A DNA stretch of 34,243 nt, taken from contig JAODNJ010000457.1 in assembly GCA_025465155.1 (NCBI GenBank), forward strand, positions 1 through 34,243, read 5' to 3'. The DNA comes from Frankiales bacterium (GTDB taxonomy: Bacteria > Actinomycetota > Actinomycetes > Mycobacteriales > Geodermatophilaceae). The notes under the pieces were generated by a model. The model was not told the DNA's origin. It saw only the letters and a program-made list of their open reading frames with translations, and did no database searches. Positions within the stretch are counted from its first letter, which is position 1. Every line of letters begins with the position of its first letter. Of this stretch, positions 1-34,243 are shown in pieces. The position numbers and the translations under genes are program-made.

Positions 1-985
1 TGCCCGTGCGGGCCCGGCGGCCTGGCCGCCCTCGGGCAGGTAGGGCCGCCGCGGCGACCGCAGCGACCGCAGCGACCGCGGCGGCCAGCCAGACGGCGCG
101 GGACAGCCGCACCGCGCGGCCGACGTCCCTCGCGTCCGGAGGGGGACCGTCGCCGAGTTGCGGCCGCTCCTCCGCCCGGCTCCCGTACACGTTCCGGCCA
201 CCGAGGCGGACGCCCAGCGCGCCGGCGGCGGCGGCCTCGCAGCGCCCCGCATTGGGGCTCGGGTGCGCGGCCCCGTCACGCCACCAGGTGCGCAGCGCTC
301 CTGCCGGCGACCCACCCACCAGGGCGGCGCAGGTCACCGTCAGGGCCGCCGTGATCCGCGCGGGCAGCCAGTTCGCGACATCGTCCGCTCGTGCCGCGGC
401 CCAGCCGAACCGCTCATAGCGGGGGGAGTGGTGCCCGACCATGGCGTCCAGGGTGTTCACGGCCCGGTAGCCGAGCAGCCCGGGCAGCCCGGCGACGGCC
501 CCCCAGAACAGCGGGGCCACGGCGGCGTCGGCCGTGTTCTCGGCCACCGACTCGACCGTGGCGCGGGCCAGTTCCCCGGCGTCGAGGCCGCGAGGGTCGC
601 GGCCGGCGAGGGCGGGCAGCGCCGACCGGGCGGCGGGCAGGTCACCGGCGGTGAGGTGCCGCTGCAGCGTGCCGGCCGCCCGGCCGAGCGACGTGCCGCC
701 GAGGACGGTCCAGGTCGCGGCGGCAACCACCACGGCGCGCACTGCGGGGCGGCGGCGGGTGGCCCGGTCCAGCGCCGAGCCCAGGACGACGACGCCCCCC
801 GTCAGAGCCATCGCGTAGCCGGCGCCGGCGCCCCTCGAGTCGTGCCACACCCGCCGTTCGAGGGCGGCGGCCGCGGTGCCGAACCCGGCGACCGGATGGC
901 GGCGGCCGGGGTCGGCGAGGACGAGGTCGGCGGCGGCGCCGAGGGCCAGGCCCGCGGCGAGCGGGAGATCGCGGCGCCGGGGCAT
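1..985 (-). CDS. cobD: Adenosylcobinamide-phosphate synthase CobD/CbiB (3' end outside window)
   Basis: CobD attaches the aminopropanol arm (from (R)-1-amino-2-propanol phosphate) to adenosylcobyric acid; it is an inner-membrane protein. From ATG at 985 the frame stays open to the window edge (328 codons). The N-terminus reads LALGAAADLVLADPGRRHPV, matching the family's opening with its 'DP..HPV.GFG' stretch. Later come TVESVAENTADAAVAPLFWG, a strong CobD signature, then YRAVNTLDAMVGH, and near the end SPNAG and LGGRNVYG. Hydrophobic segments are spread throughout, as expected for a polytopic protein. The last visible part is a low-complexity Ala/Val segment after the conserved core, so only a short tail should be missing. 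It faces def across 52 bp, and the block is clearly corrinoid. Family assignment is secure; the true C-terminus is not visible. Confidence 0.92.
   Translation of the reverse strand, partial: MPRRRDLPLAAGLALGAAADLVLADPGRRHPVAGFGTAAAALERRVWHDSRGAGAGYAMALTGGVVVLGSALDRATRRRPAVRAVVVAAATWTVLGGTSLGRAAGTLQRHLTAGDLPAARSALPALAGRDPRGLDAGELARATVESVAENTADAAVAPLFWGAVAGLPGLLGYRAVNTLDAMVGHHSPRYERFGWAAARADDVANWLPARITAALTVTCAALVGGSPAGALRTWWRDGAAHPSPNAGRCEAAAAGALGVRLGGRNVYGSRAEERPQLGDGPPPDARDVGRAVRLSRAVWLAAAVAAVAAVAAAALPARGRPGRRARTG
54..80. repeat. Three 9-bp tandem units inside cobD
   Basis: GCGACCGCA occurs twice and GCGACCGCG once, head to tail. On the minus strand the units encode the Ala/Val-rich hydrophobic stretch at the CobD C-terminal end. 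This looks like slippage in low-complexity coding DNA rather than a functional repeat. Confidence 0.5.
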
Positions 986-1023
986 GGGGACATCGTGCCG
1001 AAGGCCCTCCACGACGCCGTCCC

Positions 1024-1029
1024 TAGGAT
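1024..1029 (+). promoter_or_regulatory. -10 element, probable leaderless start of def
   Basis: TAGGAT ends 8 nt before the def ATG at 1038, and no Shine-Dalgarno sequence is visible there. This spacing puts the transcription start at or next to the A of the ATG, as in actinobacterial leaderless mRNAs. I see no convincing -35 box. Confidence 0.5.
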
Positions 1030-1037
1030 CGACGGAC

Positions 1038-1595
1038 ATGCGCCTGCCCGGCCGTTACGACGGCGTCGCCCGCCCGATCGTCACGTACGGCAGCAATCCC
1101 GTCCTGCACCGGCCCAGCGCTCCCGTGACGGCCTTCGACGAGTCGCTGCGCCGCCTGGTGCTCGACATGTTCGCCAGCATGGCCGCGGCCGACGGGGTCG
1201 GGCTGGCCGCCAATCAGATCGGCGTCGACGCGCGGGTCTTCGTCATCGACTGCCCGGACGCGGCCGGTGAGGACGTCATCGGGTACGCGGTGAACCCGGT
1301 CCTGACCCTTCCGGCCCCGGTCGGCGACGAGCCGGCCCAGGAGGTCACCGAGGAGGGCTGCCTGTCCGTGCCCGGCCCCTACGCCGAGATCTCGCGGGCC
1401 TTCCGGGCGCGGGTGGACGGTGTCGACGTGAACGGCGACCCGGTCACCATCGAGGCCACCGGAATGGCCGCCCGCTGCCTGCAGCACGAGATGGACCACC
1501 TCGAGGGGATCGTCTACGTCGACCTGCTGCCCGAGGAGCTGCGCGAGCGGCTGCTGGCCGAGGCGGCCGGACCGGAAGGGGAGTTGCCCGCGTGA
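1038..1595 (+). CDS. def: Peptide deformylase
   Basis: This enzyme removes the N-formyl group from nascent proteins in the cytosol, using a catalytic divalent metal. All three family motifs are intact in the 185-residue product: GVGLAANQIG (53-62), EEGCLS with metal ligand Cys108, and HEMDH (150-154) with the two His ligands and the catalytic Glu151. The ATG at 1038 was preferred over in-frame starts from 876 because the family begins just before this point and a -10 hexamer lies directly upstream. Its stop overlaps the cobL start (GTGA), so it leads a def-cobL transcript. That places a housekeeping enzyme in a vitamin cluster; it may be one of several deformylases in the genome. Confidence 0.93.
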   Translation: MRLPGRYDGVARPIVTYGSNPVLHRPSAPVTAFDESLRRLVLDMFASMAAADGVGLAANQIGVDARVFVIDCPDAAGEDVIGYAVNPVLTLPAPVGDEPAQEVTEEGCLSVPGPYAEISRAFRARVDGVDVNGDPVTIEATGMAARCLQHEMDHLEGIVYVDLLPEELRERLLAEAAGPEGELPA

Positions 1596-2797
1596 AGGTG
1601 ACCGTCGTCGGCGTCGGCGCCGACGGCTGGGACGGGCTCTCGCCGGCCGCACGCCGGGCCATCGAGGCCGCGGAGGTGCTGCGCGGAAGCGAGCGCCAGC
1701 TCGCGCTCGTGCCCGAGAGTGTGCCTGCCGAGCGCGTCCCCTGGCCATCGCCCATGCTGCCGGCGATGGCTGCCCTGGTCCGGGACCACCCCGGCCGGCG
1801 GGTGGTGGTGGTGGCGAGCGGCGATCCCATGTTCTCGGGCATCGGCACCTCGCTGGTCCGGCTGCTCGGCCCCGAGGCGGTGGAGGTGGTGCCGCACCCG
1901 TCGTCGGTGTCGCTGGCCTGCGCGCGGCTCGGCTGGGCGGTGGAGGAGACGACGGCGGTGACGCTCGTCGGCCGCCCGACCGCTCTGCTGGCCCCGCACG
2001 TGACACCGGGACGGCGGCTGCTCGTGCTGGGCTCGGACGGGTCCACCCCCGCCGAGGTGGCCCGGATGCTGACCGACCGGGGCTTCGGCGGCAGCCGGCT
2101 GACCGCGCTGGCCCAGCTGGGCGGCCCCGCTGAGCGCAGGTTCACCGGGACCGCCGCCGGGTGGCCGCACGCCGAGACCGATCCGCTCGTGGTGACCGCC
2201 GTCGAGGTGGTCGCCGACCCGGGCACGGTTCCGCTGCCGACCGTGCCGGGCCTGCCGGACGACACGTACGCCCACGACGGTCAGCTGACCAAGCGGGACG
2301 TCCGCGCGGTGACACTCGCGCGCCTCGTGCCCCTTCCCGGTCAGCTGCTCTGGGACGTCGGCTCCGGGGCGGGCTCGATCGGCATCGAGTGGATGCGGGT
2401 GCACCCCTCTTCCCGGGCCGTCGCCGTCGAGTCGCAACCCGCGCGGGTCCGGCGGATCGCGGAGAACGCGTTCGCCCTCGGCGTCCCCGGCCTGGAGATC
2501 GTCGAGGGCCGGGCGCCGGACGCGCTGCGCGGTCTGCCCGCACCCGATGCGGTGTTCGTCGGGGGAGGGGCGACCACACCGCTGCTGCTGGACACCTGCT
2601 GGGAGGCGCTCGGACCGGGCGGCCGGCTGGTCGTCAACGCGGTGACGATCGAGAGCGAGGCGATGCTGGCCGAGTGGCACGCACGGTGCGGCGGGGAGCT
2701 GACCCGGCTGTCGGTGGCCTCCGCCGCTCCCGTCGGCGGCTTCACCGGCTGGAAGCCCGCGATGCCCGTGACCATCTGGTCGGTGGCGCGGTCGTGA
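1592..2797 (+). CDS. cobL: Precorrin-6Y C5,15-methyltransferase (decarboxylating) CobL
   Basis: CobL uses two SAM to methylate C5 and C15 of precorrin-6Y and decarboxylates the C12 acetate, giving precorrin-8X. The 401-residue product is the normal fused form. An N-terminal CbiE-like tetrapyrrole methylase domain (about 1-200) starts VTVVGVGADGWDGLS and contains VVVVASGDPMFSGIG. A C-terminal CbiT-like Rossmann methyltransferase domain follows, with GQLTKRDVRA and the SAM-binding DVGSGAGSIGIEW near residues 251-263. The GTG start overlaps the def stop by four bases, so translation is probably coupled. A 73-bp gap separates it from cobM. Confidence 0.94.
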   Translation: MKVTVVGVGADGWDGLSPAARRAIEAAEVLRGSERQLALVPESVPAERVPWPSPMLPAMAALVRDHPGRRVVVVASGDPMFSGIGTSLVRLLGPEAVEVVPHPSSVSLACARLGWAVEETTAVTLVGRPTALLAPHVTPGRRLLVLGSDGSTPAEVARMLTDRGFGGSRLTALAQLGGPAERRFTGTAAGWPHAETDPLVVTAVEVVADPGTVPLPTVPGLPDDTYAHDGQLTKRDVRAVTLARLVPLPGQLLWDVGSGAGSIGIEWMRVHPSSRAVAVESQPARVRRIAENAFALGVPGLEIVEGRAPDALRGLPAPDAVFVGGGATTPLLLDTCWEALGPGGRLVVNAVTIESEAMLAEWHARCGGELTRLSVASAAPVGGFTGWKPAMPVTIWSVARS

Positions 2798-2870
2798 CGG
2801 CCTCGACCTCCCGGCGGTCCGGGCCCCGGGCCGGCCATGACCGCCGGACAGTCCGGGGAGGGGCCGCGGC

Positions 2871-3611
2871 ATGACGGTCCACTTCATCGGGGCGGGGCCG
2901 GGCGCCGCGGACCTGGTCACGCTGCGGGCGGCTCGGGTCATCGCCAGCGCTCCGGTGATCCTCTACGCAGGTGCGCTGGTGCCTCGCGAGCTGCTGGACA
3001 CCGCCCGCCCCGACGCCCGCCTGGTCGACACGGCGAACCTCGACCTGGACGCGATCACCGCCGAGCTGGTGGGCGCGCACCTGGACGGGCTCGACGTGGC
3101 GCGGCTGCACTCGGGCGACCCGTCGGTCTACAGCGCGATGGCCGAGCAGATGCGCCGGCTGGACGCCGCGAACGTCCCGTACGACGTCGTCCCGGGGGTG
3201 CCGGCGTTCGCGGCGGCCGCGGCGTCCCTCAAGCGCGAGCTCACGGTCCCGGGGGTCGGCCAGACCGTCGTCCTCACCCGGACCTCGGCCCGCTCCACGC
3301 CGATGCCGCCGGGGGAGGACCTCGCCACGCTGGGGGCCTCCCGCGCGACGCTCGTCCTGCACCTCGCCGTCCAGCGGATCGCCGAGATCGTCCCGGAGCT
3401 GGTGCCCAACTACGGCCCCGACTGCCCTGTCGCCGTCGTGGCCTACGCCAGCCGGGACGACGAGCTCATCCTGCGCGGAACCCTCGCCGGCATCGCCGCG
3501 CAGGTCGAGGCCGCAGGCGTGCGCCGGACGGCCGTGGTGATCGTCGGTGCGGTCCTGGCGGCGGAGGAGTTCCCGGACAGCCACCTCTACTCGACGACGC
3601 GGCCCCGGTGA
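2871..3611 (+). CDS. cobM: Precorrin-4 C11-methyltransferase CobM
   Basis: CobM transfers a methyl group from SAM to C11 of precorrin-4, giving precorrin-5. The 246-residue protein is a single tetrapyrrole methylase domain. VHFIGAGPGAADLVTLRA forms the N-terminal glycine-rich loop, LHSGDPSVYSA (about residue 82) is the SAM-binding signature, and DVVPGVPAFAAAAA follows. TVVLTRTSARSTPMP is characteristic of the CobM/CbiF branch. An SD-like GGGGAGGGG lies about 8 nt before the ATG. The gene is on the same strand as cobL and converges on cbiD 44 bp downstream. Confidence 0.95.
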   Translation: MTVHFIGAGPGAADLVTLRAARVIASAPVILYAGALVPRELLDTARPDARLVDTANLDLDAITAELVGAHLDGLDVARLHSGDPSVYSAMAEQMRRLDAANVPYDVVPGVPAFAAAAASLKRELTVPGVGQTVVLTRTSARSTPMPPGEDLATLGASRATLVLHLAVQRIAEIVPELVPNYGPDCPVAVVAYASRDDELILRGTLAGIAAQVEAAGVRRTAVVIVGAVLAAEEFPDSHLYSTTRPR

Positions 3612-3655
3612 TGCGGACCCGCACCGGAACGGTCCCCGCGCTCGAGCGACTCCGC

Positions 3656-4750
3656 TCAGGCCCGGCCGACCACGGTGCCCGCGCGGTCGATGACGACGAC
3701 GTCGACCTCCACCGGGGCGCCGAGGAGCACGCCGGCGGCCGTCTCACGGGCGCCGGCGGCGACGAGGTCGCCGAGCGGCAGCCCCTCCGCCTGGCATCGG
3801 TGCAGCGCGTCGAGCGCGGTGTTGGCCGCGCGCACGGCCGCGACCAGTTCGGCGGAGCCGCCGGCGTCCCGCACCCGCGCGGCCAGCGAGTCGAAGGACA
3901 CCTGCGACCGGCCGGAGTGCAGGTCGAGGTGCCCGTCGGCGAGCTTGGCGAGCTTCCCGATTCCGCCGGCGACGGTCAGCCGCGGGACAGGGTGGCGTCG
4001 CAGGTACTTCAGGACGGCGCCGGCGAAGTCCCCCATGTCGAGCAGCGCGTCCTCGGGCAGCCCGTAGAGCTCGGTGACGACGCGCTCCGACGTCGCCCCG
4101 GTGCACCCGGCGACGTGCTGGTGCCCGGCGGCGCGGGCGACGTCGATGCCGCGGCGGATCGAGTCGATCCAGGACGAGCACGAGTACGGGACGACGACGC
4201 CGGTCGTGCCCAGGATCGACAGTCCGCCGAGGATGCCCAGCCGCGGATTCCACGTCTTCCGCGCGAGTTCCTCGCCGTTCTCCACCGACACCTCGACGAC
4301 GACGTCGCCGCTGCCGCCGTGCCGGGCGGCGACCGCTGCGACGTGCTCGCTGATGAACCGCCGCGGCATCGGGTTGATCGCCGGCTCGCCCACCGGCAGT
4401 GGCAGCCCGGGCTTGGTCACCGTGCCGACGCCCGGGCCGGCGCGGAAGCGGACTCCGCCGCCCGGCTCGCCGGGCGTCACCCGCGCCGACACCAGCGCGC
4501 CGTGCGTGACGTCGGGGTCGTCGCCGGCGTCCTTGACGATGCCGACGGTCGCTTCGCCGCCGGGAGTCAGCGATTCGCGGGCCAGCGCGAAGGAGGGGTG
4601 CAAATCGCGCGGCAGGTCGATGGTCACCGGGTCGGGGAACTCGCCGGTGAGCAGCGCGGTGTACGCGGCGGTCGCGGCAGCGGTCGCGCAGGCGCCCGTA
4701 GTCCAGCCGTGGCGCAGCCCGGTGCCGCGCTCCCGTCCGCCCGTCGTCAC
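3656..4750 (-). CDS. cbiD: CbiD-type cobalt-precorrin-5B / precorrin-5 C1-methyltransferase
   Basis: CbiD methylates C1 of the corrin ring in the anaerobic pathway. Here it sits among aerobic-route genes and probably fills the step done by CobF elsewhere (inference). The 364-residue product opens LRHGWTTGACATAAATAA, the family signature, and continues with NPRLGILGGLSILGTTGVVVPYS and LPEDALLDMGDFAGAVLKYL, both typical. The GTG at 4750 is the first usable start before the signature. It is divergent from cobK (26 bp between starts) and convergent with cobM. No cbiG, the partner that removes the C2 fragment in the anaerobic route, is present in the window. Confidence 0.93.
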   Translation of the reverse strand: MTTGGRERGTGLRHGWTTGACATAAATAAYTALLTGEFPDPVTIDLPRDLHPSFALARESLTPGGEATVGIVKDAGDDPDVTHGALVSARVTPGEPGGGVRFRAGPGVGTVTKPGLPLPVGEPAINPMPRRFISEHVAAVAARHGGSGDVVVEVSVENGEELARKTWNPRLGILGGLSILGTTGVVVPYSCSSWIDSIRRGIDVARAAGHQHVAGCTGATSERVVTELYGLPEDALLDMGDFAGAVLKYLRRHPVPRLTVAGGIGKLAKLADGHLDLHSGRSQVSFDSLAARVRDAGGSAELVAAVRAANTALDALHRCQAEGLPLGDLVAAGARETAAGVLLGAPVEVDVVVIDRAGTVVGRA

Positions 4751-4776
4751 CCGTTCAGCATGCCTGGAGCCCGTCG

Positions 4777-5508
4777 GTGAGCGGCCGGGTGCTGCTGCTG
4801 GGAGGCACCGGGGAGGCCCGGAGGCTTGCCGAGGCGCTGGTGGCCGGCGGTGTCGACGTCGTGTCCTCGCTCGCGGGCCGGGTGGCCCAGCCGGTGCTGC
4901 CGCCCGGTGAGGTGCGGATCGGTGGCTTCGGCGGCGCCGAGGGGCTCGCCGCCTGGCTGCGCGCCAACCCGGTCCGTGGCGTGGTCGACGCCACCCATCC
5001 GTTCGCGGCCACGATGACCCGGAACGCGGCGTCCGCGACCGCGGCGACCGGGACGCCGCTGGTGCGGCTGCATCGGCCGGGGTGGACCGCGCTGCCGGGG
5101 GACGACTGGCGGTGGGTCGACTCCCTGGAGGAGGCGGCCACGGCGGTCGGACGCTTCGCGCACGTGTTCGTCACCACGGGCCGGCTGGGCCTCTACGCCT
5201 TCGCCGGGCTGCCCATGGAGGTCGTGCTCCGCACCGTGGAGCCGCCCGAGCCGCCGCTGCCCGCGCGCACGACCGTGGTTCTCGGGCGGGGACCCTTCAC
5301 GGTCGGGTCAGAGCTCGCCCTCATGCGGGAGCACGCCGTCGACGTCGTCGTCACCAAGGACAGCGGCGGCGGCATGACGGCGGCCAAGCTGACCGCGGCC
5401 CGGGAGCTCGGCATCCCGGTCGTCCTCGTCCGCCGGCCGCCCCTGCCGGTCGGGGTGCCGGTGGTGGAGTCGGTGGAGGCGGCACGGGCCTGGGTGCTGA
5501 ACCGGTGA
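4777..5508 (+). CDS. cobK: Precorrin-6A reductase CobK
   Basis: CobK reduces precorrin-6A to precorrin-6Y with NADPH. The 243-residue protein opens with the dinucleotide-binding VLLLGGTGEARRLAEAL. It contains VVDATHPFAATMTRNA, the conserved CobK/CbiJ signature, and VVTKDSGGGMTAAKL near residues 189-203, also family-typical. The start is GTG 4777 (SGRVLLL). The stop codon shares bases with the GTG of a 28-codon ORF beginning MRELATERGD at 5505, which appears to be the amputated start of a HAD phosphatase gene. The ancestral operon was probably cobK-HAD. Confidence 0.95.
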   Translation: MSGRVLLLGGTGEARRLAEALVAGGVDVVSSLAGRVAQPVLPPGEVRIGGFGGAEGLAAWLRANPVRGVVDATHPFAATMTRNAASATAATGTPLVRLHRPGWTALPGDDWRWVDSLEEAATAVGRFAHVFVTTGRLGLYAFAGLPMEVVLRTVEPPEPPLPARTTVVLGRGPFTVGSELALMREHAVDVVVTKDSGGGMTAAKLTAARELGIPVVLVRRPPLPVGVPVVESVEAARAWVLNR

Positions 5509-5591
5509 GGGAGCTCGCGACCGAACGCGGCGACCGGAGCCGGCTCGTCCGGTTCGACCTCGACGGCACCCGCGGTCACGGCAGTGGTTGA
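5505..5591 (+). pseudogene. Amputated 5' end of a HAD phosphatase gene
   Basis: This 28-codon frame starts at a GTG overlapping the cobK stop. It ends RLVRFDLDGT, then diverges into RGHGSG and a stop. RLV-x-FDLDGT is HAD motif I and matches the N-terminus of the HAD gene starting at 7782 (RRLVLFDLDGT). At DNA level GTTCGACCTCGACGGCACCC is identical in both places. I read this as the original first 22 codons of that HAD gene, cut off by insertion of the element between. The alternative is chance, since FDLDGT codons are constrained in GC-rich DNA, but the coupling to cobK and the correct in-frame position argue against it. Confidence 0.6.
5547..5571 (+). repeat. Left direct repeat, candidate att site
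   Basis: A 25-bp segment that recurs at 7803-7827 with one mismatch (position 5 is G here and T there); the last 20 bases are identical. It lies in the motif I codons of the HAD gene fragment. Same orientation as the right copy, about 2.26 kb away. Confidence 0.55.
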
Positions 5592-5801
5592 CGAACGGCG
5601 AACGCGCAGGTCAGTGGCTAGATAGCGCGTTGCCTGCGAGCGGTGATATCCAGCTGTTTCGAGCTGTGATGTGTACCCCCGTTCTGTACCCAAGATCATC
5701 GTGTGCTGCGCCGCAGCCGGCTCTGACCGGCGCGTGAGGGTCGCGGATGCCGCCCAGGCGCATGAGGCCCCGCCATGGTGTCCGGTGCCAGGATCGGGCG
5801 C

Positions 5802-6770
5802 ATGCGTGCAGTGATCGTGGCGGCAGCCGGCGGCCCGGACGTCCTCGACGTGTCCGACCGGGAGACTCCGACGCCGGGGGCGCACGACGTCCTGGTGGAC
5901 GTGGTGGCCGCCGGGGTGAACTTCATGGACATCTACGTGCGGGAGGGCCACCCGCCCTACGCCCGCCAGACGCCGTTCGTGCTCGGCTCGGAGGGCGCCG
6001 GCACGGTGGCCGCGGTGGGTGCCGAGGTCGCCGGGGTCTCCGTGGGTGACACCGTCGCCTGGACCGGCGTGCCCGGCAGCTACGCCGAGCAGGTGGTCAT
6101 CCCGGCCGACCGGGCGGTGCCGGTGCCCGTAGGCGTCGACCCCATGACGGCGGCGGCGGTGATGCTGCAGGGCTGCACGGCCCACTATCTGGCGTGCAGC
6201 ACGCACCCGATCTCCGCGGACGACCTCGCCGTCGTGCACGCCGCCGCTGGTGGCGTCGGCCTGCTGCTCACCCAGATCGTGCGCCTCCGCGGCGGCAACG
6301 TCGTCGCGACCACCTCCGGCGGCGAGAAGGCAGACCTGGCCAGGCAGGCCGGCGCGCAGCACGTCGCGGGATACGACGACTTCGTCGACGTCGTCCGCGA
6401 GGTCAGCGGCGGCCAGGGCGCGTCGGTGGTCTACGACGGGATCGGGCAGGCCACCTTCGACGCCGGGCTGGCGGCGCTGCGCCGTCGGGGGCTGATGGTG
6501 GTCTACGGCGCCGCGAGCGGGCCGGTTCCGCCTGTCGAGATCCAACGCCTCCAGACCGGCGGCTCCCTCTACCTCACCCGGCCCACCCTGGTCGACTACA
6601 TCGTCACCCGGGAAGAGCTGCTGTCCCGCACCGACGAGATCTTCGACTGGATCAGTTCCGGACTGCTGTCGGTGCACATCGGAGGGACCTACCCGCTGGC
6701 CGACGCCGCCCGCGCCCACGAGGACCTCGCGAAACGCCGCACCACCGGCAAGATGCTTCTCGTGCCATAG
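5802..6770 (+). CDS. Quinone oxidoreductase (Qor), zinc-independent MDR family
   Basis: The 322-residue protein is a medium-chain dehydrogenase/reductase of the NADPH:quinone reductase type: probable one-electron reduction of quinones or reduction of reactive enones, cytosolic. The N-terminal GroES-like domain carries VVAAGVNFMDIYVREG and PFVLGSEGAGTVAAVG. The nucleotide-binding domain carries HAAAGGVGLLLTQ (about 146-158). Zinc ligands of alcohol dehydrogenases are absent. ATG 5802 (MRAVIV) fits the family better than the in-frame start at 5775. CAGGAT lies 7 nt before it, possibly a weak leaderless -10. It lies inside the decayed element, and nothing ties it to cobalamin; it converges on the lipoprotein gene. 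Confidence 0.88.
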   Translation: MRAVIVAAAGGPDVLDVSDRETPTPGAHDVLVDVVAAGVNFMDIYVREGHPPYARQTPFVLGSEGAGTVAAVGAEVAGVSVGDTVAWTGVPGSYAEQVVIPADRAVPVPVGVDPMTAAAVMLQGCTAHYLACSTHPISADDLAVVHAAAGGVGLLLTQIVRLRGGNVVATTSGGEKADLARQAGAQHVAGYDDFVDVVREVSGGQGASVVYDGIGQATFDAGLAALRRRGLMVVYGAASGPVPPVEIQRLQTGGSLYLTRPTLVDYIVTREELLSRTDEIFDWISSGLLSVHIGGTYPLADAARAHEDLAKRRTTGKMLLVP

Positions 6771-6868
6771 CCCGAACGGCACGAGCGACCTATCCGCCAC
6801 CCCGCTGACCGCCACCAGGACAGAAGGCGAGACACAGTCCGGCGAATGAGACGTGTGGCCTGGATCCG

Positions 6869-7252
6869 TCAGCCGCCCACGGGCGAACGGACTCGCAGGC
6901 GGTACACGCTCAACGTCTGGGCACCAGCAGGCGCGGGACAGCCCGCCGACGGCTTGCCTGCGACGCCGTAGCTCTGCAGCGCCTGCACGGACTGGCCGTC
7001 TGAAGCGATCGGGTGCCCGTCCAGCTGCAGGTCGACGGGCTGGTGCGTGCGGTCGACCTGGGTGCCGTCGACCCACACCGTCTGCACCACGCCGGCGTGC
7101 TCAGCGACCCACGAGCAGCCGCTCCGCGCATCGATGTGCAGGGTGCCCACAACTACTCGTCGGACCGGGTGCACGTTGGTCGGCGTCGAGCACGCGGCGG
7201 ACAAGGCGAGCAGCCCCGCTGCCACCGTCCACGCCGACCACTGCAGCCGCAC
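6869..7252 (-). CDS. Small putative lipoprotein, unknown function
   Basis: The 127-residue product read from GTG 7252 opens with Arg2, a hydrophobic stretch (TVAAGLLALSA), and a lipobox LSAAC with Cys21 as the acylation site, so it is probably anchored to the outer face of the membrane. The mature part has two further cysteines (in RSGCSWV and SAGCPAP), which may form a disulfide, and segments such as VQTVWVDGTQVDRTHQPVDLQLDGHPI that look beta-rich. I do not recognise a family. The open frame extends upstream to 7465, but that part is not protein-like and the signal peptide would then be internal. No clear SD precedes the GTG. It lies inside the decayed element, in opposite orientation to qor and the integrase remnant. 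Confidence 0.6.
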   Translation of the reverse strand: MRLQWSAWTVAAGLLALSAACSTPTNVHPVRRVVVGTLHIDARSGCSWVAEHAGVVQTVWVDGTQVDRTHQPVDLQLDGHPIASDGQSVQALQSYGVAGKPSAGCPAPAGAQTLSVYRLRVRSPVGG

Positions 7253-7526
7253 GTCGGGATAACGAGAGCCACCCTGCGCCGATGCGCCCCAGCAGGTCGA
7301 GGCCCGGTACGGCGTGGGCCTCGGGCGCTGGAGAGTGTCCCTTCCGGCTGGGGGGGCATCGGGCAAGCCTCGCCCGTTGTCCTCCTCAACCGAGCGGTGG
7401 ACTGGGGGGCACGTGGTGACGTCGGGACTTGTGCGGTTTCCGTCGGTCCCGAGCTCGTCGCACACCGATGCGAGAATCTGGCCGACCGAGCGTCAGCGTC
7501 GACGTGTTGATCCCGAGGGAGCTGCG
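7253..7526. other. Intergenic region of the element without a convincing gene
   Basis: Divergent spacer between the lipoprotein gene and the integrase remnant. Reading frames cross it on both strands, but their translations are not family-like. Composition is mixed, with less GC-rich patches near 7430-7510. GAGGGAG at 7515-7521 is a plausible SD for the ATG at 7527. I see nothing else. Confidence 0.4.
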
Positions 7527-7781
7527 ATGGCCAGCCTGGAGAAGCGCGCGCGCACGGACAGCTGCGCTGGGGCGCTGATCTCCCGCGGCGTCTCCGTCGT
7601 CCCCGTCTCCCGCTGGCGGGGGCACTCCAGCCGCGAGATCACCTACCGCGTCTACGCCCATCTGCGCGAGGACGACGAGACCGCCGGGCGCGCCGCCGTG
7701 GCCGCAACCCTGGGCAGAATCGTTCCCGATGTGTACCCGGTGTGTACCCCGGGAGCTGCTGACGCGGAAAACCCCAGGTAG
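7527..7781 (+). pseudogene. Tyrosine integrase remnant with internal deletion
   Basis: ATG 7527, with GAGGGAG upstream, starts an 84-residue frame. MASLEKRAR resembles the opening of actinobacterial phage-type integrases. It is followed at once by the extreme C-terminal part, ALISRGVSVVPVSRWRGHSS then ITYRVYAHL. Only the distal catalytic residues remain: His33 (RGHSS) and the presumed nucleophile Tyr43 (VYAHL). The box I Arg, the Lys and the HxxR box II are missing, as are the arm- and core-binding domains, about 300 residues of a normal integrase. Start and end are still in one frame, so a precise in-frame deletion is likely. The product cannot recombine DNA. The stop abuts the HAD gene's ATG with no gap. 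Confidence 0.8.
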
Positions 7782-8435
7782 ATGGCGCAAGGAAGACGCT
7801 TGGTCCTGTTCGACCTCGACGGCACCCTGGTCGACTCGGCGCCGGGGATCTGGGCATCGGTCCGCGCCGCGGCCTGCGAGCTCGGTCTGCCGCCTCCGAC
7901 CCCGGACCAGCTGCGGGCGATGGTCGGCCCTCCCCTCCAGGACGGCTTCGCCGTCGTGATGGGGCTGGCGGGTGGGGACGTCGACCGTGCGGTGGCGGCG
8001 TACCGGGCCCATTACGCGGCGGGGGCGATGCTCGACGTCACCGTCTACGCCGGGATCCCGGAACTGCTGGACGCGCTGGGGCGCGACGGCGCGACGCTCG
8101 CGGTGGCGACGAGCAAGCCCGAGCCCTTCGCCGTCCGCGTACTCGAGCACACCGGGCTGCTGTCGGCGTTCGCCTCCGTGCACGGGGCGACGTTCGACGG
8201 AACGGTGCGGCACAAGGAGCAGGTGGTGGCTGCCGCTCTCGCCGCGCACCCCGACGGCCGGGATGCGGTGCTCATCGGCGACCGGGCGCATGACGTGCTG
8301 GGGGCCGCGGCGCACGGCCTGCCGTGCATCGGCGCCGGCTGGGGGCCGGCTCGGGACGGCGAGCTCGAGGAGGCCGGCGCGGCGGTGCTGGCGGCGACGC
8401 CCGCGGACGTCCTCGCGGCGCTCGCCCGGCTCTGA
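7782..8435 (+). CDS. HAD-superfamily phosphatase, phosphoglycolate-phosphatase-like
   Basis: A 217-residue cytosolic HAD hydrolase of the Gph/PGP subfamily, acting on a small phosphate ester; substrate not determinable. Motif I is LFDLDGTLVDS (nucleophile Asp11, acid Asp13). A helical cap follows (to about residue 80), then AVATSKPEP (motif II Ser/Thr), RHKEQV (motif III Lys), and LIGDRAHDVLGA (motif IV acids). The ATG directly follows the integrase stop, with only AGGTAG as a weak SD inside the integrase tail. The N-terminus MAQGR seems to be supplied by the inserted element, the native start being left at 5505 beside cobK. The protein is full length and motif-complete, so it should be functional. 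It converges on the glycosyltransferase gene 12 bp downstream. Confidence 0.9.
   Translation: MAQGRRLVLFDLDGTLVDSAPGIWASVRAAACELGLPPPTPDQLRAMVGPPLQDGFAVVMGLAGGDVDRAVAAYRAHYAAGAMLDVTVYAGIPELLDALGRDGATLAVATSKPEPFAVRVLEHTGLLSAFASVHGATFDGTVRHKEQVVAAALAAHPDGRDAVLIGDRAHDVLGAAAHGLPCIGAGWGPARDGELEEAGAAVLAATPADVLAALARL
7803..7827 (+). repeat. Right direct repeat, candidate att site
   Basis: Matches 5547-5571 in 24 of 25 positions, with the final 20 bases identical. It covers HAD codons VLFDLDGT and lies 22 bp downstream of the integrase remnant. Confidence 0.55.
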
Positions 8436-8447
8436 ATCCGCCGCCGG

Positions 8448-9740
8448 TCAGCCGTGGAGCAGTGCCTCGGCCCGGTCGGCCGCCCTCGGCCGGGTCCGCG
8501 CCTCGACGGCGAGCCGGTCGGCGAACTCGAGAGCGGCGCGGGCGTACGCCGGATCCCGGAGGACCGTGTTCACGGCCGCGGCGATCCGGTCGGGCGGCGC
8601 GTCCCGATCCACCCGGACGCCCGCGCCGAGCCGCAGGACCCGCACGGTGTTGTCCTTCTGGTCGCGGCCCATCGGCACGCAGATCAGCGGGATCCCCGCT
8701 GCCAGGGCCTTGAGGGTGATGCCGTGACCGGCGTGCGTGACCACCGCCGCGGCCTCGGCCAGCACGGCGCGGTGGGGCGCGGCCGACACGACGCGGACGT
8801 TGGGCGGTGCCGGGACGTCGGTGGGGTCCACCGCCCGGCCGGTGGTGAGCACGCCCCTCACCGGCAGCCGGCCCAGCGCGGCCGCGGCCCGCCGCAGGAG
8901 GTCCGTCTGTCGCTGGAAGATGGAACTGCCCGCCACCAGCACGAGCGGCGCGTCTCCGGGGGGTCGCCACGAGCCGGGATCCGCGCCGCCGGCCGCCCAG
9001 TCCGGATCGTCGAGTTGGGGACCGACGAAGCGGACGTTCGGCGGGATGTGCGGGGAGGAGAAGTCGAACGACGGGCTGGTGAGCACGAGCACCTCGGCGC
9101 AGCGGTCCAGGAGTTCGAACAGGTCGCCGATCGGGGGAAGGTCGTACGCGGCGATGGTCCCGTTCAACGGAGGCAGGAAGATCGCCGACGCGCGCCTGGC
9201 GGCGGCGACGGCGAGCGTGTCCCTCGCCCGCCCGACGCGTCCCGTGCCTTGGCGCCAGCCCGTTCCCATGACGGGCAGGCCGCGGGTCGGGCGCATGTAG
9301 ACATTGGCCATCAGCGCGGCCGTCGGCAGGCCCGTCGCCGTGGCTCCGATCAGGATGCCCGGGACGGCGGCCTCGGCCAGGACGGCGTCGGCCCCGACCT
9401 CGCGCGCGGCACCGATCACGTCCGCGGCGAACCCCGGGGCGCCGCCGCAGATCAGCCGGTCGCGCGCGACCCGGAACGCGCGCACCGGATTACCGCCCTC
9501 GATCGCGGCGATCAACGTCGTCTGCTCGGCGAGGGAGGCGAAGTGTGGGCCGGCCCGCCAGGAGGTGAAGCCGCAGCCTGCTGCGCGCGCCGACGGTGCG
9601 ACGGTCGGGTCGGCGAGGACCGTCACGGCGTGACCGCGCCGCACCAGCTCTGCGGCCAACCCGAGGGCGGGCGGGACGGTCCCGCCGCCGTCGATGATCG
9701 CAAGCAGGAACCGGCCTCCGCGGGCGCGCTGTCCGGTCAC
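8448..9740 (-). CDS. GT1-family (UGT/macrolide-type) glycosyltransferase
   Basis: A 430-residue GT-B fold glycosyltransferase that would move a sugar from an NDP-sugar to a small hydrophobic acceptor. The N-domain opens RFLLAIIDGGGTVPPALGLAAELVRRGHAVTVL, the usual acceptor-side Rossmann start with a 'P.l.la..L..rGH.V' pattern. The C-domain has PLVLVAGSSIFQ and VVTHAGHGITLKALAAGIPLICVPMGRDQKDN near 340-370, the donor-binding signature with the conserved His-Gly and D/E-Q residues. No signal peptide or membrane segment. The GTG start gives VTGQRARGGRF. It is divergent from the glutamine-synthetase-like gene across 279 bp. Acceptor and sugar are unknown, and no deoxysugar genes lie nearby. Confidence 0.87.
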   Translation of the reverse strand: MTGQRARGGRFLLAIIDGGGTVPPALGLAAELVRRGHAVTVLADPTVAPSARAAGCGFTSWRAGPHFASLAEQTTLIAAIEGGNPVRAFRVARDRLICGGAPGFAADVIGAAREVGADAVLAEAAVPGILIGATATGLPTAALMANVYMRPTRGLPVMGTGWRQGTGRVGRARDTLAVAAARRASAIFLPPLNGTIAAYDLPPIGDLFELLDRCAEVLVLTSPSFDFSSPHIPPNVRFVGPQLDDPDWAAGGADPGSWRPPGDAPLVLVAGSSIFQRQTDLLRRAAAALGRLPVRGVLTTGRAVDPTDVPAPPNVRVVSAAPHRAVLAEAAAVVTHAGHGITLKALAAGIPLICVPMGRDQKDNTVRVLRLGAGVRVDRDAPPDRIAAAVNTVLRDPAYARAALEFADRLAVEARTRPRAADRAEALLHG

Positions 9741-9851
9741 CTTCCCACCCCCCTACCTCGGCGGGCGTCCGGCCACCATGGTCGGGGGGTCGGATCGCGG
9801 CGAGTAGGGGTACCGGCGTGCGGTGTGCCCGCGCGATCGTCGTCCGCCGTA

Positions 9852-9881
9852 TTGACAGCGGATCGAATGTAAGACTAGGAA
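9852..9881 (+). promoter_or_regulatory. Candidate sigma70-type promoter for the glutamine-synthetase-like gene
   Basis: A perfect TTGACA (9852-9857) is followed after 18 nt by TAGGAA (9876-9881). It lies in an unusually AT-rich patch (about 9850-9945) for this genome. Transcription from here would leave an untranslated leader of about 130 nt before the ATG at 10020. The rest of the 279-bp spacer shows no gene. Confidence 0.45.
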
Positions 9882-10019
9882 TTCACCAGCACCGCAATTG
9901 CCAGCTGCCATTCCTGTCCAGATAACAAACGTCTGCCCGGACCCCGGTCCTGGTTGCGCCACTGCACGCCCGCCTGCACCGGTCCGGAGTACCTCCCCGC
10001 ACCACGACAGGAGAGTCGT

Positions 10020-11492
10020 ATGCGCTCCCCGCACGAATCCAGCGTCGGTCAGATCGGCTTCATCCAGAACAACGGACTGTGGACCGACGATCAGGACTCG
10101 GCCGCGCAGGAACTCCGGAAGCGGTTGGAGAAGGAGGACATCCGGCGGGTCCGGATCGCGTGGTGCGACCAGCACGGGATCGCCCGCGGCAAGACCCTCA
10201 CGACCCCCGACTTCCTGCTGGCCATGCGCAACGGTCAGGACTTCCAGACCGCCACGCTGATCATGGACACGACCAACAACGTCGTGACCCCGCTGTTCGC
10301 CAAGGAGGGCGCCTACGGCGTCGAGGAGCTGACCGGCTTCCCGGACGCGATCCTGGTGCCCGATCCGGGGACGTTCCGTACCCTTCCGTGGAGCCGGGGG
10401 ACCGGCTGGGTGCTGTCGGACATGTACTTCCAGAGCGGTCGTCCGGTTCCGTTCTGCAGCCGGCAGATCATGCGCCGCAGCCTCGCCACGCTCGCCGAAC
10501 GCGGCTACGACTACCTGGCCGGCCTCGAGGTCGAGTTCTACATCACCCGGCTCGAGGACAAGAAGCTGACGCCGGAGCAGTCGGGATGGCCCCCGGACGC
10601 ACCGACGGTCTCGACCGTGGCGCACGGGTTCCAGTACCTGACCGAGATCCGCAACGACGAGATCGACGACATCCTGATCCTGCTTCAGGACAACCTCGAG
10701 GCCCTGGACCTGCCCCTGCGATCCATGGAGGACGAGTGGGGGCCGGGCCAGACCGAGTTCACCTTCGACCCGCAGCTGGGACTGGATTCCGCGGACTCCA
10801 TGCTGCTGTTCCGGACAGCGGTCAAGCAGCTCTGCCGGCGCAACGGCCTGCACGCGACGTTCATGACGAAGCCGGCCCTGCCCAACTTCTTCTCCAGTGG
10901 CTGGCACCTGCACCAGTCGCTCGTCGGTCGCGACGGCTCCGGTAACGCCTTCACCGACCGGACGAACGGCGAGGTCCTCTCCGAGGTGGCCCGTCACTTC
11001 GTCGGCGGCCTGCTCGAGCACGCCAACGCCAGTTCGGTGTTCGCGACGCCGACCATCAACGGCTACAAGCGGTTCGCACCGTTCTCCTTCGCCCCGGACC
11101 GGGCCTCCTGGGCGGTGGAGAACCGGGGCGCGATGATCCGCGTCCTGGGCGGCCCGGGCGACGAGAGCACGCACCTCGAGAACCGGGTCGGGGAACCGTG
11201 CGCCAATCCGTACCTGTTCATGGCCACGCAGATCGCCGCGGGCCTCGACGGCATCGACCGCTCGCTCGACCCCGGGGCGCCGGATGCCGAGCCCTACGGG
11301 GCCGACCGGCGAATGCTGCCGACCGGCCTCGACGAGGCGGTCGCCGCGCTGGAGACCGAGGGCCAGGTCTTCCGGGACGCGTTCGGCTCGGCCTTCGTCG
11401 ACTTCATCCTCTCCATCAAGCAGCACGAGCTCGGCCGCTACCGCGCACACGTCACCGACTGGGAGCAGCGGGAGTACTTCGAGGTCTACTAG
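10020..11492 (+). CDS. Glutamine-synthetase-like gamma-glutamyl-amine ligase (GS family)
   Basis: The 490-residue protein belongs to the glutamine synthetase superfamily, in the branch that includes PuuA, gamma-glutamylanilide and gamma-glutamylisopropylamide synthases. Likely reaction: ATP-dependent ligation of glutamate to ammonia or an amine. Catalytic landmarks are present: GLEVEFYI (metal-binding Glu pair), GPGQTEFTF, SSGWHLHQSL (the conserved His), ATPTINGYKRF, ENRGAMIR, and HLENRVGEPCANPYL. The N-terminal beta-grasp region includes RIAWCDQHGIARGKTL. ATG 10020 is chosen because ACAGGAGAG lies just upstream; an earlier in-frame start at 9954 adds a non-conserved segment. The catalytic set is complete, so it should be active. 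The PPOX gene follows 54 bp later and is probably co-transcribed. The true amine is unknown. Confidence 0.85.
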   Translation: MRSPHESSVGQIGFIQNNGLWTDDQDSAAQELRKRLEKEDIRRVRIAWCDQHGIARGKTLTTPDFLLAMRNGQDFQTATLIMDTTNNVVTPLFAKEGAYGVEELTGFPDAILVPDPGTFRTLPWSRGTGWVLSDMYFQSGRPVPFCSRQIMRRSLATLAERGYDYLAGLEVEFYITRLEDKKLTPEQSGWPPDAPTVSTVAHGFQYLTEIRNDEIDDILILLQDNLEALDLPLRSMEDEWGPGQTEFTFDPQLGLDSADSMLLFRTAVKQLCRRNGLHATFMTKPALPNFFSSGWHLHQSLVGRDGSGNAFTDRTNGEVLSEVARHFVGGLLEHANASSVFATPTINGYKRFAPFSFAPDRASWAVENRGAMIRVLGGPGDESTHLENRVGEPCANPYLFMATQIAAGLDGIDRSLDPGAPDAEPYGADRRMLPTGLDEAVAALETEGQVFRDAFGSAFVDFILSIKQHELGRYRAHVTDWEQREYFEVY

Positions 11493-11546
11493 GCGGCTCT
11501 CCGCATTCGACAGCTGGAACGGGACGGGATACCGGAGGGCGACGGA

Positions 11547-12107
11547 ATGACGGAGGAGAAGGCCGAGTGGCGCGGCAGGCTCGGCGGCATGAGCGCGGCG
11601 GAGGTGAACGAGTTCCTCGCCGGGCCCTGGATCGCGAGAATCGCCTGCCTCAAGCCGGACGGCTCGCCCTACATCTTTCCTGCCTGGTACCACTGGGACG
11701 GCGTCGCCTTCTGGCTCGTCCCCCGCGCCCGGTCCGCCTGGGCGCACTACCTCGTCCGCGATCCGCGGGTGAGCCTCGTCGTCGACGAGCCGGAGCCGCC
11801 GATCCGCAAGGTGGTCTGCGAGGGCACCGCCGTCTGCGTGGAGGCCGCGGTCGGGGCCTACCTCGAGAACGGCGAGATGTCGATCTGGAACAAGATCGGC
11901 ACGTACGAGACCGGGCCGCGCTACCTGGGGGAGAAGGTGAACGACTACCGCGGCGAGGTGAACGTCGAACCGTGCTGGACGTTCAAGATCGTGCCCCAGA
12001 AGCTGACCACCTGGCAGGGCTTCGGCTGGGCGAACAGGTACGCCCACGACGAGCTGCACCCGGACGAGAGCGGGCAGGCCGTGGTGACACCGAAGTACTA
12101 CGGCTGA
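11547..12107 (+). CDS. PPOX-fold (pyridoxamine-phosphate-oxidase-like) flavin/F420-binding protein
   Basis: A 186-residue single-domain protein of the split-barrel PPOX family, which binds FMN, F420 or haem. MSAAEVNEFLAGPWIARIACLKPDGSPYIFPAWYHWDG is the standard N-terminal barrel, and FWLVPRARSAWAHYLVRDPRVSLVVD is the cofactor-region strand-helix. The C-terminal half is longer than minimal members and ends near LTTWQGFGWANRY. GGAGGG precedes the ATG. It follows the glutamine-synthetase-like gene on the same strand, suggesting a shared pathway in which one gene activates an amine by glutamylation and the other reduces or oxidises an intermediate (inference). It converges on the MFS gene at 12124. 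Cofactor cannot be chosen from sequence alone. Confidence 0.82.
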   Translation: MTEEKAEWRGRLGGMSAAEVNEFLAGPWIARIACLKPDGSPYIFPAWYHWDGVAFWLVPRARSAWAHYLVRDPRVSLVVDEPEPPIRKVVCEGTAVCVEAAVGAYLENGEMSIWNKIGTYETGPRYLGEKVNDYRGEVNVEPCWTFKIVPQKLTTWQGFGWANRYAHDELHPDESGQAVVTPKYYG

Positions 12108-12123
12108 CCCCGCGACGGCGGAG

Positions 12124-13407
12124 TCAGGCCGCCAGGGACTCGCTCTCCGTCGCCGGCTCCGCGGCGGCGTGACCCGCGGTCCTGCGGCGCAGTAGCAGGC
12201 CGCCCACCGCGACCAGCGCCAGCACCATGACGACGGCGCCGTAGATCTCCGTCGTGGCGGCCAGCCCCAGACTGCCGACGGCCATCCCTGCGGCGACGGC
12301 CGGCAGACTGAAGGCGAGATAGCCGACGACGAAGGTGCTGGCCAGCAGGCCGGCGCGGTGCCCGGGCTCGACGCCGTGAGTGATCATGGCGACCGCCCCG
12401 AGGAACGAGCCGCCGAACCCGAAGCCGGTGACGACGGCCGCGAGGAACAGCAGCGCCACCGAGCCGGTGAGCACGGCGGCGATCGTGCCCCCCACGCCGA
12501 CGGCGAAGGTGACGGCACCGGCCAGCAGCGCCGTCTCGGGGGCGACCGGCCGCATCGCCAGGGAGCCCAGCAGGCCCGTGCCGTTGAGAGCGAGGATCAG
12601 CAGGCTGCCGACGACGTGGTTGTCGATGCCGAAGACCCCGGCGACCAGGGACGGGCCCAGTGAGGCGTACAGCCCGCCGATCGCCCACGCGGCCACCAGA
12701 CACGGCAGGGCTACGAGGAACGGACGTCGGTGGGCGACCGGCACCTCCACCGTCGGACGCAGCGACGCCAGCACGCCGGGCACACGCGACGAGGACTCCG
12801 GCAGCAGGAGCACGCTCACGGCCGCCAGCAGGAAGACGCCGGTCAGGACGCCGAACGCCCACCGGCCCGGCGATGGCACGAACTGCACCAGCAGCCCCGA
12901 TCCGACCGCGCCGAGAGACAGGCCGAGCCCGGGGGAGGCGCTGTTGACGAACGACCCGAGCGGCCGCTCGGACCGCTGGAAGTCCAGCACCGCGGCTCCC
13001 AGCGTGCTGGTGAGGGCCCCGGTAGCCAGACCCTGGACCACACGGGCCGCCAGCAGCGACCCCACGCCGTCGGCGGCCAGGAAGAGCACCATGGCGCCGG
13101 CCTCGAGCAGGAAGGCCACCGCGAGCACCGGCCGCCGGCCGACGTGGTCCGACAGGCCGCCGACCACCAGCAGCGAGACCAGCAGGGCCAGCGCATAGAT
13201 GCCGAAGATCGCGGTCAGCACGCCGGAGCTGAACCCGAACTCCTGCTGGTATACGCGGTACAGCGGCGAGGGAACGCCGGAGGCGGCCAGCATGAGCAGC
13301 AGCAGGAACGCGACCGACCAGAAGGCGGCCGGCCCGGAGAGGCGGGGCACGTCAGCTGCCAAGCCGCCGGGCCCCCGGCTGATTCCCCGCCGCACCCCTC
13401 GCGACAT
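12124..13407 (-). CDS. MFS transporter, 12-TM type
   Basis: A 427-residue major facilitator protein with about 12 hydrophobic segments. SGVPSPLYRVYQQEFGFSSGVLTAIFGIYALAL spans TM1 to TM2, and VGGLSDHVGRRPVL is the cytoplasmic loop 2-3 motif (G-x-L-s-D-x-x-G-R-R). ARVVQGLATGALTSTLGAA matches TM4, and a second-half repeat follows. The C-terminus is short, charged and cytoplasmic. Drug-like efflux is the commonest role, but substrate is unknown. The ATG at 13407 comes 12 nt after the mftD stop on the same strand, so mftD and this transporter probably form an operon under the palindrome upstream of mftD. Confidence 0.88.
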   Translation of the reverse strand: MSRGVRRGISRGPGGLAADVPRLSGPAAFWSVAFLLLLMLAASGVPSPLYRVYQQEFGFSSGVLTAIFGIYALALLVSLLVVGGLSDHVGRRPVLAVAFLLEAGAMVLFLAADGVGSLLAARVVQGLATGALTSTLGAAVLDFQRSERPLGSFVNSASPGLGLSLGAVGSGLLVQFVPSPGRWAFGVLTGVFLLAAVSVLLLPESSSRVPGVLASLRPTVEVPVAHRRPFLVALPCLVAAWAIGGLYASLGPSLVAGVFGIDNHVVGSLLILALNGTGLLGSLAMRPVAPETALLAGAVTFAVGVGGTIAAVLTGSVALLFLAAVVTGFGFGGSFLGAVAMITHGVEPGHRAGLLASTFVVGYLAFSLPAVAAGMAVGSLGLAATTEIYGAVVMVLALVAVGGLLLRRRTAGHAAAEPATESESLAA

Positions 13408-13419
13408 CCGCGGTCGGGG

Positions 13420-14595
13420 TCAGCTCCAGTCGCGGGTGAAGCCCGGCGGCACCAGGACGTCGTCGCGGGTCAGGTCGTGCACCGAGGCCTTGCCGAGCCC
13501 CAGCAGCGCCGAGTCGATGCCCTGGCGCAGCACGTCGAGCACGTTCTGCACCCCCCGGTCGCCGTTCGCCGCCAGACCCCACAGGTAGGCGCGGCCGATC
13601 ATCACTGCGCGGGCGCCGAGCGCCAGCGCCTTGACCACGTCGCTGCCCCGGCGGATGCCGCCGTCCATCACGACCTCGATCCGGTCGCCGACCGCGTCGA
13701 CGACGCCGGGCAGCGAGCGGATCGCACCCGGGGTGCCGTCGAGGTTGTTGCCGCCGTGGGTGGAGACCGAGATCGCCGTGACCCCGGCGTCGACGGCGCG
13801 GCGCGCGTCGTCGGCTCTGCTGATGCCCTTGAGCATGAACGGGCCGCCCCACTGCTCGCGCAGCCAGGCGATGTCCTCCCAGCGGGCCGGCGGGGTGGTC
13901 ATCCACTCGTAGTACGCGCCGAAGAACGTGGGCGCCGGCGCCCCGCCGAGCGGCAGGTTCGGCACCGTCAGGTCGGGGATGGCACCGGTGCGGAGGTAGG
14001 AGGCCAGCCACCGCGGCTTGAGCAGCACCTCGGGGGCGAACCTGATCGCGCTCTTGGCGTCGATCTTCTCCGGGATCGGGGGGGCGCCCCAGTCGCGCCG
14101 CGAGTTGAACGTCCAGTCCAGCGTCACGATCAGGCCCTGCGCGCCCGCGGCACGGGCCCGCTCGGCACGGGCGAGGATCGTGTCGCGGTCGCCGGACCAG
14201 TAGAGCTGGAAGAAGGTCTTCGGGTTGGCCGCGATCACCTCCTCCATGGGCTTGCTCGCGTAGGAGCTCAGCCCCATCGCGGTCCCCTCGGCCGCCGCCC
14301 CGCGGGCCACGGCGACCTCGCCGTCGGGGTGCACGGCCTGCACGCCCGTGGGCGAGATGAGGACCGGCAGCGAGATCTGCTGGCCCATCACGGTGGTCGA
14401 CAGGTCGCGCTTCTCCGGGAGGTCGGCGACGTGCGGGCGGAAGCCGAGCTCGTCGAAGGCGGCGATGTTGTCGTTCATCGTCAGCCCCTTCTCGGAGCCG
14501 GCGACGAGCGCCAGGTACACGGAGCGGGGCAGCCGCCTGCGCGCACGCCGCTGCGCCGTCTCGACGGTCTCGAACCAGTCCCGCGTGTCCGCCAT
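13420..14595 (-). CDS. mftD: MftD-type FMN-dependent dehydrogenase (pre-mycofactocin synthase family)
   Basis: MftD is an FMN alpha-hydroxy-acid-dehydrogenase-fold enzyme that oxidatively deaminates the MftA-derived dipeptide to pre-mycofactocin. The 391-residue product closely resembles what I recall of mycobacterial MftD (Rv0694): ETVETAQRRARRRLPRSVY, SEKGLTMNDN, KRDLSTTVMGQ, ISPTGVQAVHPDGEVAVARG, HGGNNLDGTPGAIRSLP and VMDGGIRRGSDVVKALALGARAVMIGRAYLWG. The FMN-phosphate-binding glycines and the substrate-binding HGGN are intact. No mftA, B, C, E or F is in the window, so this is a stray mftD or a paralogue with another substrate. A likely leaderless start (CACAAT 7 nt before ATG) and a 19-bp palindrome precede it; an MFS gene follows 12 nt downstream. 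Confidence 0.85.
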   Translation of the reverse strand: MADTRDWFETVETAQRRARRRLPRSVYLALVAGSEKGLTMNDNIAAFDELGFRPHVADLPEKRDLSTTVMGQQISLPVLISPTGVQAVHPDGEVAVARGAAAEGTAMGLSSYASKPMEEVIAANPKTFFQLYWSGDRDTILARAERARAAGAQGLIVTLDWTFNSRRDWGAPPIPEKIDAKSAIRFAPEVLLKPRWLASYLRTGAIPDLTVPNLPLGGAPAPTFFGAYYEWMTTPPARWEDIAWLREQWGGPFMLKGISRADDARRAVDAGVTAISVSTHGGNNLDGTPGAIRSLPGVVDAVGDRIEVVMDGGIRRGSDVVKALALGARAVMIGRAYLWGLAANGDRGVQNVLDVLRQGIDSALLGLGKASVHDLTRDDVLVPPGFTRDWS

Positions 14596-14602
14596 GGACG
14601 GG

Positions 14603-14608
14603 ATTGTG
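14603..14608 (-). promoter_or_regulatory. -10-like hexamer upstream of mftD
   Basis: On the minus strand CACAAT ends 7 nt before the mftD ATG (14595). It differs from TAnnnT only in the first base. With no SD visible, a leaderless transcript is plausible. Confidence 0.35.
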
Positions 14609-14615
14609 CCCCAGC

Positions 14616-14634
14616 CGTGGCACTGAGTGCCACG
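14616..14634. promoter_or_regulatory. Perfect 19-bp palindrome, candidate operator for mftD-MFS
   Basis: CGTGGCACTGAGTGCCACG is a perfect inverted repeat with 9-bp arms around a single central base. It lies 20 nt upstream of the mftD ATG, across the expected spacer and -35 region of a leaderless promoter. A one-base centre cannot form a terminator loop, so a binding site for a dimeric repressor (GntR or TetR type) is the simplest reading. No regulator gene is adjacent. Confidence 0.55.
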
Positions 14635-14652
14635 AGCGTTCCGGCGGTGCCC

Positions 14653-16149
14653 TCAGCCGGGGTAGGTGCGCGGTGTGTAGACGGCGCCCCCCGGGCTCAC
14701 CCGGGTCTGCGAGGAGCCGACGAGCACCAGGCAGCGCATGTCCACCGCGTCCGGATCGAGGTCGCCGAGGGTGGTCACGGTGAGCAGCTCCTCCGGGCCG
14801 CCCACGTCGCGCCCGACGACCACGACCGTGTCGGGCGACCGGTTCTCCAGCAGCACCTTCTGCGCCTCGCCGAGCTGGTGCGGCCGGGCCTTCGACCGGG
14901 GGTTGTACAGCGCGATGACCAGGTCGGCGGCGGCCGCGTGCCGGAGCCGGTCGACGACGACGTCCCAGGGCTTGCGGACGTCGGACAGCGAGAGCACGCA
15001 GAAGTCGTGGCCGAGCGGCGCACCGACCTTCGACGCCACCGCCTGCGCCGCGGTGAGCCCGGGCAGCACCCGGACCTGGACGCCGGCGAACTCGGGTCGC
15101 TCCGCCACCTCGAGCACGGCGGCGGCCATGGCGAACACGCCGGGGTCGCCGCTCGAGACGACCGCGACCCGCCGCCCCTTCCTCGCCAGCTCCAGGGCCG
15201 CGGCCGCCCGTTCGGCCTCCACCCGGTTGTCGCTCGGGTGCCGGGTCTGCCGCGGGTTGGCCGGCACGCGGTCGAGGTAGGGGCCGTAACCGACCAGGTC
15301 GTCGGCGGCGGCCAGAGCCTCGGCGGCCTCCGGCGTCGTCCATGCCCGCGCGCCGGGCCCGAGGCCGACGACCACCAGGCCGCCGGTCCGCGCCGCGGCC
15401 TCGTCGTGCGGCTCGGGCTCCGGCAGCGGCCCGGTGAGCGGGCTGGGCAGCAGGGCCAGGGAGAAGTACGGGACCGTCGCCGGGTCGACGTCGGCCAGCG
15501 GCAGGATGCGCTGATCCGCGGTGGTCGCCCGCTCGACGTAGAGGGCGCGATCCAGGACACCTGCGCGGTCGAACGCCTCCCGGACCCCGGCGAACGTGCG
15601 GCCCAGCTTCATGACCGCGGCCGAGTCGGTGGTGGCCAGCCACTCGGCCAGCTCCTCGGGGGAGAGGGTGCCCGGCAGCACGGTGAGCACCTCGTCGCGC
15701 TCGACCAGCGGCCGGCCGACCGCGGCCGCGGCGGCGCTGACGCTGGTCACGCCCGGCACCACCTCGGTCGGGTAGCGGTGCGCGAGCCGCTTGTGCATGT
15801 GCATGTAGGACCCGTAGAAGAACGGGTCGCCCTCGGCGAGGACGACGACGTCGCGCCCGGCGTCCAGGTGGGCGGCCAGCCGGGCGGCGGCGGCCCCGTA
15901 GAACTCGTCGATCGCGCCCTGGTAGCCGCCGGGGTGGTCGGTGGTCTCGGTGGTGACCGGGTAGACCAGCAGTTCCTCGACCTGCCCCTCGCGCAGGTAC
16001 GGCCCGGCGAGCGCGCGGGCGACCGATCGGCCGTGCCGCGCGGCGTGATAGGCCACGACGTCGGCCGCGCCGATGAGCCGGGCGGCCTTCACCGTGACCA
16101 GTTCGGGGTCGCCCGGCCCGAGCCCCACCCCGTACAGCCTCCCGGTCAC
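14653..16149 (-). CDS. cobIJ: Fused precorrin-2 C20- / precorrin-3B C17-methyltransferase CobI-CobJ
   Basis: One 498-residue polypeptide holds two tetrapyrrole methylase domains. Residues about 1-240 are CobI (RLYGVGLGPGDPELVTVKAAR, VVLAEGDPFFYGSYMHM, VVPGVTSVSAAAAAVGRPL), which adds the C20 methyl to precorrin-2. Residues about 255-498 are CobJ (GLVVVGLGPGARAWTTPEA, DDLVGYGPYLDRV, VAVVSSGDPGVFAMA, VRVLPGLTAAQAVASKVGAPLGHDFCVLSLSD, VIALYNPRSKARP), which drives ring contraction and C17 methylation of precorrin-3B. The fusion is common in actinobacteria. The GTG start overlaps a GGGAGG run, unusually close for an SD, but the family starts exactly here. It follows cobH by 37 bp on the same strand as the last gene of the cobG-cobH-cobIJ operon. 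Confidence 0.95.
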   Translation of the reverse strand: MTGRLYGVGLGPGDPELVTVKAARLIGAADVVAYHAARHGRSVARALAGPYLREGQVEELLVYPVTTETTDHPGGYQGAIDEFYGAAAARLAAHLDAGRDVVVLAEGDPFFYGSYMHMHKRLAHRYPTEVVPGVTSVSAAAAAVGRPLVERDEVLTVLPGTLSPEELAEWLATTDSAAVMKLGRTFAGVREAFDRAGVLDRALYVERATTADQRILPLADVDPATVPYFSLALLPSPLTGPLPEPEPHDEAAARTGGLVVVGLGPGARAWTTPEAAEALAAADDLVGYGPYLDRVPANPRQTRHPSDNRVEAERAAAALELARKGRRVAVVSSGDPGVFAMAAAVLEVAERPEFAGVQVRVLPGLTAAQAVASKVGAPLGHDFCVLSLSDVRKPWDVVVDRLRHAAAADLVIALYNPRSKARPHQLGEAQKVLLENRSPDTVVVVGRDVGGPEELLTVTTLGDLDPDAVDMRCLVLVGSSQTRVSPGGAVYTPRTYPG

Positions 16150-16186
16150 CTCCCGCCCCCCGGGGCCAAAATGGCCATCTCGGCCC

Positions 16187-16807
16187 TCATTCGAGGTCGC
16201 TCGCGATCGCGTTCACGGCGGCGGCGGTGATCGCGCTGCCCCCGCGCCGGCCGCGGACGACGAGGTGCTCCAGGTCGGAGGCGGCCAGGGCGTCCTTGGA
16301 CTCGACGGCGCCCACGAAGCCGACCGGGATGCCGAGGACGGCGGCCGGCCGCGGCGCCCCCGCCTCCATCATCTCCAGCAGGTGGAACAGCGCGGTCGGG
16401 GCGTTGCCGATGGCGACGACGGCGCCGCCGAGCCGGTCCCCCCACAGCTGCAGCGCGGCCGCTGTGCGCGTCGTCCCGAGCTCGCGCGCCAGGCCGGGGG
16501 TACGCGGATCGTTGAGCGTGCAGACGACGTCGTTGTCCTTCGGCAGCCGGCGGCGGGTGATGCCCGAGGCGACCATCTCCGCGTCGCACAGGACCGGGGC
16601 TCCGGCGTCGAGGGCCTCCCGCGCCCGGCGGACGACGGCGGGGGAGAACGCGAGGTCGTCGACGAGGTCCACCTGCCCGCAGGCGTGGATCATCCGGACG
16701 GCGACCCGCGCGACGTCGTCGGGCAGGCCCGCGAGGTCGGCCTCGGCGCGGATGGTCGCGAACGAGCGGCGGTAGATGGTGGCGCCGTCGCGCTCGTACT
16801 CGTACAT
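16187..16807 (-). CDS. cobH: Precorrin-8X methylmutase CobH
   Basis: CobH moves the C11 methyl to C12 of precorrin-8X, giving hydrogenobyrinic acid. The product is 206 residues, close to family length. [15 protein letters not shown] places the catalytic His at residue 41. [34 protein letters not shown] and [16 protein letters not shown] are conserved family segments. The ATG at 16807 overlaps the cobG stop by one base (TGATG), so translation is coupled. Longer open sequence upstream to 17350 is the antiparallel shadow of cobG. Confidence 0.95.
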
Positions 16808-17970
16808 CAGGCCGACCCGACGCGGTAGCCGCCGGCGGTCGCGATCACGTCGACCACCGGACCCACGGGCCGCCCGCACCGGCGCTCGCAGCCGGCCCAG
16901 TGCTGGCGGGCGCCGCCGGCGGGGAGGGCGCCGGTGAGGACGGCGGTGGCGGCGTCGGCCCGGACATCGGCCAGGGCCCTGCCGCAGCCGGGCCGGCCGG
17001 CGCAGGCCGTGACCCAGACCCACGGGCTGTTCTCGTCGAACACCATGCCGGTCCGGTGCAGGTCCACGGCGGCGTCGTCGACGGCGTCCTGCGCGAGGTC
17101 CGGCACGACGACGCTGCGCCACGGGGTCAGCTGCACCTCGCCGGCCAGGCTGCCCAGCAGCTCGGCCTGATCGGCCCCGATCCGGCCGAGCGGGACGACG
17201 GCCACGAGCGCCGTCCGCCCGTCGCGCTGCCCGATGGCACCGACCGGCCCGGTGAGGGGCGCCGCCGGCACGGCGACGGGCGGGCCGACCTCGGCCGCCA
17301 CCCTTTCGGCCACCCTCGCCCGCCCGTCCTCGAGCTCGGAGAGCCGCCACGCCGTCCCGCCCTGGGCCGCCCGCTCGTCCAGGAAGGCGTGCGTGGCGGT
17401 GAGGGCGAGGTCGACGGCGTCGTCGGGTGGGGTCCGGAGGCCGCTGTCGGCGCCGCCCAGCAGCAGCGCGACCGTCGCGCGGTCGAGGGCCAGCAGTCCG
17501 ACGTCCCCGCCGAGCCCGGCGACGTCACCGCGGCCGTCGTCCAGCGTGAGGAGGAAGCGGCCCGGCAGGTCGGCGAGCGCGGGATCGGCGCAGAGCCCGC
17601 GGTCGAAGGCGCGGACCCAGGGGCGGGCGTCGACGTGGCCGCCCGCCCGGCCGGTCAGCGTGCTGGCCACCACGTTGCGGATCCGCTCGTGGGTGGCGCT
17701 CGGGAGCAGGCCGGCGCCGGCCAGCCGGTCGCCGAGCTCGGTCTCGGCGCCGTCGGGCAGGCCACGCACCTGCAGGTTGCCGCGGCTGGTCAGCTCCAGG
17801 GCGCCGTCGCCGAGTTCGCGGGCGGCCTCGGCGAGCACCCGCAATTGGTCCGCGGTCAGCACGCCGCCGGGTACGCGGACCCGTGCCAGCCCCCCGTCGG
17901 CCGCGGCGTGGGTCTGGAGGGCGCCGGGGCAGGCGTCGGAGCGGACCCGGGGTGGCAGTGCGGCGGTCAT
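16807..17970 (-). CDS. cobG: Precorrin-3B synthase CobG (aerobic, Fe-S)
   Basis: CobG is an O2-dependent monooxygenase that makes precorrin-3B, the hydroxy-lactone needed for aerobic ring contraction. It belongs to the nitrite/sulfite reductase ferredoxin-like family. The 387-residue product shows [14 protein letters not shown], the duplicated ferredoxin-like half-domain signature, and [12 protein letters not shown]. The [4Fe-4S] ligands follow a C-x5-C / C-x3-C pattern: CAGRPGC and, about 45 residues later, CERRC in [12 protein letters not shown]. Its presence shows the oxygen-dependent branch is used. The ATG overlaps the stop of the upstream MFS gene (ATGA), and its stop overlaps cobH. Confidence 0.94.
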
Positions 17971-19295
17971 GGCGCACGCGAGGCTATGTCAGACGTCGGC
18001 TCCGACACCCGACGGGGCGTCGCTGAAGTCCGGGAAACGTCGGGTCTGCACCTCGGAGGCCGACGAGCGCGGCATCGGGCCTCGAGGGCGGCCCGCAACC
18101 GGCCCCGCTCGTCCTCGGCGACGGCGAGGTGCTCGCCGCTGTGGTGGTCGTGCAGCACGTCGGCGACGAGCCGGAACCGGCGCTGCCGACGGCGCCGGCG
18201 CGTGCGGTCGGCCGCTGCCGTCGCCGCGGCGCGCGGCATCGCGCCGACCTGCACGGCCGCCTCGGCCAGCAGGCCGGCCGCGGCCAGGCCGAGGCCGACG
18301 ATCCCGGCGTCGGGACGACGTCCGACCGGCCGCGGGCGCAGGCCGGTGAGCGACCAGGCGACGAGGCCCGCCCCCACCGCGACCGCACCCGCGACGACGC
18401 CGCGGTGCAGGCCCTCGATGACCGCGAGCGGGATCAGCCCGTCGCCGGCGATGTAGGCAGTCACCAGCCCGGCGAAGGAGAGCAGCACGAGGGAACGCGA
18501 CCGGCTGCCCCCGGCTGCGCCGGTCAGGATCCGTGCCCCCGCGCCGCACGCGGCCACCAGGCCCACCACGAGCACCGGCAGACCCCAGCGGCCGCTGCCG
18601 GTCGCGGCCGAGGCCACGACCAGGCCGCCCACCGCGAGCAGCCCGGTGCCGACCGCGACGGGACGGCGTTCCGCGGCCACCGGGATCAGCGACGCGTGCC
18701 GGCCGACGAGGACCCGCGCCAGCACCACGACGATCGCCGGCCACGCCATGGCCCACCGCCAGCCCGCGGCGACGGCGATGGCGGCGTTGAGCGCCGGCCC
18801 GGCGAGCGAGGGCAGCAGCCACACGACGGAGAAGAGGCCGAGCACACGCGGGCGCACCTCGTCCTCGTAGAGGCCCCCGACCGCGGTGAGCCCGAAGGCG
18901 GCGAGCAGGCCGCCGGCCGCGCCGCGGACCGCGCTCCCCGCCAGCAGCAGCCCCATCGTGGGTGCCGTGGCCGCGAGCGCGACCCCCGCGACGGTCGCGG
19001 CCGTGGCCAGCCCCAGCGTCGTCCTCGGGCGGAGCCGCGCGGTGACCCCCGACCCCAGGGCGAGAACCAGCGCGGTGGCCAGGGATCCGGCCGACAGGGT
19101 GGCGCCGTAGAGGCGGCTGCCGTCCAGGTCGCGCGCGGCGAGCGGCAGCACGGTCACGTAGGCGATGCCCTGGACCGCCCCGGCGAACTCGGCCAGCAGA
19201 AGCGCGCCGAGGAGGCGGCCACGGTGACCGGCGAAGACGGCCCGAAGGGAGGTGTCCGGCGCCGTCCTCCCCGGCACCGTCGGCTCGTCGTCCAT
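17967..19295 (-). CDS. MFS transporter coupled to cobG, with abnormal hydrophilic C-terminus
   Basis: A 442-residue protein whose first ~350 residues look like an MFS permease: TM1 LLGALLLAEFAGAVQGIAYVTVLPL, the loop VTARLRPRTTLGLA, then about 11 hydrophobic segments up to GIVGLGLAAAGLLAEAAVQVGA. The last ~95 residues are hydrophilic and Arg-rich (RRRRRQRRFRLVADVLHDHHSGEHLAVAEDERG), where TM12 should be. No other frame of this stretch is hydrophobic, so a simple frameshift does not restore TM12; deletion or fusion is more likely. The stop overlaps the cobG start (ATGA), linking it to the cobG-H-IJ operon. It may export or import something for corrinoid synthesis, but function may be lost. CACAAT lies 9 nt before the ATG. 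Confidence 0.75.
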   Translation of the reverse strand: MDDEPTVPGRTAPDTSLRAVFAGHRGRLLGALLLAEFAGAVQGIAYVTVLPLAARDLDGSRLYGATLSAGSLATALVLALGSGVTARLRPRTTLGLATAATVAGVALAATAPTMGLLLAGSAVRGAAGGLLAAFGLTAVGGLYEDEVRPRVLGLFSVVWLLPSLAGPALNAAIAVAAGWRWAMAWPAIVVVLARVLVGRHASLIPVAAERRPVAVGTGLLAVGGLVVASAATGSGRWGLPVLVVGLVAACGAGARILTGAAGGSRSRSLVLLSFAGLVTAYIAGDGLIPLAVIEGLHRGVVAGAVAVGAGLVAWSLTGLRPRPVGRRPDAGIVGLGLAAAGLLAEAAVQVGAMPRAAATAAADRTRRRRRQRRFRLVADVLHDHHSGEHLAVAEDERGRLRAALEARCRARRPPRCRPDVSRTSATPRRVSEPTSDIASRAP

Positions 19296-19304
19296 CGCCC
19301 GGGC

Positions 19305-19310
19305 ATTGTG
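19305..19310 (-). promoter_or_regulatory. -10-like hexamer for the MFS-cobG-cobH-cobIJ transcript
   Basis: Minus-strand CACAAT ends 9 nt before the MFS ATG (19295), just after a strong hairpin that may end the gntP transcript. The same hexamer precedes mftD. Weak evidence by itself. Confidence 0.3.
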
Positions 19311-19315
19311 CGTCA

Positions 19316-19345
19316 GCGGCGCCGTTCAGAGCTCGAACGCGCCGC
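19316..19345 (-). terminator. Hairpin after gntP, candidate terminator
   Basis: Arms GCGGCGCCGTTC (19316-19327) and GAACGCGCCGC (19335-19345) pair over 11 bp with one bulged base and a 7-nt loop. It starts 13 nt past the gntP stop. There is no U-run, which is common among high-GC actinobacterial terminators. Confidence 0.45.
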
Positions 19346-19358
19346 CGGCGCACCCCGG

Positions 19359-20858
19359 CTAGACGATCAGATGGAGGACGAGCACGCCGACCAGCCCGAC
19401 CACGGAGATGATCGTCTCCATCACCGACCAGCTGGCGATGGTCTCACCCACGCTCATCCCGAAGTACTCCTTGACCAGCCAGAACCCGGCATCGTTGACG
19501 TGGGAGAAGAACAGCGACCCGGCGCCGACGGCCAGCACCAGCAGGGCCACCGTCGGCTTGTCCAGCCCGGCGGCCAGAGGCGCCACGATGCCGGCGGCGG
19601 TGATGGTGGCGACCGTCGCCGATCCGGTGGCCAGGCGGATGCCTACCGCGACCAGCCAGCCCAGCACCAGCGGCGAGAAGTTGGCACCCTTCGCCCACTC
19701 CGCGATGAGGCCACTGATCCCGGAGTCGACCAGCAGCTGCTTGAAGCCGCCACCGGCGGCGACGATGAGCAGGATCCCGGCGATCGCGGGGAGCGCCCCG
19801 CCCACGGTCTCGGAGATCCGTTGCCGCCCGAACCCGACCGCGACGCCGAGGGTGAACATCCCGACGATCAGCCCGATGAGCAGTGCCACCGGCGGATTGC
19901 CCAGGACGTCGGTGATCTTCTGCAGCCCGTTCTTGGGGTCGTTCACCGTCAGCTCGACGATCGCGCGGAGCAGCATCAGCAGGATCGGCAGGAGGACGGT
20001 GAAGATCGTCGCGCCCAGCGCAGGCCGGCGTCGGGGCAGCCCGTCGGCGTTCCGGTCGCGGATGCCCGCGGTCGTGTCCACCGGGTGCCCGAGGTCCACG
20101 TCGACGTCGTCGGGGCCCAGACCGGCCGACCCGGTGGTCCCGGTCTCGCGTCGGCTCCCGGCCATGGCAGGCGCAGGAGCGTCGACGAGGGCCGCCGGGT
20201 GCCGCACCTCCATCCGGCGGCTGATCACCGTGCCGAAGACGGGGCCCGCGATGATCACCGCCGGGATCGCCAGGATCAGGCCGAACAGCAGCACCATGCC
20301 CAGGTCGGCCTTGAGGCTGGCGATCGCCACGAGCGGCCCGGGGTGCGGCGGGATGAACCCGTGCAGTACCGAGAGACCCGCCAGCGCGGGGATGCCGACG
20401 CGCAGCACCGGCTGCTGACTGCGGCGGGCGACCAGCAGGACGATCGGGATGAGCAGGACGACGCCGATCTCGAAGAACAGCGGGATCCCGATCAGGGCGG
20501 CCACTGCGCCCATCGCCCAGGGCAGTCCCCGCGGACCGACCCTGTCGACGATCGCGGTCACGATCCGGTCCGCGCCGCCGGACTGGGTGAGCAGCCCGCC
20601 GATCATCGCGCCGAGGGCGATCAGCAGGCCGACGCTGCCGGTCGTCGTCCCGAAGCCGGTCGTGAAGCTGGTGACGATGTCGGTCGGGCTGACCCCCGCG
20701 ACGAGACCGAGGACGGCAGAACCGAGGATCAGCGCGAGGAACGGGTGCAGCTTCAGGACCGTGATCAGCACGACCACGGTCGCGATGCCCAGAAGGGCGG
20801 CGACGACCAGGAGCGGGTGGCTGCTCGTGTGCTGGACGCCGGCGGCGAAGACGGTCAT
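19359..20858 (-). CDS. GntP-family gluconate:H+ symporter
   Basis: A 499-residue membrane protein of the GntP family, importing gluconate or a related sugar acid with protons. Conserved segments are LKLHPFLALILGSAVLGLVAG, TQSGGADRI, GIPLFFEIGVVLLIPI, LHGFIPPHPGPLVA, the signature RLATGSATVATITAAGIVAPLA, and SHVNDAGFWLVKEYFGMS. About 12-14 hydrophobic segments flank a long charged central loop (about residues 225-275), longer than in many relatives. GGAGGAG sits close before the ATG. It follows the DHA2 gene by 71 bp on the same strand. No gluconate kinase or regulator is nearby. Confidence 0.93.
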   Translation of the reverse strand: MTVFAAGVQHTSSHPLLVVAALLGIATVVVLITVLKLHPFLALILGSAVLGLVAGVSPTDIVTSFTTGFGTTTGSVGLLIALGAMIGGLLTQSGGADRIVTAIVDRVGPRGLPWAMGAVAALIGIPLFFEIGVVLLIPIVLLVARRSQQPVLRVGIPALAGLSVLHGFIPPHPGPLVAIASLKADLGMVLLFGLILAIPAVIIAGPVFGTVISRRMEVRHPAALVDAPAPAMAGSRRETGTTGSAGLGPDDVDVDLGHPVDTTAGIRDRNADGLPRRRPALGATIFTVLLPILLMLLRAIVELTVNDPKNGLQKITDVLGNPPVALLIGLIVGMFTLGVAVGFGRQRISETVGGALPAIAGILLIVAAGGGFKQLLVDSGISGLIAEWAKGANFSPLVLGWLVAVGIRLATGSATVATITAAGIVAPLAAGLDKPTVALLVLAVGAGSLFFSHVNDAGFWLVKEYFGMSVGETIASWSVMETIISVVGLVGVLVLHLIV

Positions 20859-20897
20859 CGAATCTCCTCCGGACCGGAGTAGGGCGACCTAGCTGTG

Positions 20898-20910
20898 CCC
20901 CGCAACGGGG
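20898..20910 (-). terminator. Small hairpin between DHA2 and gntP
   Basis: CCCCG-CAA-CGGGG, a 5-bp GC stem with a 3-nt loop in the 71-bp gap after the DHA2 stop. Short and without a U-run, so only a weak terminator candidate. Confidence 0.25.
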
Positions 20911-20929
20911 TCCGACAATCCGACCGGCG

Positions 20930-22372
20930 TCAGCGGGCGGGTGCGTGGACGGCGGGGCCGAGGGGCAGGTCGTCGGTGAACCGGTCGGCGACCGCCCGGG
21001 CGCTGGCCTGGGCCGCGGGCGTGGTCGCGACCGCGGCCAGGACGAGGATCAGCGCCCCGCAGCCCACGATCAGCCACCAGGCCGGGTGGGTCGCCGTCGC
21101 GAAATCGGAGCCGATGACACCGGCCGCCGCCCCGGCGATCGTCCCGGTGACCGCCACGCCCAGCGACGACCCGACCTGCCGGCTGGTGGAGGCCACGGCC
21201 GCCGCCACGCCCGCCTGTGCCCGCGGCATGCCGGACACCGCCGTGTTCGTGATCGGGCTGTTGACCATCCCGAAGCCGATGCCGAAGACCAGGTACGCCA
21301 GGAGCAACTGGAGCAGCGGGGTGGTCCTGGTGAGCCCGGTCAGGAGAGCACCGGAGACGATCATGCAGGTCCCCGCGGTGTACAGCGGGATGCGCACGCC
21401 ACGGGCGCCGACGATCCGCCCGGCGACCGGGGCCAGCAGGAACGAGGCGAGCGCCATCGGGAGGGTGCAGAGGCCGGCCTGCAGCGCGCTGTAGCCGCGG
21501 ACGTCCTGGAGATAGAGGGTGTTGAGGAACAGGAACCCGGCGAAGGCCGAGAAGGCGGCGACGGCGGTCAGCGTGGCGCTGGTGAACGGCACGCTACGGA
21601 AGAAGCGCAGTTCCAGGAGCGGCTCCGTGCGCCGCGGTTCCCAGGCCAGCAGGGCGCCGAGCGCGAGACCGGAGACGGCGAACAGCACGACGATCTCCGG
21701 CGAGGTCCAGCCGTGCCGCGGTCCCTCGATGATCCCGTAGGTGAGCGCGGTCAGGGTCGCGGCGACCAGCAACTGGCCCACCGGGTCGGGTCGGCGCGGG
21801 CGGCTCGCGCGAGATTCGGGGACGAAGGCGGCGGCGAGCACGAAGGCGGCGATGCCGATCGGGACGTTGATCCAGAAGATGGCGCGCCAGCCGACCGACT
21901 CGACGAGAGCGCCGCCGATGATCGGGCCCAGCGCCATGGACAGGCCCATGACGGCACCCCACACCCCGATGGCCCGGGCGCGCTCCCGGGCGTCGGTGAA
22001 GACGTTCGTGATGATCGACATGGCCACCGGGTTGAGCATCGAGCCGCCCACGGCCTGGACCACCCGCGCCGCCACCAGCCAGCCGAGCCCCGGTGCCAGG
22101 CTGCACAGCAGCGAGCCGGCGGTGAACGTGGCGAGCCCGACCTGGAAGGTGCGACGGCGGCCCAGCCGGTCGGCCGTCGAGCCGGACAGCATGAGCAGGC
22201 TGGCGAGCACCAGCGTGTAGGCGTCGATCGTCCACTGCAGGCCCGACAGCGGGGCGTCGAGCTCCCGGCGGATCGACGGGAGGGCCACGTTCACGATCGT
22301 GTTGTCCATCGAGACCATGAGCAGGCTGCTGCAGCAGATGAGCAGCACCAGCACCCGGCGGCGCGGTGTCAT
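20930..22372 (-). CDS. DHA2-family (EmrB/QacA-like) multidrug MFS transporter
   Basis: A 480-residue, roughly 14-TM drug:proton antiporter. VSMDNTIVNVALPSIRRELDAPLSGLQWTIDAYTLVLASL is the DHA2 TM1-TM2 signature (motif D1). SGSTADRLGRRRTFQVG is motif A, RVVQAVGGSMLNPVAMSII is motif B, and WGAVMGLSMALGPIIGGALVESVGWRAIFWINVPIG is motif C with the following DHA2 segment. It faces cobN across a 130-bp divergent spacer holding TAAAGT for this strand. No TetR-type regulator gene is adjacent. Substrate unknown; probably unrelated to cobalamin. Confidence 0.94.
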   Translation of the reverse strand: MTPRRRVLVLLICCSSLLMVSMDNTIVNVALPSIRRELDAPLSGLQWTIDAYTLVLASLLMLSGSTADRLGRRRTFQVGLATFTAGSLLCSLAPGLGWLVAARVVQAVGGSMLNPVAMSIITNVFTDARERARAIGVWGAVMGLSMALGPIIGGALVESVGWRAIFWINVPIGIAAFVLAAAFVPESRASRPRRPDPVGQLLVAATLTALTYGIIEGPRHGWTSPEIVVLFAVSGLALGALLAWEPRRTEPLLELRFFRSVPFTSATLTAVAAFSAFAGFLFLNTLYLQDVRGYSALQAGLCTLPMALASFLLAPVAGRIVGARGVRIPLYTAGTCMIVSGALLTGLTRTTPLLQLLLAYLVFGIGFGMVNSPITNTAVSGMPRAQAGVAAAVASTSRQVGSSLGVAVTGTIAGAAAGVIGSDFATATHPAWWLIVGCGALILVLAAVATTPAAQASARAVADRFTDDLPLGPAVHAPAR

Positions 22373-22405
22373 GGATCGGTTCCCCCTGCGTGGTTGCTGC
22401 AGCTA

Positions 22406-22411
22406 ACTTTA
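22406..22411 (-). promoter_or_regulatory. -10 candidate for the DHA2 transporter
   Basis: Minus-strand TAAAGT fits TAnnnT and is conspicuous in a GC-rich spacer. It would start transcription about 25-30 nt before the ATG (22372); AGGGGGA in that leader may act as SD. No clear -35. Confidence 0.4.
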
Positions 22412-22487
22412 CGGGGGGCGCGCGATGACCGGCGTCACACGGCGCCGAGCCGCCGGCGCCCCGGATCCGGACCGCTTCTCGTCGCGG

Positions 22488-22493
22488 TAGCGT
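22488..22493 (+). promoter_or_regulatory. -10 candidate for cobN, near-leaderless
   Basis: TAGCGT ends 9 nt before the cobN ATG (22503), and no SD is visible. No B12-riboswitch-like leader fits in this short spacer. Confidence 0.4.
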
Positions 22494-22502
22494 CGGCCCG
22501 CG

Positions 22503-25500
22503 ATGAGTGATCAGCGCACCTTCACCCTGCTCTCCACCAGCGACACCGACCTCCTCTCCGCCCGCGCCAGCGGCGCCGGCTGGCGGCCGGGCAACCCGGC
22601 GCGGCTCGACGCCGACGGCATCGCCGCGCTGGTCGCGGGCGCCGCGCTCGTCGTCGTCCGCCTGCTGGGCGTGCGGCGGCAGTTCGAGGAGCTCCTGGCG
22701 CCGCTGCTGGCCGGGCCCGTGCCGGTCGTCGTCCTCGGGGGGGAACAGGTACCGGACGCCGAGCTGATGGAGCTCTCGACCGTGCCGATGGGGGTCGCCA
22801 CGGAGACGCACGGCTACCTGGCACAGGGCGGTCCCGGGAACCTGACCCAGCTGCACCGCTTCCTCTCCGACACCGTGCTGCTCACCGGGGAGGGCTTCGA
22901 GCCGGTCGCGGTCGCACCCGACTGGGGCGTGCTGGACCGGCCGACCCGGTGGGCCGGCGGTCCGAGGGTCGCCGTCCTCTACTACCGGGCCCACCACCTG
23001 GCCGGGAACACCGCGTTCGTCGAGTCCCTGTGCACCGCGGTCGAGGACGCCGGCGGCTCCGCGCTGCCGGTCTTCACCTCCTCCCTGCGGTCGGTCGACC
23101 CGGGCCTGCTGGAGACGTTGCGCGGTGCCGACGCCCTCGTCGTCACCGTCCTGGCCGCAGGCGGGTCCCGGCCCGCCACCGCGCAGGCCGGCGGCGACGA
23201 CGGCGCCTGGGACGTCGGCGCGCTCGCCGAACTCGACGTGCCGGTGATCCAGGGGCTCTGCCTGACCCGCGCCCGCGAGGACTGGCTGGCCGACGACGAC
23301 GGGCTCTCCCCGCTCGACGTCGGCAACCAGGTCGCCATCCCGGAGTTCGACGGCCGGCTGATCAGCGTGCCGTTCTCCTTCAAGGAGACCGACGAGGACG
23401 GGCTGACCTCCTACGTCGCCGACCCGGAGCGGGCGGCCCGGGTGGCCGGGACCGCGGTGGCGCACGCGCGGCTGCGGCACACGCCACCGGCGGAGCGGCG
23501 GATCGTCGTGATGCTGTCGGCCTACCCGACCAAGCACGCCCGGATCGGCAACGCCGTCGGGCTGGACACGCCCGCCTCCGTCGTCCGGCTCCTGGCCGCC
23601 CTGCACGGCGAGGGTTACGACATCGGGCCGTTCGGCGGCCCGGGCGCGCTTCCCGGCGTCGCCGACCTGGACGGGGACGCGCTGGTGCATGCGCTGATCG
23701 CCGCCGGAGGCCAGGACGCCGACTGGCTGACGTCGGAGCAGCTGTCCGGCAATCCGGTCCGCATCCCGGCGGCCGAGTACCGCGCCTTCTTCGAGAGCCT
23801 GCCCGCCGACCTGCGCGCGTCCATGGAGCGGCACTGGGGGCCGGCGCCCGGGTCGCTGTTCGTCGACGAGTCCGACGGCGCGATCGTCTTCGCCGCGCTG
23901 CGGGCGGGCAACGTCGTCGTGATGGTGCAGCCGCCGCGGGGCTTCGGCGAGAACCCCATCGCGATCTACCACGACCCCGACCTGCCGCCGTCGCACCACT
24001 ACCTCGCCGCGTACTGGTGGCTGCGGTCGTCCTTCGGCGCGCACGCGATCGTGCACGTGGGCAAGCACGGCAACCTGGAGTGGCTGCCCGGCAAGACGGT
24101 CGGGATGAGCGCCTCGTGCGGCCCGGACGCCGCGCTCGGCGACGTCCCGCTGGTCTACCCGTTCCTGGTCAACGACCCGGGTGAGGGGTCGCAGGCCAAG
24201 CGGCGGGCACACGCGACGCTGGTCGACCACCTGGTCCCGCCGATGGCCCGCGCCGAGTCCTACGGCGACATCGCCCGGCTGGAGCAGCTGCTCGACGAGC
24301 ATGCCAACGTCGCGGCGATGGACCCGGCCAAGCTGCCCGCCGTCCGCGCCCAGATCTGGACGCTGATCCGGGCGGCGAAGCTCGACCACGACCTGGGTCT
24401 CACCGATCGCCCGGAGGACGACCACTTCGACGAGATGGTCCTGCACGTCGACGGCTGGCTCTGTGAGATCAAGGACTCGCAGATCCGCGACGGCCTGCAC
24501 GTCCTGGGAACCCCGCCGACCGGATCGGACCGCGTCGACCTCGTGCTGGCGATACTGCGGGCCCGCCAGATCTGGGGCGGCTCGGTCGCTCTGCCGGGCC
24601 TGCGCGAGGCGCTCGGCCTGGCCGAGGAGGCCTCCCGCGCCGACACCGACTCCGTCGAGGCCGTGGCGGTCGCGCTGGTGTCCGGGATGGAAACCCGCGG
24701 CTGGACGGTGCCCGCGGTGGACGACGTCGTCCGGGAGGTACTGGGCGGTCCGTCCGAGGCCGTCGCCGCCGTGCTGAGGTTCGCCGTCGACGAGGTGGTG
24801 CCCCGGCTGGAGCGCACCACGGACGAACTGGACGCCGTCCTGCACGCGCTGTCGGGGGGCTACATCCCCGCCGGGCCGTCGGGCTCACCGCTGCGCGGGC
24901 TGGTCAACGTGCTGCCGACCGGCCGGAACTTCTACTCGGTCGACCCGCGCGCGGTGCCCTCCCGGCTGGCCTGGGAGACCGGCCAGGCGATGGCCGAGTC
25001 GCTGGTCGACCGCTACCGCACGGACACCGGCGAGTACCCCCGCTCGGTCGGGCTCTCGGTGTGGGGCACGTCCGCCATGCGTACCTCGGGTGACGACGTC
25101 GCCGAGGTGCTGGCGCTGCTCGGCGTGCGCCCGCTCTGGGACGACGCCTCGCGCCGGGTGACCGGGCTGGAGCCGGTTTCCCTCGGGGAACTGGGCCGGC
25201 CGCGGATCGACGTCACCGTGCGGATCAGCGGGTTCTTCCGCGATGCCTTCCCGCACGTCGTGACGATGCTGGACGACGCGGTGACGCTGGTGGCTTCGCT
25301 GGACGAGCCGGACGAGCAGAACTTCGTCCGGGCGCACGTGGAGGCCGACGTGGCCGGGCACGGCGACCGGCGGCGGGCGACCACCCGGGTGTTCGGCTCG
25401 AAGCCCGGGGCCTACGGGGCCGGCCTGCTGCCGCTGATCGACAGCCGCAACTGGCGCGGGGACGCCGACCTCGCCGAGGTCTACGCGGTGTGGGGCGGTT

Positions 25501-26132
25501 ACGCCTACGGCCGGGACCTCGACGGGGTGCAGGCGCGACCGGACATGGAGGCCGCGTACCGGCGGATCGCCGTCGCGGCGAAGAACGTCGACACCCGCGA
25601 GCACGACATCGCCGACTCCGACGACTACTTCCAGTACCACGGCGGGATGGTGGCGACGGTCCGTGCTCTCACGGGCACCGCGCCGGCCGCCTACATCGGC
25701 GACTCGACCCGACCCGAGTCGGTGCGCACGCGGTCGCTGTCGGAGGAGACATCGAGGGTCTTCCGCGCCCGCGTGGTGAATCCGAAGTGGCTGGCCGCGA
25801 TGCGCCGGCACGGCTACAAGGGCGCCTTCGAGCTGGCCGCGACCGTGGACTACCTGTTCGGCTACGACGCCACGACCGGCGTCGTCGACGACTGGATGTA
25901 CGAGAAGCTCACCGAGACCTACGTGCTCGACCCGGAGAACCGGGAGTTTCTGGAGAAGTCGAACCCGTGGGCGCTGCACGGGATCGCCGAGCGGCTGCTC
26001 GAGGCGGTGGACCGGAGGATGTGGGCCGCACCGGACCCCGACCTGCTGGCGCAGCTGCAGCAGGCCTATCTCGACACGGAGGGCGACCTCGAGGGCGGCG
26101 GGACTCCGGCCCAGCAGGGCGCCTCCGCCTGA
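22503..26132 (+). CDS. cobN: Aerobic cobaltochelatase subunit CobN
   Basis: CobN is the large catalytic subunit of the ATP-dependent chelatase that inserts cobalt into hydrogenobyrinate a,c-diamide, working with two AAA+ type subunits. At 1209 residues it is of normal length. Recognisable segments include VVMLSAYPTKHARIGNAVGLDTPAS, YLAAYWWLRSSFGAHAIVHVGKHGNLEWLPGKTVGMS, CGPDAALGDVPLVYPFLVNDPGEGSQAKRR, the segment beginning LPTGRNFYSVDPRAVPS, and FFRDAFPHVVTMLDDAV, all typical of the CobN/BchH family. HVGKHGNLEWLPGK marks it as CobN rather than BchH. The chelatase partners and CobB/CobQ are not in this window. It stands alone with its own -10 hexamer; the next plus-strand gene is the small ORF at 26230. 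Confidence 0.96.
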   Translation: MSDQRTFTLLSTSDTDLLSARASGAGWRPGNPARLDADGIAALVAGAALVVVRLLGVRRQFEELLAPLLAGPVPVVVLGGEQVPDAELMELSTVPMGVATETHGYLAQGGPGNLTQLHRFLSDTVLLTGEGFEPVAVAPDWGVLDRPTRWAGGPRVAVLYYRAHHLAGNTAFVESLCTAVEDAGGSALPVFTSSLRSVDPGLLETLRGADALVVTVLAAGGSRPATAQAGGDDGAWDVGALAELDVPVIQGLCLTRAREDWLADDDGLSPLDVGNQVAIPEFDGRLISVPFSFKETDEDGLTSYVADPERAARVAGTAVAHARLRHTPPAERRIVVMLSAYPTKHARIGNAVGLDTPASVVRLLAALHGEGYDIGPFGGPGALPGVADLDGDALVHALIAAGGQDADWLTSEQLSGNPVRIPAAEYRAFFESLPADLRASMERHWGPAPGSLFVDESDGAIVFAALRAGNVVVMVQPPRGFGENPIAIYHDPDLPPSHHYLAAYWWLRSSFGAHAIVHVGKHGNLEWLPGKTVGMSASCGPDAALGDVPLVYPFLVNDPGEGSQAKRRAHATLVDHLVPPMARAESYGDIARLEQLLDEHANVAAMDPAKLPAVRAQIWTLIRAAKLDHDLGLTDRPEDDHFDEMVLHVDGWLCEIKDSQIRDGLHVLGTPPTGSDRVDLVLAILRARQIWGGSVALPGLREALGLAEEASRADTDSVEAVAVALVSGMETRGWTVPAVDDVVREVLGGPSEAVAAVLRFAVDEVVPRLERTTDELDAVLHALSGGYIPAGPSGSPLRGLVNVLPTGRNFYSVDPRAVPSRLAWETGQAMAESLVDRYRTDTGEYPRSVGLSVWGTSAMRTSGDDVAEVLALLGVRPLWDDASRRVTGLEPVSLGELGRPRIDVTVRISGFFRDAFPHVVTMLDDAVTLVASLDEPDEQNFVRAHVEADVAGHGDRRRATTRVFGSKPGAYGAGLLPLIDSRNWRGDADLAEVYAVWGGYAYGRDLDGVQARPDMEAAYRRIAVAAKNVDTREHDIADSDDYFQYHGGMVATVRALTGTAPAAYIGDSTRPESVRTRSLSEETSRVFRARVVNPKWLAAMRRHGYKGAFELAATVDYLFGYDATTGVVDDWMYEKLTETYVLDPENREFLEKSNPWALHGIAERLLEAVDRRMWAAPDPDLLAQLQQAYLDTEGDLEGGGTPAQQGASA

Positions 26133-26229
26133 GCCGCCGTGGTGCCGGGGGTCTCGGCCATGGCCCTCGTCACTGCGTTCTGTCACCCGATCGTGCCAAG
26201 CTGTGATCGTGTCGAGAAGAAGCCAGTAC

Positions 26230-26454
26230 ATGACCGGCGCGAAGCGCATCGTGGCGGTGGGTGCCTCGTCCGCCGTCGGCGTGCGCACCGACGACCGACC
26301 TGCCGGCGTGGCACACGCGATCAATCGCCTCATCCGTGAGCGTGACGACGTCGCCCTGTGCGGAACCGGCGTGATCCCGCTGCCCCACCAGGACTGGTCG
26401 GAGCCGACCGTCGGTGTCCTCCGCTGCAAGGAGTGCGCGACCCTCGCTTCGTGA
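26230..26454 (+). CDS. Small Cys/His protein, possible zinc-binding, unknown function
   Basis: A 74-residue frame with a protein-like C-terminal half: HAINRLIRERDDVALCGTGV, then LRCKECATLAS. His29, Cys44, Cys66 and Cys69 (CxxC) could bind one zinc. It resembles short actinobacterial proteins with an 'H...LCG...C..C' layout that I cannot name. GAGAAGAAG lies about 10 nt before ATG 26230, a weak SD; GTG 26203 is an alternative. It stands 97 bp after cobN and converges on cobS. Function unknown. Confidence 0.6.
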   Translation: MTGAKRIVAVGASSAVGVRTDDRPAGVAHAINRLIRERDDVALCGTGVIPLPHQDWSEPTVGVLRCKECATLAS

Positions 26455-26481
26455 CGCCGGACCGTCGGCGCAGGGAGGTCC

Positions 26482-27243
26482 TCAGCCGACGCAGGCCGCC
26501 ACGAGCAGGGCGACGGTCGCGGCCGTCTCGCCCATGGCGCCCATGACGTCGCCGGTGACCCCGCCGAGCCGCGCGGTCGCGCGGAGGCGCAACAGCTCGG
26601 CGGCGAGCATCCCGGCCAGCAACCCGGACACCACAGCGATCGCCAACCGGTGACCGCCGATGCCTGCTCCCGCCGCTGCGCCGCCGACCGTGACGATGAA
26701 CAGCCATCCGGCCAGCCACGGCGCCGACACGGTGCCGGCCACCGCACGCCCGAGCGAGGACCCCTCCGCCGTCGGCACCCCGCGCAGGCCGGTCCTCGCC
26801 ATGGCGAGGCGGGCACCGGCCACCGCCGTCCAGACGATGACCCACCCGCCGGGACGGCCGAGGAGGGAGGCGGCGCAGGCCGCCTGCAGCAGCAGCGTGA
26901 GCACGAGGGCGGCGACGCCGAAGGGGCCGACGTCGCCCTGTCGCATGACCTGCAGCGCCCGCTCCCGCGCGCGGAGCGGGCCGAGCCCGTCGGCGGTGTC
27001 GGCGAGGCCGTCGAGGTGCAGCCCGCGGGTCAGCAGTGCGAGCGCGGCGAGCGCGAGGACGGCGCCGGTCAGCGGGGAGACGGAGCGAGCGCCCAGCACC
27101 CCGACGCCGGCCGCCACACCGCCCAGGACGAGCCCCACCAGCGGCGCCCACGGAAGGACACCGCGGGTCGAACGAGTCGCACGGGTGGGCACGGGGAGCG
27201 CGGTGAGCAGCGCGGCGGACTCGAGCGGACCGGTGAGCCTCAT
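26482..27243 (-). CDS. cobS: Adenosylcobinamide-GDP ribazoletransferase CobS
   Basis: CobS (CobV in Pseudomonas naming) joins alpha-ribazole (phosphate) to adenosylcobinamide-GDP, the last step of cobalamin assembly, in the membrane. The 253-residue product starts MRLTGPLESAALLTALPVP. It has TRGLHLDGLADTADGLG with the conserved Asp-rich DGLADxxDG, MRQGDVGPFGVAALVL, and several hydrophobic segments. Near the end, LGGVTGDVMGAMGETAATVALL matches the conserved TGD..GA. region. The ATG overlaps the cobU stop (ATGA). The longer open frame upstream to 27636 is out-of-frame shadow. Confidence 0.95.
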   Translation of the reverse strand: MRLTGPLESAALLTALPVPTRATRSTRGVLPWAPLVGLVLGGVAAGVGVLGARSVSPLTGAVLALAALALLTRGLHLDGLADTADGLGPLRARERALQVMRQGDVGPFGVAALVLTLLLQAACAASLLGRPGGWVIVWTAVAGARLAMARTGLRGVPTAEGSSLGRAVAGTVSAPWLAGWLFIVTVGGAAAGAGIGGHRLAIAVVSGLLAGMLAAELLRLRATARLGGVTGDVMGAMGETAATVALLVAACVG

Positions 27244-27761
27244 CGCAGCCGCTGGGGGAGGCCGGCGACCACGAACCAGACCTCGTCGGCGGTGCCGGCC
27301 AGCCGCTGGTTCACCGCACCGAGGGTGTCGCGGAAGAGCCGCCCCGAACGCGTCTCCGGGATCACGCCCAGGCCCACCTCGTCGCTCACCGCGACGACGT
27401 GCGCCGGGGTCATCGCCCACGCGTTGACCAGGGCGTCGCAGCGCCCGGCCAGGCGCTCGGCCGCCCCCGGCTCGTCGCGCCAGACACCCGTCTCGTCCAT
27501 CAACGCGGCGACCCAGGTGGTCACGCTGTCGACCAGGAACGGGCCCCCGCGTAGCAGCGTCGAGGGCGCCGTCGTCTCGACCGTCGTCCAGGAGGTGGGG
27601 CGGCGGGCGCGGTGCGCGCCGATCCGGGCGGCCCACTCGTCGTCGTCCGGTGCCGGTGTCGACGTCGCCACGTAGGTGACCTGCTCGACGCCGGCGAGCA
27701 GCGACTCCGCGTGAGCCGACTTGCCCGAGCGCCCTCCGCCGAGGACCAGGACCCTGCTCAC
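27240..27761 (-). CDS. cobU: Adenosylcobinamide kinase / guanylyltransferase CobU
   Basis: This bifunctional enzyme (CobU/CobP) phosphorylates adenosylcobinamide and then transfers GMP from GTP. The 173-residue product has the P-loop GGGRSGKSAHAE at residues 7-18. It also has RRPTSWTTVE, FLVDSVTTWVAALM, and the conserved VSDEVGLGVIPETRSGRLFRDTLGAVNQRLA. The GTG start at 27761 shares bases with the stop of the phosphatase gene (GTGA), and its own stop overlaps cobS (ATGA). The three genes therefore form one tightly coupled nucleotide-loop operon. Confidence 0.95.
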   Translation of the reverse strand: MSRVLVLGGGRSGKSAHAESLLAGVEQVTYVATSTPAPDDDEWAARIGAHRARRPTSWTTVETTAPSTLLRGGPFLVDSVTTWVAALMDETGVWRDEPGAAERLAGRCDALVNAWAMTPAHVVAVSDEVGLGVIPETRSGRLFRDTLGAVNQRLAGTADEVWFVVAGLPQRLR

Positions 27762-28324
27762 GCCCCGATCTCCAGCCTCGTCACCGTGCCGTTGCGCGGG
27801 GTCTCGGCCGGCATCGCCTCCGGGCCGAGCCCCGCGGCCACCGCCTGCGCGGCACGGATCGTGTCGCCGTGGGTGACCAGCGCGACGACGTCGGCAGGCG
27901 GGTGCTCCCGTAGCTGATCGAGGTAGGCGGCCACCCGCGCGTGCAGCTGGGCGAGGCTCTCCCCGCCCTCGGCCGACCAGTGCGGATCGGTCCAGTCGAC
28001 GACGTCCCACAGCTCCCGCGACGGCCGGCCCTCGAGCACCCCGTACCCCTGCTCGCGCAGGGCGGCGGTCGTGCTGAGCCCCAGGCCGGTCGTCCGCGCG
28101 CAGTGCTCGGCCGTCTGCAGTGCCCGCCGGAGGTCGCTGGAGATGAGCGCGCCCGGCCGCAGCCGGCCCAGTTCCCGGGCCGCCGCGGCCGCCTGCTCGT
28201 GCCCCAGGTCGGTGAGCGGAACGTGCGCGGTCTGGCCCTGCATGCGTCCGGCCGCGTTCCATTCGCTCTGCCCGTGGCGGACGAGCAGCAGGGTGAGCGG
28301 GCGGGTCCCGCGGTCGGACAGCAT
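27758..28324 (-). CDS. Histidine phosphatase, probable alpha-ribazole-5'-phosphate phosphatase (CobC-like)
   Basis: A 188-residue phosphoglycerate-mutase-fold phosphatase. LLLVRHGQSEWNAAGRMQGQ holds the catalytic His-Arg-His-Gly neighbourhood. The proton-donor acid is in LREQGYGVLEGRP, and VTHGDTIRAA holds the second catalytic His. Being first in an operon with cobU and cobS, its likely job is removing phosphate from alpha-ribazole-5'-phosphate or cobalamin-5'-phosphate (context inference; the fold is used by many phosphatases). ATG 28324 is chosen; a longer in-frame N-terminus to 28444 is not conserved-looking. Minus-strand TACGCT lies 10 nt upstream, a possible -10. Confidence 0.85.
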   Translation of the reverse strand: MLSDRGTRPLTLLLVRHGQSEWNAAGRMQGQTAHVPLTDLGHEQAAAAARELGRLRPGALISSDLRRALQTAEHCARTTGLGLSTTAALREQGYGVLEGRPSRELWDVVDWTDPHWSAEGGESLAQLHARVAAYLDQLREHPPADVVALVTHGDTIRAAQAVAAGLGPEAMPAETPRNGTVTRLEIGA

Positions 28325-28376
28325 GGCGGACAGGAGCGTAGGACAGCCCGCGGACGGGGCTGCGCTCCGTGGCTCG

Positions 28377-28382
28377 TACCGT
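28377..28382 (+). promoter_or_regulatory. -10 candidate for the Fic-like gene, leaderless
   Basis: TACCGT ends 7 nt before GTG 28390, and there is no SD. This spacing supports 28390 rather than the GTG at 28369 as the start. Confidence 0.4.
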
Positions 28383-28389
28383 CGACGGC

Positions 28390-29178
28390 GTGACGATCCC
28401 TGTCCGTCCGGGCGCCGCGCGTCCCGCTCCCCGGCCGGCCGCACCCGATCCGCTGGCGCCGCTCCTCGACCTGCCCGGCGTCCGGGAGGCCGCGGGTGCC
28501 TCCCGCGTCGCGATCGACCGGCTGCTGGCCCACCGGCTCATGCGCAACCGGTCCGCCGAGGTCAGCGCGGAGTCGGCGCTGCGCGGCGCCCGGGCGTCGG
28601 CGGCCCTGGAGGGCGTCGACGTGCCGTTGGCCGACCTGCGCGCCGGCAGCGTCGGTGACCCGGTCGTCCAGGGCTCGCTCCGGGTGTCCGTGGCGCTGGG
28701 GTCGATGACGGAGACCTGGCGCCGCGCGCCGGGTCAGGTGCTGGCCCGCCTGCACGTCCTGGCCGCGGCCGACCTGGTGGACCGGAGCGAACTCGGCCGC
28801 CCTTCGGCCCAGGCAGGGCCCCGGCTGAGCGGGCTGTTCGGCCTCGTGACCGGGGAGACGACGGTGCCGGCCGTCCTGGTGTCGGCGCTCGTGCACGGCG
28901 AGTTGGCCGCCCTGGCACCGTTCGGCAGCGCCGACGGCGTCATTGCCCGCGCGGCCGGGCGGCTGACCGGGATCACCCGCGGACTGGACCCGAAGGCGGT
29001 GTCGGTGCCGGAAGTGGGCTTCGCCGAGCTGGGGCGCGAGGCGTACGCGCGGGCCCTCGCCGGTTACGCATCTATGGCGCCGGACGGCGTCGCCGGATGG
29101 CTCGTGCACTGCTGCCGCGCCACCGAGCACGGGGCGCTCGAGGGGCTGGCGATCTGCGAGGCCGTCCTCCGCGGCTGA
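28390..29178 (+). CDS. Fic-like protein with degenerate active-site motif, unknown function
   Basis: A 262-residue, helix-rich, soluble protein. The middle part, AESALRGARASAALEGVDVPL, resembles the Fic N-terminal 'S..IEG' region. ALVHGELAALAPFGSADGVIARAAGRL aligns with the Fic core helix-loop 'A..H..f..iHPF.DGNGR..R', but the catalytic His is Ala (about residue 176) and the DGNGR loop reads SADGVIAR. AMP transfer by the normal mechanism is therefore unlikely. The protein lies near serB, ssd and tadA, as I recall for a conserved hypothetical protein in mycobacteria (Rv3662c region). GTG 28390 is preferred; GTG 28369 adds seven residues. It is divergent from the cobC-like gene. Gene is real; role unknown. 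Confidence 0.75.
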   Translation: MTIPVRPGAARPAPRPAAPDPLAPLLDLPGVREAAGASRVAIDRLLAHRLMRNRSAEVSAESALRGARASAALEGVDVPLADLRAGSVGDPVVQGSLRVSVALGSMTETWRRAPGQVLARLHVLAAADLVDRSELGRPSAQAGPRLSGLFGLVTGETTVPAVLVSALVHGELAALAPFGSADGVIARAAGRLTGITRGLDPKAVSVPEVGFAELGREAYARALAGYASMAPDGVAGWLVHCCRATEHGALEGLAICEAVLRG

Positions 29179-29223
29179 CCACCGCTGGTCGCGTCGGCGA
29201 CCGTTCCGGCGAAGACTGGCGGT

Positions 29224-30213
29224 ATGCGCTACTTCGACATCGACGGAGTCGGCCGGGTCGGGCGGGTCGGCCTCGGTACCTGGCAGTTCGGCTCGGGCGG
29301 GTGGGGCTACGGCGAGGCCTACGCCGCGGGACCGGCGCGCGAGATCGTGCGTGCGGCCCTCGAGTTCGGCGTCACCCTCTTCGACACCGCCGAGATCTAC
29401 GGCTTGGGGCGCAGCGAGCGGATCCTCGGTGAGGCGCTGGGTGACGAGCGGACCGGTGTCGTCGTGGCCAGCAAGATCCTGCCGATCGCCCCGTTCCCTG
29501 CTGTCGTGAGACAGCGGTGGAGCGGCAGCGCGCGGCGGCTCGGCGTGCAGCGGATCCCGCTCTACCAGGTGCACCAGCCCAACCCGGTGGTCCCCGACTC
29601 GGTGATCATGCCTGCCTTCCGGCAACTCCTCGACGAGGACAGGATCGGCGCGGCCGGCGTCTCCAACTACTCGCTGGACCGGTGGCGCTCCGCCGACCGT
29701 GCCCTGGGCCGGCCGGTGATCAGCAATCAGGTGGACTTCTCGCTCGCCGCGTCGCGGCCGCTCGAGGATCTCGTCCCCTTCGCGGAGCGGGAGGGCCGGC
29801 TGGTCATCGCCTACAGCCCGCTGGCGCAGGGTCTGCTCGGGGGGCGCTACGGGCCCGACAACCGGCCGGGCGGCGTCCGGGCGATGAACCCCCTGTTCGG
29901 TACCGAGAACCTGCGGCGAGCGCAGCCGCTGCTGGATCTCCTGCGTGAGGTGGCGGAGGCCCATGGTGTGAAGCCGGCGCAGATCGCGCTGGCCTGGCTG
30001 CTGAGCCAGCCACGCGTCGTCGTGATCCCGGGCGCGTCGAGCGTGGAGCAGCTGGAGGCCAACGTGGTCGCCGGCGAGATCGAGCTGCGCGGCGACGAGG
30101 TGGGTGCCCTGACGGCCGCGGCGCGCGCCTTCTCGCCGGTGTCGATGGCGCGCACCGTCGCCGACGGCGTCCGCGAGCGGGTCGAGCAGGTGCGGGAGCG
30201 CTTCGGCAGGTGA
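29224..30213 (+). CDS. Aldo/keto reductase
   Basis: A 329-residue NADPH-dependent (beta/alpha)8 oxidoreductase of the AKR superfamily. The catalytic tetrad is visible: Asp and Tyr in LFDTAEIYG, Lys in VVVASKI, and His in LYQVHQPNP. GAAGVSNYS and VISNQVDFSLAASRPLE are standard barrel strands. YSPLAQGLLGGRYG and VVVIPGASSVEQLEANV mark the cofactor end. Substrate cannot be told. It lies 45 bp after the Fic-like gene on the same strand and converges on the SerB-like gene, 26 bp apart. Confidence 0.92.
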   Translation: MRYFDIDGVGRVGRVGLGTWQFGSGGWGYGEAYAAGPAREIVRAALEFGVTLFDTAEIYGLGRSERILGEALGDERTGVVVASKILPIAPFPAVVRQRWSGSARRLGVQRIPLYQVHQPNPVVPDSVIMPAFRQLLDEDRIGAAGVSNYSLDRWRSADRALGRPVISNQVDFSLAASRPLEDLVPFAEREGRLVIAYSPLAQGLLGGRYGPDNRPGGVRAMNPLFGTENLRRAQPLLDLLREVAEAHGVKPAQIALAWLLSQPRVVVIPGASSVEQLEANVVAGEIELRGDEVGALTAAARAFSPVSMARTVADGVRERVEQVRERFGR

Positions 30214-30239
30214 GTGGGCCGGGTGTTCCGTGCGCGCGC

Positions 30240-31085
30240 TCAGGCGCCGCGGCGCCACCAGCGGCCGAACGGTCCGGGTGCACCCGCGAGCGAGCCGGAC
30301 TGCCGCAGTGCGCGGTGCCGGGCGTACCAGGCGAGACCGACGACCGCCGCGCCCACGCCGACCGCTGCGCCGGTGACCATCGGCGCCGGGGGAACGGCGA
30401 ACCGTGCCCGGATCGGCACCGGCCGGGTGAACTCGCGAACCGGCCACCCGCGCTCGGCGGCCACCCGGCGCAGGCCCCGATCGGGGTTGACCACGGTGGG
30501 GTGGCCGACCGCCGCGAGGAGGGGCAGATCGGTGACGGAGTCGCTGTAGGCGTAGCAGTCGGCCAGGTCGTAACCGCCGGCGGCGGCGAGCTCGCGCACG
30601 GCGACCGCCTTGTTCTCGCCGTAGGCGTAGAACTCGATGTCGCCGGTGTAGCGACCGTCCACGGCGACCATCCGCGTGGCCACCACCCGGTCGGCGCCCA
30701 GCATCTCGCCGATCGGCTCGACGACGTCGGCGCCGCTGCTCGAGACGATGACGATCTCCCGCCCGGCCAGGCGGTGCTCCTCGATGAGGTCGGCGGCCTC
30801 CGCGTAGACCAGCGGCTCGACGATCTCGTGCAGGGTCTCCTGGACGATCTCGTGCACCGTCGCGACGTCCCACCCGGTGCACATCTCGGTGAGCTGGGCG
30901 CGCAGCCGCTCCATCTGCTGCGCGTCGGCGCCCTGCAGGGAGAAGACGAACTGCGCGTAGGCGGCCTTCAGGACGGCGCGGCGGTTGATCAGCCCACCCT
31001 GGAAGAACGGTCGTCCGAAGGCCAGGGTGCTGGACTTCGCGAGGACCGTCTTGTCCAGGTCGAAGAACGCCGCAGCGCGGGTCAC
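30240..31085 (-). CDS. SerB-like HAD-IB phosphatase with C-terminal membrane segment
   Basis: A 281-residue HAD subfamily IB hydrolase. Motif I is FFDLDKTVLAKSS (Lys after the second Asp, as in the Rv3661/SerB-like group), motif II is IVIVSSSGADVV, motif III Lys is in YGENKAVAV, and motif IV is AYSDSVTDLPLL. Near the C-terminus APMVTGAAVGVGAAVVGLAWYA is probably a single membrane helix, followed by a basic tail. Phosphoserine phosphatase is often annotated, but the tail and location suggest another phosphate ester, perhaps at the membrane. GTG 31085 has TACAGT 8 nt upstream, consistent with a leaderless start. It is divergent from the ssd-tad genes, an arrangement shared with mycobacteria. 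Confidence 0.88.
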   Translation of the reverse strand: MTRAAAFFDLDKTVLAKSSTLAFGRPFFQGGLINRRAVLKAAYAQFVFSLQGADAQQMERLRAQLTEMCTGWDVATVHEIVQETLHEIVEPLVYAEAADLIEEHRLAGREIVIVSSSGADVVEPIGEMLGADRVVATRMVAVDGRYTGDIEFYAYGENKAVAVRELAAAGGYDLADCYAYSDSVTDLPLLAAVGHPTVVNPDRGLRRVAAERGWPVREFTRPVPIRARFAVPPAPMVTGAAVGVGAAVVGLAWYARHRALRQSGSLAGAPGPFGRWWRRGA

Positions 31086-31093
31086 GAGACACG

Positions 31094-31099
31094 ACTGTA
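31094..31099 (-). promoter_or_regulatory. -10 candidate for the SerB-like gene, leaderless
   Basis: Minus-strand TACAGT fits TAnnnT and ends 8 nt before GTG 31085. No SD is visible. Confidence 0.45.
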
Positions 31100-31134
31100 A
31101 GCGGATCAGCACGGGCCGACATGGCGCGCGCGCC

Positions 31135-31160
31135 GTCCACACCCGAACGGGTCATCCACA
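31135..31160. other. Two TCCACA motifs (DnaA-box-like) in the serB-ssd spacer
   Basis: GTCCACACC at 31135-31143 and TCATCCACA at 31152-31160. The second is one base off the TTATCCACA DnaA-box consensus. The TCCACA cores start 19 bp apart. They lie between two divergent genes. Significance uncertain. Confidence 0.3.
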
Positions 31161-31211
31161 GTTCGTCTCCGTCTCTGGCCCGGCCGGCCGCCGGGCGCTG
31201 AGGTCGACCGC

Positions 31212-32297
31212 GTGCCCTTCCCTCCCGCGCCCGCCATCCGCGCCCGGCCCCTGGTCGTCAGTACCGACGACGGGCTCCTCGACGACCTCCTGCGCGTCCT
31301 CGCGGCAGCCGGAACGGAGCCGGAGCTGGCCACCGGCGGCCCGGCGCTGCGCCGCGCCCACCGGGAAGCGCCGCTGGTGCTCGTGGGCGCCGACGCGCTG
31401 CCCACCGCAGCGGTCCGGGCGCTGCCGCGGCGCCCGGGGCTCCTTGTCGTCTCCCGCGGCGAGCTGCCCGCCGCGGACTGGTCGGCCGCCGTGGAGCTGG
31501 GAGCCGAGCGGGTCGTGGGCCTGCCCGACGACGAGGGCTGGTTGCTGTCGCGGGCGGCGGGGGCGGTGCGCACACCCGTCGAGCGGGGGTGGCTGGCCGT
31601 CGTGGGGGGCAGTTGCGGTGGCGCGGGGGCCAGCACCGTCGCGACCGCCCTGGCCCTGTCCGCGGCGGCCGGGCAGCAGGGGGTGCTCCTGGTCGATGCC
31701 GATCCGGTGGGTGGCGGGCTCGACCTCCTCCTGGGCGCCGAGCGGGACGAGGGGTTGCGCTGGCCCGAGCTCACCGGGCTGCGCGGGCGGTTGTCGGGCG
31801 ACGCCCTGCTGGCCGCCCTTCCCGAGACCCACGGCGTGCACGTGCTGGCCGGCTCCCGCGAGGTCGCCTGCCGCCTGCCCGAGGAGGCACTCGTAGCCGT
31901 GGTGGATGCGGTCCGCTCGGCCGGACGGCCGGTCGTGGTCGACCTGCCGCGGGGCGACCCGGCGGGCGAGACCCTGCTGGCCGAGGCGGACCTGGCCGCC
32001 CTGGTCGTACCCGGCCGCCTGCGGGCGGCCTGCGCCGCCCGGCTCCTGGTCGGCTCGGGGGTCGGTGGTTGGGCAGCGGCGCGGGTCGTGGTGCGCCGGA
32101 TTCACGGCGGCCTCAGCGGTCCGGAGGTCGCCGAAGTCGTCGGCCGGCCCGTCCTCGCCGAGCTGGCGCACGACCGCGCGGCCATGGCCCGCGGTGAACG
32201 CGGGGAGCCCCCGGTCATCGCGCCGCGGTCCCCATGGGGTTCGCTCTCGCGGCGGCTGCTCGGCGAGCTCGACGCCGCCCGGGCGGTGTCGGGGTGA
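31212..32297 (+). CDS. ssd: Ssd/CpaE (TadZ)-like septum-site / pilus localisation ATPase-like protein
   Basis: A 361-residue MinD/ParA-superfamily protein of the CpaE/TadZ group, homologous in layout to mycobacterial Ssd (Rv3660c). An N-terminal receiver-like domain (about 1-125, [23 protein letters not shown]) is followed by a P-loop-like [20 protein letters not shown] near 129-148. That loop lacks the Walker lysine, as in TadZ-type proteins. [20 protein letters not shown] and VVVDLPRGD follow. Likely role: placing the Tad pilus machine or affecting septation at the membrane. The GTG at 31212 has no SD. Its stop overlaps the tadA start (GTGA), making it first gene of the operon. Confidence 0.88.
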
Positions 32298-33430
32298 GCC
32301 GGCCGCTGGTGGAGCGGGTCCGCGCGCGTCTGGCCCTCGAGCCGGGCATCCCGACGTCCGCCGGGGTGGCGGCAGCGGTTCGGGAGGAGGCGGGCGGGCT
32401 CCTGGGCGACGACGACGTGCTGCGCGAGGTGCGGTGGGCCGTCGACGAGCTGGCCGGTGCCGGACCGCTGGAGTCACTCCTGCGCCTCCCCGGCGTGACC
32501 GACGTCCTGGTCAACGGCCCGGACGAGGTCTGGATCGACCGTGGGGCCGGGCTGGAGCTCACGGCGGTCCGGTTTCCGGGGGACGACGCCGTCCGCCGCC
32601 TCGCGGTGCGCCTGGCGGCCGCGGCCGGCCGTCGGCTCGACGACGCCGCGCCGTGGGTCGACGTGGGGCTGCCGGACGGGACGCGGCTGCACGCCGTCCT
32701 GCCTCCCGTCTCCGCCGGAGCGACGTGCCTGTCCCTCCGGGTGCTGCGCCGGTGCGTGCTCGACGTCGCCGACCTCGCGGCCGGGGGGATGTTCCCCGGT
32801 CGCGCCGAGGAACTGCTCCGGGCGGTGATCGATCGCAGGCTGGCGTTCCTCGTGACCGGGGGGACCGGCTCGGGCAAGACCACGCTGCTGTCGGCGCTCC
32901 TCGGCCTGGTCGACACGGACGAGCGGCTGGTGCTCTGCGAGGACGCCGCCGAGCTCACGCCGGTCCATCCGCACGTCGTCCGGCTGCTGACCCGACCGCC
33001 GAACGTGGAAGGCGCCGGGCTCGTGAGCCTGCGGGACCTGGTCCGGCAGGCGTTGCGGATGCGGCCCGACCGGCTGGTCGTCGGGGAGGTCCGCGGTGCC
33101 GAGGTGGCGGACCTGCTCGCCGCCCTGAACACCGGTCACGACGGCGGCTGCGGCACCCTCCACGCGAACCGGCCGGCCGAGGTCCCGGCCCGGTTGGAGG
33201 CGCTGGGAGGCGCGGCGGGGCTGGACCGTGCCGCGATCCACAGCCAGGTGGCGGCCGCGCTCGCCCTCGTCGTGCACGTCCGGCGCACGCCAGGAGGGCG
33301 GTGCGTGAGCGAGATCGGCGTCGTCCGGCGGTCGGGGGCCTTCGTGGCGATCGAGCCGGGCTGGCGCGCCGACGCAGGCCCGGTTCCCGCCGCCGACCGG
33401 CTCGCCGACCTGCTGGGCGAGGGACGTTGA
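32294..33430 (+). CDS. tadA: TadA/CpaF-type secretion ATPase
   Basis: A 378-residue type II/IV secretion ATPase that powers Tad pilus assembly as a cytoplasmic hexamer. An N-terminal helical domain includes [34 protein letters not shown], the CpaF signature. Walker A is [11 protein letters not shown] (about 189-199). [10 protein letters not shown] is the Asp-box-like region, [28 protein letters not shown] is Walker B with the following CpaF segment, and GTLHAN is the His box. GTG 32294 overlaps the ssd stop; the longer in-frame start at 32234 would lie within ssd. The stop overlaps the tadB ATG (TGATG). Confidence 0.95.
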
Positions 33431-34243
33431 TGCCCGGCGCACTGCTCGCACTGGCCGCCGCGCTGGTGGCGTGGCCGGGCGACGGTGCCCCCCTGCGGCG
33501 GCTGACCGGCCGGGCCGGGTTGCCACCCGGACTCGTGCCGCCTGCCGCGGCCCTGACCTCTCCCGCCGTCGCCGGACCGGCCGGCCTCGTGGTCGGCGCA
33601 GTGCTCAGTACGCCGCTCGTCGCGGTGTTGTGCGGGGGATGCACGGCACTCGGGGCGCGGGCTGTCGGCGTCCGGCGGCGGGCCGCGGCTGCCGATGTCA
33701 GGGTTCTCGCGCTGGCGGATGGCATCGCCGTCCTGTCCGCCGAGCTGCGGGCGGGGCGCTCGACGATGGCCGCTGTGGCTGCCGCGGCGGAGGCATGCCC
33801 CGACGAGGGGACCGGCCGGGAACTGTCCACCGCCCTGACCGCTGCTGCCGCGGGAGCGTCCGGGAGAGCCGGCGGCGAGGGCGGCCCGGACCTGACCCGG
33901 ATCCGGGCCGCGGTGGAGCTCAGCGTCGCGACGGGGTGCTCCCTCGTCGCCGTACTGACCGCGCTGGAGGACGACCTGCGGGCCCGCCACCGGCAGCGTC
34001 TCGAGCTGAGGTCGGCGACGGCCGGCCCCCGGGCCAGCGCGATGGTCCTGGCGGGCCTTCCGGTCCTGGGCCTGGCGATGGGCAGTGGTGTGGGAGCTGA
34101 TCCCTGGCGGGTGCTCACGACGACCGGCCCGGGCCAGGTGCTGCTCGTCGCCGGTGTCCTGCTCGAGGTCGCGGGGGTGGCGTGGGTCGGCCGGCTGACC
34201 CGGCGGGCCGCGCCGGAGCTGTTCCCGGTCGGTCGTCCTCGTG
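33430..34243 (+). CDS. tadB: TadB-like pilus inner-membrane protein (3' end outside window)
   Basis: The ATG at 33430 shares its A with the tadA stop. The frame is open to the window edge (271 codons). The N-terminal part is hydrophobic (LLALAAALVAW, and VAGPAGLVVGAVLSTPLVAVL). ALADGIAVLSAELRAGRSTMAAVAAAA and LSVATGCSLVAVLTALEDDLRARHRQR follow, the T2SSF-domain 'L..eL.aG.s' and 'a..sG.sl' patterns. RASAMVLAGLPVLGLAMGSGVGADP and GQVLLVAGVLLEVAGVAWVGRL are the membrane helices typical of TadB. With TadA it would form the assembly platform in the inner membrane. TadC and pilin genes presumably follow outside. Confidence 0.88.
   Translation, partial: MPGALLALAAALVAWPGDGAPLRRLTGRAGLPPGLVPPAAALTSPAVAGPAGLVVGAVLSTPLVAVLCGGCTALGARAVGVRRRAAAADVRVLALADGIAVLSAELRAGRSTMAAVAAAAEACPDEGTGRELSTALTAAAAGASGRAGGEGGPDLTRIRAAVELSVATGCSLVAVLTALEDDLRARHRQRLELRSATAGPRASAMVLAGLPVLGLAMGSGVGADPWRVLTTTGPGQVLLVAGVLLEVAGVAWVGRLTRRAAPELFPVGRPR

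Follow-up and report, generated by a model that had tools for sequence, protein, structure and literature searches.

In the 34,243-nucleotide stretch of Geodermatophilus DNA analysed here (the window), the cobK stop codon (5506–5508) overlaps the GTG (5505) of a short frame that carries the codons of HAD phosphatase motif I, and a full HAD phosphatase gene with the same motif starts at 7782. What separates the two copies of the motif, and how did it come to lie there? The initial annotation, which had noted the overlap, proposed that a decayed element inserted site-specifically into the 5' end of the HAD gene (HAD1) and supplied it with a new start. Homologous element arms, the integrases of relatives and an empty site at the G002 insertion support this proposal, and the island at 5572–7807 is very probably a decayed integrative element whose tyrosine integrase recombined its attP core with the codons for motif I in the 5' end of that phosphatase gene. 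The locus comprises the following features:

4777–5508, forward: cobK (precorrin-6x reductase), which flanks the insertion on the left (Pfam CbiJ/CobK, E 1.7e-73).
5505–5571, forward: orphaned native HAD1 5' end, overlapping the cobK stop and ending with the motif I codons (sequence and translation; uninterrupted overlapping pairs in relatives; same fragment in L031).
5547–5571, forward: left core copy (attL core), 24/25 identical to 7803–7827, with all 25 in L031.
5572–5703, forward: left arm of the element (alignment with the left ends of L031, G007, G002 and G104).
5670–5691, forward: TGTGTACCC / TCTGTACCC, a doubled motif that probably serves the integrase as an arm site (5/5 left ends have the first half-site at +117 relative to the core).
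5802–6770, forward: zinc-type NADPH:quinone reductase gene, intact frame within the island, probable cargo (Pfam and NCBIfam matches; also in the L031 island, 92% amino acid identity).
6869–7465, reverse: 198-aa open frame without a Pfam match at E 0.01 (ORF and Pfam scan).
7527–7781, forward: integrase remnant, first ~9 residues joined to the last ~70, its stop codon immediately 5' of the HAD start (integrase comparison).
7730–7749, forward: doubled arm motif, TGTGTACCC twice, within the integrase 3' end (DVYPVC codons; motif search).
7803–7827, forward: right core copy (attR core; repeat search).
7782–8435, forward: HAD1 phosphatase gene, start supplied by the element up to about motif I, rest native (Pfam HAD_2, 5.7e-24; 70–81% identical to the other 57 family matches).

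The short frame, first described as 28 codons ending in motif I, is real but does not end at DGT, continuing for six more residues (RGHGSG); the full HAD gene is likewise present, its start reading MAQGRRLVLFDLDGT rather than as first given. The claimed repeat holds up at both lengths. The identical 20-mer at 5552–5571 and 7808–7827 has no other match among the 34,243 bases at up to three mismatches (mean for shuffles, 0.03), and the 25-bp version agrees at all positions except one; the RLV residues are indeed restored by different codons (CGGCTCGTC and CGCTTGGTC). Taken alone, the repeat is weak evidence, because motif I is usually encoded this way in the genomes compared: TTCGACCTCGACGGCAC, a 17-mer, occurs in 37 of the 58 HAD1 loci. 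In our reading, the case for insertion is carried by the arms, the position of the fragment and the relatives.

The tyrosine integrase remnant reported beside the right copy is genuine. Of its 73 C-terminal residues, numbers 5–73 align to a full-length integrase with 67% identity (E 1.2e-26), and a Pfam scan of the 155-aa open frame gave no match. The gene bears a large internal deletion and most of its catalytic domain is gone, the lost regions presumably being those with the catalytic Arg and HxxR. Without most of its integrase, the window copy is probably immobile by itself, so that the new start would be fixed unless another integrase acts in trans. A protein search of the HAD1 loci outside the window found no integrase (one match, in G107, E 0.049).

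Five elements can be aligned at their left ends over 150 bp, starting at the core: the elements of the window, L031 and G002 at HAD1 motif I, and those of G007 and G104, with full-length integrases, at motif I of a paralogous phosphatase gene (HAD2). At both targets the core has doubled TGTGTACCC arms on either side, their spacing from it nearly fixed; beyond the invariant first left half-site, the second lies at +128 in four of the five left ends and at +130 in the window, and the right half-sites lie at −79/−68 or −81/−70 in 3/3. This left-arm homology is based on a G007 query and the alignment; the window left arm, used as a DNA query, gave only chance-like scores in the other 111 genomes. 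L031, a near-identical contig, has 958 bp in common with the window at 97%, reaching through the left arm; the right half of its island is absent from the contig, and its bin yielded only short matches to the right side of the window. Arms alone do not define the target, because a tRNA-Arg(CCG) element in the same genomes, the window's own included, uses arms of the same doubled type.

The uninterrupted cobK-HAD pairs anticipated in relatives were found in other genera of the family, motif I starting less than 100 nt from the cobK end in 22 of the 58 HAD1 loci examined, but in none of the 16 HAD1 loci of the window's own genus, and the uninterrupted version of the locus is therefore taken from those other genera. 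In 12 of the 16, cobK lies within the fetched flank, 418–1100 nt away. No island-free genome of the window's own species was found; direct core repeats are present at both ends of the island in the window, and the fused empty site is seen at the G002 insertion. There, HAD1 is split by a 1078-bp insert with a homologous left arm, and the gene is intact in the sisters G003 and G008, in which both G002 flanks form one continuous stretch (the flank alignments overlap by 26–27 bp). To the right of the insert, the HAD1 body of G002 and what follows it remain collinear with G003 (1117 bp) and G008 (805 bp) at 93–94%. By these alignments, the G002 insertion is an independent case with a true empty site in both sisters, tied to the group by its left end only, because no integrase is left there. 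A separate locus with only the first HAD1 codons (L022, in G018) was set aside as an internal deletion.

Intact integrases beside FDLDGT-type repeats, for which a search had been suggested, lie directly before motif I of HAD2 in G007 (369 aa) and G104 (374 aa). The two are 80% identical and match Pfam Phage_integrase (E 4.9e-25 and 2.9e-23), and the HAD2 ATG begins 17 nt and 0 nt after the integrase end; as at 7782 in the window, the element-supplied start appears to restore the frame in both. The G007 element retains both core copies, 5.67 kb apart, and carries two AraC-type regulators (the scan covered the integrase and these two); the gene left of its attL is not metH, which lies ~30 kb further on. 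The two ends of the G104 element are on separate contigs with no overlap found, one bearing metH, a HAD2 5' fragment and the left arm, the other HAD2 and int together with a TrwC relaxase and an excisionase-like HTH_17 gene; the relaxase and HTH_17 gene were seen in this element only, with none in the window island.

When the DNA of the G007 integrase 3' end was searched against 112 family genomes (six candidates per genome scored), all eight matches at E <1e-20, own query site included, lay directly before HAD motif I. The window's is the one at HAD1; the other seven, remnants in further species among them, are at HAD2. Weaker matches in 61 further genomes (E 4e-7 to 1e-3) were mostly short and elsewhere, with two (G004, G011) located at HAD2. 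An integrase-end profile run on 91 HAD2 and 58 HAD1 loci reached E <1e-15 at seven HAD2 loci, five of which had been used in building it. Six weaker HAD2 matches (G030, G096, G004, G045, G011, G044; E 5e-6 to 0.002) may partly reflect HAD2 codons within the profile, one match is the G002 left arm (0.0019), and ten more fell at E 0.012 to 0.89; reversed sequences gave none at E up to 1. Within ~20 kb upstream of HAD2 in nine genomes, no left core copy was found but for one six-mismatch match in G004.

Could the arrangement have arisen without site-specific insertion? Duplication of a piece of the HAD 5' end, or a chance likeness between two HAD motif I sequences, with unrelated DNA between the copies, would draw on the cheapness of a short repeat whose core is normal motif I coding; yet the left arm recurs at the same core distance in five loci, in the window, G007 and G104 the right copy has an integrase gene directly beside it, and the G002 insertion has its empty site in two sisters, and we give such an origin almost no credence. 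Very improbable too, if slightly less so, is that the HAD gene from 7782 is element cargo, only the first codons of native HAD1 having survived. The window's downstream neighbour, a glycosyltransferase-like frame (8448–9740), speaks for cargo: among the 37 HAD1 loci (of 58) whose reading extended ~1.5 kb downstream, the remaining 21 ending sooner, just one has it beside HAD1, which leaves right-flank synteny thin. The collinearity of the G002 HAD1 body and following DNA with both sisters speaks against it, as does the family-wide presence of HAD2, the gene beside the G007 and G104 integrases, which has a match in 107 of 112 genomes.

A further alternative, compatible with insertion into motif I and unlikely rather than implausible, is that the HAD1 and HAD2 insertions represent two element lineages sharing arms, with no single integrase group choosing the motif. 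The tRNA-Arg(CCG) element joins the same doubled arm type to an integrase 33–36% identical, and the HAD1-site integrase is known from a ~80-residue remnant only. That remnant, however, is 67–69% identical to the HAD2-site integrases over 59–69 C-terminal residues, against 35% over 63 residues for the tRNA-Arg integrase, and the insertion junctions in HAD1 and HAD2 occupy the same motif codons.

For the preferred reading, site-specific insertion of an integrative element, a mechanism can be outlined. The tyrosine integrase would bind the arm motifs and recombine the attP core with the HAD1 motif I (FDLDGT) codons, strand exchange probably occurring within the core, about the GAC-NNN codons; that the integrase is the catalyst we infer from sequence. 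The native HAD1 5' fragment stays behind cobK, ends in the core and is followed by the left arm; at the other side, the end of the window integrase gene gives way immediately to a new ATG that restores an open frame through motif I. A recoded 5' end within attP would let the target gene keep working, with HAD1 now presumably transcribed and translated downstream of int. We lean, with less assurance, towards a broader proposal: that the integrase group uses HAD motif I (FDxDGT) codons and thereby moves between paralogous phosphatase genes, each visit swapping the gene start, the element having decayed in several species and HAD2 keeping the borrowed start.

Literature searches, with most subscription journals outside their coverage, listed no report of an integrase targeting HAD genes among the matches (titles and abstract starts), and found none on Geodermatophilus integrative and conjugative elements or joining a HAD hydrolase with an integrase attachment site or genomic island. 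PMC10383233 was rejected as a precedent, the HAD gene being cargo in the accessible part of that report. Allowing one mismatch, the doubled arm motif matched 15 times in the 112 family genomes (reversed control pattern, two): seven are arms of HAD elements, four are at tRNA-Arg sequence, in the genomes G000 and G002 (ARAGORN calls a tRNA in two of these), and the remaining four (G034, G060, G069, G074) have no HAD motif I within 250 nt; this search revealed no third HAD target. Integrase searches gave three matches at E 1e-60 or better in 397 genomes of the order (four candidates per genome scored) and one in 394 of the class (five per genome); in the two besides G007 and G104 (38% and 36% identical), the 4-kb locus contains no FDxDGT-type motif. 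Phages (153 records) and plasmids (68 records) all stayed below 60% identity. Viral contigs gave no match in the integrase protein search and 11 arm-motif stretches; one (L369), with VFDAFG 108 nt from the motif, was set aside because it is read antisense to an integrase gene of the phage itself (27% identical), and none of the remaining ten has such a motif within 250 nt.

Together these loci offer a compact natural series (element with relaxase, two-ended element, remnants, empty site) in which, with the tRNA-Arg element of the same motif included, one can ask how integrases switch target yet keep their arm sites. Annotated starts of such genes may come from mobile elements, a warning for annotation. 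Many integrases settle in tRNA genes, and AICEs, which transfer double-stranded DNA by a translocase, mostly use them as well. The HAD elements would instead represent an integrase group with conserved catalytic-motif DNA as its target, in two paralogous genes, the element bringing a spare 5' end for the host gene.

As described in the accessible parts of the reports, AICEs resemble the HAD elements in being integrative elements of actinobacteria and in pairing an integrase with an excisionase-type gene (PMC3218068); unlike them, the G104 element has a TrwC-type relaxase. Helper-embedded PICIs carry a doubled co-oriented arm motif ~81 bp and 132 bp either side of the attP centre, comparable to HAD-element half-sites starting ~68–81 and 117–130 from the TTCGAC start, and likewise have one integrase clade that repeatedly targets a class of genes; they differ in targeting prophage late genes (14 sites), in their motif (TGTATTGC) and in being Gram-negative satellites (PMC10111431, in the portion available). 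The view that a protein-gene 5' end is an uncommon attachment site is fair, yet precedents exist in prfC and dusA. ICE SXT inserts in prfC and, unlike the HAD elements, has one target gene, in a different element and different bacteria, so far as PMC8409611 is accessible. The integrase family of dusA/dusB-specific islands inserts into the 5' end of a protein gene and replaces it, leaving the native 5' end at the far side, with short semiconserved core repeats (PMC4482086, PMC8409611; accessible parts). The HAD elements repeat this pattern, down to two related targets; the likeness is one of insertion pattern, as the target is the motif I codons of HAD1 and HAD2 and the hosts are others, and the available portions of these sources make no mention of doubled TGTGTACCC arms. 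With a recombinase gene at one end (full-length relatives; homologous window remnant), the HAD elements are of the tyrosine-integrase kind; their element-supplied starts, which appear to restore the frame, place them among 5'-end-replacing islands (dusA/prfC type), and their targets, HAD1 and HAD2 rather than dusA or dusB, outside the dusA-specific integrase family. On the accessible accounts, the closest known kind is that of the dusA/dusB and prfC islands, in which the 5' end of a gene is replaced; new here is that a single integrase group takes the catalytic-motif codons of two paralogous HAD genes as its site.

The initial annotation had proposed that a decayed integrative element split a cobK-HAD phosphatase pair at the codons of HAD motif I, and the sequence and its translation bear out an orphan motif I frame overlapping the cobK stop. 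The two host features are as follows.

ends at 5508: cobK; its stop overlaps the GTG of the orphan 5' frame of HAD1 (the cobK-linked HAD phosphatase gene)
from 7782: HAD1 phosphatase, complete gene, starting MAQGRRLVLFDLDGT; Pfam HAD_2, E 5.7e-24

The orphan frame encodes MRELATERGDRSRLVRFDLDGT, followed by six codons of unrelated DNA. The repeated 20-mer and its 25-bp extension with one mismatch (the core) were confirmed: 5547–5571 and 7803–7827 are identical at 24 of 25 positions, and the 20-mer has no further copy within the window at up to three mismatches. The core copies are separated by a quinone reductase gene, a reverse frame of 198 aa and the integrase remnant reported to abut the right copy; of this integrase gene only the first ~9 and the last ~70 residues are left, and its stop does abut the HAD1 start. 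The core repeat by itself is cheap evidence, because the family often codes motif I in the same way (a 17-mer of this coding is present in 37 of 58 HAD1 loci); decisive support comes from other evidence.

Sequence comparison identifies an independent HAD1 insertion in a second family genome, G002, with an empty site in its sisters G003 and G008. HAD1 of G002 is split: the native 5' fragment has the core at its end, and a left arm (element DNA flanking the core) homologous to that of the window follows, with 1078 bp in all up to the second core. In both sisters the two flanks are contiguous at 87–94% identity, and the flank alignments overlap by 26–27 bp. This left arm was recovered using the left end of the G007 element as query; the window left end as query returned only itself above chance-like scores. 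The window's island recurs in locus L031, which is 97% identical across 958 bp. The orphan fragment, all 25 bp of the core and the left arm are present there, as is the quinone reductase gene, which is preceded by about 354 bp of extra DNA; the right end of the L031 island lies beyond the contig. The quinone reductase gene (window 5775–6789 and L031 1379–2393, with an open frame in both; 92% at the amino acid level) is the only gene seen in common between the two islands. Despite this identity to a Geodermatophilus window, L031 is assigned to a Streptosporangiaceae-labelled 7.1-Mb bin, which is probably contaminated.

At E ≤1e-40, HAD1 was detected in 58 of the 112 genomes of the family, and 58 loci were read (57 besides the window, plus the truncated gene of G018). 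cobK falls within the flank read in 46 of these, motif I starts <100 nt past the cobK end in 22, and at three loci (L039, L040, L041) cobK and HAD1 overlap by 4 bases, sharing stop and start; the cbiD-cobK order left of the site is conserved. The anticipated uninterrupted pair thus exists in other genera but not in the window's own genus (0/16; cobK in the flank read in 12, at 418–1100 nt). The tight pair therefore has to be read from other genera, and this is where the case for the window itself is weakest. The G018 gene (L022, 1501–1581) is a separate loss of HAD1, an internal deletion leaving its first codons and tail.

Intact integrases beside an FDLDGT-type motif, which the annotation had suggested seeking elsewhere, were found in G007 and G104, but at HAD2, a paralogous HAD phosphatase gene (motif I VLFDMDGT) whose best NCBIfam match, under its cut-off, is the beta-phosphoglucomutase family. 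These are the nearest full-length integrases to the window remnant (369 aa in G007, 374 aa in G104; mutual identity 80%), and they stop 17 and 0 nt ahead of the HAD2 ATG, respectively. The left core and arm of G007 lie 5.67 kb from the integrase end of the element. For G104 the left side is on a second contig, in the order metH, HAD2 5' fragment, arm; metH can precede HAD2 in relatives (within the flank read of 36 of 91 HAD2 loci), and we infer that the two G104 contigs bound one element, the right part of which also encodes an HTH_17 excisionase-like gene and a TrwC relaxase. When G007 integrase-end DNA was searched in the 112 genomes, with six candidates per genome scored, all eight matches at E <1e-20, its own place included, directly preceded HAD motif I; the window match did so at HAD1 and the other seven at HAD2, and weaker matches in 61 further genomes were mostly short and elsewhere. 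Element remnants at HAD2 in G002, G003, G006, G008 and G025 retain an ATG in an element-like context. In G007 (L142-L143, contig C3), metH is found ~30 kb upstream of attL, not adjoining it.

Taking the start of TTCGAC as reference, the left arms have doubled TGTGTACCC starting at +117/+128 (first half-site 5/5, second 4/5, at +130 in the window) and the right arms at −79/−68 or −81/−70 (3/3). A left-end profile detected the right arms of G007 and of the G002 remnant, both outside the profile (E 1.4e-4 and 0.0024); those of the window and G104 were not found at E 0.01, and reversed sequence gave nothing. Across 1.80 Mb, largely HAD and cobK neighbourhoods, 27/27 doubled-motif matches were these arms, representing eight distinct places as loci overlap. 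Doubled TGTGTACCC arms also adjoin tRNA-Arg(CCG) sequence in the window's own genome at G000:C7:6960–6979 (L354) and G000:C609:17611–17630 (L363), which probably mark either end of a further element; a comparable pair occurs in G002 (L362, L364). The integrase at these tRNA arms is 33–36% identical, so arm type and target can vary separately. A viral contig (L369, 8755–8774) carries doubled TGTGTACCC shortly upstream of the contig's own integrase gene (27% identity to that of G007); the motif thus reaches into phages.

The codon after GAC in the left core copies differs between HAD1 and HAD2 (CTC or ATG), matching the host gene, and past it GGGACACGGCGTGTC is common to G002 and G007; the sequence at this point is different in G104, L031 and the window. 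The host-like codon followed by GGGACACGGCGTGTC in G002 and G007 places the left junction at about that codon, where strand exchange would occur. The element end carries a recoded start, the window keeping RLV with other codons, and the adjacency of int and HAD suggests transcription from one into the other. The int regions lost from the window include those with the catalytic arginine and HxxR, so this copy is probably fixed in place.

The arm layout resembles the attachment-site layout of helper-embedded PICIs (PMC10111431). Replacement of a protein-gene 5' end is already known, from dusA/dusB islands (PMC4482086) and from islands at prfC and dusA (PMC8409611). The island here differs from these in its target, its host and the use of catalytic-motif codons of two HAD paralogues.
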